A stretch of DNA of 64,000 nucleotides, taken from assembly GCF_004341685.1 (NCBI RefSeq), contig NZ_SMAA01000004.1:1-64000 (forward strand), in the 5' to 3' direction. The DNA comes from Pectinatus cerevisiiphilus (lineage in GTDB: Bacteria > Bacillota > Negativicutes > Selenomonadales > Selenomonadaceae). Of this stretch, positions 1-64,000 are shown in pieces (within the stretch, counting starts at the first letter, position 1; each line of letters opens with the position of its first letter). The translations under genes and the position numbers were made by a program. Below the pieces are notes generated by a model. The model saw only the letters and a program-made list of their open reading frames with translations. It had not been told where the DNA came from and did not search any database.

Positions 1-63
1 TGCCCACTTCGAACATACAGTCGAATCTGGAGCATAGTCAGTAGATGCACATATAAAATTTGA

Positions 64-1041
64 AGAATTACTGACAACTACCTTGACATTGAGCGTTCTG
101 GAGTATTGATTGGTATTGAAATGATCATTCCCTTTATAAGAATTATCGTTACTAATCTATCAGGAACCCTACTAAAAAATATTATTCTTTCCGACATAGA
201 AATAGTTCCAAAATCCTTTATACAACAATTTATTAAAACTTTAACCACATTGAAAGCACAATATAAATCTTACAAATTAGGAATAATAGGGATAGGATTT
301 GCTTTTCCAAATTATAATCATAAAACTGGCATAATAGAAAACATACCCAATATGCAAAAATGGAATCAATTTCCTATTCTGCAAGAACTAGAGAAATGCA
401 AATTAGACATTCCATTTTTTATTCAATCTACTGTACAGGCAGCTACTATGGGGAAAATTCATTTTGGAAAGGCCAATCCTTTTGAACAACTTGTATATAT
501 TTCTGGAACCTGGGGGATCAGTGCCAGCATGTATTCAAATGGTAACTTGATTTCTGGGCAACATGGCTTTGCTGGAAGAATTGGACATTCCATTATTGAT
601 GTAAATGGGCGACAATGTATATGTGGAAACAAGGGATGTTTGGAAGAATACGCATCCATTCGTGCGCTATTTAAGAAACTATATCCAGGACAATCTCAGC
701 AGCATAAATACATCGAAGAAATTTTAAAAAGAGTCAAAAAATAAGAACCTATAGTCATAGAGTCCCTTTATGAAATAGTACAGTATTTAGCAATTGTTGT
801 AGTCAATATCGTTAACATATTCAATCCAAGTTGTATATGTATTGGCGGTAATCTCGGTTTGATAATAGAAGCTTCACTAATGTTGGAAAAAATAAATACC
901 ATTGTCTCTCAAATGTTGCCAAAACGCTATTGGGAATCTTTAAACATCTACTGTTCAAGTTTGGGAAAGCTTGGCGTTACATATGGTTGCATTGCCGTCG
1001 TAAGAGAGCAATTACTTAGTATTTTAGACAAAACTCTCTAA
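64..1041 (+). pseudogene. ROK-family protein (sugar kinase/repressor) remnant, interrupted by in-frame TAA
   Basis: The same frame is open from about 64 to 744 and again from 745 to 1041, separated only by a TAA at 742-744. The first part carries ROK hallmarks: an ISGTWGISASMYSNG segment, the HGFAGRIGH motif, and the zinc-binding CICGNKGCLEEYAS motif near 619-660. The part after the stop reads LAIVVVNIVNIFNPSCICIGG, the family's C-terminal helix and glycine loop, so both halves belong to one protein. The N-terminal helix-turn-helix of ROK repressors is absent: a TGA lies at 61-63 in this frame and nothing HTH-like was seen in the other frames. Translation of the first half could begin at TTG 106 or ATG 121. 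Whether it was a repressor or a glucokinase-like enzyme cannot be settled. I infer a decayed gene; a base error at 742-744 is the alternative. Confidence 0.8.
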
Positions 1042-1107
1042 GTTAAATATTAAATTTAAACTATATCAAATAGAACTAAACAATAAAACAAAGGATAGGT
1101 GAAAATC

Positions 1108-1626
1108 ATGACAAATACAATTTTGCGAACAGAACTTGGCGATATTACGGCCAGACATTATGCCGATACCATTGTTAATGCAGCTAATAACAGTCTACTA
1201 GGTGGTGGTGGAGTAGATGGAGCTATCCATAAAGCTGCTGGACCGGAATTACTGGCAGAGTGCCGGACACTCAATGGCTGCAAAACTGGAGAAGCAAAGC
1301 TCACTAAGGCGTATAAGCTGCCATGCGACTATGTAATCCACACAGTAGGTCCAGTTTGGCATGGTGGAAAACACAGTGAGGCAGAACTGCTGGCAGACTG
1401 CTACCGTAATTCATTACAGTTAGCTCTAAATCACAATATTCGTAATGTAGCATTTTCATCTATCTCTACTGGTGTATACTCCTATCCAGTTCAAGCCGCG
1501 GCAAAAATAGCAGTATATACAGTCAGGAAATTCTTGCAGGCTAATCCAAAAGCATTTGATGATATATTATGGGTACTGTTTGATGAACATACTAAACTTA
1601 TTTACGATGAAACCTTACGATCATAA
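1108..1626 (+). CDS. Macro-domain protein, YmdB-like O-acetyl-ADP-ribose deacetylase
   Basis: The whole protein of about 172 residues is one macro domain. It shows the ADP-ribose-binding segments [20 protein letters not shown] and ISTGVYSYP plus HTVGPVW, as in E. coli YmdB. Such enzymes hydrolyse O-acetyl-ADP-ribose and remove ADP-ribose from protein side chains in the cytoplasm. I chose ATG 1108, with an AGGTG ribosome site 6-7 bases upstream; a GTG at 1099 is an in-frame alternative. It lies between a broken ROK gene and an exported peptidase, 59 bases before the latter. No ADP-ribosyltransferase partner is visible, so its substrate is unknown. Confidence 0.9.
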
Positions 1627-1685
1627 ATATGACAAGGCTTGACTATTTGTTCATTACGGTAGAAAATCATTGGGGAGATGATTAA

Positions 1686-2759
1686 GTGAATTTTATTCGA
1701 TTGCTAACAGGATTTTTACTAATGGGGTTTCTGACTTTTTTAATGAATGGTACAATTGAGGCAGCTCCACATGAGCACAGTGAAGCTCTGCACGAAATCA
1801 AGATTCAGGATATTGAGGGAGTCCATATTGGTAATGCACAAGACAATGCAGCTAAGACCGGTGTAACAGCCATGATTTTTCCGCAGGGGGCACAAGCTGG
1901 TGTAGATATTTCTGGTGGCGGCCCAGCTTCACGGGAGACACCCGTGTTGTCACCAACAACTAATCCAACACCACTCAATGCGTTGGTATTATCTGGTGGT
2001 TCTGCCTATGGTTTAGCAGCAGCTAACGGTGTAATGCAGTATCTAGAAGAACACAATATTGGTTTTAATACTGGCTTTGCACTGGTCCCAATCGTCTGCC
2101 AGAGTGATATTTACGATTTATCATATGGCAGCAACAAGATCCGGCCAGATAGTAAAATGGGGTATGCAGCCTGCGAAGATGCTATGTATAACAATAATCC
2201 ACGTATGGGGTCGGTCGGTGCCGGCACCGGTGCGACAGTGGGTAAATTATATGGTATGAAACAATCAGAAAAATCCGGGCTTGGCATCTATGCAGTGCAA
2301 ATGGGCAATATAAAAATAGCGGCTGTAGTTACTGTCAATGCGCTTGGTGATATTTATGATGCAGAAAGCGGTCAAAAGCTTGCAGGTCTAAAAACACCTG
2401 ACCGCAAGGCATTTCTTGATAGCAGTCAGGAAATGTACCGTGCTGGCGCAAAAATCAAAAGTGACCGTACCAATACGACAATTGGTGCGATCATTACCAA
2501 TGCATCTTTTGATAAGACACAGTTGACGAAAATAGCTTCTATGACGCGTAATGCTTATGCCCGTTGTATTAGACCGGTTGGTACATTAGCCGATGGTGAT
2601 ACAATCTATGCTGTTTCCGTTGGTGATCAAAAGGCCGATCTGAACACTATTGGAACCTTAGCAGCCGATGTAATGTCTGAAGCCATCAAGCGGGCTGTAG
2701 AATCATCAGCTATGGATGATACTGATTATCTGGCAAATTGTCGCTCAATAGGAAAGTAA
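1686..2759 (+). CDS. P1-family (S58, DmpA-like) peptidase with signal peptide
   Basis: This 357-residue protein matches the P1/DmpA N-terminal-nucleophile family, which includes aminopeptidases and nylon-oligomer hydrolases that cleave themselves into two chains. Family segments are LVLSGGSAYGLAAANGVM (about 100-117), GSVGAGTGATVGK (about 175-187) and NTTIG (263-267), where the likely self-cleavage is N263/T264 and T264 would be the nucleophile. The first ~27 residues are a hydrophobic stretch followed by EAAP, a plausible signal peptide, which is not typical of DmpA itself. The start is GTG 1686 behind a GGGGAGAT ribosome site. Substrate is unknown; export suggests periplasmic peptide or amide turnover. 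Confidence 0.85.
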   Translation: MNFIRLLTGFLLMGFLTFLMNGTIEAAPHEHSEALHEIKIQDIEGVHIGNAQDNAAKTGVTAMIFPQGAQAGVDISGGGPASRETPVLSPTTNPTPLNALVLSGGSAYGLAAANGVMQYLEEHNIGFNTGFALVPIVCQSDIYDLSYGSNKIRPDSKMGYAACEDAMYNNNPRMGSVGAGTGATVGKLYGMKQSEKSGLGIYAVQMGNIKIAAVVTVNALGDIYDAESGQKLAGLKTPDRKAFLDSSQEMYRAGAKIKSDRTNTTIGAIITNASFDKTQLTKIASMTRNAYARCIRPVGTLADGDTIYAVSVGDQKADLNTIGTLAADVMSEAIKRAVESSAMDDTDYLANCRSIGK

Positions 2760-2794
2760 GGCAGCACTGCTCATTTTAAAATAATGTATAAATT

Positions 2795-2825
2795 CCCATC
2801 CGCTAACGGGTGGGTTTTCTTTTTC
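2795..2825 (+). terminator. Intrinsic terminator after P1 peptidase
   Basis: CCCATCCG and CGGGTGGG form an 8-bp stem (one G-U pair) around a CTAA loop, followed by TTTTCTTTTTC. It begins 35 bases after the peptidase stop. Confidence 0.8.
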
Positions 2826-3203
2826 AAAGAAAAGCAAATTACACTTAAATGCGTTCTTATTAAACTACCTATTATTCAATTTACTTGCTACGATATTTAT
2901 AATGATGTATTTTTTACTTTTATTTATTAACGATCACTATGCGGCCTTAAATATTTCTGTTGTTATCCTTCAGCTAGACATCCATACAAGAATAATGTTT
3001 GCGAATAAATGAACCATCCCTTGCATTCAGCACAATCATAAAGTATGAAGACTCGTAGATTATAAGAATTTACTATGTTATAATAAAAAAATATCATATT
3101 GTTCAGAATTTATAAGTGATATTTTACGATTATGCTATTATGAAATATATCCAGCACAGCTTAGAATAGCATTATTGGAAGTAATAAAACAGGTGGTTAT
3201 CTT
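2826..3203 (+). promoter_or_regulatory. Gene-free stretch with probable promoter of the helicase-nuclease gene
   Basis: No gene is seen here. An extended -10 box, TG-T-TATAAT, lies at 3076-3084; no good -35 box is visible, as is common for extended -10 promoters. An AGGTGG ribosome site precedes ATG 3204. The rest is AT-rich sequence without recognised structure. Confidence 0.45.
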
Positions 3204-6200
3204 ATGAATGAGCAGCAAAAAGGAAAAGTACTTGACTTATTTCAGTTTATTCGCTCGATAAGTTCATTGAAAACAAATATAGTAAAGAATATTCATGAAC
3301 AAAACTGGTATCGTTTTTTAGATATGATCCCACAGGATGAACAAAATATTCTATTAAAATATAGAGATCATTTTGAAAATGACGGTCAAACGAGCGCGAT
3401 AAAAGACAACAGTATCCTGTCTGTCCATAAACCTGCATTTCAGCCCTGCCCAATTCCAAATGAAATATTTAAAGAATGGTTAGAAAATGGATGGAATAAT
3501 TTTTTTAATTCTGTAACCCTCAAAAAAAAGAAATTTTTCCCCAATAATAATAAAAGTGAATCGGGCTATTATGAAAACTTTGGGGACAGCGCACTGAGGA
3601 CAAAGCTTTATACCAAATGGTTGAAACAACGCAATATTTGGGCTGCCAAGCAACAGCAAATTCATCTGATTCGACGTTTTTTTGTAGATTTATACCAATT
3701 ATATGTTGATCTAGAACGAGACGCAGAAACTATCGAATTAATGATAGGTAATGGTATCCTCATGGATGGAAAGAAAAGAATAGTAAACCATCCAATCTTA
3801 TTAAAAAAAGTAAAAATGAAATTTGATCCGGATACAAATACTCTCTCAATTTGTGATACCAATATCGAATCAGAGCTATATACCACGTTATTAAGTAATA
3901 TTGATGGCATTAATCATACTGTTGTCCAAAAATTAAAGGAAGATTTATTTGCTGGCGATTATCATCCATTAGATCGCCATGATGCATATAATTTTTTGAA
4001 GGTTGCAATTCATAGCTTATGTCCAGAGAGCCTTTTCTTATATAAAGACGAAACCATACCTGATGGTACAGAGGATAAATTATTTTTATCAATTCGCCCA
4101 GTATTGTTTGTACGGAAAAAAACAGATGGTCTGGAGCAATTTATCGAACAAACTTTAGAAACAATCAAAAAAACGAATTTTATACCAACAACATTGATTG
4201 ATATTATTGGAGGAGGAATGTTACCTCCTAAAGAGCCTAATAAAGAAAAGACACTGGAACAGGCATTGGCGGAAATTGGTGGTGAGGACGCAGATATTTT
4301 GCTAGCCAAACCAGCTAATAAAGAACAGCTAGAAATTGCCCAGCAAATTGAACGTCATGATGCTGTATTAGTACAAGGTCCTCCCGGCACAGGAAAAACA
4401 CATACAATAGCTAATCTTATGGGACATTTTCTCGCAAGAGGCAGGAGTGTATTAATTACCAGCTATACCAAGAAAGCTCTATCGGTTTTAAAGGGACAAG
4501 TACCAGAAACATTGCAGAATCTATGTGTGGCTGTTCTAGACGATTCCAATGATGATATGGAAAAAGCAATAGACGGTATTACAGAATATCTTTCACGTTA
4601 TACCTCTAATGAGCTACAAAAGAAAGCAGAAACAGCCAAACGTTCACGTGAAGAAATTATAGCTGCACTGGCAGAGACACGAGGAAAACTTTATGCCATA
4701 AAATTTAGTGAATTTAAACCGATTACTTATCAAGGCGATAATATATCACCATCAGCCGCAGCAAGATTTGTGCATGAAAATAGTGATAGTCTGTCATATA
4801 TTCCAGGGAAAGTCGTGCTTTATCGTCCGTTACCTTTGAGCTTTGATGAGCTATCGACACTATATCATAGCAATACAGAACTCTCAAATACAGAAGAACA
4901 AGAATTGAACTGTGTACTACCTGATCCAATAAAGATATTAGCTCCTGAACATTTCCAACAATTACTAACTTCCACTGAACAGGCGCGGAAGGAAATTCAG
5001 CAACTAGCAGCATCGCTTGGGTTACAATACCGCTTTGATGATTATAACAGAGAGCTTATCTTATTTTCTGATAAAACAACAATGACCTTAAAAAAATCAG
5101 ATAGTAAGTCTATTCAAGCCCTAAATGCATATTTGAATACTTTTGAACAGATCAAAGACTGGATGACCTATGCAGCTGTTGATGGAAAACATGGCGGTGG
5201 TGCACGTAAAAGATGGGAAATTCTTCTAGATAGTATCGAAAAAACATGTACCTTTGCCGATGAAATTGTTGAAACGACCTTTGGTAAAACGGTAAAATTC
5301 AGTGAAGGTTGCGATTTCTCACTGCTTTCTACAACAGTTGAAAAAATGCAGAAAATCTTTTCTGCTAGCGGGAAAATTGGACGCTGGAAACGCATGTTCA
5401 ATAAACACTATGATCAAGTTGATCATATGGTGTCAATTAATGCACAGGCAATTTCATCAGCCCAAGATTGTGTAACCGTATTAAATGAAATTCAATTAAG
5501 GAAACTCAAAGAGCAATGTGCAAATTATTGGGATGAACTCTTGGCAATACATGAGGTTCCAAAATTTATGGAGCTAAACGATAGTGTAGAACCAGAACAT
5601 ATTGCCCGGAATATGATTAAACCCATTACCAGATACCTAGACTGGTATAAAAAAGAATTTGGTGACCTAGTTGTTCTTATGGAAAATATGGGTTTAGCTA
5701 AAGAAAAGGTTTTTCAGCATGAACAGTTTGATTCTGAAATTGAAGTTGTGCAACATATTCTGCAAGCAGTGAAGCAAACACTGCCATGCTTTGTGAAATT
5801 ACAGACATCCCTTTTGCATTACACAGATGCAATGCAGGAGCTTTCCAAAGCTGAAGTCCAGTTTGCTACCTTGACAGCTAACCACTCCAACGTGTGCAGC
5901 GCATTACAGAAAGCATTCTTAGCACAAGATGCTGCATCATATGCGACAAGTTTTTCAAAATTAAAGCAGCTTTATACAAAATACGCCATACAGCAAGAAC
6001 GAGAAGTATTACTGCAGCGTTTATATGCTGTTGCACCGGAATGGTCAAACAGTATTCGAGATCGCATAGGTATTCATGGAGAAGGGCAAGTACCAGATAC
6101 CATCGATGAAGCCTGGCATTGGAAACAATATTCGGGAATTTTACAGGAATTAACGAAAGAACCATTTTCTGAATTACAGCGTAAAAGCTTGAGCTTAAGT

Positions 6201-7793
6201 CAAAGCTATCGAAGAATTACGGCAGAATTAGCGGAATATAGCGCGTGGTATTATTTACTGAAGCGTACAGAAACCAATCTTGATATGCGGCAGGCCCTGC
6301 AAGGTTGGAAGCAAACGATGAAAAAAATTGGCAAAGGAACCGGTAAAAATGTCCCACGCTTACGCATGGCAGCTCGAAAACTCATGGCACAATGTCAAAA
6401 CGCGGTACCAGCCTGGATTATGACCATCAACACAGTGATGCACAGTCTCGTGCCAGGAAAAAATCTTTTTGATGTCATCATCATTGATGAAGCAAGCCAG
6501 GCTGACATTTCTGCATTACCAATTGCTTATCTGGCAAAAAAAATTATTGTCGTTGGTGATGATAAACAGGTCAGCCCAATGGCTGTTGGCATGGATATTG
6601 ACAAAGTTAATGCCTTAGCTGATATGTATATCAAAGATAAAATCCCCAATTGGCAGTTATACACTGCTACCTCATCACTCTACGATATTGCCAAGACAGC
6701 CTTTCGGCCATTGATGCTGCACGAGCATTTCCGTTGCGTACCAGATATTATTGGTTTTAGTAATATGCTCAGCTATGATTATAAGATCAAACCATTGCGT
6801 GACACCAGTGACTGCAAACTTTTGCCTGCAACTGTAAATTATTATAGTGCCGGAATACGCGAGTACAAGATCAATCGAATTGAGGCTGAAAACATTACAG
6901 CTTTACTTATAGCTTGTCTGGATTTACCAGAATATCAAGGAAAAACCTTTGGTGTAATTTCTCTCCTCGGTGACCAACAGGCTAAATATATACAAAAATT
7001 GTTATTTGAAAAATTAGATCCTGTAATCTTAGAGGAATGACGTATCCTTTGCGGTGATGCTTCAAATTTCCAAGGTGATGAAAGAGATGTTATCTTTTTG
7101 TCTATGGTAGACAGCAATGAAAGTGACGGTCCATTACGTATGACTGCCTTCGGAGCGGACGATTCAACTAAGAAACGTTATAATGTTGCTGCGAGCCGTG
7201 CAAAAGATCAGCTTTGGGTAGTGCATTCTTTGGATGTATCGAAGGATTTAAAGCAGGGAGATATACGGAAAACCCTGCTTGACTATGCAACAGAACCGTC
7301 TGCAATAGATATTACGCGACAGAAAGCAACTGAAGAAGCAGAATCTCCATTTGAAGAGTCTGTAGCAAAAAATCTGATAGAAAAAGGTTATCAGGTGGTT
7401 CAACAATGGCCAGTCGGTGCCTATCGCATTGATATGGTTATTGTCGACGGTCAAGAAAGAGTTGCTATCGAATGTGACGGAGAGCGTTGGCACAGTGGTG
7501 AAGAAAAGATACGACAGGATATGGAACGACAAACTATTTTAGAACGTCTTGGCTGGCGTTTCATCCGTATTCGTGGTAGTGAATATTATCGCGATCCCGA
7601 AAGAACCATAGGACACGTAATAAACACTGTACACGAAATGGGGCTTCGCCCCGTAGGCCAAATGGTCACTGCACAACCAGAAAGCACATTGCTCCAGAAG
7701 GTTAAACGTAAGGCAGCAGAGTACATGGCGAATTGGAATGCAAAGCCATCACTAGCAATTAGTAAATACTCTACATACTACAATGATAAGTAA
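3204..7793 (+). pseudogene. SF1 DNA helicase fused to a DUF559/Vsr-like nuclease, split by in-frame TGA
   Basis: One reading frame spans the region except for a TGA at 7038-7040. Before it (1278 codons) are Walker A VQGPPGTGKTHT near residue 390, Walker B VIIIDEASQAD near 1090 with VVGDDKQVSP, and HFRCVPDIIGFSN near 1175, all typical of UPF1/Dna2-like superfamily-1 helicases. After it come NFQGDERDVIFLSMVD and VAASRAKDQLWVVHS (helicase motifs V-VI), then a PD-(D/E)XK-like nuclease with GAYRIDMVI, AIECDGERWH and ERLGWRFIRIRGSEYYRD. The stop falls where family members usually have Arg, so a CGA-to-TGA change is the simplest cause. The second piece might start at ATG 7104 but would lack motif I. 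Related helicase-nuclease fusions occur in accessory regions and some act against phage; that role here is inference. Confidence 0.85.
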
Positions 7794-7818
7794 GCAAATC
7801 AAATAGTATATTAAAATG

Positions 7819-7865
7819 CCGCTGATTTTGTATATAGCTACAGAATCGGCGGTATATATTTTCTG
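7819..7865 (+). terminator. Probable terminator after helicase-nuclease gene
   Basis: CCGCTGATTTTGT (from 7819) pairs with ACAGAATCGGCGG (to 7852) through 13 positions with G-U pairs, followed by an AT-rich tract TATATATTTTC. It sits between the helicase-nuclease gene and the convergent EFR1 gene. Confidence 0.6.
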
Positions 7866-7927
7866 GGTTATCGTTAATAGTGAGAATTATCTTTTACCAT
7901 TCTCACACCTAATTAAACCTACTTCTA

Positions 7928-8704
7928 TCATCCGACAAACAAATCCTGGGCATGAACTGCCGGATGGTGATATCTCTTTTTCCCTATTGAGTCTTGTTTA
8001 TATTCTATTGCTTGGGATGGACACCAATGTAAACAAGCGAGGCATTGTTCACACTGATGCTTCCATGCCGGTCTACCATGCACAATCTCTATATTTCCTG
8101 CCGGACATACTTTGCTACAAACAGCACACCCTGTACAGTTTTCATTTGTCCAAAAATTATTATCCGTATCATTTGGTTTAAATGCAGCATACATTTTCCT
8201 ATCGTTTGCCGCATCATTCAGCAATGGCAAATCATTTTCAAAATTTTTCTCGATTTTAGCAGCAATATCTTCACATCTATAAGGTTCAGCTTTAATTCTG
8301 TCTTTAAAATCCTTTTCCGGATGGGGATAATACATAAACCACATGCTCCCCGGCATAGACACACCAAAGTTGGCATTTAAATGCGCACCTTTACTTTTAA
8401 GCATAGTATTTATCTGTTCAAAAGCTAAGGCCGCATTGCTACCAAAATTTGCTACTGCAAAAAAATATGTATTGGTATTAACTACCAAATTTTCGATAAA
8501 CTTCTCCATCATACAGGGAAGTCCCCTAAAATAGACAGGAAATACAAATCCTATTTTAAGGGATTGCTTATTTGCTGTTATACGCAAATTATTATATGTA
8601 ACACGGATAATCTCAGAATCATTGATGCCATTGCTTAAATCACTGGCTATTTTAAAGGAATTTCCCGTACCACTAAAGTAATAAATAGTTGTTTTCTTTG
8701 CCAT
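7928..8704 (-). CDS. EFR1-type flavodoxin fused to a 2[4Fe-4S] ferredoxin
   Basis: The 258-residue protein starts with a flavodoxin-like fold; YYFSGTGNS near residues 8-16 is the flavin phosphate loop. It ends with two ferredoxin motifs, CTGCAVCSKVCP and CEQCLACLHWCP, which would bind two [4Fe-4S] clusters. Proteins of this layout (EFR1 family) are anaerobe electron carriers of unassigned partner. It is transcribed alone on the minus strand, converging with the helicase-nuclease gene and separated from rnhA by a hairpin. No redox partner gene is adjacent, so the process served is unknown. Confidence 0.88.
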   Translation of the reverse strand: MAKKTTIYYFSGTGNSFKIASDLSNGINDSEIIRVTYNNLRITANKQSLKIGFVFPVYFRGLPCMMEKFIENLVVNTNTYFFAVANFGSNAALAFEQINTMLKSKGAHLNANFGVSMPGSMWFMYYPHPEKDFKDRIKAEPYRCEDIAAKIEKNFENDLPLLNDAANDRKMYAAFKPNDTDNNFWTNENCTGCAVCSKVCPAGNIEIVHGRPAWKHQCEQCLACLHWCPSQAIEYKQDSIGKKRYHHPAVHAQDLFVG

Positions 8705-8806
8705 AATTTCTTCATTCTTTCCATCATCAACTCAAGCACCGCATATTATAATTGCTGTACATTCCAACTCTATCAATGCTCTCCACTTTTATATAAGTTA
8801 TAACAA

Positions 8807-8861
8807 AATACTCCTTTCATGTGCAGAATTGGCTCTAGCAGACATGAAAGAAGTATTTTTT
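8807..8861. terminator. Long-stem hairpin, terminator after rnhA
   Basis: AATACTCCTTTCATGT (8807-8822) and ACATGAAAGAAGTATT (8842-8857) form a near-perfect 16-bp stem with a 19-base loop. On the plus strand it is followed by a T run; on the minus strand, the direction of rnhA, by TTTTG. It separates the rnhA operon from the EFR1 gene. Confidence 0.65.
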
Positions 8862-8879
8862 AACCATTACTATATATAT

Positions 8880-9470
8880 TTACAAACCAAGTTCTTTTTT
8901 TGCTAATTTATCTACCAATTCATTGCCTTTCACGCCTGTATGGCCTGTCACTTTTTTAAAGCGCACAATATCTTTATACTCCTGCATAAAGGTTGCATAC
9001 TGTGCTGTTCCCGGCTTATTGGTTTTCCAGCGTCCCTGTGCCCATTCAGAGATGCCTATATAATCATGGCAAATAACTATCGGCGCAATTTTATTTTTCT
9101 TTGCCCATTTAGCTGCCTGCATGGCAGCCTCTATTTCTCCTGCGACGTTATTCATTTTCGAATTTTCTGCTGACTGGCCGACACCGCTATCAGTATGTAT
9201 AAGCTGCCCCTTATAATAAACGGCTATTGCCCAACTGTATTTTCCTGCTATATACGAACCATCAACATAAACATAATATAAGTCTTCATCATTAGCCTCT
9301 GCCACACTTTTATCAAGACCTAAGTATGCTTCGGCTTCGGGCAATGATACAAAACCTTTATAAAGGGCTCCTGCAAAATGGTCTATTTGTTCTTTGCATT
9401 CTGCCCATGTTTTAAAGATTCCTGTTTTTCTTCCATTTTTCACTGCATAAAAATTTTTCTTTGCGGCCAA
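8880..9470 (-). CDS. rnhA: Ribonuclease HI with N-terminal hybrid-binding (viroplasmin-like) domain
   Basis: Residues ~6-45 (KNFYAVKNGRKTGIF, then HFAGALYKGF) form the viroplasmin/hybrid-binding domain found at the N-terminus of eukaryote-type RNases H1. The rest is the RNase H fold, with catalytic acids in YVDGSY, EIEAA, CHDYIGISEW and GNELVDKLAK. It cuts the RNA strand of RNA-DNA hybrids such as R-loops. I chose TTG 9470, preceded by AAGGAAGAG; an earlier in-frame TTG at 9527 has no ribosome site. It closely follows mtaD and is probably the last gene of that operon, ending at the long hairpin. Confidence 0.88.
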   Translation of the reverse strand: MAAKKNFYAVKNGRKTGIFKTWAECKEQIDHFAGALYKGFVSLPEAEAYLGLDKSVAEANDEDLYYVYVDGSYIAGKYSWAIAVYYKGQLIHTDSGVGQSAENSKMNNVAGEIEAAMQAAKWAKKNKIAPIVICHDYIGISEWAQGRWKTNKPGTAQYATFMQEYKDIVRFKKVTGHTGVKGNELVDKLAKKELGL

Positions 9471-9533
9471 ATCATCTCTTCCTTTTTGCTTTTGTAAAAT
9501 CAATAAATTGTTCCTATAATTTGCCAAACAGCA

Positions 9534-10823
9534 TCAATTTTTGAGTGTTTTACCCGTCAATTTTTCCGCGCATTTATTTGCTTCGTAGATAACTTTTTCT
9601 TCATCAATAGTCGTAAGCCGCCCTTTATCAAGAAGTATCTTACCATCTACTATTACAGTATCAACCATTGACGCATTAGCCGAATACACCAACAGCGATA
9701 CCGCATCATAGCATGGTGTCCACTGTGTACCCTGCATAGAAAACAGTGTTATATCTGCCTTCATTCCCGGTTCTATTTTTCCAGTATCAGCAAGTCCTAC
9801 AGCTTTTGCACCATAATATGTTCCCATTTTTAATGCCTCAGCGGCAGGTATTGCCAAAGGATCAAGTGTAGCAGCTTTATGAATCAACGCGGCCAGATTT
9901 ACTTCTTCCAACATATCCAAATTATTATTACTGGAAGCACCATCTGTTCCCAAACCGACACAGATATTTTCTTCAAGCAGTTTTTTTACTGGAGCTATAC
10001 CGCTGGCAAGTTTCAAATTACTGCCCGGATTATGCGCCACTCTGACATTATATTTTTTCATTATTGCTATATCTGCATCACTCAGATGAACACAATGTGC
10101 CGCCAACACACCGCAATCCAAAATCCCTACATCTTCCATCAAAGCTATCGGTGTTTTCCCGTATTTAGTCTGGCATTCTTTTACTTCGTCTTCCGTTTCA
10201 GCCAAATGGATATGAATTTGGGCATCATATTTTTGTGCTTTTTCAATTACTTTTTTAAGAAAATCCGGTGGACAGGTATAGGGGGCATGCGGGCCAAACA
10301 TAACTGTGATTCTGCCATCTGCGCCGTTATTATATTCTTCAAAGAGCGTACAATTTTCTTGTAGTGCCGCCATCCCATTAGGTGCCGCCCCGATCATTCC
10401 GCGTGATAAAACGGCACGTATACCTGTTTCTTCTACGGCTTCTGCCACTTTATCCATATCGCCATACATATCAGCAAATGTAGTCGTACCCGTCTTTATC
10501 ATTTCAGCAATTCCCAGCATTGCTCCCCAATATATATCGTCTTTTTTCATCTTAGCTTCTACTGGCCAAATTTTATTTTCTAACCAGTCCATCAACTTCA
10601 TATCGTCGGCATAACTGCGCAACATAGTCATTGACACATGCGTATGCGCGTTGACAAACCCCGGTATGGCTAGCTTGCCCTGCCCGTCTATAGTTTTATC
10701 CGCATTAAATTGTTCGGGAACTATTCCTATAGAAAAAATTTTATCGTCCTTTATGGTAATATTAGTTTTTTTAGTACTGCCATTTGGTAAAACGGCCAAT
10801 ACATTTTTTATCAGGGTATTCAT
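9534..10823 (-). CDS. mtaD: 5-methylthioadenosine/S-adenosylhomocysteine deaminase
   Basis: This 429-residue amidohydrolase has the metal-binding NAHTH (His60, His62), HIHLAET, HCVHLSD and the GTDGASSNNNLDM segment typical of MTA/SAH deaminases of the ATZ/TRZ family. These convert methylthioadenosine, S-adenosylhomocysteine or adenosine to inosine forms. Position 97 bases after ahcY and downstream of mtnP places it in a SAM by-product recycling operon, which supports this substrate over a guanine or chlorohydrolase role. A ribosome site AGGAAAG precedes ATG 10823. 5'-deoxyadenosine is another plausible substrate, given the radical SAM gene in the same operon. Confidence 0.9.
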   Translation of the reverse strand: MNTLIKNVLAVLPNGSTKKTNITIKDDKIFSIGIVPEQFNADKTIDGQGKLAIPGFVNAHTHVSMTMLRSYADDMKLMDWLENKIWPVEAKMKKDDIYWGAMLGIAEMIKTGTTTFADMYGDMDKVAEAVEETGIRAVLSRGMIGAAPNGMAALQENCTLFEEYNNGADGRITVMFGPHAPYTCPPDFLKKVIEKAQKYDAQIHIHLAETEDEVKECQTKYGKTPIALMEDVGILDCGVLAAHCVHLSDADIAIMKKYNVRVAHNPGSNLKLASGIAPVKKLLEENICVGLGTDGASSNNNLDMLEEVNLAALIHKAATLDPLAIPAAEALKMGTYYGAKAVGLADTGKIEPGMKADITLFSMQGTQWTPCYDAVSLLVYSANASMVDTVIVDGKILLDKGRLTTIDEEKVIYEANKCAEKLTGKTLKN

Positions 10824-10920
10824 CTTTGCTTTCCTGCCTTTAAATATAATTTTTCCTAACTGCTAAACAATATAAATTGAGCCCTGCAATTATCACAGGG
10901 CCTCCATAGAGCATCTGCGC

Positions 10921-12162
10921 TTAAGCCTGATGCAGATAATTATGCTGTTCTTCAGAAAGTTTATCAATGTCGATATTAAGTGACTTCAATTTTATTTGTG
11001 CCAATTTTATATTTATTTCATTAGGCATCAGATAAACTTTATTTTCCATCTTTTGGTGGTTCTGTAAAATATGGAGCGCTGAAAAGAACTGTACACCAAA
11101 TGATAAGTCCATTATTTCAGCAGGATGTCCGTCACCAGCAGCCAGATTTACCAAACGGCCTTCCGCCAACAGGTAAAGCTTTCTACCGTCTTTTTGTTTA
11201 TATTCTTCAATATTTTTGCGGACTGGTCTTTTTGACACGGAGCCAGCCATAAGGTCTATTTTATTTATTTCTACATCAAAATGTCCTGAATTGGCTAATA
11301 CAGCACCATTTTTCATCACTGCGAAATGTTCTTTTCTGATTACGTCTTTACAGCCTGTCAGTGTGAGGAATATATCCCCTATTTTAGCAGCTTCCTGCAT
11401 CGGCATAACCCTAAAACCATCAAATACAGCTTCAATTGCTTTTATTGGATCAACTTCTGTAATAATTACCTTAGCGCCCAGTCCTTTTGCCCGCATGGCT
11501 GCGCCCTTACCGCACCAACCATAACCAGAAATAACAACATTTTTACCGGCTATGACAAGATTAGTCGTCCGCATAATGCCGTCCCATGTAGACTGTCCTG
11601 TCCCATAACGATTATCAAACAAGTATTTGCAATATGCATCATTGGCAGCAATCATCGGGAATTTCAATTTTCCTGATTCCGCCAGTGCACGCAAACGGAT
11701 AACACCTGTTGTGGTTTCTTCACTGCCACCCATGATACTGCTGGCAAGTTCTGCCCGGTCACCATGCAGGTGGGCAACCAAATCGCCGCCGTCATCTATG
11801 ATAATATCCGGTTTCGTATCAAGTGCTTTATTGATAAACATATCATATTCATCATTGGTGCAACCATGCCATGCAAAAACTTCAGCACCTTCTTCGACTA
11901 GGGCTGCGGCTACATCATCCTGCGTTGAAAGCGGATTGCTGCCCGTAATAGCAAGTTTTGCCCCTGCATGCATAAACACTAATCCCAAATATGCGGTTTT
12001 TGCTTCCAAATGCATTGTTACAGCCATTTTTTTACCAGCAAATGGTTTTGTCTTAGAAAATTCCGCATCAATATGATTTAAAACAGGCATAAAATTCTTT
12101 ACCCATTCAATTTTATCATGTCCTGATGGTGCAAGTTTAATATCACGAACCATTGATTCCAT
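10921..12162 (-). CDS. ahcY: Adenosylhomocysteinase
   Basis: The 413-residue protein matches S-adenosylhomocysteine hydrolase, which reversibly splits SAH to homocysteine and adenosine using bound NAD. Visible motifs are [32 protein letters not shown] and the Rossmann loop [18 protein letters not shown]. It is of the shorter type without the insertion of ~40 residues found in many bacterial enzymes. TAGGAGGAATT lies just before ATG 12162. It is between mtnP (45 bases upstream) and mtaD, so methylation product SAH can be either hydrolysed or deaminated by products of one operon. Confidence 0.95.
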
Positions 12163-12207
12163 ATAATAATTCCTCCTAATATTTTAAATTTGTTTTCTTA
12201 TCGAAAA

Positions 12208-13005
12208 TCAAATTTTAAAGCCGCCAAATTCTGCAATAGTATTTGCACAGCCGCAAGTTTCTTCCACCGAGTCCAACAGATCGATGGCTTTCATTATAAG
12301 ATTTTTGATATTAGCCCCATTCTTTTCCATAGTGGCAACCACTTCAGCATGGGTCAGCGGGGTTTTTGATATACCTGCGGCCTGATTGGTGACCATAGAA
12401 ACCGTAGAATAGCACATTTCTGCTTCATGTGCTAAAGTCACTTCCGGTACATTAGTCATACCTACCACATCGCCGCCCAATTTAGCGTACATCTTTATTT
12501 CTGCCGGTGTTTCAAAACGCGGCCCTTCTGTGCATACATAGGTACCTCCCATGTGTGCCCTTATTCCAAGTTTTTCAGCAGATTTTTTCAACACCTGCCG
12601 CAAATGCGGACAATAAGGTTCACTGACATCAAGATGTACTACTTTACCGCCTTCACCTTCAAAAAAAGTAGATATACGGCTTTTCGTAAAGTCAAGGAAT
12701 TGGTCAATAAGGACAAAATCTCCCGGTTTCATATCAGGGTTTAACGATCCCACTGCCGTCGTCGCAAATATCTTCTTCACGCCGATTTTTTTAATAGCCC
12801 ATATATTAGCCCGATAGTTTATCTTGTGCGGTGGAATAGAGTGATGGCTGCCATGCCGCGGAATAAATGCTACCGCCTTGCCATTATAAGTGCCAACCTT
12901 GAAAATAACTTCACCAAAAGGTGTCATAACTTTATCATCATGTACATCAGTTAAAATAGAGGGGTCATAGACTCCTGTCCCTCCAATTATTGCAATATCC
13001 GGCAT
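12208..13005 (-). CDS. mtnP: S-methyl-5'-thioadenosine phosphorylase
   Basis: This 265-residue enzyme belongs to the trimeric PNP/MTAP family, which phosphorolyses methylthioadenosine to adenine and methylthioribose-1-phosphate. Seen are IIGGTGVYDP at the N-terminus, the phosphate-binding PRHGSHHSIPPHKINYRAN, YVCTEGPRFETPAEI and the base-binding GMTNVPEV. A GGGAGG ribosome site precedes ATG 13005. It lies 54 bases after surE within the salvage operon. The family can also use inosine or deoxyadenosine compounds, so exact specificity is inferred from context. Confidence 0.92.
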   Translation of the reverse strand: MPDIAIIGGTGVYDPSILTDVHDDKVMTPFGEVIFKVGTYNGKAVAFIPRHGSHHSIPPHKINYRANIWAIKKIGVKKIFATTAVGSLNPDMKPGDFVLIDQFLDFTKSRISTFFEGEGGKVVHLDVSEPYCPHLRQVLKKSAEKLGIRAHMGGTYVCTEGPRFETPAEIKMYAKLGGDVVGMTNVPEVTLAHEAEMCYSTVSMVTNQAAGISKTPLTHAEVVATMEKNGANIKNLIMKAIDLLDSVEETCGCANTIAEFGGFKI

Positions 13006-13059
13006 AATAACCTCCCATTTTTCATAAAATGTATACGCTGCTCAACCAAAAAAATTTAT

Positions 13060-13803
13060 TTACCCATCAATAAGTTCACGCAATAGTTTTTTATTCGTCC
13101 TGCCGACTTTTAAAGGATTTATTGACACAAAACCCTTATGTATTGCCCATATATCACTGCCCTCAATATTTCCAGCATCATTAGGAGTGCCATTCATAAA
13201 ATAACATTTTTCGCCCTGTTCATTTATTTCTATCGCATATTCGTTATGATATGTACGGCGTCCTTGTTTTGTATAGCGGAAAATATCGTTTTGGTCAGCT
13301 ATTTTCTTAGGAAAATTTATATTGTACATATATGGTTTTTCATTTCTCAATTTTGGTAACTTTTGGCTGAATATCTGTGCCACTTCAGCAAAACTGAGTT
13401 CTGAACCAACTACCCGTGATACGGCTATGGATAAAATACCATGTAGATGGCCTTCCATAGCTGCCCCCACTGTTCCGGAGTACAATACATCAGTTCCCAG
13501 ATTACCGCCATCATTTATACCCGATATTATCATATCAGGAAGATCATTTTCATAGAGAACTTCGACAGCAAGCTTTGTGCAGTCAGCTGGTGTTCCGTAC
13601 ACCTTATGAGCTTCAACGGGCAAACCGAAATCAACTTTTTTTACTTTTATTTTACTATGCGCTGACAATGCCTGCGACATGCCGCTTTGCTGCACTGCCG
13701 GAGCAACTACACGCAAATCATAATCATTTATCAGGTTTTCTGCCATCGCATGCAGTCCCGGCGCATCAATTCCATCATCATTGACCAATAAAATTTTCTT
13801 CAT
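13060..13803 (-). CDS. surE: 5'/3'-nucleotidase SurE
   Basis: The 247-residue protein has the SurE metal site LVNDDGIDAPG (Asp9, Asp10), the SGINDGGNLGTDVLYSGTVGAA segment split here as SGINDGGNLG and DVLYSGTVGA, and the FINPL-like end VSINPLKVG. SurE removes phosphate from nucleoside monophosphates. Its ribosome site AGAGGTGA overlaps the queE stop codon, leaving a gap of only 4 bases, so it is translationally coupled to queE. Confidence 0.94.
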   Translation of the reverse strand: MKKILLVNDDGIDAPGLHAMAENLINDYDLRVVAPAVQQSGMSQALSAHSKIKVKKVDFGLPVEAHKVYGTPADCTKLAVEVLYENDLPDMIISGINDGGNLGTDVLYSGTVGAAMEGHLHGILSIAVSRVVGSELSFAEVAQIFSQKLPKLRNEKPYMYNINFPKKIADQNDIFRYTKQGRRTYHNEYAIEINEQGEKCYFMNGTPNDAGNIEGSDIWAIHKGFVSINPLKVGRTNKKLLRELIDG

Positions 13804-13807
13804 AACT

Positions 13808-14515
13808 TCACCTCTGTCCCATCATTACATGCATCTGTGCGATTACACGCACATCATTTATTTTTTCTAAAGCCATACTCTGCCACGCGAGCATTTTCTT
13901 CGGTGCCGGTGCAGTATAACCGCCATACGGCGTAATAGGCTGTAAAACCAGCATAATATTTTTATTTATTCCGCACAACAAATCTACCGCTTTTTTAAAA
14001 TCTTCTATCTTAGTTTCCTGCGCTATAACTATTTTGACATACACATCTTTTTGCATAGCTATGCGCAAAAATGCCGCATGTTGTTGCCATAACTCAGTAT
14101 GTACTGCATCTGGCATCTTAAAATCCATGCTTACTATACTGATATCATCTATAACTTTTGCCAATGCTTCCGGCAAAGTTCCGTTGGTTTCTAAGAGAAG
14201 CGGCAAATCAACATATTCAGCCAATTCATGAATGAAAGCAGTATGGAGCAGCGGTTCTCCGCCGGTTAAACTGATGGCCTGATGCCGCTTTAACAATGTC
14301 TTTTTTATATACGGAAGAATAGCGGCTAGTTCAACAGGGTTAGACAGTATACCCTCATTTTCCAAATCACAGGTTTTTGTAGTAAGCATAGAATCGGTAT
14401 CACAATAGCTGCACTCCAAATTACAGCCGGTAAAACGAATGAAAAGCTGCCGGCAGCCGGCATACTTTCCCTCTCCCTGTATAGAAGAAAAAATCTCACT
14501 TATCGGCGCGCGCAC
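13808..14515 (-). CDS. queE: 7-carboxy-7-deazaguanine synthase (radical SAM)
   Basis: The 235-residue protein begins ISEIFSSIQGEGKYAG, a QueE signature, followed by the radical SAM cluster motif C31-x3-C35-x2-C38 and SLTGGEPLLH. It converts carboxytetrahydropterin to carboxydeazaguanine, the ring-contraction step of queuosine synthesis, using SAM and a [4Fe-4S] cluster. The start is GTG 14515, with GAGGAGG lying inside the end of queD two codons upstream. Radical SAM turnover yields 5'-deoxyadenosine, which the salvage genes downstream could recycle (inference). Confidence 0.93.
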   Translation of the reverse strand: MRAPISEIFSSIQGEGKYAGCRQLFIRFTGCNLECSYCDTDSMLTTKTCDLENEGILSNPVELAAILPYIKKTLLKRHQAISLTGGEPLLHTAFIHELAEYVDLPLLLETNGTLPEALAKVIDDISIVSMDFKMPDAVHTELWQQHAAFLRIAMQKDVYVKIVIAQETKIEDFKKAVDLLCGINKNIMLVLQPITPYGGYTAPAPKKMLAWQSMALEKINDVRVIAQMHVMMGQR

Positions 14516-14517
14516 GC

Positions 14518-14895
14518 TTATGCCTCCTCACAATATGATACCGCAGATTTTTCCGTTTCCCATACTTTCACGAACTTTACATGGCATTTCCCTTTTATGT
14601 TCTCATGCTGACTCAATTTATGATATAAATATGCAGCAATATTCTCTGCTGATGGATTTGCAGTTGAAAACGGTTCAAGTTCATTTAAATAATGATGATC
14701 CAGTTCACCGATAATTTCTTTCAGTGCCCCTTTTAATTTCTTAAAATCAATAAGCATACCCAATTCATTCAGTTTGCTGCCACATACCACGGCCTCAACT
14801 ACCCAATTATGCCCGTGTAAATTATTACATTTACCAGGATAACCAATGATACGGTGGGCTGCGCCAAAATCATCTCTAACTGACAACTCAAACAT
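14518..14895 (-). CDS. queD: 6-carboxytetrahydropterin synthase
   Basis: The 125-residue protein has the QueD/PTPS zinc histidines His14, His27 and His29 (AAHRI, NLHGHNW), the conserved Cys23 and the ELDHHYLNEL segment. It makes 6-carboxytetrahydropterin from dihydroneopterin triphosphate, one step before QueE. GAGGAGG precedes ATG 14895, and a good promoter lies 30-60 bases upstream, making this the first gene of the operon. tgt, which inserts the deazaguanine base into tRNA, is elsewhere in the window (23183-24298). Confidence 0.94.
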   Translation of the reverse strand: MFELSVRDDFGAAHRIIGYPGKCNNLHGHNWVVEAVVCGSKLNELGMLIDFKKLKGALKEIIGELDHHYLNELEPFSTANPSAENIAAYLYHKLSQHENIKGKCHVKFVKVWETEKSAVSYCEEA

Positions 14896-14926
14896 TTTTT
14901 ACCTCCTCACAACCTCACTGTTTAAA

Positions 14927-14955
14927 ATTATAACATAAATAAGTTCTTATTTCAG
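14927..14955 (-). promoter_or_regulatory. Promoter of the queD operon
   Basis: On the minus strand CTGAAA (-35, 14950-14955) and TATAAT (-10, 14927-14932) are 17 bases apart. The predicted leader to queD is only ~25 bases, too short for a preQ1 riboswitch. Confidence 0.65.
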
Positions 14956-15069
14956 GTAGAGTTTCATTATCCCTAAGAAAAAGATTTCAAATAGTGACAG
15001 CTTTTTTCTATCTGCAAAACGCTACAGACTTGACTGTGTTTTCCTTATTTTATCCGCCTATTTAGGACA

Positions 15070-15107
15070 AGACTAAAATATCGCCAACCATTGCACGGTT
15101 GGCGATA
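15070..15107 (-). terminator. Intrinsic terminator after htpX
   Basis: TATCGCCAACC and GGTTGGCGATA (15079-15107) form a perfect 11-bp stem with a 7-base loop. On the minus strand it is followed by TTTTAGTC. It lies 20 bases after the htpX stop. Confidence 0.85.
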
Positions 15108-15127
15108 CAAAAATTACTTATTATATT

Positions 15128-15994
15128 TTATCTCATTTGGGCGGCTTGTTCTTTGAGTCTGGCAATTCTGTCCGCTGTAGCCGGATGTGTGGAAAACAAA
15201 CTGGCAAACGATATATTCTTCCCAGCGAGGGGATTTATTATATACATATGTTCAGTTGCCTGTGATGCCTGAGGCATTGTTTTATGCTTGGCGTAATACT
15301 CTATCTTTTCCAAAGCTGACGCCAAAGCCAACGGATCTCCACAAATCTGCCCACCGCCTTTGTCAGCGGCATATTCCCGTGAACGGGAAATAGCCATCTG
15401 AATTATCGAAGCTGCGAGCGGCGCAATTATGATTGCTACCAAAAGGCCTATTATCCCGCCGCCTCTATCATTCTCATCATTACTACGGCCGCCGCCAAAG
15501 ATAGCCGCCCATTGAGCCATATTGGCCAGCATGGAAATAGCGGCTGCAAAAGTGGCAGCTATCGAGCTGATCAATATATCCCGGTTCTTGACATGCGTCA
15601 ATTCATGGCCGAGAACACCAGCAAGTTCTTCATACTCAAGAGTACCCATGATCCCAGTAGTAACAGCTACCGCCGCATGGCTTGGATTTCTGCCTGTAGC
15701 AAAAGCATTAGGTACATCAGTATCAATGATATAAACCTTCGGCATTGGCAAATCAGCCCTTTGTGCCAAATCAGCAACCAGTTTATACAGGCTGGGCGCA
15801 TCTTCTTCATTTACTTGACGGGCACCTGACATCTTCAAAACAATCGAATCACTAAACCAATATGAGAAAAAATTCATGGCAAGCGCTACTATAAACATCA
15901 ATAACGCACCATGCTGTCCTCCTACTAAACCACCGACAGCTATCAACAAAGCCATCAGTAAAGCCATCAATGCAGTTGTCTTCAGCATATTCAT
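15128..15994 (-). CDS. htpX: Membrane zinc metalloprotease HtpX
   Basis: The 288-residue M48 protease has two N-terminal membrane segments (about 5-45), the zinc motif GHELTH (His130, Glu131, His134), two further hydrophobic segments around 145-200, and the third-ligand region SREYAADKGG. HtpX degrades misfolded membrane proteins on the cytoplasmic face. It has a GGAGGAG ribosome site, starts 326 bases before the end of the TerC gene, and ends at its own terminator, so it is probably monocistronic. Confidence 0.94.
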   Translation of the reverse strand: MNMLKTTALMALLMALLIAVGGLVGGQHGALLMFIVALAMNFFSYWFSDSIVLKMSGARQVNEEDAPSLYKLVADLAQRADLPMPKVYIIDTDVPNAFATGRNPSHAAVAVTTGIMGTLEYEELAGVLGHELTHVKNRDILISSIAATFAAAISMLANMAQWAAIFGGGRSNDENDRGGGIIGLLVAIIIAPLAASIIQMAISRSREYAADKGGGQICGDPLALASALEKIEYYAKHKTMPQASQATEHMYIINPLAGKNISFASLFSTHPATADRIARLKEQAAQMR

Positions 15995-16120
15995 AATCTA
16001 ATTCTCCTCCATAAATATATCACAGCTTCATCAATAAAGCTCTTCCTTAATATTATTATAACCTATATTTTGACTTAGGAAAATCATTACTGCTTTAGCA
16101 TAAAATGCAGGTAATATATC

Positions 16121-16798
16121 CTATTGATTTTTTTGCATTTTCGCTTTATAAAAACCCCATACAAAAACACTTACGACCAAAATTGCTTCCAACCAGCCGT
16201 TAAGCCATAGCAGTTTACCGCCTATTACCTTGTCCATCAAAATCATCTTTGCTGCCGTAAATGCCAAGATGGCGCTGCCTAAATAAACCATTGCAGGAAT
16301 TTTCTTCATTATCAGCAGGAACAACTGTGCACCGCAGATTACTATTGGCAGGCTGATGGCCAAACCACACAAAATAAGGCTCCATTTGGCAGTGGGTACC
16401 GTGTTGGCCACACCGGCCATTGACAAAACATTGTCCAAGCTCATTATAAAATCTGCTGTCATAATAGTTTTTACGGCTCCACTCAAACTGGAAGCCGCCT
16501 GCATAGTTTTTCCTTCACTGTCATTTTTCAGCAACCGTAAAGCAATATAAAATAGCGCCACCCCACCAATAAACTGAATATACGCAACTGATAAAAGCTC
16601 CGTAGCAAACAATGTTAAAATAACGCGAATAATAACGGCACCGGCACAACCTATAACCATGGCTTTCAAACGATGGTGCACCGGTAAATTTTTACATGCT
16701 AGCGCAATCAAAACAGCATTATCACCACTGAGTACCAAATCCAATACTAAGATACTACCTAATGCCGCAAACCATTCCAGTGAAAAAATTCCTTCCAA
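16121..16798 (-). CDS. TerC/YjbE-family integral membrane protein, probable manganese exporter
   Basis: The 225-residue hydrophobic protein has the TerC family repeats: LVLDLVLSGDNAVLIALACKN (Asp20, Asp26) and, in the second half, DFIMSLDNVLSMAG; the acids in membrane segments mark metal transport. The start is TTG 16798 behind AAGGA. Directly upstream is a yybP-ykoY riboswitch, the Mn2+ sensor class that commonly controls TerC/YjbE/Alx-type genes, so Mn2+ efflux is the most likely role. An older view of this family as tellurium resistance is less supported. Confidence 0.9.
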   Translation of the reverse strand: MEGIFSLEWFAALGSILVLDLVLSGDNAVLIALACKNLPVHHRLKAMVIGCAGAVIIRVILTLFATELLSVAYIQFIGGVALFYIALRLLKNDSEGKTMQAASSLSGAVKTIMTADFIMSLDNVLSMAGVANTVPTAKWSLILCGLAISLPIVICGAQLFLLIMKKIPAMVYLGSAILAFTAAKMILMDKVIGGKLLWLNGWLEAILVVSVFVWGFYKAKMQKNQ

Positions 16799-16912
16799 GT
16801 TAATAATTCCTTCTTTCTTTTTTAACCTGCCATTTTCTATCTTTTACATATACTGCTAAACCAGAGGACTATTGTACTTAAACCAATTTTCCAAAAGTAA
16901 TTCATATACAAA

Positions 16913-16954
16913 AAGACCTTGCTTTATAGAAAATTTTCTATAAAACAAGGTCTT
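16913..16954 (-). terminator. Riboswitch-associated intrinsic terminator
   Basis: A long stem (AAGACCTTG...CAAGGTCTT flanks at 16947-16954 and 16913-16920, continued by AT pairs) is followed on the minus strand by TTTTTG. It starts right after the riboswitch and ends ~115 bases before the TerC start, as expected for control by premature termination. Confidence 0.85.
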
Positions 16955-17040
16955 GCTTACAATAATGTCGGCCGCACCGGAGTAAAATTACTCGTCATGA
17001 CGATTATCGGCCGTTCAGCTACTCCCCTATGATTGATAAC
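16955..17040 (-). promoter_or_regulatory. yybP-ykoY (Mn2+) riboswitch aptamer
   Basis: On the minus strand the conserved 5' loop GGGGAGTAGC is at 17018-17027 and the 3' conserved part CCGGTGCGGCCGACA at 16966-16980. Between them lie two short helices (CGTCATGACG, AGTAATTTTACT). CAATCAT and ATTATTG can close the basal helix with one mismatch. This class binds Mn2+ and generally switches on export genes; the terminator overlapping its 3' side suggests transcriptional control. Confidence 0.88.
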
Positions 17041-17062
17041 AAACTCAATACTGTTTGACTAT

Positions 17063-17091
17063 ATAGTAACATAATATCGTCCGTTTTACAA
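17063..17091 (-). promoter_or_regulatory. Promoter upstream of the Mn2+ riboswitch
   Basis: On the minus strand TTGTAA (17086-17091) and TACTAT (17063-17068) are 17 bases apart; initiation would fall about 20 bases before the aptamer. Confidence 0.6.
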
Positions 17092-17095
17092 TATT

Positions 17096-17749
17096 TTAAT
17101 TTGCTTCATACGGACGTATACGCAATTTTAAATTTTTCTCACTGCATACTTTTTTACATGCCTGTATTTCTTCTGCACCGATCGAATCAACTATTGTCAT
17201 AACAACTTCCGGTACATACAATTTACATTCTTTAGCAAAATCCAGCATTGCCCCATATGCCTGCAATCCCAATGGGGCTTTTGTAAGCTCAAGATAAGCT
17301 TTGGCATTCGACGCATTCAAACTTATTGAAACTACATCGAGTAAACCTTTAAACAATGGTGCTGTATCTTTTTTATAGTACAGCGAAGCTAGTCCATTTG
17401 TGTTGAGCCGCGTCTTCTTTTCCGGCCAAATACTACGCACATAACGCAAACTATACAACAATGTTTCCAGACGCATTGTAGGTTCGCCAAAACCACAAAA
17501 GACAACTTCATTGACAGCGTCCTTATTGATTGCCGCAAATGCACTTCTAATAGTCTGTATATCTGGTTCTTGTTTTAACCACAGAGAATGGTCTTCCTGC
17601 ATCTTCTTTAAATTTCTCAGGCAAAAAGTACACGAACAGTTACATTTATTTGTTATATTGACATAAATATTACATTTCTTTCCTCTATTTGCCTGCACAG
17701 CATCAGCAAATTCAATAAATTTACCTTTTTCCGCGGCATACAAAATCAT
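17096..17749 (-). CDS. TatD-associated-type radical SAM protein
   Basis: The ~217-residue protein carries NKCNCSCTFCLRN, containing the cluster motif C36-x3-C40-x2-C43, then CGFGEPTMR (the SAM-binding GGE-like motif). This pattern is that of the small radical SAM family often found next to or fused with TatD nucleases; reaction unknown. No TatD gene is adjacent here. ATG 17749 follows GGGAGAG by 6 bases; a TTG two codons earlier is possible. It lies 13 bases after the pyridoxamine kinase gene and is probably cotranscribed with it. Confidence 0.85.
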   Translation of the reverse strand: MILYAAEKGKFIEFADAVQANRGKKCNIYVNITNKCNCSCTFCLRNLKKMQEDHSLWLKQEPDIQTIRSAFAAINKDAVNEVVFCGFGEPTMRLETLLYSLRYVRSIWPEKKTRLNTNGLASLYYKKDTAPLFKGLLDVVSISLNASNAKAYLELTKAPLGLQAYGAMLDFAKECKLYVPEVVMTIVDSIGAEEIQACKKVCSEKNLKLRIRPYEAN

Positions 17750-17762
17750 AGCCAACTCTCCC

Positions 17763-18611
17763 TTATCTTAGTTCCGTCAAATACTCTTCAAAACAAATGC
17801 CTTCATTGCGCGGCAGACCTATTTTTTCTGTAAAAAGCAAACTTTTATTTATAAATCTAGCTGCCTTGGCAACGGCATATTCTATTGGTTCATTTTTGAG
17901 CAGTGATGCTGCCACAATCGCCACAAACACATCACCTGTACCTGAATGCTCACCCCCGATTCTGGCAAATTCAAGCATACTGCCCTGCCCTTGTTCATAA
18001 ATAAAATTACCTATATTCTCACCGCGTTCAATCCCTGTTATTATTATCTTCATCGTGCTATTGGGACGAAACGCCGCTAACTTATTGCATATGGAAAAAA
18101 GGTCTTCATCACTGATAATCCCGTTCTGCGGATATGGTAAATCAAGGAGATTACACGCTTCCGTAAGATTAGGGGTAAGGACATCGGCACAGGTGACCAA
18201 TTTTTTCATTTGCCTGCATAATTGATATGTGTATGACGAGTATAATTTACCCCCATCACCCATAACAGGATCAACAACCAGCAATGTTCCTTTTTCTATT
18301 TCAGAAGCAGGCCGTTTAAAATTTTTTATGAATTCCATAACAATATCAATTTGTTTTTCCGAGCCCAAAAAGCCCGTAAGAATACCATCAAACCGCAGCT
18401 TGAGTGCTTGCCAGTTTGCCATGTATGGTTTCATATGTTCTGTATAATCATCCATATAATAATCAGCAAAACCTGTATGTGCTGATAAAATAGCTGTTGG
18501 TAAAGGACATGCCTGTATCTTCATCGCTGAAATAAGCGGCAACTCCACCACTGTTGAACATCGTCCAAAACCGGTAATATCATTGACAATTGCCATTCTC
18601 TGTTGTTTCAT
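17763..18611 (-). CDS. pdxY: Pyridoxamine/pyridoxal kinase
   Basis: The protein (about 282 residues) begins with VNDITGFGRCS and has ILSAHTGF, LVVDPVMGDGGKLY and the ribokinase-fold anion-hole segment GGEHSGTGDVF near the C-terminus. It phosphorylates B6 vitamers to make pyridoxal phosphate. I chose ATG 18611 behind GGAG; upstream codons in the same frame lack a ribosome site and family similarity. The symbol could be pdxK or pdxY, as the sequence alone does not separate them. Confidence 0.88.
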   Translation of the reverse strand: MKQQRMAIVNDITGFGRCSTVVELPLISAMKIQACPLPTAILSAHTGFADYYMDDYTEHMKPYMANWQALKLRFDGILTGFLGSEKQIDIVMEFIKNFKRPASEIEKGTLLVVDPVMGDGGKLYSSYTYQLCRQMKKLVTCADVLTPNLTEACNLLDLPYPQNGIISDEDLFSICNKLAAFRPNSTMKIIITGIERGENIGNFIYEQGQGSMLEFARIGGEHSGTGDVFVAIVAASLLKNEPIEYAVAKAARFINKSLLFTEKIGLPRNEGICFEEYLTELR

Positions 18612-18681
18612 TTTTTCTCCGTAGTCATTATCAAAATCTATATTTATATCCAAATTGCCATAGAGAATCAGATGCACCAAA

Positions 18682-18712
18682 AACTCCGCAGCCAACAATC
18701 ACCCGCGGAGTT
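18682..18712 (-). terminator. Terminator after secF
   Basis: AACTCCGC and GCGGAGTT (18682-18712) form an 8-bp stem. On the minus strand it is followed by TTTTGG. Confidence 0.75.
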
Positions 18713-18797
18713 ATTCAGTATGCCTCAACCATTCCATAATGCACAATAATCTTCTAATTTTAAAATGCTTAAAAAAGTCTCCATCTAAAATAAGAGT

Positions 18798-19724
18798 TTA
18801 TTGTTTTGCCACACGAGGTTTCATGCGTTTTTTTGCCTGTCTTCTTTCACTGTATTCACGGAATGTTACCCATAAAGGAGTAGCCGTGAAAATAGATGAA
18901 TACGAACCAAAAGCAAAACCAACCATCAACGCAAAAGCAAAGTCTCTCGTCGTATCGCCGCCGAAAATATACAGTGCAATTGTTGTAACCAAAATAGTTG
19001 TTACAGTATAAATAGAACGTGTGAGCGTTTGGTATATACTGCGGTTAGCCAATGCCTCTATATCACCACCGCGCTTAAAATGAAGTTTAAGATTTTCTCG
19101 AATACGGTCAAAAATGACTATTGTGTCCGTTACTGAATACCCTACAACTGTCAAGATCGCCGCGATAAAGGAAGAATCTATTTCTTTCTGCGTCAACGAA
19201 AATACACTTAGCACAACCAGTGTATCATGAACCAAGGCCAAAACTGCCGCCAAGCCAAATTTAAATTCGAACCGATAAGATATATAAATAATAATCAACA
19301 ACCAAGAAATAAGCGCAGCCCATACGGCTTTCATGATCAGTTCACTGCCGATCGTTGCCCCTACTTTTTCTTCACGAAGTATTTTATAATCTCCTAGTTT
19401 TTCTTTAAAACCTTGTAGTACATTTTCACGTTCCTGCTGCGACAAATCTCTTGTCCTGATCATGACGTTCTGTGCTGTTACTGAGTCATTCTGTGCGCCT
19501 GCCATCTGTATCTGCGTATTACCTGCTACATAATCGTTCATAATCGTACGAACGTCATTAATATCAACAGGTTCCTCAAATTCCAGATTCAGCAGTGTTC
19601 CTCCGGTAAAATCTATACCTAAGTTAAAACCCTTAGTAAACATGCAGATAAGCCCTGCAATAATTATCGTTGATGAAAATATATACCATATTTTACGGTG
19701 CCCGACAATATCAAAACGGTTCAT
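18798..19724 (-). CDS. secF: Protein translocase subunit SecF
   Basis: The 308-residue protein has the SecF N-terminus FDIVGHRKIWY, the periplasmic-loop motif GIDFTGGTLL, and five further membrane segments including GYSVTDTIVIFDRIREN. With SecD it uses the proton gradient to help complete export through SecYEG. It overlaps secD by 4 bases. The operon ends at the hairpin at 18682-18712. Confidence 0.96.
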   Translation of the reverse strand: MNRFDIVGHRKIWYIFSSTIIIAGLICMFTKGFNLGIDFTGGTLLNLEFEEPVDINDVRTIMNDYVAGNTQIQMAGAQNDSVTAQNVMIRTRDLSQQERENVLQGFKEKLGDYKILREEKVGATIGSELIMKAVWAALISWLLIIIYISYRFEFKFGLAAVLALVHDTLVVLSVFSLTQKEIDSSFIAAILTVVGYSVTDTIVIFDRIRENLKLHFKRGGDIEALANRSIYQTLTRSIYTVTTILVTTIALYIFGGDTTRDFAFALMVGFAFGSYSSIFTATPLWVTFREYSERRQAKKRMKPRVAKQ

Positions 19725-20956
19725 TCTTTCACCGCCTTTTCCACAAATAAGGATGCGCCAAATAAGCGATGATCATGTATTATATTGGACGCAATAAGCC
19801 ATTTCAAAAGATACTGTGTCATAGTTGTGGCCGTGAACAAACTCAATATGGCACCTAATCCCAGTGTAATGGCAAAACCCTTAATCGGCCCTGTACCGAA
19901 AAAGAACAATACGATAGAAGCTAATATTGTCGTCAAATGTGAATCCAAAATAGTAACAAATGCTCTTCTAAAACCAGAATCCATTGACGCCCTTATCGTT
20001 TTACCCAATCTCATTTCTTCTTTGAAATGCTCAAAAATAAGTACGTTGGCATCTACTGCCATACCTACGGATAATATAATCCCCGCTATCCCTGGTAAGG
20101 TAAGCGTCGCATCAAGCATTTTCAAAGCAAACAACAAAATCAGCACATAAGCCATAAGGCTTATATCCGCGATAAGACCGGAAACTCTGTAAAATACCAG
20201 CATAAATAAAACTACGGCACCGACACCTATGGTGAACGCGAACTCACTTTTATCCTTTGAATCCTGTCCCAAGGTAGGCCCCACTGTACGTGTTTCTACG
20301 ATCTGCACTTTTACTGGCAATGCACCAGAGCGAAGCAGCAAAGCCAGATTATGCGCTTCATCTAAAGAACGGCTTCCTGTTATGACAGCTTTACCGCCCG
20401 TTATCGGTTCTTTTACATTAGGCGCGGTCAATACCTGTCCATCAAGTGATATGGAAATTGTCCGTCCGACATTTTCTGCTGTAAGTTCAGCAAATTTTTG
20501 GGCACCAGCATCAGTAAATTCCAAAGAAACAACATTCTGTCCCTGTTGGTCGGTTTCTTCACGTGCGTCTTTCAAATCTGTCCCAGTAAGTACGGTATTG
20601 CCATCTTCATCCTTAAATTCCATCATTGCCGTTTTTCCCAAAACTTCAATGGCCTGATCAGGATCTTTTATTCCCGGCAATTCCACGATTATGCGACGCT
20701 GGCCTTCACGCTGGATGACAGGTTCAGTAAGTCCCATAGCATTAACCCTTGTTTCCATTATCTTTACTACACGATTCATCGCATCATCATTAACCTGCGC
20801 CTGCGGAGTATCGACACCTTCCAGTACCACATGGGTACCGCCTTGCAGATCAAGCCCTTGCCGTATCGAATATGCCAGCGGTTTTATAAAAGAAATAAAA
20901 ATCGCTATAACAGCAACGACTACGACAGCGAGTTTTACAAAACTTTCCCGCCTCAA
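19721..20956 (-). CDS. secD: Protein translocase subunit SecD
   Basis: The 411-residue protein has GLDLQGGTHVVLEGV near the N-terminus, the P1 domain (about 50-220) and the membrane half with GIAGIILSVGMAVDANVLIFEH. It is the short Firmicute-type SecD. The start is TTG 20956 behind GGAGGG. It is separated from yajC and tgt by three other genes and has its own promoter (21112-21141) and a ~150-base leader with a small hairpin. Confidence 0.95.
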   Translation of the reverse strand: MRRESFVKLAVVVVAVIAIFISFIKPLAYSIRQGLDLQGGTHVVLEGVDTPQAQVNDDAMNRVVKIMETRVNAMGLTEPVIQREGQRRIIVELPGIKDPDQAIEVLGKTAMMEFKDEDGNTVLTGTDLKDAREETDQQGQNVVSLEFTDAGAQKFAELTAENVGRTISISLDGQVLTAPNVKEPITGGKAVITGSRSLDEAHNLALLLRSGALPVKVQIVETRTVGPTLGQDSKDKSEFAFTIGVGAVVLFMLVFYRVSGLIADISLMAYVLILLFALKMLDATLTLPGIAGIILSVGMAVDANVLIFEHFKEEMRLGKTIRASMDSGFRRAFVTILDSHLTTILASIVLFFFGTGPIKGFAITLGLGAILSLFTATTMTQYLLKWLIASNIIHDHRLFGASLFVEKAVKE

Positions 20957-21011
20957 AAATTATCCCTCCAAAAAAGTAAAATACTTTTGTACACAAATTG
21001 GCAAATAAAAT

Positions 21012-21029
21012 GCGGCTACAAACGCCGCT
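21012..21029 (-). terminator. Hairpin in secD leader, possible attenuator
   Basis: GCGGC and GCCGC form a short GC stem with a 7-base loop; on the minus strand ATTTTATTTG follows. Because it lies between the secD promoter and the secD start, it may attenuate secDF or simply be a weak terminator. Confidence 0.45.
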
Positions 21030-21111
21030 TAAAAAATGTACCACGAACAATCATCCTCTGCACCCGTTTCCTAAAGACAAGCACAGCAGGACAAATAACA
21101 CAACTATTTTT

Positions 21112-21141
21112 ATTATAGCCGTATTAATAGAACAATGTCAA
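21112..21141 (-). promoter_or_regulatory. Strong promoter for secDF
   Basis: On the minus strand TTGACA (21136-21141) and TATAAT (21112-21117) are 18 bases apart; both boxes match the consensus exactly. It begins immediately after the stop codon of the small NTPase gene, giving secDF separate transcription. Confidence 0.8.
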
Positions 21142-21142
21142 T

Positions 21143-21472
21143 TCAACAAATAAAACGAATTACTGCTGTTAAAACTTCCGTAATCGTCAAATCATCAGTC
21201 AGCAAGTACAAATCAGCATTTTTTCTGGCATCCGCCAAACGTGCATGCTGTATATCGATACGTTCCTGCGTCCATGAAACACTGCGTCTTTGCTGCACCG
21301 TCGGCAATTTGGCATCAAGCATTATAAGCTTATCCGGATGTTTCTTAGCCCATAATTTAGGTATGCAGGAATGTTCCTGTGCCATGTTATAGGCCTCATA
21401 TCCTTTTCCCCTAAGCCCTTCCACTAAAGTAGATTTACCTGAAGCACAAATACCAACAACTACAATTTTCAT
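21143..21472 (-). CDS. Small P-loop NTPase, function unknown
   Basis: The 109-residue protein starts with a Walker A loop, GICASGKST (residues 7-15), like kinases of the adenylate/dephospho-CoA kinase fold, but is much shorter than these. The middle has LIMLDAKLP and the end is alpha-helical. No specific family was recognised. AGGGAG precedes ATG 21472 and the gap to the PP2C gene is 12 bases, so the two are likely cotranscribed and may work together. Confidence 0.7.
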   Translation of the reverse strand: MKIVVVGICASGKSTLVEGLRGKGYEAYNMAQEHSCIPKLWAKKHPDKLIMLDAKLPTVQQRRSVSWTQERIDIQHARLADARKNADLYLLTDDLTITEVLTAVIRFIC

Positions 21473-21484
21473 AACGGCTCCCTG

Positions 21485-22195
21485 TCACAATGGAAAAACA
21501 ACATTAACCTTACGTATTTTTACCGGTGTATTATCCTGTCCACACACTCCCATCACGACTACAGTCATATCGTCTCCCGCTTTGTTTTCATCGAGAGCCA
21601 GTGCATATTCCATAATGCTGTCTGCTATAAACTCTGCGTCTTTAGCTTCATTATTCTTCACAATATCTTGTATTTTGGCAAAATCTGCTGTTCTGCCATT
21701 GGTTTTTCTGCCCGCTGATTGGATGCCATCAGTATAAGAGACAATGATCATTCCCTCTTCCAAAGGAACTTCGTACATAAGCGGTTTTGTATGCCGATGT
21801 ACACCGATCGGGTTTACATTTTCGTCATAAACACAAGTGTATTCATCAGTTTTGATGAGGACTGGGCAATTTGAATTACGGCTTATGACCATCGTCTGCG
21901 TGTCGAGATCAGCGCTTATGACAGTCAATGTACAAGAGACCTTTTTGTCTTTGACAGCATAAAGATAATCATGTACTGCCCGTGCTACCGCACCGTCACG
22001 TGTCCCGTCACCAATTAAAGAAACAGCTTTATTCACTACAAGACTGCTGGTATGATGTGCTGCCAGTCCATGTCCCTGTCCATCAGCCAATATTAGGGAG
22101 AGTCCCCCTTGCGGCCTTTCCGCTACATCGCATGTATCACCGCAAAATTCCATAGCATAGCGCGTCGTTTTAGCAATAGCCACTTTTATTTCCAT
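21485..22195 (-). CDS. SpoIIE/PP2C-family protein phosphatase
   Basis: The 236-residue protein has the PP2C-SpoIIE metal motifs LILADGQGHGLAAH (about 31-44), IIVSYTDGIQSAG and KAGDDMTVVVMGV. It has no sensory domain, so it resembles RsbX/RsbU catalytic cores that dephosphorylate anti-sigma-factor antagonists. No anti-sigma partner is visible in the window. It lies between fau and the small NTPase gene. Confidence 0.85.
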   Translation of the reverse strand: MEIKVAIAKTTRYAMEFCGDTCDVAERPQGGLSLILADGQGHGLAAHHTSSLVVNKAVSLIGDGTRDGAVARAVHDYLYAVKDKKVSCTLTVISADLDTQTMVISRNSNCPVLIKTDEYTCVYDENVNPIGVHRHTKPLMYEVPLEEGMIIVSYTDGIQSAGRKTNGRTADFAKIQDIVKNNEAKDAEFIADSIMEYALALDENKAGDDMTVVVMGVCGQDNTPVKIRKVNVVFPL

Positions 22196-22249
22196 GATAA
22201 TGAACTTCCTTACAAGAATTTAAAATGAGCAAATCGCAGGCCACACACT

Positions 22250-22807
22250 TTAGCTGTTTTCCGTAATAACCTTATCAAGCGGAAAATCATATTTGTCTAC
22301 GGGTACACTAGCAACTTGCTGAACAGAAAAACCTATGCCTATCTTCACTGCATTTGGGGCTTTCGGCAGGAATCTGTCATAAAAACCGCCGCCCATGCCC
22401 AACCTATAACCATCTTTTGTAAAAGCAACACCAGGCACAATTACCAAAGATATTTGTTCTGGCTCTACAAAGTGCAGTTCTGTTTCCGGCACAGACAGTA
22501 TCCCCGCTTTCCCCAAAACCAACGCAGACAAGCTACTGACAACAGCAGCCCGCATCAGCCCTTCTTTTATATTAACTATATATGGCAGACAAAGCTGTTT
22601 TCCTTTTAGCAAAACATCCTCCATAATATGCTTCGTCTGTACTTCATCTGGCATTGAAGCAAATGCCATAACACAGTCTGCCTTTTTATATGCCGCTAAG
22701 GACAAGACCTTCCCACATATTATATCGCTCTTTTGCCGTATTTGCTGCTTGGTTAAATCTCGCCTGCGTGTGAGAATCTTACTGCGCAGCTCCTTCTTAT
22801 TTTGCAT
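22250..22807 (-). CDS. 5-formyltetrahydrofolate cyclo-ligase
   Basis: The 185-residue protein has the family motifs KKELRSKILTRRRDL at the N-terminus, ASMPDEVQTK, VIVPGVAFTKDGYRLGMGGG and YDRFLP. It converts 5-formyl-THF to 5,10-methenyl-THF with ATP. Its start overlaps the end of yajC by 11 bases, indicating translational coupling. Confidence 0.93.
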   Translation of the reverse strand: MQNKKELRSKILTRRRDLTKQQIRQKSDIICGKVLSLAAYKKADCVMAFASMPDEVQTKHIMEDVLLKGKQLCLPYIVNIKEGLMRAAVVSSLSALVLGKAGILSVPETELHFVEPEQISLVIVPGVAFTKDGYRLGMGGGFYDRFLPKAPNAVKIGIGFSVQQVASVPVDKYDFPLDKVITENS

Positions 22808-23090
22808 TTGATTCTGCGTTTTTTTCCTGCGTTATACTATTGCCAATGGCACTGCGTGAAACTTCAATTTCAACATTATCGGCAACCTTAAGGCGAACAC
22901 GTTCTTCATTAATCGCCATTATTTCTCCATAAATCCCACCTACAGTAGTGACTCGGCTGCCAACTTTTATTGCTTCAAGCATAGCCCGCCGTTTTTTTTG
23001 CTGTCTTTTCTGCGGACGGTATAACAAAAAATAAAAAATTACTACCAAAAGTACAGGGAAAGCAAAAGACTGTAACTGTTCCATATCCAT
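22797..23090 (-). CDS. yajC: Preprotein translocase accessory subunit YajC
   Basis: The 97-residue protein has one N-terminal membrane segment (FAFPVLLVVIFYFLLYRP), the QKRQQKKRRAMLEAIKVG region and the cytoplasmic core VGSRVTTVGGIYGEI. YajC associates with SecDF. It is 92 bases downstream of tgt, the usual order, but three genes separate it from secD. Confidence 0.93.
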   Translation of the reverse strand: MDMEQLQSFAFPVLLVVIFYFLLYRPQKRQQKKRRAMLEAIKVGSRVTTVGGIYGEIMAINEERVRLKVADNVEIEVSRSAIGNSITQEKNAESNAK

Positions 23091-23182
23091 TAATCAAACA
23101 CTCCTTAAATATATTCATTATTTACATTATAAAACTTAAAGATACCATTATTTTTACTTCGACAAAGAGAAAAATTACTCCT

Positions 23183-24313
<1,131 letters not shown>

Positions 24314-24327
24314 TTAGTATTTAAAAT

Positions 24328-25065
24328 CTATTGCTGTGCTTTTTTTGTAACCCGGGCACATAACCAAAAACAAACTGCCGTATACAAAAGCAAGACAAGC
24401 ACCGACAGTAGTTCTGGGGGAGCTCCCCTGCCTATTTCCCTGAGCAAGAGGCTTGTATGTGTTAAAGGCAGCGCATGTATAAAATAGTAAAAAAGCTTTG
24501 GTAATTTATCCGGTGAAAAAAAGGTTCCGCACAAAAATGACATTGGCATTAATATGTATGTATTAAACCGCCCCATATCTTCATAGGAGTCAATAGTCAT
24601 TGCCGCATAAAAACCGATTTCTGCAAAAATAGCACAATTCAATATCAGTACCAATAAAAATAACGGCGTTATCATAAAATTAGCGCCGAAAAGATACGCA
24701 AGAACAATAATAATAGCAGAAGAAATCATACCTCGCAATATGGCCGCCAGAATTTTCCCGATGACAAAAGAAAGCGGGTTAATCGGTGCAGTAAAATATT
24801 CCTCTATGCTTTTATGGTAAACACGCTCCCCATGTAGTGGCGACAAACTGTTAAATGCTATATTCATTGAATTAAGCGCCAGTATTCCCGGCACAAGAAA
24901 ATCCAAATAAGAACCGCTGCCGGTATTTATACTTCTTCCCAGCCCCCAGCCAAAAGCCACCAGATAAAGGATTGGTGCCACCATGCGGCTTAAAATGAAC
25001 TTTATCATGCGGTGTTTAAGCACCACTCAATCCCGCCAAAAAGCTGTGATGATATCGTACAGCAT
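24328..25065 (-). pseudogene. ABC-2 type permease with in-frame TGA near its start
   Basis: The long part (24328-25026, 232 residues) has six hydrophobic segments and the ABC-2 segment ILALNSMNIAFNS. In the same frame upstream is ATG 25065, giving MLYDIITAFWRD, then TGA at 25027-25029, then VVLKHRMIKF. The TGA sits where such permeases normally have Trp, so a TGG-to-TGA change is likely. ATG 25065 overlaps the stop of the ATPase gene as TGATG, which supports it as the original start. GTG 25026 directly follows the TGA and could allow restart with loss of only 13 residues, so some function may remain. A base-call error is the alternative. Confidence 0.8.
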
Positions 25066-25937
25066 CAGCTGTTCACCTTTCTTCCTGTCAATTCGACAAA
25101 AACATCTTCCAAATTAGACCGCCGGCGCAGTATATTTTGCTGGGAAAGATTATTGGCAAACGCCTTCGCTTGTTCCTTGCTATGAAATATCTTAAACTCA
25201 CGCTCACCATTTTCTTTATCCCATTCAACTGCATAGCTGCCAATTTTTTCCTGCAATGCTTTAGGCGTATCCAACGCGATCAACTTGCCTTTATTGATGA
25301 TGGCAACCCGATCGCATAAAGCTTCTGCTTCTTCAATATAATGTGTCGTCAGCACAATAGTTACACCTGCTTTGTGCATTTTTCTTATCAAATCCCATAT
25401 GCGCCGACGTACCTGCGGATCTAATGCCACTGTCGGTTCATCAAGAAAAAGGATCGACGGTTTATGCATTAATGCCCGCACGATCAAAAGCCGCCGCTTC
25501 ATTCCTCCCGACAAGGCGCGGACACTGTCGTTTACCCGTTCCGACAGCTCGACATAACGCAGCATTTCGCTAATACACTGCTCCCTATCTTTTCGCGGCA
25601 TATGATGAAGGCGGCCATGCAGCTGCATATTTTCCCCGACAGTCAGGTCTTGGTCAAAGTTTATATGCTGCGGCACGACGCCGATAAGTTTCTTTATCGC
25701 CTGGGCATCATTGCGTGTATTCAACTTCCCATAATATATATTCCCTTTTGTCGGTCTGGATAACATAGTAAGCATTTTTATAATAGTAGTCTTACCTGCA
25801 CCGTTCGGGCCCAAAAGACCAAATATTTCTCCATCATCTATACGCAGGTTCATATTATCCACAGCCACTTTTGTCGATTCTTTTCCCTTCGCATTTTTAT
25901 AAAGGAAGGTTTTTCTCACATTTTCAAGGCGAAGCAA
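25065..25937 (-). CDS. ABC transporter ATP-binding protein (DrrA/NodI-like)
   Basis: The 290-residue protein has Walker A LLGPNGAGKTT, the signature ALSGGMKRRL, Walker B ILFLDEPTVALD and the switch His in LTTHY. The C-terminal extension with YAVEW and LEDVFVELTGR is typical of exporters in the DrrA/NodI/YadG group, which pair with ABC-2 permeases. Its partner is the next gene, which carries a nonsense codon. Substrate is unknown. Confidence 0.92.
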   Translation of the reverse strand: MLRLENVRKTFLYKNAKGKESTKVAVDNMNLRIDDGEIFGLLGPNGAGKTTIIKMLTMLSRPTKGNIYYGKLNTRNDAQAIKKLIGVVPQHINFDQDLTVGENMQLHGRLHHMPRKDREQCISEMLRYVELSERVNDSVRALSGGMKRRLLIVRALMHKPSILFLDEPTVALDPQVRRRIWDLIRKMHKAGVTIVLTTHYIEEAEALCDRVAIINKGKLIALDTPKALQEKIGSYAVEWDKENGEREFKIFHSKEQAKAFANNLSQQNILRRRSNLEDVFVELTGRKVNS

Positions 25938-25989
25938 ATTTTTTCTCCTTTCATCATAATTTAGCAGCTATCTATTTGAGGGCATTATT

Positions 25990-26523
25990 TTAAAATTCAA
26001 TTCCCTTTTGCGCCTTAATGCCGGCCTTATATGGATGCTTTATTTCCTTCATCTCCGTAACCAAATCTGCTTTTGCCAGTACAGCAGTGGTTGCCTCACG
26101 TCCCGTCAATACCAAATGCAGCATGTCAGGTTTATTATCGAGCAAAGACAACACTTCTTCTTCCGTCAGAAGACCAAACTTAACGGCATAATTTATTTCA
26201 TCTAGTATTAACATATCCCAAAGGTCGTCTTTTTCTGCCTCTATAGCTTTGTGCAAAGCCGTCTGAGCCGCCTTTATATGTTCTTCCTTGCTGACACCTG
26301 TATTTTTTTGGGTAAAACCCTCTCCCATTTGCACGATTTTTATTCTATCGCCTGGCAATGCCCGTAATGCTTCCAATTCACCATACTGGCTATTGCCTTT
26401 TATAAACTGAATTATCAGGATACGCATCTGTTGTCCCCAGGCACGTAAAGCCAATCCCAAAGCAGCAGTAGTCTTTCCCTTGCCATTCCCTGTGTTGACT
26501 ATGACCAAGCCTCTTGTCCGCAT
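25990..26523 (-). CDS. cobO: Cob(I)yrinic acid a,c-diamide adenosyltransferase
   Basis: The ~177-residue protein begins RGLVIVNTGNGKGKTTAALG, a P-loop diagnostic of the CobA/CobO/BtuR type, followed by ILIIQFIKG, WDMLILDEINYA and LTGREA. It attaches the 5'-deoxyadenosyl group to corrinoids with ATP. I chose ATG 26523 with GGAGG upstream; this begins 14 bases after cbiB, whereas longer starts would overlap it. Confidence 0.93.
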   Translation of the reverse strand: MRTRGLVIVNTGNGKGKTTAALGLALRAWGQQMRILIIQFIKGNSQYGELEALRALPGDRIKIVQMGEGFTQKNTGVSKEEHIKAAQTALHKAIEAEKDDLWDMLILDEINYAVKFGLLTEEEVLSLLDNKPDMLHLVLTGREATTAVLAKADLVTEMKEIKHPYKAGIKAQKGIEF

Positions 26524-26537
26524 TATTTCCTCCACTC

Positions 26538-27521
26538 TTAAAATCCTTGATGCCACCAAGTCGGCACAACCGGCATTAATACAATCACTAAAGCAATAAA
26601 CAATACCGTTACCGTATACATTATTTGTGTTGCGGCGACAATATGGCGTGCACACAACTTTTGCAGCGCATCCCCCATATAAGCCCGAAAATGCGGCAAA
26701 CCAAAATAAAAGTTTTTGCCGCCTAATCTTACATTAAGCGCTCCTGCCACGGCCGCTTCTGAAAAACCACCATTGGGACTTGGATGTTTTCTGGCATCCC
26801 GTATAAGCATTTTCCATGCCATTCTATAATCAAAATGTAAAATTGCCGCTGCCACGACAATTAAAATTCCCGTTATACGTGCGGGTACCAAATTTAAAAG
26901 ATCATCAATACGTGCCGATACTTTCCCAAAATACAAATATTTTTCATTCTTATAACCGACCATTGAGTCCAACGTATTCGCCATGCGATATAAAATTGCC
27001 AAAGGCAAACCGCCGATAAAAAAATAAAACAAAGGCGAAATTATACCATCAGTAGTATTCTCAGCAATAGTTTCAACCGTTGCCCTGACAATCTCCGGTT
27101 CATCCATATTTTCAACATCACGGCCGACGATGCAGTGCACCTTTTCCCTCGCCCCGAGCAGATCGTCGCGCTGTAAACTGTATATTACCTCTTGTCCCGC
27201 CTGCATCAGCGATTTCGGTGAAATCATAAAACTCAAAAGCAAAGCTTCAATAAATACCCGAACCCACCATGCAAAAGTCGATACATCCATGGCCCAAACA
27301 ATAAGCCAGCCCAAACCATAAGCAATAGTAAGCAATATCAAGGCAAATATAGTTCCCGCTGCTATCTTCAAATATTTTCCCTGCTGGTCCCATCTTAAAG
27401 CACGTTCCAATATACTCACAAGGTTTCCCATCAATGCCACAGGATGCAGCCTGCTCTGCGGATCACCAATGATTGTATCTATTATAAACGCACAAACCGC
27501 AATTATTACTGGTGTCATAAT
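26538..27521 (-). CDS. cbiB: Adenosylcobinamide-phosphate synthase CbiB
   Basis: The protein (about 327 residues) has the family motifs IIDTIIGDPQSRLHPVALMG at the N-terminus, RDVENMDEPEIVRATVE, AENTTDGIISPLFYF, RMANTLDSMVGYKNEKY and HPSPNGGFSEAAVAGAL, plus several membrane segments. It joins aminopropanol phosphate to adenosylcobyric acid. I prefer ATG 27521 with AAAGGA just upstream; ATG 27536 is possible. cbiB and cobO together suggest late cobalamin steps, with the rest of the pathway elsewhere. Confidence 0.92.
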   Translation of the reverse strand: MMTPVIIAVCAFIIDTIIGDPQSRLHPVALMGNLVSILERALRWDQQGKYLKIAAGTIFALILLTIAYGLGWLIVWAMDVSTFAWWVRVFIEALLLSFMISPKSLMQAGQEVIYSLQRDDLLGAREKVHCIVGRDVENMDEPEIVRATVETIAENTTDGIISPLFYFFIGGLPLAILYRMANTLDSMVGYKNEKYLYFGKVSARIDDLLNLVPARITGILIVVAAAILHFDYRMAWKMLIRDARKHPSPNGGFSEAAVAGALNVRLGGKNFYFGLPHFRAYMGDALQKLCARHIVAATQIMYTVTVLFIALVIVLMPVVPTWWHQGF

Positions 27522-27562
27522 ATCCTTTATCTCCATATACAGAATTTAGTATAATTTACAGC

Positions 27563-28441
27563 TCAGCGATTCTGCCGTTTCTGTAATTTATTCTGCATAC
27601 CTCTTGCCGTAGGTGTTTTCGCCAGCCCGCCCTCAGATGTTTCCCGTAAGGCGACCGGTATCATTCTGCCAATTTCATACATAGCAGCTATGACTTCATC
27701 AGGGGGAATAAAGCTTTTCACTCCGGCCATAGCCATTTCTGCTGCCGTTAATGCATGGACTGCATAAAAACCATTTCTTTTTACACAAGGGACTTCCACT
27801 AATTCGGCTACAGGATCACAAACAAGCCCCAGCGTATTCTTCAAAGCCAATGTCGCGGCCTGGGCTGCCTGCACATTCGTACCGTCTAAAATATCGACAA
27901 CTGCCGCGGCCGCCATTGCAGCCGCCGTGCCGCATTCTGCCTGGCAGCCACCAACTGCGCCTGCTACACATGCGTTCTTCGCTATAATGTTGCCTATACC
28001 CGCAGCTGTAAAAAATGCGTTGCAATATTTTTCCTTGCTGGCGCCTTTGGCTTCACCAGCAGCAAAAACAGCCGCCGGTACTATTCCACAGGAACCGGCA
28101 GTAGGACAAGCTACTATCTTATGCATCTTGGCATTACCCTCACTTACAGCCAATGCATATAATAACGCTCTATGCGCTATATTCCCCAATAAAAGAGGTT
28201 CCATATTTTCTATTTTGACCGCATCACGCCCTACCATTCCGCTCACGGACAAGCGGTCGTCATATAAGCCCTCTTTTATCGAATCGGCACAAATTCTCAA
28301 CCGCTGCCGCATTTTTTCTATTACCTGCTGTTCTTCCATTTCGTATTCTTCTGCTTCTCTACGCAGTACAATCTGTGCCAGCGAGGTATTATATTTTTCG
28401 GCCAAATTCAATAAATCTGCTACCGTAGCATATTCAAACAT
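27563..28441 (-). CDS. sdaAA: L-serine dehydratase alpha subunit
   Basis: The 292-residue protein has the iron-sulfur-binding cysteines in CPTAGSCGIVPA, NACVAGAVGGCQAECG and LVCDPVAELVEVPCVKRN. It deaminates serine to pyruvate and ammonia with a [4Fe-4S] cluster and needs the beta subunit encoded just upstream. The gap between the two genes is 29 bases. Confidence 0.95.
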   Translation of the reverse strand: MFEYATVADLLNLAEKYNTSLAQIVLRREAEEYEMEEQQVIEKMRQRLRICADSIKEGLYDDRLSVSGMVGRDAVKIENMEPLLLGNIAHRALLYALAVSEGNAKMHKIVACPTAGSCGIVPAAVFAAGEAKGASKEKYCNAFFTAAGIGNIIAKNACVAGAVGGCQAECGTAAAMAAAAVVDILDGTNVQAAQAATLALKNTLGLVCDPVAELVEVPCVKRNGFYAVHALTAAEMAMAGVKSFIPPDEVIAAMYEIGRMIPVALRETSEGGLAKTPTARGMQNKLQKRQNR

Positions 28442-28470
28442 AAACTATCTCCCAAAAATGATTTCTTATC

Positions 28471-29133
28471 TTACCGCAAAGGATCAATTGCTATAACAGA
28501 CTTCATTATCTTCAATGCATTTATCTCTTCCACAACAGCGTCCGGTACCCTGCTATCCGTATCTATGATCATGACCGCCTGCTGATGCTTCCCTTTTCGG
28601 AATACACGCATCTGTGATATATTGATATCATTTTTCGACAGAAAAGACGAAACCAATGGCACCACTCCGCTCTGGTCATTATAAACAGTCAGAAGCGTAT
28701 ATGTTTCACCGCTTATATCTGCCATAAAACCGTTTATCTTACGAATCGAAACCTTTCCGCCGCCCAATGAAACACCAACTATTTCCATAGTCTTGCCATC
28801 TATGCCAAATAAATTTATTTTTACCGTATTAGGATGCTGTACATCTTCATCAGACGTCCTTATTTTTATCGTCAATTTTTTTTCCGCAGCAAGTTCATAG
28901 GCATTGCGTATCGCCGGATCATCTGCCCCACAGCCTAAAAGTCCTGCGATGACAGCTTTATCAGTGCCATGTCCACAATAAGTCTTTGCAAATGAACCAT
29001 AAAAAGTTATATCCGCCTTTACCGGTTCTTCCTTCAATATATAACGCGAAAGCAGTCCTATTCTGGCAGCTCCTGCCGTATGCGAACTAGACGGTCCGAT
29101 CATTACCGGTCCGATTATATCGAATACTCCCAT
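28471..29133 (-). CDS. sdaAB: L-serine dehydratase beta subunit
   Basis: The ~220-residue protein begins FDIIGPVMIGPSSSHTAGAAR, the beta-subunit signature, and ends with an ACT domain (about 150-220: LLTVYNDQSGVVPLVSSFL). ATG 29133 lies 6 bases after GGGAGG; GTG 29139 is a less likely start. It is probably the first gene of a long minus-strand operon running to tgt and beyond. Confidence 0.95.
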   Translation of the reverse strand: MGVFDIIGPVMIGPSSSHTAGAARIGLLSRYILKEEPVKADITFYGSFAKTYCGHGTDKAVIAGLLGCGADDPAIRNAYELAAEKKLTIKIRTSDEDVQHPNTVKINLFGIDGKTMEIVGVSLGGGKVSIRKINGFMADISGETYTLLTVYNDQSGVVPLVSSFLSKNDINISQMRVFRKGKHQQAVMIIDTDSRVPDAVVEEINALKIMKSVIAIDPLR

Positions 29134-29178
29134 ATTCACCCTCCCGCTGTTTTCTTATTCTCATCTTCCAAATTGCTT

Positions 29179-29196
29179 TTATTATATCATATGATA
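29179..29196 (-). promoter_or_regulatory. Palindrome overlapping a -10 box before sdaAB
   Basis: TATCATATGATA at 29185-29196 is a perfect 12-base palindrome. On the minus strand it runs into a TATAAT box at 29182-29187. It may be an operator for an unidentified regulator. Confidence 0.35.
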
Positions 29197-29276
29197 AAAA
29201 TTTATAATATGATTCATTTATGCCATTCCAGCTATTTAGATATAATTTCAATCAAATACAACGACATAAATTTACT

Positions 29277-29651
29277 TCAAATCAATCTGGCAGCACTAAT
29301 TCCCAACCACGTGGCGAAAAGACCTATTATGATATTTCCACCTATATTGCAAAATCCTTGAAAGAAATTTGACTGCAATAGCAATTGTATACTTTCATAA
29401 CTAAATGATGAAAAAGTTGTTAATCCACCGACAAAACCGACTGTTACAAATAAACGCCAATAAGGACTGACTACCACACGCTCAGTAACCATCGTCATAA
29501 AAAAGCCTATTATAAAACACCCCACGATATTGACAATAAATGTTCCATAGGGCAGTGTAAAATCTATCTTTTCAGCAGCCCATTTCGATATCAAATACCG
29601 CAGCACCGAACCTATTGACCCACCAATCGCGACCAAAATAATTGCCAACAT
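29277..29651 (-). CDS. crcB: Fluoride ion exporter CrcB/FluC
   Basis: The 124-residue protein has four membrane segments and the family signatures GGSIGSVLRYLISKW, YGTFIVNIVGCF and GGLTTFSSFSYE. FluC forms dimeric fluoride channels. It is preceded by a fluoride riboswitch with a terminator, so expression should rise when fluoride enters the cell. Confidence 0.95.
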   Translation of the reverse strand: MLAIILVAIGGSIGSVLRYLISKWAAEKIDFTLPYGTFIVNIVGCFIIGFFMTMVTERVVVSPYWRLFVTVGFVGGLTTFSSFSYESIQLLLQSNFFQGFCNIGGNIIIGLFATWLGISAARLI

Positions 29652-29748
29652 ATTTCCACCCCATCAACCATAAATTTTTACTATATAAATCCCATTCTTT
29701 AACTGCTTGCCATAATTTTTTTACAAAGAATTAACCATTTTAAGCAAT

Positions 29749-29822
29749 AAAAAAACCCCTACCATAAATTGGTAGGAGTCATTACTGCGCAAGCAGGGTT
29801 TCCGGTGAACTCCATCACCGCA
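29749..29822 (-). promoter_or_regulatory. Fluoride (crcB) riboswitch with terminator
   Basis: On the minus strand the aptamer reads GCGGTGATGGAGTTCACCG, then GAAACCCTGC and GTAATGACTCCTACC, closely matching the conserved fluoride riboswitch core (GATGGAGTTCGCC, AAACGCTGCTT, AATGACTCCTACC). The last part also forms a terminator: CTACC and GGTAG pair around AATTTAT, followed by seven T. So ligand-bound aptamer and terminator compete. Confidence 0.93.
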
Positions 29823-29842
29823 TTTTAAAATTATCAATTTGT

Positions 29843-29871
29843 ATTATAGCAGTCTGTCTAGATATTATCAA
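29843..29871 (-). promoter_or_regulatory. Promoter of the crcB riboswitch
   Basis: On the minus strand TTGATA (29866-29871) and TATAAT (29843-29848) are 17 bases apart; transcription would start about 12-15 bases before the aptamer. Confidence 0.75.
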
Positions 29872-29962
29872 GACAAGTTAAAAATTTTTCAGTTAAATGC
29901 CGTTCTCTATGCGTACAATGCCTCTATATAAATAATGCCAACCATTAATTTCGCCTATTTTA

Positions 29963-30397
29963 TTATGCGCTTTTATTTTCCATGGCAGAAGCATTACTCT
30001 GCTTATCATCAGCCGCCTGCATCCTGCCAATAAAATTGTCCGTCAAATGAACTTCGCAGCTTAAAATATCTGTTCCGGCAACATCATATATATTTTTCAC
30101 CACATCAGTATCAAGCAGTCTGTCTTGAGCCGTATCTTTACCCAAAACATTCTGCTCTAAATAATATTTGAGAATTAAATAATCCTTTTCAGATGCCGCC
30201 GCAGCCTCTCCATCAGAAGTAAATACTTCAAAAACAGTTTGCTTTTGCACATTGCTCAAAAGCAATATGCGATCGGCGCCAAGACCGTATCTGCGACTAC
30301 CGAGCAATTCTATACCAGCAGGGCCTGGTACATACCCGTGTGTTTCATATACCATATATTCAATTCCTTCTAATATAAAATTCATAACAACCTGCAT
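29963..30397 (-). CDS. Diaminopimelate-epimerase-like half protein, catalytic Cys missing
   Basis: This ~144-residue protein is not a named family to me. Residues ~30-90 resemble the N-terminal half of DapF: SRRYGLGADRILLL aligns with the epimerase's (D)RHxGxGADxLL, and FEVFTSDGEA with its FNADGSEA. The following CGNG motif, which supplies a catalytic Cys in DapF, is replaced by ASEKD. The C-terminal half of DapF is absent and the end is polar (KQSNASAMENKSA). ATG 30397 follows AGGAGGTGAT by 7 bases. A binding rather than catalytic role is inferred. Confidence 0.65.
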   Translation of the reverse strand: MQVVMNFILEGIEYMVYETHGYVPGPAGIELLGSRRYGLGADRILLLSNVQKQTVFEVFTSDGEAAAASEKDYLILKYYLEQNVLGKDTAQDRLLDTDVVKNIYDVAGTDILSCEVHLTDNFIGRMQAADDKQSNASAMENKSA

Positions 30398-30542
30398 TTT
30401 ATAATCACCTCCTGATTTATTATGTCTAGTATACCAAGCAATATACACAAGTAAAATGCTAAATATGCTTTTTATATTGCAAAAACTGCTTTATAATAAA
30501 AGAAATTATTATATGTAAAAATTTATTGAGGAAAATACAGCA

Positions 30543-31385
30543 ATGGCAAATTACGAAAAAAGAGGTTATCTCGTTCAACAATTTAAGATATTTCGCATAA
30601 AGGATTATCTCAGCCCGTTAAAATTCCATTATCATTCTTTCCACAAAATAATCATTTTCATCAGCGGCGAAGTCACTTACACCATCGAAGGTAAATCTTA
30701 TCCTTTACTGCCACGGGATATAATTTTTGTCAGCGCAGGTGAAATACATCGCCCGACCGCAACTGGTAACAAGCTTTACGAACGCATAGTAATATATATT
30801 TCTCCAGAATACCTGCAAAAATATTCTCATGCCAATGAAGATCTGGCACGCTGTTTTTCATCTGCCGCCCAGCATTCCAGCGTTATGCACCTGACCCCCG
30901 GAAAAAGCCATGACCTCCTCTATCACTTAGAAAAACTTGAACGTAACTTCCATGCAAAAGGATTTGCCAGTGACCTCTATAGCGAAATCCTTTTTATTGA
31001 ATTTATGATCTTACTAAATCGCGCCCTGCTCAGTCATGAAATTGATGATATGCATTTTGCTGTCTATGACAAAAAAATCCTGCCAATCTTAAAATATATT
31101 AACGATAATCTTTTTGACGAACTCTCAATTGACTCATTGGCCGAAAAATTTTTCATAAGCAAATTTCATATGATGCGCCGTTTTAAGACCGCAACCGGCT
31201 ACAGCATCCATCAATACATTACCAGCAAAAGACTTTTACAGGCACGTACTTTACTGCATTCTGACCTTTCGCTTACCAAGATATGTTTTGACTGCGGCTT
31301 TCGTGATTATTCTACTTTTTCCAGAGCTTTTAAAGAACTTTTTCAACAAACTCCCAGCGAATACCGTCAAAAAATACCAAACTAA
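30543..31385 (+). CDS. AraC-family transcriptional regulator with cupin domain
   Basis: The 280-residue protein has an N-terminal cupin sensor (HYHSFHKIIIFISGEVTYTIEG, about 30-55, and PRDIIFVSAGEIHRP) and two C-terminal helix-turn-helices (IDSLAEKFFISKFHMMRRFK and TKICFDCGFRDYSTFSRAFKE). The cupin fold suggests a small sugar-like ligand. The gene is divergent from the DapF-like gene; its targets are not evident. Confidence 0.9.
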   Translation: MANYEKRGYLVQQFKIFRIKDYLSPLKFHYHSFHKIIIFISGEVTYTIEGKSYPLLPRDIIFVSAGEIHRPTATGNKLYERIVIYISPEYLQKYSHANEDLARCFSSAAQHSSVMHLTPGKSHDLLYHLEKLERNFHAKGFASDLYSEILFIEFMILLNRALLSHEIDDMHFAVYDKKILPILKYINDNLFDELSIDSLAEKFFISKFHMMRRFKTATGYSIHQYITSKRLLQARTLLHSDLSLTKICFDCGFRDYSTFSRAFKELFQQTPSEYRQKIPN

Positions 31386-31391
31386 GCCATA

Positions 31392-31436
31392 AAAAACTGC
31401 CCTCCTTTTCAGCAAAAGAAAAGGAGGGCAGTTTTA
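31392..31436. terminator. Bidirectional terminator
   Basis: AAAACTGCCCTCCTTTT and its complement AAAAGGAGGGCAGTTTT form a perfect 17-bp stem with a 9-base loop, serving the convergent AraC-type gene and the exported-protein gene. Confidence 0.9.
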
Positions 31437-31453
31437 TTTTAACAGTGTGATCT

Positions 31454-32140
31454 TTAAAGAAAGCTTTTAATAGCGTTAAACGCTACATTACCGGCATCAA
31501 AGGATGTATGTAGATATAGTATTCCTTCATCTGTAGAAACACTGTCCACATTAACCGCATCGACAAGGCTATTCCCCATTACCTGGACACTTTCCAACGG
31601 TGATTGTTCAATAAAAGGTTTAAAATCAATAGTTATATTGTTGCCGTCAATATCTGTCTTTATGCCATATTTATTATCATTAAGTGGATTGCCAAACATC
31701 TTCGTTAAAAGACCAACACTCATATTAGAAAAAAACCATGATGTCACAGGCTGGTCTACCATTTCCTTTTTATCAATATGGACGGTCATAGAGGAAGTAT
31801 CTTTATTTTGTACAAATTTAGTAATAGTTCCTTCTAAAACCACTTTCCCCGATTTAGCCGTATCAATATTTGCTTCTATCCGATTATCTGGATGAATCGA
31901 AACCTCTGCACTTTTTATAGCCGGATAATCACTCAGCACCGACTGCAAATAATTGTTGACAACTGACTGTGGCACAGCCACTACACCGTCTTGGATCTGC
32001 TCAAGGGTCTGCGCATCCCATGTATCCTTGATAATCTGCTCCGAATCATCACTTATTAAGCTAAACGCCCAAACAGACTGCGTCGTAAAAATGAACAACG
32101 CCGTCAAAATTAAAAATATCCTTCTAACTCTAAAATGCAT
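31454..32140 (-). CDS. Exported protein of unknown function
   Basis: The 228-residue protein starts with a clear signal peptide (RRIFLILTALFIFTTQSVWA, cleavage after about residue 25). The mature part is rich in beta-strand-like alternation, with VVAVPQSVVNNYLQ and repeated statements of the type VSIHPDNRIEANIDT and GNNITIDFKPF. That pattern recalls DUF2993/LmeA-like lipid-binding periplasmic proteins, but the similarity is too weak to name it. It has its own terminator and no obvious partner. Confidence 0.75.
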   Translation of the reverse strand: MHFRVRRIFLILTALFIFTTQSVWAFSLISDDSEQIIKDTWDAQTLEQIQDGVVAVPQSVVNNYLQSVLSDYPAIKSAEVSIHPDNRIEANIDTAKSGKVVLEGTITKFVQNKDTSSMTVHIDKKEMVDQPVTSWFFSNMSVGLLTKMFGNPLNDNKYGIKTDIDGNNITIDFKPFIEQSPLESVQVMGNSLVDAVNVDSVSTDEGILYLHTSFDAGNVAFNAIKSFL

Positions 32141-32216
32141 TTATAAGCACCTCTACTCATTATCTCCACAATAAAAATACCATAACTAAATTCCCTAATT
32201 TGAAATACATACCCGC

Positions 32217-32915
32217 TTATTTTTTACGTTTCATCTTTTTTATTTTATTCTTTTCCTGCTCACCGACTTGCAGTGATTCTGTAATTTTCTGTAATGCTTT
32301 ATTATATGTAAAATCATCAAGCTTATTGTTCTGCAAATACGGCAGGGTAAGCTCAGGCAGCTTAATATAACAAGCAGACACAGCCCACGCTGCCGCCATT
32401 TTCGCATAATATCCAGCGTGGCCAATCTTATCTAAGGCTGCCAGTACATCATTTATATATGTTTCATCAATATAATATTCAAGCATCATAACAGCAGCAA
32501 ACCTAACCTCGTATTCATGTGCAGAAAATATATACGGTTGAATAAAACACCACATATCCGGCCTATACTGTATGGTAAAAGTAAGGCTTGTGCAAAAACT
32601 GTCACATACTGACCAATTATTTATTTGGGGGAGAAAATTTTTTATGTACTCTAATCTTTTTTCCAGCGTACATTCGGCATAGCCGATAACCATACCGCGC
32701 AGCATTGTTTCCTCAAAATACTTATCTTGTGTTACTGCCAGATAATCTTGCCAGTCTCCTCTGCTCACTTCTCTTGCCAGCTTGCGCAGCAAAGGAACAC
32801 GTACACCTAAAATATTGTCAACACCCGGTAACAGCTTTGCGGAAAAAGCGCGATATTTTATTTCAGCCATCTGTTGCAACCGATTTCTTATTTTCTCCTG
32901 CATTGGTTTACCCAT
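32217..32915 (-). CDS. AlkD-like DNA alkylation repair protein
   Basis: The 232-residue, mostly helical protein matches the HEAT-like-repeat DNA alkylation repair family (PF08713): GVRVPLLRKLAREVSRGDW, FEETMLRGMVIGYA, INNWSVCDSFCTSL and AAAWAVSACYIK. These glycosylases excise alkylated purines without base flipping. The start given is GTG/ATG at about 32915-32903; the ATG at 32903 (MQEKIRN) with a nearby AGGAG-like site may be the real one. It is 12 bases after the HD-GYP gene end. Confidence 0.85.
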   Translation of the reverse strand: MGKPMQEKIRNRLQQMAEIKYRAFSAKLLPGVDNILGVRVPLLRKLAREVSRGDWQDYLAVTQDKYFEETMLRGMVIGYAECTLEKRLEYIKNFLPQINNWSVCDSFCTSLTFTIQYRPDMWCFIQPYIFSAHEYEVRFAAVMMLEYYIDETYINDVLAALDKIGHAGYYAKMAAAWAVSACYIKLPELTLPYLQNNKLDDFTYNKALQKITESLQVGEQEKNKIKKMKRKK

Positions 32916-32927
32916 TGCTCCTCTGCT

Positions 32928-34133
32928 TTACTTATCCGTACTGCCAAATACTTTATCAATATCCGCCACTATCACTTTATCAATAAAACCTTCATTTGCC
33001 ATATTATAAAGAATCGGCATTACCTCACAATGCCCCATACCGGAACGATATGGTCTTTCTTCCGTCAAGGCTTGGTAAATATCCAGACATCCCAACAGCC
33101 GTGAATTAAAATCGAGATCCTTTGCCGTCAGCCCATAAGGATATCCCTTTCCATTCAGTTTCTCATGATGGTTTGCCGCCCATTCAGTGATCTCTTTAAA
33201 ACCGCTTATCTTACTTAATGACACTCTTGTATAATATGTATGTGACTGTATTTTAGCAAACTCATCGTCTGTAAGCTTTCTCTCCGCCTCCAAAATATCA
33301 TTTGATATCAACAATTTCCCCAAGTCATGCAGATCTGCCGCAATATGTAATTTAATCGTTTCTTCTTCACCATATTTATAAAAGGCTGCCATCATCCCCG
33401 CTTTTTCGGAAAGCCCTTTAGAATGTCTGCTGGTAAATTTCGACTTCGCATCAATAATTTTAGAGAAGATCATTGACATGCCGCGTATCTCTTTATAATC
33501 TAAATCCAAAAACTTTTCAGGTGTATATCGCCTTATTGCTTCTTCAATATTTTCTGGTTCCTGGTCCAAACGATAGCGAGTTTTCGTAATCTCTCGCAAA
33601 AAGGCATCACAGATAGACGCGTGGAACTTTCTATTTTTTAGTGTATTGACGATCTCCCTAACTTTATCATTATAAGCCCCATACATTTTATTCGCAGCAA
33701 ACCTAATATCTATATAATCTGCAAAACCTATTATTTGTGATTTAAAAGGAATTTTTGCACCCCTCAGATGGAAAAGCCCTGACCCGTCAATTTTTTCATG
33801 ATGATATAAAATAACATCTCTTTCATTGCGCAAGAATGGATAGTTCTTGACATTTCTCTCGCCTATAGTGCAATGTGCTTTTATATTCTCAAGCTTCACC
33901 TTTTTTTGGGGACGTTTATTGGCTATATATTCACTGAGTCCATTGTCATGGAGTACTGCCAGTGAAACAAGGTCAGCCAAATCGTCTTCAGCCATCCCTA
34001 GCTGCCTGCCGATCATTAAAGAAGTATATGCTACACGCTTACCATGATTCAAGGGAACTCCGAAGATGTCCCGCTCTACATAATCCAGCGCGAATGACAC
34101 GGCAAGTAAAAAATTATTCAGATCAAATTTCAT
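32928..34133 (-). CDS. HD-GYP phosphodiesterase with two HD domains
   Basis: The 401-residue protein has an N-terminal HD domain (LAVLHDNGLSEY, then HHEKIDGSG) lacking a full GYP, and a C-terminal HD-GYP (ADLHDLGKLL and HHEKLNGKGYPYG) followed by the DIYQALTEERPYR segment. The second domain should hydrolyse c-di-GMP; the first may be regulatory. Its start overlaps the end of the GGDEF gene by 11 bases, so the synthetase and hydrolase are made together. Confidence 0.9.
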   Translation of the reverse strand: MKFDLNNFLLAVSFALDYVERDIFGVPLNHGKRVAYTSLMIGRQLGMAEDDLADLVSLAVLHDNGLSEYIANKRPQKKVKLENIKAHCTIGERNVKNYPFLRNERDVILYHHEKIDGSGLFHLRGAKIPFKSQIIGFADYIDIRFAANKMYGAYNDKVREIVNTLKNRKFHASICDAFLREITKTRYRLDQEPENIEEAIRRYTPEKFLDLDYKEIRGMSMIFSKIIDAKSKFTSRHSKGLSEKAGMMAAFYKYGEEETIKLHIAADLHDLGKLLISNDILEAERKLTDDEFAKIQSHTYYTRVSLSKISGFKEITEWAANHHEKLNGKGYPYGLTAKDLDFNSRLLGCLDIYQALTEERPYRSGMGHCEVMPILYNMANEGFIDKVIVADIDKVFGSTDK

Positions 34134-35649
34134 CGTCTTCTCCTAACATCTCATGATAAATAGTTACCATGTTCCTATGGAGCTTACTTATATAAAGAGC
34201 TCTGTCAGCCATTGGTAAGAGGTCATGCACAGCTTGTGTGTCAATCGGCAGCAAAGATGCGCCGATACTTATTGTACAACCAGAAATTCTCTCTTTTATT
34301 TTTAAGCGTATATTTTCAGCGGCCTCTAACAACTCCCCTTCCTTAATATTTCTCTTTATTATAGCAAATTCATCACCACCAAAGCGAAAAACATTTCGTT
34401 CTCCCACAGTTTCTTTCATTATAGCTACGGCATCATGCAAAATTTTATCACCAAAAAGATGTCCCTGGCTGTCATTATGCTCTTTAAAATGATCCAAATC
34501 AAGCAGGAGAAAACCTACTTCTTTTGTAGCTTTTTCTTGTACTTCACCATCGATAATCTGCAAGACTTTATCAAATGCCCGCCGGTTATAAGCACCTGTG
34601 AGTTCGTCTATATTCGCTTCCTTCGAAAGAGTACTGCGCTCAACAGTTATTTTCTTGAGTACAGCATTATAAATTTCGACTATTTTACGAAATTCCTCTT
34701 TATAATCGCTTTCTTTTAACTTTTTATAATTCCCCTTTTTCAGTGAATTAAAAGCTTCTAATAATTGGTTCATCGATTTTGTATAGCGCTTTATAATATA
34801 CATTGCTATCGTAATGAATATTATATTTTCTAAAATAAATAGCATGATCATTTCATAGACAACAAGATCCCTATTTTTTATAATATCCGCTACAGGCGTA
34901 TTGACAAGAATAATCCAGCCTGTCCTGCCAATCTTGCTGTAACCGGTAAAACGTTTTTCGCCAGCTGCATCCCGCGTCATTTTTGAACCGCTTTCGCCGC
35001 GTAAACTATCAACCAGTTTGTTTCTTGCCTCCATTTGCCCTCTTTCAGAACCACAAACAGCCTCTCCATTGGCGTCGAGAATCACTGTATATTGTTCAAC
35101 ATTGGAAACACTGCCCGCAAAAAAAGCATTCATCCTTTCTCCGGATAATTTCATTACGCCGACTACTGCACCGACAACATCGCCATTTCTTATAATCGGC
35201 ACCGAAATATAAATTACCCGTTGTCCCGATTCTGTCGTATGGACATTACTTATATATTCTTTTCGCTGCTTCGTTTCTTCAAGATATTTCGTCTTTTGCA
35301 GATCAGCCGCTGTTACTATACCCTGCTCACCGGATATTGCGGTAATTTCTCCCTTTTCATCTAGAAACATTAAGGTATCTATATCCGGAGTAACTCTTTT
35401 AATTTCGTCAAGAATATCCTTATCGTCCATGATTTTCTCATCTGCTGAAATTCTATCCAAAATACTGCATATTGCGGTAAATCTTTTTTCTATCTGCTCA
35501 CTATTACTCTTGGCTGTCTGTCTGCTTATCTCCAGCATCATAAAATTAGTATGCTCTAAAAAATTTCTATCGAATATCAAGAACTGGATTACGCAGCCTA
35601 GAAGCATAAAGACAATAAATAACAAGTTCAGCCTGTGTGCAAATGTCAT
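34123..35649 (-). CDS. Membrane diguanylate cyclase with extracytoplasmic sensor
   Basis: The 508-residue protein has a membrane segment near residues 8-27, a dCache-like periplasmic sensor (about 35-265), a second membrane segment (about 275-300) and a GGDEF domain with the intact RFGGDEFAII catalytic loop. The position of the usual inhibitory RxxD site just before GGDEF reads RNVF with no RxxD, so product inhibition may be lost. It is coupled to the HD-GYP gene. Confidence 0.92.
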   Translation of the reverse strand: MTFAHRLNLLFIVFMLLGCVIQFLIFDRNFLEHTNFMMLEISRQTAKSNSEQIEKRFTAICSILDRISADEKIMDDKDILDEIKRVTPDIDTLMFLDEKGEITAISGEQGIVTAADLQKTKYLEETKQRKEYISNVHTTESGQRVIYISVPIIRNGDVVGAVVGVMKLSGERMNAFFAGSVSNVEQYTVILDANGEAVCGSERGQMEARNKLVDSLRGESGSKMTRDAAGEKRFTGYSKIGRTGWIILVNTPVADIIKNRDLVVYEMIMLFILENIIFITIAMYIIKRYTKSMNQLLEAFNSLKKGNYKKLKESDYKEEFRKIVEIYNAVLKKITVERSTLSKEANIDELTGAYNRRAFDKVLQIIDGEVQEKATKEVGFLLLDLDHFKEHNDSQGHLFGDKILHDAVAIMKETVGERNVFRFGGDEFAIIKRNIKEGELLEAAENIRLKIKERISGCTISIGASLLPIDTQAVHDLLPMADRALYISKLHRNMVTIYHEMLGEDDEI

Positions 35650-36059
35650 ATTTCCTCCTGAAAAAACATTTAAAGCGCACTGTACTATGCCCTTTTATTT
35701 CACCCGTTTAATACTCATATGTATTTTCATCATATTATATCATTTTACTATTCTTTAAATAAAATAGTAACTTATTTTTTTACAATATACATAATGTAGT
35801 TTTTACCCTATTGTATATTATGCAGCTTTTCACTCTTTATACATTTATATTAATTAGTATCACTGTCTCAGGCAAAACCCCATTTTAAAATAATCAGGCA
35901 GCAGTACATACTTTATCAATAATTTTACAGACAAAAATATTTACCGGCAATATATTTCTATATAATTATAAAAGGGCGCTCTCCCTCTTTTAATACCAGA
36001 GTACAGAAAGCGCTTTTATATAATCTATGGCATATCCATATAGCAAATTTCAATGGATA
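35650..36059. other. Gene-free stretch between GGDEF gene and thioesterase gene
   Basis: No gene seen. It holds a 15-base element CCTATTGTATATTAT (about 35808-35822) also found before the chemoreceptor gene, and an imperfect hairpin (GCGCT near 35976-35980 with AGCGC near 36009-36013, flanked by TATAAAAG/CTTTTATA) that could end the thioesterase transcript. Confidence 0.4.
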
Positions 36060-36458
36060 TTATTTTTTACTGTTTGTCTTTTTCATAAATTTTTCTTCAT
36101 TCACTGCAAATCTTTCATGGGTTCCTCTGCCGATTTCACCACTTTGATCAAAAGCCGTCACTTCATAGGAAATTTTCCGTCCGTCTACAGCGGTAATTTT
36201 TGCTTCGGCGCGCACTTTCATCCCCACGGGAGAAGCACTCGTATGCGCAACTGACATTGCTATGCCGACTGAAGTCCAACCTTCCGGTAAATATTCCTGA
36301 ACAAGTTCTGCTGCTGCCTGTTCCATCAATGCCATCATTGCCGGTGTTGCATAAACGGGTAATGTGCCGCTTTTCATCGCTATCGCCGTATTCTTCTCAG
36401 TGACACTGCCACTTATTTCTTTTTTTAATCCTGTTTTTACTTTTTCAGTAATTTCCAT
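36060..36458 (-). CDS. Thioesterase, fluoroacetyl-CoA thioesterase-like hotdog protein
   Basis: The 132-residue protein is a single hotdog domain of the FlK-like group: PVYATPAMMALMEQAA, SVGIAMSVAHTSASPVG and GTHERFAVNEEKF, with Thr, Glu and His in the family positions. Most members outside fluoroacetate producers have unknown acyl-CoA substrates. It is divergent from the TetR gene and probably monocistronic. Confidence 0.85.
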   Translation of the reverse strand: MEITEKVKTGLKKEISGSVTEKNTAIAMKSGTLPVYATPAMMALMEQAAAELVQEYLPEGWTSVGIAMSVAHTSASPVGMKVRAEAKITAVDGRKISYEVTAFDQSGEIGRGTHERFAVNEEKFMKKTNSKK

Positions 36459-36594
36459 GACTTAAACACCTTTCTTTATTTTACCTGCACATTAATTTTG
36501 AACCAATATTAAAATTAAACCTATAAATAAAGATAGCAATGTACTGCCTAAAAATCAATCTCTAAATATATATTAAGTTATAAAAAATATCCGC

Positions 36595-36623
36595 TTGACA
36601 AATAAAATACAGCTCCATATAAT
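36595..36623 (+). promoter_or_regulatory. Consensus promoter of the TetR gene
   Basis: TTGACA (36595-36600) and TATAAT (36618-36623) match consensus exactly with a 17-base spacer. Initiation would fall inside the adjacent operator. Confidence 0.88.
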
Positions 36624-36637
36624 TGAACAGTATTCAA
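36623..36637 (+). promoter_or_regulatory. TetR-type operator 1 (autoregulation)
   Basis: TTGAACAGTATTCAA is an inverted repeat touching the -10 box. The sequence that follows (ATGTAT) and both half sites match operator 2 before the efflux genes, so the TetR protein very likely binds both. Confidence 0.75.
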
Positions 36638-36650
36638 ATGTATAAAAGGA

Positions 36651-37283
36651 GTGGGCAATATAGCTAGAACAAAAGATCCACAAGCTCGCATGAACGAAAT
36701 CCTTGAGGCCGCAGAGCAGCTTTTTGCTGTGCAGGGCTATTATTCCACGACGATCCGTGATATTTCCCAGAAGATAGGCGTCGCCCAGGGAATGCTCTAC
36801 TATTATTTCAAATCAAAAGAAGATGTACTGGAAACACTTCTGGATAAACATGTCAACGTCTTATTATTTGAAGCTTCAACCATTCAGACTACGGTACAAG
36901 CCCCTTCCGAAAAAATAGCTTCTCTGCTTTCAATGGTTCTCCAAAAAGCTATGTATAAAAACGGCCTGCTTTTAAACATGATCTATGACGTCCAGAATCT
37001 TCAAGTGAAACAAAAGCTTTTTTTGCGCATAGAAGAAGGCCTTTCACCAAAGCTTACCGCCATTATTGAAGATGGTATAAAACAAAAACAATTTTCTGTT
37101 TCGTATATACCGACAGCAATTGATTATATTCTTACGATTCTTGAATTTCTATCGCTGGCATTATACCAAAGGACTTCACCGCGTATATTAACATCACGTA
37201 TCAGGATGGCTGAAAAACTCATAGAAAGCACTCTATCCAGCAAAGACAAAAGCATCCATATCTATACCAACGCCAACCGCTAA
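36651..37283 (+). CDS. TetR/AcrR-family repressor of the efflux operon
   Basis: The ~207-210-residue protein has a TetR helix-turn-helix (ILEAAEQLFAVQGYYSTTIRDI, SQKIGVAQGMLYYYFKSKEDVL). The start is uncertain: GTG 36651 directly abuts its AAAGGA, whereas ATA 36660 is 8 bases after GGAG and would give (M)ARTKDPQARM, the common beginning of such proteins. Coordinates follow GTG. It precedes an RND pump, and the two palindromes suggest autoregulation and pump repression. Confidence 0.9.
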   Translation: MGNIARTKDPQARMNEILEAAEQLFAVQGYYSTTIRDISQKIGVAQGMLYYYFKSKEDVLETLLDKHVNVLLFEASTIQTTVQAPSEKIASLLSMVLQKAMYKNGLLLNMIYDVQNLQVKQKLFLRIEEGLSPKLTAIIEDGIKQKQFSVSYIPTAIDYILTILEFLSLALYQRTSPRILTSRIRMAEKLIESTLSSKDKSIHIYTNANR

Positions 37284-37306
37284 AAACCGCATTTATGCGG
37301 TTTTTT
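37283..37306 (+). terminator. Terminator after TetR gene
   Basis: AAACCGCA and TGCGGTTT pair around TTTA and are followed by TTTTTT, so pump transcription may need its own start or readthrough. Confidence 0.8.
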
Positions 37307-37317
37307 ATAAGTTTTAT

Positions 37318-37332
37318 TTGAACGTTGTTCAA
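37318..37332 (+). promoter_or_regulatory. TetR-type operator 2 before efflux genes
   Basis: TTGAACGTTGTTCAA is a perfect 6-3-6 palindrome 22 bases before the adaptor start and shares half sites and flanks with operator 1. No clear promoter boxes are visible around it. Confidence 0.78.
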
Positions 37333-37354
37333 ATGTATTTGGAGGTGATTTTAT

Positions 37355-38485
37355 ATGCTGAAAAACTATCTCTTCAAGCATAAGAAATCTTTTATTTTAT
37401 TCATAATTATTCTAATATCCGGTAGTCTGCTATTAGGTTTAAGTAAGTATTATTTAAGGAATCAAAACGATGACAAAACTTCTGCTGTCCCCACAAAAAT
37501 AAACACCTTCACAATAAAAACAAATCCGGACGGCAATACAATTACTTATTCTGGTGAAGTGCGCAGCCGCTATGAAAGTGACTTATCTTTTCAGACTGGT
37601 GGGAAAATCATTGCCCGTAATGTCCAATCCGGCAGTGTCGTCCATAAAGGTGATGTATTATTCAGCATTGATACACGCGATTTGCAGCAAAGTGTAAAAA
37701 ACGCGCTGGCCCAAGAAACATCCGCCCATGCCCAATTAGAATTAGCCGCCAAAAATAAACAGCGCTATGACCAGCTTTTCCAAGAAGGCGCCGTCAGCAA
37801 AGCTGAATACGATCAATATGACGAACAATACACAAATGCTGTAGCAGCAGTCAAGCAAGCCGAAGCACAGACCGCGCAAAACAGCAATCAATTAGCTTAC
37901 AGTGATCTGACAGCCCCGTACGACGGTGTCATCACTGCCATCAAAACTGAAGCGGGACAAGTAGTGTCAGCGGGTCAGCCAATTGCGACAATAGCCCAAC
38001 CGGACAACCTCGAAATAGAATTCAATGTGCCTGAAGATAAGATTGCTTACTTATCTGTAGGCGAAAATGCCTCAGTCACTTTCTGGGCTTTACCTGCCTT
38101 AAAGCTCAATGCTTCGATCCGGGAAATCACGCCTTTTGCCGATAATAACACACGTACCTTTAAAATCCGAGCTTCACTCCTGCAACCACCCCCAACAATC
38201 AAATTGGGCATGACTGCCTCCTTATCCCTAGCCCAGCCTATAGACCAAAACGCTATCAGCATTCCGCTGACAGCAGTCTACCAATCCGAAAATAAAGGCA
38301 GCGGTGTATGGTTAATACGCGACCATAAGCTCTCATTCCAGCCGGTAACTTTAGGAAAACCCGCTGATGACAATAAAACTGTATATATTTTAAGCGGCTT
38401 AGCACCAGGTGATTGCATTGCAGCAGCCGGTGTAAATAAACTTTATGAAGGTGAATCCATCGCAGAAGGAGATGAAGTTTCGTGA
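37355..38485 (+). CDS. RND efflux periplasmic adaptor (membrane fusion protein)
   Basis: The 376-residue protein has an N-terminal membrane anchor (FILFIIILISGSLLLGL), a lipoyl half (GGKIIARNVQSGSVVHKGDVL), a coiled-coil hairpin (about 115-170), the second lipoyl half (YDGVITAIKTEAGQVVSAGQ) and beta-barrel and membrane-proximal domains. It links the RND pump to an outer-membrane exit. GGAGGTG precedes ATG 37355. It overlaps the pump gene by 4 bases. Confidence 0.93.
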   Translation: MLKNYLFKHKKSFILFIIILISGSLLLGLSKYYLRNQNDDKTSAVPTKINTFTIKTNPDGNTITYSGEVRSRYESDLSFQTGGKIIARNVQSGSVVHKGDVLFSIDTRDLQQSVKNALAQETSAHAQLELAAKNKQRYDQLFQEGAVSKAEYDQYDEQYTNAVAAVKQAEAQTAQNSNQLAYSDLTAPYDGVITAIKTEAGQVVSAGQPIATIAQPDNLEIEFNVPEDKIAYLSVGENASVTFWALPALKLNASIREITPFADNNTRTFKIRASLLQPPPTIKLGMTASLSLAQPIDQNAISIPLTAVYQSENKGSGVWLIRDHKLSFQPVTLGKPADDNKTVYILSGLAPGDCIAAAGVNKLYEGESIAEGDEVS

Positions 38486-41400
38486 AAAAGTTCAACATGT
38501 CTGAATGGGTATTACACCATCGGCAGTTCACATATTTCTTTATCTTCCTTTTGACCATTGCCGGTTGTTTTTCCTATTATAATTTGGGACGTATGGAAGA
38601 CCCTGATTATACAATAAAAGAAATGGTTATCGTGACGCAATGGCCTGGTGCTACCGCTAAACAAGCAGAGGAACAAGTCACAGACAAAATAGAAAAAAAA
38701 TTACAGGACCTCTCTGGATTAAAAGACCTGCAAAGCTATTCACTTCCAGGACAAAGCATCATTTATGTCGAACTTAAAGATACTATCGACAAAAAAGATA
38801 TTCCGTCTAAATGGCTTGAAGTACGTAATTTTGTCGGAGATATCCAAGGCAGCCTGCCAACGGGCACCTCTCCGCCGCAATTCAACGACCATTTTGACGA
38901 TGTCTATGGCACTATATACGCACTTACTGGTGATGGTTATACTTATGAGCAACTGCGGCAGCAAGCTGAGCAAATACGCCAAACACTGCTTGGTGTCCCA
39001 CATGCAAAAAAGGTGGAATTAATCGGTGTCCAAACCGAAAGCATCTATTTGGAAATACAAAATGAAAAACTTGCCCAGTTAGGTATTACGCCAACCGACA
39101 TAAACACCGCCATCCAAGCTGAAAACAGCACACTTCCCGCCGGTATGCTGGAAACAAACGATGCCAATCTTTATTTGCGGGTAGACGGTTTATTTCATAA
39201 TTTAGAAGACATAAATAAGCTCCCTATCAAGGGCAGCAACCAAAATATGATCCGCCTTGGTGATATCGCCAAAGTCAGACGGGATTATATAGAACCCAGC
39301 GACCCCAAATTTTTTTATCAGGGTAAACCAGCTGTCGGTATCGCTGTTTCGATGGAGCCAGGCGCAAATATAATTGAATTTGGCAAGGATGTCCATAACT
39401 CTATAACCAGTATACAAAAACAACTCAGTGCCGGCTTAGAACTACAACAAACGGTTAATCAGGCAGAAACTGTCAATAACTCCATCCATGAATTTATTGA
39501 ATCTCTAATCGAAGCCGTCTTTATTATTTTCCTTGTGAGTTTTGTAAGTCTCGGTATTCGTTCGGGCACAGTTGTTGCTCTTTGCATACCATTTGTATTA
39601 GCAGTCGTGTTTACTATTATGTATATAACCCATATTGATTTACAGCGCATATCATTAGGTGCGCTTATCATCGCTTTAGGTCTCTTAGTCGACGATGCCA
39701 TGATAGTTACAGAAATGATGATCGTAAAGCTGGAGGAAGGCTGGTCTCGGGCAGAAGCCGCCACAGCCGCCTATACCCTAACTGCCAAACCGATGCTCAC
39801 AGGTACACTTATCACCTGTGCCGGATTCATCCCTGTCAGTCTAGCCAAAGGAAGTGCCTCAGAGTTTTGCGCCTCTATTTTTTATGTAATTTCCATCGCC
39901 CTTATAACTTCCTGGATTGTCGCTGGCAGTGTTACCCCGCTCACCGGCTACAATCTCATAGCTGCTCCTAAGAAAATTGCGAAAACCAACCTGCACACCA
40001 ACAAGATATATAAAATTTTCATAAAGGCATTGACCTGGTGCCTAAATTACCGTAAACGTGTGCTCTGCATAACCGGTGTATTATTTATAATGGCATTATT
40101 AATTCTTGCTTATATTCCCGAAGAATTTTTCCCTGCCTCGACACGCCCCGAGTTAATTGTGCGCCTCGAACTACCAGCAGGTGCTTCTCTAAAAGACACT
40201 GAAACGACTGCTGCCGATTTTGCCAAATATCTGGAAAAAAATAATAATATCTCATATTTTACCTATCATACGGGTGAAAGTGCCCCCCGTTTTGTGCTCA
40301 CCTTCGATCCTGCGCTCAGTAAACCAAACCTGGCCGAATTTGTTATTGTTGCCAAAAATGTAGAAGCGCGCCAGCAGTTACAAGACGAGCTGCCTTCACT
40401 TATCACTGCTAATTTTCCCAATGTAAAAGTCCACACCAAAGTCATTGTGACCGGTTCTTCTGCCGATTATCCCGTAATGCTGCGCGTCGTTGGCAATGAC
40501 GAAAAAAAGGTGCAGGAAATCGCCCAGCAAGTAGCGACAAAAATGCGTGCTGAAAAATCATTGCGCAATATAAACCTTAACTGGAGTGAAAAGAATACAT
40601 CTATTAAGCTTAGCATTGACCGGGATAAAGCCACAGCCCTTGGACTGACGACAAGTTCTTTAAGCAACGCCCTACAAGCAGCATTGTCGGGAACCACGCT
40701 TTCTGAATACCAGGAAAAGGACAGAACGGTACCTATTATTTTTAAACTAAATACCACTTCTACTGATTCTGTAAACAAAATTGCCAGCATTGCTGTTCCT
40801 CTGCCTGACGGAAAGACAATCCCCTTGGAGCAAATTGCCCGCATCAGCCTTTCCAACGAAAATGGAATAATCTACAGAAGGAATAATCGTCCTGCTGTGT
40901 TAATTTCTGCGGAAACTGTCAGTGATGCCAATGGCGATGACCTTACGCGAAAGACTTACAATAGCCTGCAAGAGCTTCGCCATTCGCTGCCACCCGGATA
41001 TGCTATTGAATACGACGGTGCCACCGAAGAAAGCATTACTGATTCCGCACTGTTTTTGGAACCTGTCCCGTTAATGATAATAGCTACACTTGTCCTTTTA
41101 ATGATGCAGTTGCAGAGTATACCCAAAATGCTCATTACCCTGTTGACCGCACCGATGGGCATTATAGGTGTCTCCTTCGGGCTTTTACTAACAGGAAAAC
41201 CTTGGGGGTTCGTAGTGCAAATGGGTGTTTTGGCATTGTTTGGTATAATAATTCGCAATTCCGTCATTTTAATGGACCAAATAGATATATTCCAAAAGGA
41301 AGGCCAGCCTCTTCGGGAGGCTATCATAAACGCCGCGGTCAACCGGCTTCGCCCTATTTTACTGACTGCTGCTGCCGCTATTTTAGCAATGCTGCCTTTA

Positions 41401-41532
41401 ATGAATAACATTTTCTGGGGGCCAATGGCCGTTGCGATGGGGGCAGGCTTGTTCAGTGCGACAATCCTTACCCTGCTCATTCTGCCGGTTATGTATGCTT
41501 GTTTATATAAAGCTGTACCTAAAAAACAGTAA
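38482..41532 (+). CDS. RND-family efflux transporter permease
   Basis: The 1016-residue protein is a typical HAE1-like RND pump: membrane segment 1, PDYTIKEMVIVTQWPGA, large periplasmic loops, and the proton relay ALGLLVDDAMIVTEMM in segment 4, repeated architecture and the C-terminal MQLQSIPKM and GIIIRNSVILMDQI segments. The start is GTG 38482. Substrate cannot be read from sequence; the TetR control suggests toxic compounds. Confidence 0.94.
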   Translation: MKKFNMSEWVLHHRQFTYFFIFLLTIAGCFSYYNLGRMEDPDYTIKEMVIVTQWPGATAKQAEEQVTDKIEKKLQDLSGLKDLQSYSLPGQSIIYVELKDTIDKKDIPSKWLEVRNFVGDIQGSLPTGTSPPQFNDHFDDVYGTIYALTGDGYTYEQLRQQAEQIRQTLLGVPHAKKVELIGVQTESIYLEIQNEKLAQLGITPTDINTAIQAENSTLPAGMLETNDANLYLRVDGLFHNLEDINKLPIKGSNQNMIRLGDIAKVRRDYIEPSDPKFFYQGKPAVGIAVSMEPGANIIEFGKDVHNSITSIQKQLSAGLELQQTVNQAETVNNSIHEFIESLIEAVFIIFLVSFVSLGIRSGTVVALCIPFVLAVVFTIMYITHIDLQRISLGALIIALGLLVDDAMIVTEMMIVKLEEGWSRAEAATAAYTLTAKPMLTGTLITCAGFIPVSLAKGSASEFCASIFYVISIALITSWIVAGSVTPLTGYNLIAAPKKIAKTNLHTNKIYKIFIKALTWCLNYRKRVLCITGVLFIMALLILAYIPEEFFPASTRPELIVRLELPAGASLKDTETTAADFAKYLEKNNNISYFTYHTGESAPRFVLTFDPALSKPNLAEFVIVAKNVEARQQLQDELPSLITANFPNVKVHTKVIVTGSSADYPVMLRVVGNDEKKVQEIAQQVATKMRAEKSLRNINLNWSEKNTSIKLSIDRDKATALGLTTSSLSNALQAALSGTTLSEYQEKDRTVPIIFKLNTTSTDSVNKIASIAVPLPDGKTIPLEQIARISLSNENGIIYRRNNRPAVLISAETVSDANGDDLTRKTYNSLQELRHSLPPGYAIEYDGATEESITDSALFLEPVPLMIIATLVLLMMQLQSIPKMLITLLTAPMGIIGVSFGLLLTGKPWGFVVQMGVLALFGIIIRNSVILMDQIDIFQKEGQPLREAIINAAVNRLRPILLTAAAAILAMLPLMNNIFWGPMAVAMGAGLFSATILTLLILPVMYACLYKAVPKKQ

Positions 41533-41559
41533 ATTATTTTTTATGGGAGATGTTTAAAA

Positions 41560-42669
41560 ATGCTCAACTACCGTTATCTCATTATCTTATTGGGACTTTG
41601 TCTTATAGAAAATGTTCCTGCACACGCCCAAACCGCAACCAATGCGGCACCACCAGCACAACCAACAGCAAAACAGCTACCTGCTATTCCAGTAAACAGT
41701 GAATCATTTTTTACTGAAAATACACCCACAGATGTTGCTCCAGCCTTTGGTACTGATTTATACAGTTTAGCTAAAACTGTTGATGCCTTCCATCCCTCCA
41801 AAAAAAATGTACTACAAGCCCATTTTGGAAATGATTTCAATTATAAAAATGAACACAGTACGCAAATAGGGCTGGCTTCGCTGCAACATCTGACTAAAAA
41901 CCTCTACAGCACCTCCGCATTGACTAACCGCCACCTCAGTGATGAAACGTATAAAACATATTATAACCTGCAAACAAGTGGTCTTTTATATAAATTTGAC
42001 AAAGGTATAATCGGCTTATCTTACGACCACTATACAGGTGATATTGATATGAATGGCTTTACAATAAACAGCTCATATCAATTTGACAGCAGTACAGAAT
42101 TACTATTTTTTTCAGGGAAACGGCCGCATAACGCGCCCGGTGCCATATTGCAAAATGTATATGAACACTTTTATGCATTAGGCTTACAAAAAAATATAAA
42201 TGACCGTTTAACTTTAGATCTTGGGTACGATATCAGTAACCTTTCCGATGGTAACCAATATAAAAACTATTCTTTTAATGGTATATATAAGCTTGAACAC
42301 ACAAACGCATACGCAGATTCCCTGCTTTTTGATTATAGCCATGGCAGCTATGACAAATTTTCCCCTGCATATGATACACCAAGTAAAAATGACTATTACG
42401 CTTTAGGATTACGCCGTGACTGGCCTGTATACTCACAAAAACGGATTTGGTCGTGGACTACTAAACTCGGTACAGTACGCGATAATAATGAACCTTTTTC
42501 TTTCCTTCCCTCCACAGAAATAAAGCTTACCCAGAATATAAGCAAAAACCAACAACTTACCGCTGCTTTTTCCTATGCTTGGTACCAAAAAAGAACTGAT
42601 GCAGAAGTAAATAATAACCGCAAAGCAAACAATTATTCATTTGCCCTCGATTACTCCATCACTTTATAA
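41560..42669 (+). CDS. Probable outer-membrane beta-barrel protein of the efflux operon
   Basis: The 369-residue protein has a signal peptide (LIILLGLCLIENVPAHA), a Pro/Ala-rich linker and then repeated alternating polar/aromatic strands such as KGIIGLSYDHYTGDIDM, ending SFALDYSITL. This is the look of a monomeric barrel and not of the helical-tunnel TolC family. It starts 27 bases after the pump. It might be a porin-like exit or a separate outer-membrane protein; no family was recognised. Confidence 0.75.
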   Translation: MLNYRYLIILLGLCLIENVPAHAQTATNAAPPAQPTAKQLPAIPVNSESFFTENTPTDVAPAFGTDLYSLAKTVDAFHPSKKNVLQAHFGNDFNYKNEHSTQIGLASLQHLTKNLYSTSALTNRHLSDETYKTYYNLQTSGLLYKFDKGIIGLSYDHYTGDIDMNGFTINSSYQFDSSTELLFFSGKRPHNAPGAILQNVYEHFYALGLQKNINDRLTLDLGYDISNLSDGNQYKNYSFNGIYKLEHTNAYADSLLFDYSHGSYDKFSPAYDTPSKNDYYALGLRRDWPVYSQKRIWSWTTKLGTVRDNNEPFSFLPSTEIKLTQNISKNQQLTAAFSYAWYQKRTDAEVNNNRKANNYSFALDYSITL

Positions 42670-42747
42670 TCTGCCTTTTTCGCTGGAGCATTATGCCAAG
42701 TTATAAAAATTTGCATTATTTTCTATGAACTATATTAAAAAAACTGA

Positions 42748-42753
42748 TATAAT
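42748..42753 (+). promoter_or_regulatory. Possible -10 box of trpS with a ~190-base leader
   Basis: TATAAT with a weak ATGAAC 17 bases upstream. The leader to ATG 42952 holds no T-box consensus and only a weak hairpin-forming stretch; a 19-codon frame from ATG 42762 has no Trp codon. Confidence 0.4.
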
Positions 42754-42951
42754 AAAAAGGCATGGTATTGAGGATTTTTGAATTTGTACAAGAGGCATAT
42801 TCACTGTACATCTGTACCTAAGCATTATTTCTTAATATAATATTGCTGATTTAGGAAGCTGACCTTTAAGATTAACTGTTATACAAAACAGTTTATTACA
42901 ACTGCCGGTTTCCTTGATACATATAAAATCTTATTATAACAGGAGAAAACG

Positions 42952-44040
42952 ATGGCAAAAATTATTTTAACTGGCGACCGCCCTACCGGTAGATTACATA
43001 TAGGGCATTATGTAGGTTCTTTGCGGGAACGTGTGCAATTACAAAACTCAGGTGTATATGACAAAGTTTTCATCATGATTGCCGATGCCCAAGCACTTAC
43101 CGATAATGCCGATAATCCAGAAAAGATACGGCAGAATATTATTGAAGTAGCACTTGATTATCTAGCATGCGGACTTGATCCTAAAAAGTCTGTTATCTTT
43201 ATCCAATCGCAAATTCCCCAACTATGCGAACTGTCCTTTTACTATATGAATTTAGTCACAGTTTCTCGCCTGCAAAGGAATCCTACCGTAAAAGCCGAAA
43301 TTCAGGCAAGGAATTTTGAAACAAGCATCCCTGTCGGCTTTTTTACTTATCCTATCAGCCAAGCTGCCGATATAACTGCTTTTCAGGCAACAACCGTTCC
43401 CGTGGGTGAAGACCAAATGCCTATGCTTGAACAGACAAGGGAAATTGTACGCAAGTTCAACACCACCTACGGTGAAACCCTTACAGAACCGGAAATTCTA
43501 CTTTCCGGCAATGAAACCTGCCAACGGCTGCCCGGCACAGACGGCAAAGCCAAAATGAGTAAATCCATAGGCAATTGCATTTATTTGTCAGAAACTGCCG
43601 ATGAAATAAAAAAGAAAGTAATGAATATGTATACGGACCCAGACCATATTCGTGTAGCTGACCCTGGAAAAATAGAAGGTAATACCGTCTTCACTTATCT
43701 CGATGCCTTTTGCACCGATGACCACTTTAAGCGTTATCTGCCGGACTATAATAATCTCGACGAATTAAAGGCACATTATCAGCGAGGCGGCCTCGGTGAT
43801 GTTAAGGTAAAAAAATTCTTATATGCCATCCTAATGGAATATCTGGAACCAATAAAAAAACGCCGCACTGAATTTGAAAAAGACATTCCGGCAGTATATA
43901 AAATGCTACAGGAAGGCAGTGTCAAAGCCGAAGCCGTCGCCGCCGAAACTTTGGCCGCTGTAAAAAAAGCTATGCGGATAAATTATTTTGACGACACTGA
44001 ACTAATCAAAGGACAAATTAAGCGTTTCCAAAAAAAATAA
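42952..44040 (+). CDS. trpS: Tryptophanyl-tRNA synthetase
   Basis: The 362-residue class I enzyme has [11 protein letters not shown] (HIGH motif), the Trp-binding [19 protein letters not shown] region (as in QAADITAF and VPVGEDQ) and [10 protein letters not shown] (KMSKS motif). It charges tRNA-Trp. An AGGAG site precedes ATG 42952. It is monocistronic and ends at a terminator (44070-44113). Confidence 0.96.
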
Positions 44041-44069
44041 TTTTTAACAATTCTTAGTTCTATAATAAA

Positions 44070-44113
44070 TGTTGGTGTAAACAAAATTCAGCTTATGCCA
44101 ACATCATTTTTTT
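44070..44113 (+). terminator. Terminator after trpS
   Basis: TGTTGGTGTAA and TTATGCCAACA form an 11-position stem, followed by ATCATTTTTTT. Confidence 0.8.
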
Positions 44114-44177
44114 GTAAAAAAGCCTAACATAAAAAATTTATTACATTAAAAGACTTAGAAACGGAAAGTGACCAGCT

Positions 44178-45500
44178 ATGCAAATATCGATTCGTATCAT
44201 TATTTTTCTCTTTTTTACCATTTTAACCGTCTTTCCTTATCCCAAAGCCAATGCAGACGGTCTTGTAAATGACGGGCCTCTCCGCACGGCAACATTCTGG
44301 CAGCAGCATAATACCGATGGTGATTCACTTGTTCTTACAGAGGCGCAAAAAGCGCCTTATAACCATGCAATACAGCAAAGTTCTCCGGCAATGGTAGACA
44401 TGGCGGACTACCCGACAACTGAATCCAGAGATACCGTGAAACAAATAATAGAGGCTTCTTCAGTTGTCCCCGATGAAGCATATGATGAATTTGGACAGTC
44501 ACTCAGCCAATCAGCAATAGATGATTTACTACATAATAGAGGTTTAGAAAATATCCCAGATACAGTTTCTGTCCGTATGGGTGTGACAGTCCGCCGCAGT
44601 AGTATTAGAACATTGCCGACCGCAGATCCCATATTTGAAGAACCGCAGGCCAGTATGTTCGACAGTCTGCAAGAAACAGCTATAGATCCTGCTGAGGCAG
44701 TGCTGATCCTGCACACCAGCAACGACGGCCAATATTATTATATACAGATGTATAATTACAGCGGCTGGGTAGCGACAGCAGATATCGCCCTGACCAATGA
44801 TCGCAAGCAATGGCTCAATTACGTGAATCCCCAAAAGTTTTTGACCGTAACTGGTAAATCCTATCAAGTAACAAATGGCACTGAGATGCTTTTTTACCAA
44901 ATGGGCAGTCGGATTTCTTTCACCAAAAAGAATAAATTTGGTTACACCATCATTATTCCACAACGCGATGCACAGGGAAATCTAAAAGAAAAATCCACCT
45001 TTATCACCTCTGCCGCCTCACTCCATGAAGGATACCTGCCATATACGCGCAACAATATAATCCAAGAAGCTTTTTATTACTTAGATGAACCATATGGCTG
45101 GGGCGGACTCAAAAACAGCGTAGATTGCTCTAGCTTTATCGCCAACCTGTATAGAACCGTAGGCATTTTTCTGCCACGAAATGCCGACCAACAAGAAACC
45201 GTAGCAGGACAGCATTTCCCCTTTACGGATCTTGATGAAAACGGTATTTATAACAGCATAGCCAAAAATTGTCGTCCCGGCGACGCATTTTTCATGGACG
45301 GTCACGTTATGCTGTATTTGGGTGAAGTCGATAATGTTCCTTATGTAATTGACGCACTTGGCAGTTACACGCAGGATATTGACGGACAGAAAATAAGACA
45401 TCATATTTTGCATGTGGTGGTCAATGACTTATCCCTAACTGTTTTCAGCGGTAAGAGCTTTGCTGCTGTATTAACATCAGCCGTATCATTCCACCAATAG
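44178..45500 (+). CDS. Exported SH3-domain NlpC/P60 cell-wall hydrolase
   Basis: The 440-residue protein has a signal peptide (RIIIFLFFTILTVFPYPKANA), SH3b-type segments around residues 130-260 (VRMGVTVRRSSIRTLPT, QMYNYSGWVATADI) and a C-terminal NlpC/P60 domain with the catalytic Cys in SVDCSSFIANLYRTVG and His in GHVMLYLG. It should cleave peptidoglycan stem peptides. It is converged on by the chemoreceptor gene at a shared terminator. Confidence 0.92.
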   Translation: MQISIRIIIFLFFTILTVFPYPKANADGLVNDGPLRTATFWQQHNTDGDSLVLTEAQKAPYNHAIQQSSPAMVDMADYPTTESRDTVKQIIEASSVVPDEAYDEFGQSLSQSAIDDLLHNRGLENIPDTVSVRMGVTVRRSSIRTLPTADPIFEEPQASMFDSLQETAIDPAEAVLILHTSNDGQYYYIQMYNYSGWVATADIALTNDRKQWLNYVNPQKFLTVTGKSYQVTNGTEMLFYQMGSRISFTKKNKFGYTIIIPQRDAQGNLKEKSTFITSAASLHEGYLPYTRNNIIQEAFYYLDEPYGWGGLKNSVDCSSFIANLYRTVGIFLPRNADQQETVAGQHFPFTDLDENGIYNSIAKNCRPGDAFFMDGHVMLYLGEVDNVPYVIDALGSYTQDIDGQKIRHHILHVVVNDLSLTVFSGKSFAAVLTSAVSFHQ

Positions 45501-45516
45501 AAAAGTAATAGAAAAG

Positions 45517-45562
45517 ACAGCCCCCAGTATTAGACTCTGCGTCTAACGCTGGGGGCTGTTTA
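45517..45562. terminator. Bidirectional terminator
   Basis: ACAGCCCCCAG (45517) pairs with CTGGGGGCTGT (to 45559) and an inner GTTAGAC-like stem, flanked by T and A runs; it serves both convergent genes. Confidence 0.9.
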
Positions 45563-45587
45563 AAATTCTTTAAAGCTTATATTATGT

Positions 45588-47624
45588 CTAGACTTTAAAC
45601 TTTTGTACCTGTGTCTGTAAATTTTCAGCCATCTGTGCTAATGATTTGCTGGCATTGGCAATCTCATTCATAGATGCCGACTGTTCTTGTGATGCAGCTG
45701 AAACATTTTCTGCCGCTTCACTGGTTTTTTCACTGTCATCTCTCAATGTATGGGTATGTTTTACAATCATCTTGCTGTGCTCATCCATTTCACTGATCGC
45801 TGTGGAAATATCCTGTATCTGCGCTGATACCGCCTGAATAAAACCAGCTATATTTTCAAAAGTTTTTTCCGTGCTGACTATCTTTTCAGTACCGATCTTT
45901 ACCTGGTCACGTCCATTTTGGATACTGGCAACTGCAGTGTCCGTATCTGCTTGTATAACCTTTACAATATCTGCTATCTGCTGTGCTGCCGCTTGAGAGG
46001 ATTCAGCAAGCTTTCTTACCTCTTCAGCTACCACTGCAAATCCTTTGCCTTGTTCTCCGGCACGGGCAGCTTCAATGGCTGCATTTAGCGCCAACAGGTT
46101 GGTCTGTGCAGCTATAGCAGAAATAGTATCAACAATACTGCCGATTTCCTTGGATCTTTCTCCTAGGGAATTGACATCCACTGCTGATTTTTCTGTAATT
46201 TTTTCAATATGCCTTATTTCCGATACGGCTTCATCAATTTCACTTTTACCTGCATTTACCGCTTTTTCCGCTTCTTTACCTTTGACAACAGCACCATCTG
46301 CCCTGCCAGAAATATGATGGATCCTTTCTGCCAGATTTACTGCCGACTGTTCAACATTCTTGAGCGTCTTCAACTGGCTCGTCGCGCTTACCGCAATATC
46401 GCTAACTGATTTTGCTACTTGGTCTGATGCTTGTACAGATTGTTCTGTAGTCGCATTAATCTGCTCAACAGAAGCAGCTAAGGTTTCTGTTGACTCGCAA
46501 ACAGAAACCAGCACATTTCTGACTTTGTCACGCATATAATATAAAGCCTTAGCCAATGCACCAATTTCGTCATCAGTATGTATCTGTGCTGCACGTTTGC
46601 CAAAATCGCCCTGCGACAAAGCATCCACTTCATCAAGCATCGGTAAAAGAGGTTTAAGCAGCCGCCGTATCGCCCATAAGACGCACAAGGATACCAGCAG
46701 AATAATAATTATGGATATTCCTGCCATTATCTTGAGCGCCTGCCTAGCCGGTGCAAAGAATTCATTTTCATCAGCGACAGCCGCCATACTCCAGCCCGCG
46801 GTTGGAACTGGTTCATAAAAAGCTATCTTATTTGCTCCCGACGAATCAGTAAACCGATACATCCCGGCTTCACCGGTCAGCATTTTTTGTCCGAGACCGC
46901 TTAATTCTTTGTCGTCACCATCAGTAATTTTCTTTTTCATGATCAGGTCTTTATCTGGACTGTTAATATATGTACCGTCATTGGCGACAAGGATACTATA
47001 GCCTTGTTGTCCCAGTTTAAAATCTTCTACCTTTTTGCTTACAGCATCGACATAAATAGCCGCTAAGACCATTCCCACATTCTTGTTGCTATCATCCTTA
47101 ATCAAAGAAATAGCATTGAAGATGATCTTTCCTGTAGCTTGTGATATAACTGGCGAGGATATAAAGTAATCTTTATTACCGCTCATTGCGTCCTTATACC
47201 ACGCCTTTTCCTGATTGTACATCTCCTTAGGGCCGTCAGAAGCCTGTCCCCACAAGACGCCAGAACCGTCAAAATTACCCCAGCTTACGCTGTCATAAAC
47301 ACCAGGATATCTTTTTTGCAAAAGTTGCAACCTATATATATTATTTTGCCGGGCTGCTCCAGGATCATCAGCAATATGGCGGGATACCGGGTTCGATGCA
47401 GTAAGTTCCGTTTCAAGCAATCGTGCATCAAGCCATGCATCTATGTTTTGGCTCACATCCGCCGTTTGCTTAGTCGCATTATCAAGCAAGGTTTCTTGTA
47501 AAACATTGCCCATGTATTTATACGCTATTACTGATAGTATTATCAAACCAATGATAATTATCGGCAGAACAAATATAAGTAGTTTTGTTTTTACAGACTG
47601 TGATTTTAACTTCAATTTACTCAT
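45588..47624 (-). CDS. Methyl-accepting chemotaxis protein with dCache sensor
   Basis: The 678-residue protein has membrane segments near residues 14-34 and 295-317, a large dCache-like periplasmic sensor between ([21 protein letters not shown]), a HAMP domain and a signalling tip with [27 protein letters not shown] (seen as [11 protein letters not shown] and [15 protein letters not shown]). It signals to CheA/CheW. The periplasmic ligand is unknown. Confidence 0.95.
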
Positions 47625-47913
47625 CTCTTTCCTTAAAATGATTCTTCCTTTTTTACAGGCTCTTCTATTTTATCATAATATATTACAAAGTAAATAAGTT
47701 TCCTATTGTATATTATAGGAAATTTATTATCACTATGAGCAATTTAATATGATTTTTTTTTATATATTAATTTATTTTTTTTATATAAAGGTGAAATAAC
47801 TGTTATTTTACTTCTATATGAACACCCCCAAAAACGTTCCAATTCTTTTGTTTACTGGTTTGCAGCCTAAGTACATTTTTCATGCCATAAAAAAACTATG
47901 TAAAAACTTTCAC
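47625..47913. other. Gene-free stretch before chemoreceptor gene
   Basis: No gene seen. TTTCCTAT and ATAGGAAA (47699-47722) form an inverted repeat around TGTATATT about 75 bases before the chemoreceptor start; part of it matches a 15-base element before the GGDEF gene. Confidence 0.4.
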
Positions 47914-47943
47914 TTGACCTTAGAATCAAAGGGGAATTATACT
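47914..47943 (+). promoter_or_regulatory. Probable promoter of D-lactate dehydrogenase gene
   Basis: TTGACC (47914-47919) and TATACT (47938-47943) are 18 bases apart. The leader to 48069 is about 115-120 bases. Confidence 0.6.
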
Positions 47944-48068
47944 AGCATTAAGGTATTAAATATATTTTTAATTATATACTGGATAGATAATTTTGATTAA
48001 TGATTATTTTGTTCCCCAGCGATAATTATCGATCCAGTCGTAAACTTTAAACTCAGGGGTGAACTTTT

Positions 48069-50930
48069 ATGGAATTTAAACTAGACAAAAGCGATTTTTC
48101 CAATTTGCCTACACAATATCAAACGTTTTGTCGTAATATTCTTCAGCATATACCAGAGAAACAAATCTTTATCGATCCTGTACGTACGTATGCTTACAGC
48201 GTTGATGCAAGCTTATATCATATAACGCCAAAAGTAGTAGTAAAGGTAAGAAACCTTCAGGAAGTATCAGTTCTTATAAAAGAAGCGAAAACACAAAAAC
48301 TGCCTATTACCTTTAGGGCAGCAGGAACCAGTCTTTGCGGACAAGCTTTGACAGATTCCATTCTTGTCGTAATTTCAGAAGGATGGCAAGATCACCTTAT
48401 TACCAATAATGGTGATAAGATCACTCTGCAACCTGGTATTATAGGAGCAGAAGCTAATTTGTATCTACGTCCTTATTCCCGTAAAATAGGTCCTGACCCA
48501 GCATCCATTAACTATGCACGTATTGGTGGCATGGCCGCTAACAACGCCAGTGGGATGTGCTGTGGTACAGCAGATAACAGCTATAAGACCGTTGAAGATA
48601 TGAAACTGGTCTTTGCCGATGGTTCTCTGCTTGACACGGCAGATGCAGCTTCCAGAAAAAGCTGGGCAGCTGATGCCAACCATAAAAAGATGTTACAGGA
48701 ACTGACGGATTTGCATGATGAAATTCATTCTGATAATGAACTTAAAGAACTTATTGCCCATAAATTCAAAATAAAGAATACTACCGGTTATAGTCTTAAT
48801 GCTTTTGTGGACTACGATGATCCGTTTGATATCTTAAAGCATCTTCTTATTGGCTCAGAAGGAACACTTGCTCTCATTGTAGAGATCACTTACCGTACTG
48901 TTCTGGACCATAAATATAAAGCTTCAGCACTTATGTTCTTCCCCAGCATGAGAGATGCCTGCCTGGCTGTTATGAAACTTTATCGACCGCTTGTATCCGC
49001 AGCTGAATTACTTGACCGTATCTCTTTAAAATCTGTTGAAGATTGGCCCGGTGTGCCTTCATATATAAAGACCCTGCCCAAAAACGCAGCGGCATTGCTC
49101 GTAGAAATACGCGCAGAAAATCAAGCTGCTTTGACAACTCAAATTGCCCAGGTAAAAGAAAAACTCTCATCAATGACCACGTTAATGCCGATCGAGTTTA
49201 CTGATGTAAGAGAAGAATACGAACGCCTTTGGAATATACGTGCCGGCATATTCCCTGCTGTAGGCGGAATTCGTGAAATAGGTACGACTGTAATCATTGA
49301 AGATATTGCTTTTCCTAAGGAAACACTGGCAGATGCTGTTATGACACTGCGTGAATGTATGAACTCACATGGCTATGGCGATGGCATTATCTATGGTCAT
49401 GCCCTTGATGGTAATGTCCATTTTGTTTTCACCCAGGCATTCAATACTAAGGAAGATAAAGAGCGTTATAAAGTATTCATCGAAGACATTTGTTCGTTTG
49501 TCGTTGAAAAATACACTGGTTCTTTAAAAGCTGAACATGGAACAGGCAGAAATATGGCTCCGTTTGTTGAATTTGAATGGGGCAAAAAGGCTTATAGCAT
49601 TATGACCCGTTTAAAGAAAGCTTTCGATCCGGACAACCTCTTAAATCCTGATGTAATCATTACTAAAAACGGGAATTTGTTCATCGAAAACATCAAGTCA
49701 ATGCTGCCTACAAACGATATCATCAATAAATGCATTGAATGCGGTTATTGTGAAGTCAATTGTCCTTCCCGGAATTTCACCTTCACGCCGCGCCAGCGCA
49801 TTGCCACACAGCGTGAAATAGCAAGACTCAAGGCTACCAAAGAAGATCCGGCTTTGTTAAAACGTTTTGAAAAGGACTACGAATTTTTCGGCAACGAAAC
49901 CTGTGCTGTTGATGGTTTATGCCAGACTACCTGTCCAGTTTCTATAAACACAGGTAATTTTACAAAATATAAACGTTCCTTGGCACTCACACCTCGGGCA
50001 AAGAACACGGCAGCTTTTATCTCTGATCATTTTGCTGGTGTCAGCAGTGTCGTAAAACTTGGTCTTACTGGCGCTAACATTGCACATGCGACAGTCGGCA
50101 CACATGCCATGGAATATATAACAGGTAAACTGCGTGATATCAGCGGTGGTAAAATGCCTCGCTGGACAAAATGGATGCCGAAAAGCGGCAGTACACCAAA
50201 AACTTCACGCAATAATGCTGCAGGTCCTAAAGTGGTGTATTATCCAAGCTGTGTTACCCGTATGATGGGACCAGCTAAAAATGACGATGACCAAAGACAG
50301 CTCGGTGATGTTATGATTTCATTACTGCAAAAAGCAGGCTACGATGTAATATTACCTGAAAACATGGATAAATATTGTTGTGGTATGCCATTTGAAAGTG
50401 AAGGCCAGTTTGAAACAGCAGACCGTATGAGCGCACAGTTGGAAAAATTATTGCTCTCCTGTAGCAATAACGGCGAATATCCTATCTTATGCGACACCAG
50501 TCCTTGCGTATATCGCATGAAGAAAGTAATGGGCGAACACCTCAAAATCTATGATACTGTAGAATTCATCCATGATTTCTTGCTTGATAAATTGGCTTTG
50601 AAAAAAACTGATGAAACTGTCATGGTTCATGTTACCTGCAGTGCCAGAAAGATGGGCTTAATTGAAAAGTTCCGCACCATAGCAGAAGCTTGTGCGACAA
50701 AGGTAGTCATTCCAGAAAGAGTTCGTTGTTGCGGTTTTGCTGGTGACAAAGGCTTTAGTCTGCCTGAATTGAACGAATCTGCCCTTGACCATCTCAATGA
50801 AGAAATTCCTTCCGGTTGTACACATGGTTACTCCAACAGCCGTACTTGTGAAGTCGGCTTGGCTGCCAAGAGCGGTATATGTTATCAATCCATCGCTTAT
50901 CTTGTTGATGAATGTGCATCTGCACGTTGA
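48069..50930 (+). CDS. FAD/Fe-S D-lactate dehydrogenase-type oxidoreductase
   Basis: The 953-residue protein has an FAD-binding-4 domain (FRAAGTSLCGQAL, IGGMAANNASGMCCGT), an FAD-oxidase C domain (about 280-530), two Fe-S motifs (CIECGYCEVNCP near 555 and CAVDGLCQTTCP) and a C-terminal CCG domain (YYPSCVTRMMG, KYCCGMPFESEG, RCCGFAGDKGF). This layout is that of membrane-associated quinone-linked D-lactate dehydrogenases that oxidise D-lactate to pyruvate. Other 2-hydroxy acids are possible. AGGGGTGAAC precedes ATG 48069. Confidence 0.9.
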   Translation: MEFKLDKSDFSNLPTQYQTFCRNILQHIPEKQIFIDPVRTYAYSVDASLYHITPKVVVKVRNLQEVSVLIKEAKTQKLPITFRAAGTSLCGQALTDSILVVISEGWQDHLITNNGDKITLQPGIIGAEANLYLRPYSRKIGPDPASINYARIGGMAANNASGMCCGTADNSYKTVEDMKLVFADGSLLDTADAASRKSWAADANHKKMLQELTDLHDEIHSDNELKELIAHKFKIKNTTGYSLNAFVDYDDPFDILKHLLIGSEGTLALIVEITYRTVLDHKYKASALMFFPSMRDACLAVMKLYRPLVSAAELLDRISLKSVEDWPGVPSYIKTLPKNAAALLVEIRAENQAALTTQIAQVKEKLSSMTTLMPIEFTDVREEYERLWNIRAGIFPAVGGIREIGTTVIIEDIAFPKETLADAVMTLRECMNSHGYGDGIIYGHALDGNVHFVFTQAFNTKEDKERYKVFIEDICSFVVEKYTGSLKAEHGTGRNMAPFVEFEWGKKAYSIMTRLKKAFDPDNLLNPDVIITKNGNLFIENIKSMLPTNDIINKCIECGYCEVNCPSRNFTFTPRQRIATQREIARLKATKEDPALLKRFEKDYEFFGNETCAVDGLCQTTCPVSINTGNFTKYKRSLALTPRAKNTAAFISDHFAGVSSVVKLGLTGANIAHATVGTHAMEYITGKLRDISGGKMPRWTKWMPKSGSTPKTSRNNAAGPKVVYYPSCVTRMMGPAKNDDDQRQLGDVMISLLQKAGYDVILPENMDKYCCGMPFESEGQFETADRMSAQLEKLLLSCSNNGEYPILCDTSPCVYRMKKVMGEHLKIYDTVEFIHDFLLDKLALKKTDETVMVHVTCSARKMGLIEKFRTIAEACATKVVIPERVRCCGFAGDKGFSLPELNESALDHLNEEIPSGCTHGYSNSRTCEVGLAAKSGICYQSIAYLVDECASAR

Positions 50931-50946
50931 TATAAATGATCGTACT

Positions 50947-50990
50947 AAAAAATGCTGCCATAGCTTTAGAAGCTATGGCAGCATTTTTTA
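50947..50990. terminator. Bidirectional terminator
   Basis: AAAAAATGCTGCCATAGCTT and its complement form a ~20-bp perfect stem around a short TAG loop, with flanking T/A runs. It serves the D-lactate dehydrogenase gene and the end of the lac/gal operon. Confidence 0.92.
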
Positions 50991-51001
50991 ACTAAGCATC
51001 T

Positions 51002-52024
51002 TTATACCGTTTTTATAGGTGCAGTCGTATTTCGCTTTATCAATGTATTTTCCAAAATAATCTCATCGCTGACAGTATTTTGCGACTCTATTTTCTCCAT
51101 CAATAAAGCTGTAGCTGACTGTCCCAGCAAAGACATATTCTGGTCTATCGTAGTGAGTTTTGGTTCAATAAAACGGCTTATCGAAATATTATCAAAACCA
51201 ACTATGGAAAGATCCTCCGGTACGTTTATTCCCAAGCGATGACAACCGTTAATCGCCCCTACAGCCATCAAATCATTACAAGCGAATATAGCGGTTATCT
51301 TCCTGCCGCTTTGTATCGCCATCATCACTTTTGCTAAAGTATTATCCACAGTTTTTTCAATATTGCCTTCACCAATATTAAGCACATATGGTTTTACTTT
51401 ATACTCAAACATCATTTTTCTATAAATTTCTTCTTTTATTTCATAAGAGTCACTACTCATACCACGAATAAAGAGTATATGCCTGTGCCCTAATTTCAAT
51501 AAATGGTTCAGTGCCATTTTCGTCCCGGAAGCCTCATCATTAGAAACATATGATATTCCCGGCCTCTTTACATAGCTGTTTATAAATACCAGTGGCACCC
51601 TGGCTGCTATCTGGTCATAAAAAGCAGCTTCAACTGCATATGTGTTAGGCGATATATTGATAATGCCGCAGACATTGCGTGATAAAAGCTCCTGCATACA
51701 TTGTTTTTCTTTCAGCGGATTGTCTTTTGCGCAAGTAATGAGCATAGAATAATTATAGTGCTTTATATATTCTTCAATGCCATCAAAAACTTCGGCAAAA
51801 AACATATTAAATAAGCTGGGGACAACTACACCGATAGTAGTGGATTGTCTTGTATTAAGTTCGCGAGCCTGAATGTTCTGCACATAATGAAGTTCCTTAA
51901 TTGCGTCCAATACTTTTTTCTTAGTTTCTTCTTTTACGGGATAGTTACCATTCACTACACGCGAAACAGTCGCTACTGATACACCAGCACATTTTGCCAC
52001 ATCTATTATCGTCGTAGATTTCAT
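51002..52024 (-). CDS. LacI/GalR-family repressor of the lac-gal operon
   Basis: The ~340-residue protein has the LacI helix-turn-helix TIIDVAKCAGVSVATVSRVVNG, the hinge LNTRQSTTIGVVVPSLFN and a periplasmic-binding-like effector domain (IFACNDLMAVGAING, SIVGFDNISISRFI). It is the last gene of the operon, 24 bases after galT. The palindrome before lacS is its probable operator. I prefer ATG 52024 over the TTG just before it. Effector is likely lactose-, melibiose- or galactose-derived. Confidence 0.9.
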   Translation of the reverse strand: MKSTTIIDVAKCAGVSVATVSRVVNGNYPVKEETKKKVLDAIKELHYVQNIQARELNTRQSTTIGVVVPSLFNMFFAEVFDGIEEYIKHYNYSMLITCAKDNPLKEKQCMQELLSRNVCGIINISPNTYAVEAAFYDQIAARVPLVFINSYVKRPGISYVSNDEASGTKMALNHLLKLGHRHILFIRGMSSDSYEIKEEIYRKMMFEYKVKPYVLNIGEGNIEKTVDNTLAKVMMAIQSGRKITAIFACNDLMAVGAINGCHRLGINVPEDLSIVGFDNISISRFIEPKLTTIDQNMSLLGQSATALLMEKIESQNTVSDEIILENTLIKRNTTAPIKTV

Positions 52025-52048
52025 CAACTTATCATCCTCAAAACAAAA

Positions 52049-53548
52049 TTATAGGACAGCCATAAACTTATCAAAAGCTGCCAAGCCGATACTGTTTCGT
52101 TTATAGACACCTGCATGAACCAGTACCTGCATGAATATACTACCTACTTCGTTATTAAGGATATCAGTAATATTATTTTTGTCAATAGAACTATTGTACT
52201 TTTCATGCATTTTTTTATACCATTCAGCATGCTTTTTTATTTCAGGATCACCACTTATATCAGCTGTGCCGCGCAGTAATTCTTCCTTTATTTTCGCCAG
52301 CTCTGACTTAAGTCTGGCCGGTAATACAGCCAATCCCATAACCTCGATGAGGCCAATGTTTTCTTTTTTTATATGATGCACTTCATTATGCGGATGGAAT
52401 ATACCCAATGGGTATTGCTTAGTAGTACGATTATTGCGCAATACTAAATCCAGCTCATATAAATCTCCGCGTTTGCGGGCTATAGGCGTAATTGTATTAT
52501 GCGGGGTACCATCACTTTCAGCCAATATTTGGACACTCGCATCAGAATACTGCCGCCAGGTTTTTAAAATATATGCAGCCAGTTCTGTTAAACGTTTTCT
52601 ATCTTTCCCTGCTAAACGAATAGTGGACATTGGCCATTTTACTCTGCCGACAGTTACATCTGCAAAGCCATTAACTGTATACGTTTTTTCCACAGGAGCT
52701 TTAGCCATTGCGAAGGTGTAATTACCGCCCTGATAATGGTCATGCGCTAAGATAGAGCCGCCGACTATTGGCAAATCCGCATTTGAGCCTATAAAATAAT
52801 GCGGAAAACGACTGACAAAAGACAACAGATTTTGAAACGTTTTCTGTGTGATCTGCATTGGTATATGCTTTTTATTTAGCACTATACAATGCTCATTATA
52901 ATATGTGTATGGTGAGTATTGCAGGAACCATTCCTGTCCACCAAACTCCAACGGAATCAATCTAATCGTCTGTCTTGCCGGATGCCCTATGCCTCCGGCA
53001 AAACCTTCATTTTCGCGACAAAGCAGGCATTTAGGATAGGATAATGACTTTGCCGTTTTCGCTTTTATTATATCACGTGGATCTTTTTCTGGTTTGGAAA
53101 GGTTTATTGTTATATCCAAATCGCCGTATTCTGTCTTTGTCTGCCAAATAATGTTCTTATCTACACGCGCTTTTCTTATATAATTCGAGGCAATACTCAA
53201 TTTATAAAAAAAATCCGTAGCCATTTTAGGCGATTGGTCATACAATCCTGTAAATTTTCCAATAACCTCTGAAGGGCGCATCATTACACAATTCATGATG
53301 CGTGTATCAAAAAGGTCTTTTTGTTCTGTTGTGTCTTCAATAAGTTTATTTTCTACTGCGTATGCCAGCATATTTGTCAGAATAGCCGATGCTTCATCTA
53401 AACGTTCATCTACTACTTCTTCCGCAAAGGCATCTACCCGTAAAACATCTAACAAAAGATTAGCCGCATAAATCTTATCTGTTTTTTCTATAAGCTTTTG
53501 CTGTTGTGCAAAATTGAGCAGTCTATTTATCTCATAATTTATATCCAT
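52049..53548 (-). CDS. galT: Galactose-1-phosphate uridylyltransferase, Firmicute type
   Basis: The 499-residue protein matches the long (type 2) GalT of Firmicutes, not the ~350-residue enterobacterial type: CLLCRENEGFAGGIGHPARQ, QWFLQYSPYTYYNEHC (as FLQYSPYTYYNEHC) and GGSILAHDHYQGG. It swaps UMP between UDP-glucose and galactose-1-phosphate in the Leloir pathway. It follows galE by 14 bases. Confidence 0.94.
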   Translation of the reverse strand: MDINYEINRLLNFAQQQKLIEKTDKIYAANLLLDVLRVDAFAEEVVDERLDEASAILTNMLAYAVENKLIEDTTEQKDLFDTRIMNCVMMRPSEVIGKFTGLYDQSPKMATDFFYKLSIASNYIRKARVDKNIIWQTKTEYGDLDITINLSKPEKDPRDIIKAKTAKSLSYPKCLLCRENEGFAGGIGHPARQTIRLIPLEFGGQEWFLQYSPYTYYNEHCIVLNKKHIPMQITQKTFQNLLSFVSRFPHYFIGSNADLPIVGGSILAHDHYQGGNYTFAMAKAPVEKTYTVNGFADVTVGRVKWPMSTIRLAGKDRKRLTELAAYILKTWRQYSDASVQILAESDGTPHNTITPIARKRGDLYELDLVLRNNRTTKQYPLGIFHPHNEVHHIKKENIGLIEVMGLAVLPARLKSELAKIKEELLRGTADISGDPEIKKHAEWYKKMHEKYNSSIDKNNITDILNNEVGSIFMQVLVHAGVYKRNSIGLAAFDKFMAVL

Positions 53549-53562
53549 AAGTTAATCCCCGG

Positions 53563-54552
53563 TTACTCATCAAATCCGTTTGGATGTTTTTTATGCCATT
53601 TCCAAGCCGTTTTTATGATGCTTTCCATATCTGTATACTTTGCTTTCCAGCCTAAAATTTTTCCTGCTTTTTCACTAGAAGCGACAAGTTTAGCCGGATC
53701 GCCAGCACGGCGTGCTCCCACAATTACCGGGATTTCTTCCCCTGTAGCTTTCCGTGCAGCTTCAATCATTTCTTTTACGGAAAAACCATTGCCGCTGCCC
53801 AAATTGAATATGTCACTGCTGCCACCCTTGCGCAGATAATTTATCGCTCTCATATGTGCATCAGCCAGATCCACTACATGAACATAATCCCGTATGCATG
53901 TTCCATCTTTAGTCGGGTAATCCTGTCCATATATCGTTATAGCTTTACGTTTTTTTAACGGTACTTGCAGAATAATTGGTACCAAATGGCTTTCTTGCTT
54001 ATGGTCTTCACCGATATGTCCGTCTTCAGATGCCCCTGCTACATTGAAATAACGCAAGGATACATACCGTACAGAATGTATTAAGCTCACCCATTTCATC
54101 ATTTTTTCCATTATGAGTTTAGATTCGCCGTATGGATTGGTCGGTTCTGTAGTATCTGTTTCTTTTATAGGGATTCGTTTCGGTTCTCCGTAAGTCGCCG
54201 CGGAAGAAGAAAAAACAATCTTATCTACTTTGTGCTTTACCATAGTTTCAAGCAATACCTGCATGCCATATACATTATTATTTAAGTACAAAAGTGGTTT
54301 TTCCATGCTTTCACCCACGAGTGAACAAGCTGCAAAATGAATAACTGCTTCTATTTTGTTTTCAGTAAATATTTTATCCATTGCTTTGCTGTCACGAATG
54401 TCTTCCTGATAAAACTTTACTTGTGCTGGTACAGCTTGTCTGTGCCCGGTGCGTAAATTATCCACTACGATTGGTGTTTCATTGTTTTTTAATAGTTCAT
54501 CCACCATATGTGAACCTATATAACCGGCTCCGCCGCATACTAAAATTGCCAT
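53563..54552 (-). CDS. galE: UDP-glucose 4-epimerase
   Basis: The 329-residue SDR-family protein has the NAD loop VCGGAGYIGSHMVDEL, FSSSAATYGEP and the catalytic NPYGESKLIMEKM (YxxxK). It interconverts UDP-galactose and UDP-glucose. It lies between galK (126-base gap) and galT. Confidence 0.95.
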   Translation of the reverse strand: MAILVCGGAGYIGSHMVDELLKNNETPIVVDNLRTGHRQAVPAQVKFYQEDIRDSKAMDKIFTENKIEAVIHFAACSLVGESMEKPLLYLNNNVYGMQVLLETMVKHKVDKIVFSSSAATYGEPKRIPIKETDTTEPTNPYGESKLIMEKMMKWVSLIHSVRYVSLRYFNVAGASEDGHIGEDHKQESHLVPIILQVPLKKRKAITIYGQDYPTKDGTCIRDYVHVVDLADAHMRAINYLRKGGSSDIFNLGSGNGFSVKEMIEAARKATGEEIPVIVGARRAGDPAKLVASSEKAGKILGWKAKYTDMESIIKTAWKWHKKHPNGFDE

Positions 54553-54678
54553 TTTAAACCTCCGCGTTTTATTGTTTCACATTTTCTATTTTTCGGTATT
54601 GCAATGGCTAATACCCGCTACAATATCGAAACCAAATTCTATTTTTACTACAAGGTTATTCTACTCGACTTTTCTTCA

Positions 54679-55848
54679 TTATTCAATGACTTTTGTGCCA
54701 TCACCTATATTGGCAATATAAAAGTCCGGCTTGTAACCTATTTTCTGTACATACCCTTTACTTACATTTTTCTTAAATGCATCAATACAATCGTTCCGCA
54801 CAATGCTGACTGTGCAACCGCCAAAACCGCCTCCTGTCATGCGCGAGCCGATCACTCCGTCCTGTTGCCATGCTAATTCAGCCAAGGCATCAAGTTCCGG
54901 CCCGGTTACTTCATAATCATCCCGCAGTGATTTATGCGATTCATTCATAAGGTGTCCAAACAATTCCAAATCATTATTTTCCAGTGCAGTTACTGCTTTT
55001 ATTGTTCTTTGATTTTCAAATACCGCATGACGGGCACGCCGCATACATACCGGATCTTTTATTGCTGTCTGTAACTGCGCGAAATCGTCTTCATTAAGTT
55101 CACCCAAGCTCTTCACGTTCCGTTTTTTCTGAATATCGGCTAAAGCCTGTTCGCACTGGCTGCGGCGCAAATTATAAGCCGAATCAACAAGACTATGCTT
55201 ACAGTTAGTATTGGTTATGACTATACTGTATCCCTTAAGCAATATTTTTACATAACGATATTTTAGTGTATTGCAATCTAAAAGCATGGCATTATCTTTT
55301 TTACCCATGCCTACTGCAAATTGATCTAATATACCGCAATTCACACCGACAAATTTATTTTCTGCTTCCTGGCAAAACTTCACCATATCCAAAGTGTCGA
55401 TAACAAATGAAAAGAATTTTTTTAATACCATTGCCGTAAGCATTTCCAGCGATGCTGATGAAGAAAGCCCTGCTCCGTCCGGTAAATTCCCATATATTAC
55501 CAGATTAAAGCCCTTATTGACTTTAAAACCGTGGTTTTGGAATGTCTTCACTACCCCCAATGGATAATTGGCCCAATCATTAGCCTTATCGTTCGCTATT
55601 TTTTCTACATCAGCCGTTATTATTCCCTTTTCCGGTAAATTCAGTGAATAAAAGCATATTTTTTTATCTTCTCGCAGCGATGCGGCTCCATATGTTCCCA
55701 ATGATATAGCACATGGGAAAACATGTCCACCGTTATAATCTGTATGTTCACCTATAAGATTTACTCTTCCAGGTGAATAGAATATATGCTGCGCCTGTTC
55801 CTTAAATTTCTCTTTATACACTTTTTTTATTTCTTCCACAATATCCAT
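54679..55848 (-). CDS. galK: Galactokinase
   Basis: The 389-residue GHMP kinase has the galactokinase signature GRVNLIGEHTDYNGGHVFP, the ATP loop DGAGLSSSASLE and the C-terminal GSRMTGGGFGGCTVSI. It makes galactose-1-phosphate. It follows lacM by 34 bases. Confidence 0.96.
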   Translation of the reverse strand: MDIVEEIKKVYKEKFKEQAQHIFYSPGRVNLIGEHTDYNGGHVFPCAISLGTYGAASLREDKKICFYSLNLPEKGIITADVEKIANDKANDWANYPLGVVKTFQNHGFKVNKGFNLVIYGNLPDGAGLSSSASLEMLTAMVLKKFFSFVIDTLDMVKFCQEAENKFVGVNCGILDQFAVGMGKKDNAMLLDCNTLKYRYVKILLKGYSIVITNTNCKHSLVDSAYNLRRSQCEQALADIQKKRNVKSLGELNEDDFAQLQTAIKDPVCMRRARHAVFENQRTIKAVTALENNDLELFGHLMNESHKSLRDDYEVTGPELDALAELAWQQDGVIGSRMTGGGFGGCTVSIVRNDCIDAFKKNVSKGYVQKIGYKPDFYIANIGDGTKVIE

Positions 55849-55882
55849 TGTATTCTCCTCTTCTTTATCTGCATGTCTATTT

Positions 55883-56842
55883 TTAAGCTTTTACAATTGA
55901 AAAACTAAAATCAATATCCTGCCCTGCTGGAATATGGTATTGTTTTTCTACATCTCTTCCCCAGCTGTCAATACCACCTACGCCCCTGACCTTACCAAGA
56001 ATTGAAAGAACTGTTCTTCTAGGCAGTGGCAATTCCTCAACATGAGTAGCATTTTCCAATTCTTCAGCAGTATATGGCAAACAGCTAAATGCGAACGGCT
56101 TATCCAAGCTGCATATTTTTATACCAAATTGGTCATGTGAATTATCCGCATTATTTTTCGTGGTGCTACGAATTACTTTTACCCAATTGGTATTCATATG
56201 GACGCCACAATCTTGCGGTACTAAATATGGTGTTACAGGTAGTCCTTTTATTTGGTATGTACCAAATCCCCCGCCTGCCATCCTATCAGGATATGTTTCA
56301 CCTGATAATCCTTCATATTCATAACCATCAGCCTTGGTAGGTATAATAAAGCGCATACCGAATACTGGCAATTCCGGTAGCTCATTATTCCCATAGTAAT
56401 GGACTTTTACAGTTATTGTACCGCCCGGTACAATAGCATAACTGACACTAACCTTCGTAGAAGGCTTAGTAAGTGTTTGATACACATATACTATTTCTAC
56501 TTTATCCGCATATTCAGCATCTGAATATTGATTGTTTACCGGTGGTTTAGGAAATGCTATCGGTTTCTCATTTATGCGCACGGCTATACTTGCCGTATCA
56601 ATAAACATATCTGTGCCCAACCACTGAATAGACTTCTTCACAAAGCCATTTCCCTTGTCATTATCCGTCGCTGCCCGCCAAAAAGTCGGTTTTGCTTCCC
56701 TATAGAGCCACTCTTTGCCATTTATGACCAATGATTCAGGACCGCCTCTTGCATAATTGAAGATATAGTGAAATTGATTCCCGGCAATACCCAAGGTTGC
56801 ATCACCATATATTATTTTCAATTTTTTATTTGTATTTTCCAT
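55883..56842 (-). CDS. lacM: Beta-galactosidase small subunit
   Basis: The 319-residue protein corresponds to the C-terminal (small-chain) domain of GH2 beta-galactosidase: YGDATLGIAGNQFHYIFNY, GKEWLYREAKPTFWRAATDNDKG (within) and MRFIIPTKADG. It carries no catalytic acids and pairs with LacL. It starts 17 bases inside lacL, with AGGAGGTG upstream. LacL/LacM pairs of these lengths are known from lactobacilli and Leuconostoc, so this is a natural split gene, not a frameshift. Confidence 0.94.
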   Translation of the reverse strand: MENTNKKLKIIYGDATLGIAGNQFHYIFNYARGGPESLVINGKEWLYREAKPTFWRAATDNDKGNGFVKKSIQWLGTDMFIDTASIAVRINEKPIAFPKPPVNNQYSDAEYADKVEIVYVYQTLTKPSTKVSVSYAIVPGGTITVKVHYYGNNELPELPVFGMRFIIPTKADGYEYEGLSGETYPDRMAGGGFGTYQIKGLPVTPYLVPQDCGVHMNTNWVKVIRSTTKNNADNSHDQFGIKICSLDKPFAFSCLPYTAEELENATHVEELPLPRRTVLSILGKVRGVGGIDSWGRDVEKQYHIPAGQDIDFSFSIVKA

Positions 56843-58712
56843 AATAATATTTCACCTCCTGCATCGCGGGTTTCTCCGTCCTGTCAGCGAATAATAATCC
56901 ATCACCGCTAAAATCATAATCAGACGGCCGATCATCAAAATCGCCACCATAACGCAGTACTTCCCGGCCGGTAAGTTCATCTTTAACCAATAGAGCCTGG
57001 TCAATAAAATCCCATATAAAACCACCATGGTACATAGGGAACTGCTCAAGCAAGTCCATATAAGATTTCATGCCGCCTAATGAATTTCCCATATCATGCA
57101 TATACTCACACAATAAAAATGGTTTTTGCGGTTTATTTTGCAGATATTCTATTATTTCTTCAGGTGAAGCATACATCCGACTTTCGACGTCAGAAATAAC
57201 ACTCTCATATTTGCGGTTCCTTACCACGCCTTCATAATGGACAAGCCTTGACGTATCAACCTCTTTATAATATTTATTCATCGCCGCAATATTATCACCG
57301 GCATAAGACTCATTTCCCAGTGACCAAAATACAATGCTCGGATGGTTTTTTAATAATTCATAATTATTTTTTGCCCGGTCTAAGACAACATCGCGCCATT
57401 TTGGTAACGACCCCGGTACATTATAAGACGGTTCAATTTCACCCGATTTCTGCCATGAACCATGCGATTCCAGGTTATTTTCCGCCATCACATAAATACC
57501 GTGCTGGTCACAAAGACGATACCAAAGTTTCTGGTCAGGATAGTGGCATGTACGGACAGCATTGATGTTATTTTTTTCAATTATACTGATGTCTTTTTCC
57601 ATATCAACAGCTGTTATGACTCTTCCGGAACGGGCATTCCATTCGTGTCTGTTCACGCCGTTGATAATAAATCTCTTACCATTAAATAAAATAACTTTAT
57701 TTTTTATTTCGATCCGCCTGAACCCGAAATGGTATGGAACAATTTCCAATACGGTACCATCCGCTTTGCTTATTTCAACAATCAACTGATATAAATAAGG
57801 GGTTTTATTACTCCATAGATGTATCTGTTTAAAACGAATACCATTTACCTTTATTTTTTCCGCAGCTTGCTGTTTCGTCTGAAAAAGTACTGTACCTTCG
57901 CTATCCTTGACAATAACATTGACTACTGCATCAATATTACTGCTGGATAAATGGCAGTGCACATCAAGCAGACCGTCTTTAAAGTCATCTGTCACCGTCG
58001 GCCTGATCAACAGATCCTCAACATGTGTCTGGGGTTGGGCAAGCAAGGTAACATCCCTAAAAATCCCAAAGAATCTAAAGAAATCCTGATCCTCCAGAAA
58101 AGAAGCCGTGCTGTGCTTGAACACCTCGACAGCTAGTAAGTTCTCCCCTTTTTTGATAAAAGGTGTCAGATCAAACTCTGACGGCGTAAAGCTGTCTTCG
58201 GCGTAACCCAAGAAATGACCGTTAAGCCAAACATACATTGCCTTTTCTACACCATCGAACCGTACCCTAACATTTTTATCATAAAACTCCGGTGGCAATA
58301 TAAACTTTTTACGGTAAGAACCGACTCGATTATCCTCCGCCTGGCTGAACATGCCCTTGCCTGTTTCGTCTGCGCCTAAGGTATATGCCGGCCTACGGTA
58401 AATATGTCCTTCCCATGGATAAAGTGTATTAATATAATGGATTTTATCATATCCGGCCAACTCAATATGACCCGGTACTTTAATAGTATCGAAATTACTG
58501 CTGTCAAAATCTTCAGCAAAGAAGCCTTGCGGCCGTACCATGGGATTTGAAGAAAAACAAAACTGCCATTCACCGTTTAAGCTCTGCTCAAAACTACTCT
58601 TATCATTTTGCGCCTCATCATAATCTTTATAAAATTGATGGTCACTATGTGCCGGTATCTGCCCTTTTCGAAATACTTCTGGATCATCCAACCAATTGAT
58701 ATCCGCCTGCAA
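56826..58712 (-). CDS. lacL: Beta-galactosidase large subunit (GH2)
   Basis: The 628-residue protein has the GH2 jelly-roll (WQFCFSSNPMVRPQGF), immunoglobulin-like and TIM-barrel domains, with the acid/base Glu in FWSLGNESYAGD and the nucleophile Glu in LLCEYMHDMGNS. It hydrolyses lactose together with LacM. It is 54 bases downstream of the alpha-galactosidase gene. Confidence 0.95.
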   Translation of the reverse strand: MQADINWLDDPEVFRKGQIPAHSDHQFYKDYDEAQNDKSSFEQSLNGEWQFCFSSNPMVRPQGFFAEDFDSSNFDTIKVPGHIELAGYDKIHYINTLYPWEGHIYRRPAYTLGADETGKGMFSQAEDNRVGSYRKKFILPPEFYDKNVRVRFDGVEKAMYVWLNGHFLGYAEDSFTPSEFDLTPFIKKGENLLAVEVFKHSTASFLEDQDFFRFFGIFRDVTLLAQPQTHVEDLLIRPTVTDDFKDGLLDVHCHLSSSNIDAVVNVIVKDSEGTVLFQTKQQAAEKIKVNGIRFKQIHLWSNKTPYLYQLIVEISKADGTVLEIVPYHFGFRRIEIKNKVILFNGKRFIINGVNRHEWNARSGRVITAVDMEKDISIIEKNNINAVRTCHYPDQKLWYRLCDQHGIYVMAENNLESHGSWQKSGEIEPSYNVPGSLPKWRDVVLDRAKNNYELLKNHPSIVFWSLGNESYAGDNIAAMNKYYKEVDTSRLVHYEGVVRNRKYESVISDVESRMYASPEEIIEYLQNKPQKPFLLCEYMHDMGNSLGGMKSYMDLLEQFPMYHGGFIWDFIDQALLVKDELTGREVLRYGGDFDDRPSDYDFSGDGLLFADRTEKPAMQEVKYYYGKYK

Positions 58713-58766
58713 AACAACCGACCTCTTTTCTCTTAATAAATTCTTTTTGCAAGTAAATTTCTATAT

Positions 58767-60992
58767 CTAATCTACCGCCTCAATTACAAATAAGGCTGCA
58801 TGAAAATCAACAGAAGCCGATGCACATTTACATGCATCAATCAACTGCCGTACAAAAAGGCCTGCATTCATTAATTCATCACCATAAAAGCGCTCAACGC
58901 TGTTGTTTACAGTATATTTTTGATCAGGGAGCAATCCCTTAAAATATATTCGTTTATACGCTGGATTAGCATGGTTTAAAATTTGGTAGCGACAAGCGAT
59001 GGACTGCCGTCTATCGTCGCTGACCACCTGCCAGCTCATTACATTCCCCCCATTAACAAAGGGATTATCTATCCTATACAGCGTCCCAAATTGGAATAGA
59101 CGCCGATACTTTTTATAAAACTTAACCTGATCTTGCAACTGCGAGATTTCTTGTATTGATAACTTGGTAATATCAAGTTCATAGCCAAAAATACCAAAGA
59201 ATGCTACAGCAGCCCGCGTTGCCATTGGTGTCATCCGCCCTGTTTGACCGTTTGGCACATCTGAAATATGGGCACCCATCATTGACTGCGGATAACCATA
59301 TGACGTTCCGAACTGAATAAACATCCGTTCTACCGCATCCGTATCGTCACTAGTCCATGCCTGCGGCGCATAATACATCATGCCCAGATCGAAGCGGCCG
59401 CCGCCTGATGCACACGATTCAAAGAGGACATGTGGGAATTTGCTTGTCAACCGTTCATAAAGCTGGTACACTCCCAAAATATAACGGTGCGGCATTTCCA
59501 GCTGCTGTTCGGCAGCCAGCTGAGTGCTGAACATCTCCGTAATATGGCGGTTCATATCCCACTTGATATAATCCAGTTGTGTTCCTTCAATAATTTTACT
59601 GATCGCTGCAAAAAGATAATCTATTACCTCCTGCCGCGTAAAATCAAGCACAAACTGATTGCGTCCAGGAGACATTGACCGTCCCGGCACATGGATAACC
59701 CATTCTGGATGCTGCCGGTATAGTTTGCTGTCAAGGGAAATCATCTCCGGTTCAAACCATAGGCCAAAGGCCAATTGCATCGCATGAAGCTGCTTTGCAA
59801 AATGGCCCAGTCCCAAAGGAAATTTAGCATCATCCGTAAACCAGTCGCCTAAAGATGTCGTATCATCATTGCGTTTACCAAACCAACCATCATCTAACAC
59901 AAATAACTCTATACCCAAATCTTTCGCCTTACTGGCTATTCCCAATAATTTATCTTCATTAAAATCAAAGTAAGTTGCTTCCCAGTTATTAATCAAAATA
60001 GGTCTGTTTTTTTCTGCAAAGCGAGCCGGCAGCAAATGCCGTCTATAAAAACGCGCCAGTTGTTGGCTGAGACGGTTCATTCCTTCTGCAGTATAGCTGA
60101 GTACACATTCCGGTGTTTGAAAAGATTGACCCGGTGTTAGATTCCAAGAAAATTCAGCAGGATTTATACCGATCAATATCCGGGCTGTACTAAATTGGTC
60201 TACTTCAACCTGATCCAAGAAATTACCGGAATAGATGAGATTAAAACCAAAAACTTCACCACTGTCCTCATTTGTTTCTGGACGCGCCAGCATCATAAAA
60301 GGATTATGCTGGGCGCTTGATGCTGTCCGCAAACTGCCGACGCTTTGCACTCCCGGCCGAAGCGGTGTGCGGAGCAAATGACGTTCTCTTGCCCAAGACC
60401 CAGAGAATTGCAGTAGATCATACCTATCATCTGGGAGGTCTAATTGTACGCTGTAAGCAGTCGCTAAATGCACTGCTGTTTCGCTCGAATTAACAAAACA
60501 TGCACTCCGGACAATTACATCCTGATGCGGAAAAACACTATAAACTATTTTCAATTCTAACTTAGCCATTTTATCTTCCATGAAAATAGTTAAAGTTTCT
60601 GCATCATCCCCAATTTCATCAAAGGTAGACGGTAAAGCAGGCAGCCGCTGCTTGCCTTTTCTTTTTTCATACCGATCGTAACCAAATTCTGAAATACGGC
60701 TGCCATCTTTCAAGACCAATTTATATGCCGGATAACGAAAATCGCCTTTACCAAAACTAGCATATTCCTGTTTCAACACATCCAGTTGAAAATCTGGCTT
60801 GTCTAATTTCCACGCAGGCGTAATATTTCTCTGCTCACGAATAGTTAAATCAGGATATTGCGGACGAACATGTATCTTTTTCCCATAATACAACTGCCCT
60901 AACTCACCGTTTTCCATCACTTGAAAAACATAGCTGGTATTATCCGTCTGTAAATGAAAGACTCCCGTCTTCTCTTCTACTGTAATTGCCAT
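58767..60992 (-). CDS. Alpha-galactosidase, GH36
   Basis: The ~741-residue protein has the GH36 nucleophile in LDYIKWDMNRHITE, the substrate region FESCASGGGRFDLG and the acid/base Asp in WTSDDTDAVERM. It releases galactose from melibiose, raffinose and similar sugars. I chose ATG 60992 at 7 bases from GGAGG; ATG 60995 is equally possible. It is intracellular, with no signal peptide. melA or aga in related operons. Confidence 0.95.
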   Translation of the reverse strand: MAITVEEKTGVFHLQTDNTSYVFQVMENGELGQLYYGKKIHVRPQYPDLTIREQRNITPAWKLDKPDFQLDVLKQEYASFGKGDFRYPAYKLVLKDGSRISEFGYDRYEKRKGKQRLPALPSTFDEIGDDAETLTIFMEDKMAKLELKIVYSVFPHQDVIVRSACFVNSSETAVHLATAYSVQLDLPDDRYDLLQFSGSWARERHLLRTPLRPGVQSVGSLRTASSAQHNPFMMLARPETNEDSGEVFGFNLIYSGNFLDQVEVDQFSTARILIGINPAEFSWNLTPGQSFQTPECVLSYTAEGMNRLSQQLARFYRRHLLPARFAEKNRPILINNWEATYFDFNEDKLLGIASKAKDLGIELFVLDDGWFGKRNDDTTSLGDWFTDDAKFPLGLGHFAKQLHAMQLAFGLWFEPEMISLDSKLYRQHPEWVIHVPGRSMSPGRNQFVLDFTRQEVIDYLFAAISKIIEGTQLDYIKWDMNRHITEMFSTQLAAEQQLEMPHRYILGVYQLYERLTSKFPHVLFESCASGGGRFDLGMMYYAPQAWTSDDTDAVERMFIQFGTSYGYPQSMMGAHISDVPNGQTGRMTPMATRAAVAFFGIFGYELDITKLSIQEISQLQDQVKFYKKYRRLFQFGTLYRIDNPFVNGGNVMSWQVVSDDRRQSIACRYQILNHANPAYKRIYFKGLLPDQKYTVNNSVERFYGDELMNAGLFVRQLIDACKCASASVDFHAALFVIEAVD

Positions 60993-61026
60993 CATACACC
61001 CTCCCATCAAGTTTTTTATTTAATTT

Positions 61027-62937
61027 TTATGAACGCAGCTTAAGGACAGGACTGCCATGGTCAACTTCACCATCATTTTTCAACATTTCAAAATGTAATT
61101 TTTCATTATCATTAGTAAGTGATACCATCACTGTGTCGTCAAAACCAGCTTTTTGTATCTTTTCCCGAGAAAATGTGCTTAACAGGTCGCCTTCATGTAC
61201 ATGCTGACCTTGCCCACAATGTGTGGTAAATCCATCGCCGTGCATCTGTGCAGTATCAATGCCAATATGGATAAGCACTAAAGCATTTTCACTAGAACGG
61301 ATAATCATAACATGCTTAGTAGGGAAAATCGTTTCAATTGTGCCGTCAAAAGGCGCATATACTTTATCTTCCGTAGGTTTTACAGCAAAGCCACGTCCCA
61401 TTTTTCCAGCAGCAAAGGTTTTATCTGCAACCTTGTCCAATGGCATTAACATTCCCTTTACTGGAGCATGAATAAGCAGATCAATGTTGCCTATTTCTAA
61501 TTGCGCAGCTTGTTCGTTCTTTAATTTATTAGCCCATGTCTTTTCCAGCTGATCAACAATTTCTGCATGTTTTTCTTCCGTAAGTGTGACTTTCTTGTAG
61601 AAAAATACACATGCTATCAATAACATGACTGCCGGTACACCGAACAGCATCAGTTTAAAAATCATCTGGCCATGCGCAGTAATTGATTCTGCAGAAGCAC
61701 CTGAAGTCATTCCTACCCATACAGCGACGATACCAATAAAGCCATTTGTCAAAGCTCCACCAAATTTATCTATAAGTGGACGCACAGACAATGTCAAGGA
61801 TTCATCCCTATGACCAAATTTTAATTGTCCATATTCAACAGAATCTGTCATAATCATTAAAACACACAGGAAAACCAACGGCTGCGGAATATAGAATAAT
61901 ACGCCCGCGATTAAAACTAAAGGTAAAGACTTACCTGCGAAGGTAAAGAGCAAAATACTTATCAATAAAACAGCTACCGAAGCAAAAAATACATTGCGGC
62001 GGCTGAACTTTTTCGCCAATGAAGGAAATGTTAAGACGATAAATATGCCGATAGTTGTATTAATTGTAGCTAAAATACTAAACTGTGCAGCATTTCCGAG
62101 GATAAAAGTAAAATAATATAATTCAACGGCATTAACGATCTGGATGCCAGCAGTATAGAACAAATAAGCTAAGGCTACCCACATTAACTGGTCATTGCGG
62201 ACAAGAACCTTTAGCACATCTTTAAAAGTCGTTTTTTCTCTATTTTTACGTAAATTGGATTCCTTTTCCCTAGTACCAATAACAACAACAATTGCTGAAA
62301 TCCACGAAACCAAGCCGATAACTACGGCAAAAGCAAACCAACCTTGTGAATCGCCCTGTCCGTGGTTACTATATTGTGAAAAGAGCAGTACTATAGGCAT
62401 AACCACGATGCCGACAATATTTTGCCCTATATGAGATCCTACACGGGCAAACGTTGCTGTTTTTTCCCGTTCTCTTGAATCAAATGATATAGCCGGGATC
62501 ATTGACCAGAAACCGACATCCTTAAAAGAGTAAAAGATATCCATCATAATGTATAAAACAGCGAACAAAATCAAATATAAATACGGATTACTTGTATTTA
62601 ATCCACCCATATTAGTAAATAAAATCATTAATACGACAGAACCAATAGTACCACCGATTAGAATCCATGGTTTAAAATGCCCAAGTCGCGTACGAGTATT
62701 ATCAATTGCGTTGCCAATAAATGGATCTATAAGCAATTCCAAAATTCTCAGAGCCATAATGATCAAGGTAATATACCCAATCATTTTAGCCCCCATTGCG
62801 CCACTATCCTTATCAAATAGATGTGAGGTAATAAACATTATAAAATATGTGGACAATGTAGCATAAAACGCGTCATGTCCAAACGCACCAAACGAGTAAG
62901 CAAGTCGAGACCGAATATGTTGGCTTTTTTCTGACAT
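61027..62937 (-). CDS. lacS: Lactose/galactoside permease LacS with fused PTS IIA domain
   Basis: The 636-residue protein has a GPH-family sugar:cation symporter (about 1-460, twelve membrane segments, e.g. LAYSFGAFGHDAFYATLSTY) followed by a cytosolic IIA-Glc-like domain (about 480-636) with LIHIGIDTAQMHGDG, containing the phosphorylatable His. In LacS proteins HPr phosphorylates that His to tune transport. AAGGAGG precedes ATG 62937. This fused form is typical of lactic acid bacteria. Raffinose (RafP) is an alternative substrate. Confidence 0.93.
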   Translation of the reverse strand: MSEKSQHIRSRLAYSFGAFGHDAFYATLSTYFIMFITSHLFDKDSGAMGAKMIGYITLIIMALRILELLIDPFIGNAIDNTRTRLGHFKPWILIGGTIGSVVLMILFTNMGGLNTSNPYLYLILFAVLYIMMDIFYSFKDVGFWSMIPAISFDSREREKTATFARVGSHIGQNIVGIVVMPIVLLFSQYSNHGQGDSQGWFAFAVVIGLVSWISAIVVVIGTREKESNLRKNREKTTFKDVLKVLVRNDQLMWVALAYLFYTAGIQIVNAVELYYFTFILGNAAQFSILATINTTIGIFIVLTFPSLAKKFSRRNVFFASVAVLLISILLFTFAGKSLPLVLIAGVLFYIPQPLVFLCVLMIMTDSVEYGQLKFGHRDESLTLSVRPLIDKFGGALTNGFIGIVAVWVGMTSGASAESITAHGQMIFKLMLFGVPAVMLLIACVFFYKKVTLTEEKHAEIVDQLEKTWANKLKNEQAAQLEIGNIDLLIHAPVKGMLMPLDKVADKTFAAGKMGRGFAVKPTEDKVYAPFDGTIETIFPTKHVMIIRSSENALVLIHIGIDTAQMHGDGFTTHCGQGQHVHEGDLLSTFSREKIQKAGFDDTVMVSLTNDNEKLHFEMLKNDGEVDHGSPVLKLRS

Positions 62938-63042
62938 ACGACAGTACCTCCTTTTAATTAAAAACTATCAATACCAAAAAGCCCAATAAATTTTAATTAT
63001 TTTTACTGCATTGATAATTTTCCAAAAATTAAACTTTTATAC

Positions 63043-63056
63043 CGTAAACGTTTACG
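63043..63056 (-). promoter_or_regulatory. LacI-type operator before lacS
   Basis: CGTAAACGTTTACG is a perfect 14-base palindrome with the central CG typical of LacI/GalR operators. It begins about 12-15 bases after the -10 box, near the start point, where a bound repressor would block RNA polymerase. Only one full copy was found in the window. Confidence 0.85.
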
Positions 63057-63067
63057 ATTATATACAA

Positions 63068-63096
63068 ATTATAACTCTTATAAAACAAAAAGTAAA
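63068..63096 (-). promoter_or_regulatory. Promoter of the lac-gal operon
   Basis: On the minus strand TTTACT (63091-63096) and TATAAT (63068-63073) are 17 bases apart. The rest of the gap to 63264 is AT-rich; a CAGCAGTAC/GTACTGCTG hairpin lies at 63160-63206. Confidence 0.75.
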
Positions 63097-63264
63097 CATT
63101 TTCTTTACATTTTTATAAAAAGTTTTTAACCAAAAATTTACCATATCCGCAAGTTTTTACAGCAGTACCTGCTCAAGTCTCCATGGACTATAAAACAGTA
63201 CTGCTGCACATTTTTAATTAAAACAATTACAAATTCAACTGTCACTTGTAATTGTACACATTTT

Positions 63265-64000
63265 TTATTTATGTTGTCCCAAATACCAATTAACGAATTG
63301 CCGTGCAATGCGTCCGCTTCTTCCTGAATGTGTTAATTCCCAATGAAGTCCTTCAATGCGCAGCTCTTCACTATTAAGTTCAATTCCCGCCTTTTGTAAA
63401 TAGTGCTTGATAATGGATAAATATTCTTCTTGGTCAGGTGCATCATAATTTATTATCAGACCAAATCGGTCAGATAACGAAATAGATTCATTGACACTGT
63501 CATTGCGGTGAATTTCTTCCTGCATATCATCCCTATCCTGCCATGTTTCCCTAATCAGATGCCTTCTATTAGACGTAGCATATAAAAGCACATTCTGTGG
63601 TACAGAAGAAACGCCACCTTCTATGACGGACTTCAAATACTTATAATCCAGTTCGCCTTCATTAAAAGATAAATCATCAAGGAAAACAATAAATTTATAG
63701 CCCGCTAAACTTCTCAGGCATTTCATAAGGGCAGGGATTGTCTTTATTTGGTCGCGTGTTATCTGTACAAGACGCAGGCCCTTTTGATAATATTCATTGG
63801 CCAGTGCTTTCACACCAGATGATTTTCCCGTACCACGTGCGCCCACCAGCAAAATGTTATTAGCAGGTTTATTTGCCAAAAAAGCCAGTGTATTATTGAT
63901 AAGCATTTTTTTCTGTTTATCATAACCGATCAGGTCTTGCATATTAATTTTTTCAAAATAATCTATGCCCGTCAGTCCTGTGTTGGTTGACCAGCAAAAA
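63265..64000 (-). CDS. DUF815-type ATPase, 5' end outside the window
   Basis: The visible part has LIGYDKQKKMLINNTLAFL, Walker A LLVGARGTGKSSGVKAL, Walker B FIVFLDDLSF and YATSNRRHLIRE, the hallmarks of DUF815 AAA-like ATPases. The frame stays open to the window edge at 64000 with no good ribosome site before ATG 63942, and the family usually has an N-terminal region, so the start is probably beyond the window. Function is not established. Confidence 0.85.
   Translation of the reverse strand, partial: FCWSTNTGLTGIDYFEKINMQDLIGYDKQKKMLINNTLAFLANKPANNILLVGARGTGKSSGVKALANEYYQKGLRLVQITRDQIKTIPALMKCLRSLAGYKFIVFLDDLSFNEGELDYKYLKSVIEGGVSSVPQNVLLYATSNRRHLIRETWQDRDDMQEEIHRNDSVNESISLSDRFGLIINYDAPDQEEYLSIIKHYLQKAGIELNSEELRIEGLHWELTHSGRSGRIARQFVNWYLGQHK

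Follow-up and report, generated by a model that had tools for sequence, protein, structure and literature searches.

What does an RND efflux gene set do with an outer-membrane beta-barrel in the place where a TolC would be expected? The question is raised by a stretch of 64,000 nucleotides from Pectinatus cerevisiiphilus (contig NZ_SMAA01000004.1, positions 1 to 64,000; hereafter the window), in which a TetR-family regulator, a periplasmic adaptor and an RND permease are followed by one further gene. The original prediction, made from the sequence alone, was that this last gene encodes a secreted, barrel-like protein, and it left two outcomes to choose between: either the pump borrows a TolC encoded elsewhere, or the barrel has a new role in the envelope.

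The last gene of the efflux set

The gene is a complete open reading frame of 369 amino acids (41560-42669, plus strand), which begins 27 bp beyond the stop codon of the RND gene and has a ribosome-binding-like stretch, GGGAG, ahead of its start. The protein begins, as had been proposed, with a signal peptide (residues 1-23, approximately; 41560..41628, plus strand), whose AHA/Q cleavage site was read by eye. An Ala/Pro-rich linker follows (residues 24-79; 41629..41796, plus strand), in the place that the TPR domain occupies in PgaA, and the remainder is a barrel domain of about 290 residues (residues 80-369; 41797..42666, plus strand), delimited by alignment, a Pfam search with the barrel part, AlphaFold, VIA-align and Foldseek. 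The prediction had also spoken of aromatic-alternating strands. The protein is indeed rich in aromatic residues (15.5%, compared with 6.7% in the TolC and 8.8% in the TrpS of the same genome), and two-residue alternation across residues 80-369 lies 2.2 standard scores above shuffles, close to the value of the E. coli PgaA barrel (z = 2.1) and far from those of TrpS (-0.5) and TetR (-0.4). This part of the prediction stands with a reservation, however, since the genome's own TolC (1.6) and the adaptor (1.9) score close behind, so that alternation alone is weak evidence for a barrel.

The sequence points to one family. The sole Pfam match up to E 1 was PgaA_barrel, which stayed under its cut-off with the whole protein (E 7.7e-4) and also with the barrel part alone (E 3.4e-4). 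The NCBIfam equivalog model for PgaA, TIGR03939, was not reached (12.8 bits, cut-off 366.65); an operon-borne PgaA, that of locus L118, likewise scores under this cut-off, at 74.8 bits. With hhalign, the barrel gave a collinear alignment with PgaA of E. coli at E 3.2e-5 and a probability of 72.6%, compared with a probability of 0.3% for the genome's own TolC. The best match was the PgaA of a Selenomonas MAG from the same family, with 30% identity across the barrel; the pga neighbours there include PgaB and PgaC above the NCBIfam cut-offs and a PgaD just under its own (29.1 vs 31.45 bits). A tree of 17 barrels placed that of the window with 12 Selenomonadaceae rows, against 4 rows from other families, with support 100/100. 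Its placement within the 12 was not settled by the tree, in which no other terminal branch matches its own in length (1.33 changes per site, median 0.49) and its residue make-up is flagged by the tree program as unlike that of the other rows. Whole-genome searches with the protein, one genome being sampled per species, detected kin at E 1e-3 in 13 of the 189 genomes of the family and at E 1e-5 in 29 of the 380 genomes of the class, counting the genome of the window itself. No plasmid copies were found at E 1e-5, no useful remote relatives in the PDB by sequence, and no second PgaA barrel in the same genome by protein, Pfam-model or profile search.

AlphaFold, run on residues 80-369 with a two-row alignment, returned, at moderate confidence (mean pLDDT 62.6, pTM 0.57), a beta-barrel with 14 assigned strands, in which pLDDT falls below 50 over the first 55 residues and at positions 266-280 and 288-290. 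The only helix of four or more residues (4-10) lies within such a low-confidence stretch. A run on the mature protein (pLDDT 42) was set aside, together with its fold list. Foldseek ranked first the solved structure of E. coli PgaA, 4Y25 (E 2e-10, TM 0.68, rmsd 7.3), and VIA-align superposed the model on the same structure (Z 18.3, 3.5 Å across 243 residues), listing also the exporters PelB (Z 17.4) and BcsC (Z 15.2). The porins CymA (Z 22.3) and OmpG (Z 21.1) score above 4Y25 in VIA-align, and the fold list by itself would read as a monomeric porin; it is the sequence evidence that leads to PgaA. The two porins resemble the model as monomeric barrels, with no sequence match seen, and we take this as a shared general fold, not kinship. 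The absence of a family from these lists was not counted as its exclusion. PMC9384988 gives 16 strands for the PgaA barrel, and the first 55, low-confidence residues of our model could house the two strands by which it falls short of that number.

A TolC fold was considered for the protein and rejected: it was obtained from none of Pfam (where the OEP domain, PF02321, gave no match), hhalign and the AlphaFold model. The proposal that the efflux operon ends in a barrel-like protein devoid of TolC-like helices was thereby borne out, the model showing no periplasmic helices. As judged from sequence and predicted fold, the barrel is homologous to the PgaA export pore, and we consider the identification of the protein as a PgaA barrel close to certain.

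The likeness to PgaA thus resides in a homologous C-terminal barrel, which has E. coli PgaA as its first structural match and groups with Selenomonadaceae PgaA barrels; the differences lie both around that barrel and within it. The N-terminal periplasmic TPR domain is absent: 56 residues (24-79) precede the barrel, with no TPR match in Pfam, compared with about 340-500 residues ahead of the matched barrel in full-length PgaA relatives. The TPR part of E. coli PgaA binds PgaB and the polymer, according to PMC9384988. Nor is there a PgaB, PgaC, PgaD operon around the gene, which sits in an efflux gene set with TetR, adaptor, RND and trpS as its neighbours. Within the barrel, many residues conserved in PgaA have changed. 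The window barrel keeps 39 of 70 conserved columns (0.56; leave-one-out values for the other 12 rows, 0.68-0.92) or, at a stricter conservation threshold, 24 of 37 (0.65, vs 0.80-1.00), a loss that is in part plain divergence because its mean identity is also the lowest. The C-terminal residue is Leu, not the Trp found in all 12 others. Together with the 39/70 columns, this suggests that the barrel may be losing function. All 13 columns that are invariant across the 13-row alignment are present, and we read the pattern as that of a barrel retained for the sake of its fold, with changes in PgaA-specific residues, decay being another possible reading. Net charge, tried as a sign of altered cargo (0 in the window barrel, -17 in its nearest relative), was discarded as uninformative because the 12 relatives range from -18 to +12.

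The pump, its control and its outer-membrane channel

The remainder of the set is the efflux pump with its regulator. The TetR-family regulator (36651..37283, plus strand; Pfam PF00440, E 5e-17) is followed by the adaptor (37355..38485, plus strand; RND_mfp, NCBIfam TIGR01730, E 1.5e-78, above cut-off) and the RND permease (38482..41532, plus strand; ACR_tran, Pfam PF00873, E 5e-170), the last two genes overlapping by 4 bp. Downstream of the barrel lies trpS (42952..44040, plus strand), named by eye from its sequence. As in a tripartite RND operon, TetR, an RLS-bearing adaptor and an RND permease form one set; what differs is the last gene, here a PgaA-type barrel and not an OEP/TolC gene, and neither Pfam nor the AlphaFold model revealed an outer-membrane factor encoded within the pump operon.

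The unit starts at an exact consensus sigma-70 promoter (TTGACA-17-TATAAT, 12/12; 36595..36623, plus strand), unique in the 64-kb window. Promoter-like sites as such are no commoner in the region than in shuffles (16, shuffle mean 18.7), so that just this perfect match is noteworthy. Overlapping the promoter is a TetR-operator-like palindrome, TTGAACAGTATTCAA (36623..36637), and a second one, TTGAACGTTGTTCAA (37318..37332), lies between TetR and the adaptor; the pattern has three copies in the window, of which the third, at 14664, is unrelated to the unit. Also between TetR and the adaptor is a terminator-like hairpin with a T-run (37282..37305, plus strand), which makes two transcripts possible; seven sites of this kind were found, compared with a shuffle mean of 5.8. 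The hairpin and the second palindrome suggest that the adaptor, RND and barrel genes may own a promoter; the promoter scan found no separate one ahead of the adaptor.

Which outer-membrane channel might such a pump use? The adaptor carries, at the tip of its hairpin (residues 137-148; 37763..37798, plus strand), the RLS motif RYDQLFQEGAVS. PMC3391258 describes this motif, RxxxLxxxxxxS, as the part of AcrA and MacA that binds the tip of TolC. For comparison we read the 13 loci (L068-L080) that hold other Negativicutes adaptor-RND pairs with the closest RND genes (57-62% identity to the window RND). The RLS motif occurs at the equivalent place in 11 of the 13 adaptors, a homologous TetR adjoins nine of the pairs, and five of these nine show, ahead of TetR, a palindrome of the same type. 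In none of the 13 fetched stretches was a TolC found near the pump, by BLAST or with a profile of two TolCs from the window genome (a profile that recovered the TolC fragment on contig C33, the positive control), and in this the relatives resemble the window. None has a gene labelled as a PgaA-type barrel behind the RND gene.

TolCs are available elsewhere in the genome. One, on contig C12, lies beside MacA/MacB-like genes, and another, on C4, inside an Mla set; this set is described as conserved in Negativicutes (PMC10665443). A third TolC-type gene, on C33 (locus L081), stands behind another adaptor-RND set, whose RND is 55% identical to that of the window, and is cut by the end of the 6.8-kb contig. 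Matches to OEP at C4:37670, C33:2324 and C7:69505 were rejected as TolCs, all three lying within adaptor genes.

Taken together, the RLS motif, the lack of a TolC near the 13 related pumps and the presence of TolCs elsewhere in the genome make a borrowed TolC the simplest reading, with the barrel as an extra component, and we think it likely, from these sequence features, that the pump does borrow a TolC encoded elsewhere. The alternatives that the original prediction had set against each other would then both apply: the evidence favours TolC borrowing and a role for the barrel together, the former on the three observations just given, the latter as a plausible proposal. The interpretation towards which we lean is that the pump borrows a TolC and that the orphan PgaA-type barrel, expressed along with it, would act as an additional, co-induced pore.

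The inserted unit and other orphan barrels

In two of the four congeners analysed (G002 and G003), trpS directly adjoins a thioesterase-like gene (window positions 36060-36458); the remaining two have a different flank. In the window, TetR, adaptor, RND and barrel stand between these two genes, as an insertion of about 6.1-6.3 kb that comprises the pump and the barrel together and is absent from both congeners. BLAST homology to G002 ends at 36458 and resumes at 42721, with short similarity recognized by eye up to about 36.56 kb. Near the edges lie the two copies of a 12-bp direct repeat, AAGTTATAAAAA (left copy at the insertion edge, 36575..36586; right copy, 42698..42709), which resemble a target-site duplication or a recombination site; among 300 Markov-resampled flank pairs, 4 attained a repeat of this length. 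In congener G001, the flank of trpS (L125:7229-18142) contains genes that we presume, from their N-terminal signature, to be of nitrogenase type. The four congeners gave no barrel match at E 1e-3 and, for the adaptor, none at E 1e-85; the single RND gene in each of them is of a different kind and 50-52% identical to that of the window. GC3 is 0.316 for the barrel, 0.401 for the adaptor and 0.421 for the RND gene (window mean 0.36, sd 0.04; 6 of 47 open reading frames lie below the barrel), values that merely hint at separate origins of barrel and pump because all are near the window range.

A profile built from 13 barrels found, at E 1e-6, 36 places in 34 of the 380 class genomes, mostly in frames of 634-839 aa, with two longer (980 and 1200 aa) and four of less than 450 aa. 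The stretches around 23 of the 35 places outside the window were fetched, the remaining 12 lying in frames of at least 748 aa. PgaB and PgaC homologues accompany the barrel at 21 of these 23 (one being the source of the query), and an RND gene with an adaptor is present in the stretch at one. The four short frames are those of the window and of genomes G098, G319 and G062. In G319, the barrel (L158:8958-9986) is a second stand-alone PgaA-like protein, of 342 aa in a complete frame; no PgaB, PgaC, RND or adaptor is encoded in the preceding 9 kb, and the contig ends 200 bp past it. In G098 (L095:7614-8852), a short PgaA-like protein of 412 aa starts with a signal peptide, its barrel being preceded by some 130 residues, and the fetched 17 kb are free of PgaB, PgaC, RND and adaptor genes. 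G062, the genome with the RND gene and adaptor, shows an independent RND-pgaA neighbourhood (L085:7986-13527), in which a core-type RND gene is followed by a pgaA broken into two frames and then by pgaB.

Among the 36 barrel places in the 380 class genomes, 24 loci of which were read, a stand-alone barrel behind a pump occurs in the window genome only. The parts, pump and barrel, and the loosening of PgaA barrels from their setting are thus not unique; their joining to an efflux set is unique within the searched genomes. Judged by titles and opening abstract lines, none of the papers listed by the literature searches describes an RND operon with a barrel of the PgaA type.

Could the gene simply be a leftover, a pgaA that lost its TPR part and its operon, was stranded behind the pump by recombination and has no efflux role? 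The long branch and the lost conserved positions would fit such a history, as would the fact that a single genome pairs such a barrel with this pump. Short orphan barrels without PgaB, PgaC, RND or adaptor do exist in G098 and G319, the RND gene straight ahead of the broken pgaA in G062 implies that such junctions do occur, and the GC3 of the barrel is below that of the adaptor and RND genes, though all are near the window range. What speaks for an active barrel is the state of the gene itself: a complete frame lying 27 bp behind the RND gene and inside the inserted unit, the 13 invariant columns retained, and a trimmed gene that nonetheless has a clean start with its own signal peptide. A branch of 1.33 changes per site should, under neutral decay, have broken a frame of 369 codons, and its intactness argues for an active barrel. 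A leftover therefore appears to us possible, though on the doubtful side, and that the predicted barrel is an active, independent pore we hold to be about an even chance.

How the barrel might work

Under the reading of an additional, co-induced pore, an inducer would release TetR from the palindromes, and pump and barrel would be made together. The RND-adaptor complex would use its RLS tips to dock on a TolC from elsewhere, for which the MacAB-linked copy on C12 or the copy on C33 are candidates. The barrel would insert alone, forming a monomeric pore in the outer membrane. Because the model has no periplasmic helices on which the adaptor could dock, the barrel would probably function alongside the pump, for instance by letting out periplasmic substrate, and would not be its tunnel.

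A bolder proposal is that a PgaA-derived pore was recruited as the dedicated outer-membrane part of the RND system, with discharge through or with the barrel and no TolC helical tunnel, which we regard as unlikely. In its strict form, a tripartite RND system in which the PgaA-type pore replaces TolC as the pump's outlet, it strikes us as improbable. The barrel gene does stand where a tripartite operon has its outer-membrane gene, it lies in the same insertion as the pump, and the barrels of PgaA, PelB and BcsC are export pores (4Y25, 9H80, 6TZK). Against this, the adaptor retains the RLS motif for TolC tips, the predicted barrel offers no periplasmic docking helices, and TolCs are available in the genome. 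Moreover, a monomer of 14-16 strands mismatches the hexameric funnel of the adaptor.

The ancestry of the barrel also directs attention to polysaccharide. The PgaB model matched eight stretches of the window genome, the best at 93.3 bits against a cut-off of 321.9. Seven of them, in frames of 262-309 aa, are taken to be plain deacetylases. The eighth is a 609-aa protein on contig C23, a weak match (35 vs 321.9 bits) that is preceded by a family-2 glycosyltransferase (NodC 177/550 bits, PgaC 115/422 bits, Pfam Chitin_synth_2). No PgaD match was found up to E 1 in this genome, which is weak evidence since the true PgaD of L118 also falls under its NCBIfam cut-off. The C23 cluster (L172:1-11948), which is of polysaccharide type, holds a nucleotide-sugar dehydrogenase-like gene and deacetylase-like genes next to the NodC/PgaC/chitin-synthase-like glycosyltransferase, and by eye it also encodes secreted proteins with barrel-like C-termini (one 546 aa long, plus a tail of 117 aa at the stretch boundary).

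Such a locus leaves room for an export role, but that the window barrel still serves to export a polysaccharide whose synthase is encoded elsewhere, its position behind the pump merely supplying a promoter, seems to us very improbable: the nearest fold and sequence relatives are polysaccharide exporters, and a glycosyltransferase does precede a weakly PgaB-like protein on C23, yet the genome lacks a PgaB above cut-off and, for what that is worth, a PgaD match, the C23 cluster seems to own barrel-like secreted proteins, and the TPR domain, the binder of PgaB and polymer in E. coli as given in PMC9384988, is missing.

An additional pore beside a TolC-borrowing pump, the reading to which we return, gives the locus its interest. 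The accepted view is that RND pumps require a TolC-type tunnel, and this operon allows a test of whether other pores can serve or modulate efflux. It also indicates, together with two other genomes of the class, that PgaA-type barrels can be freed from their scaffold and their operon, and such freed barrels bear on the reuse of exporter parts in diderm Firmicutes.
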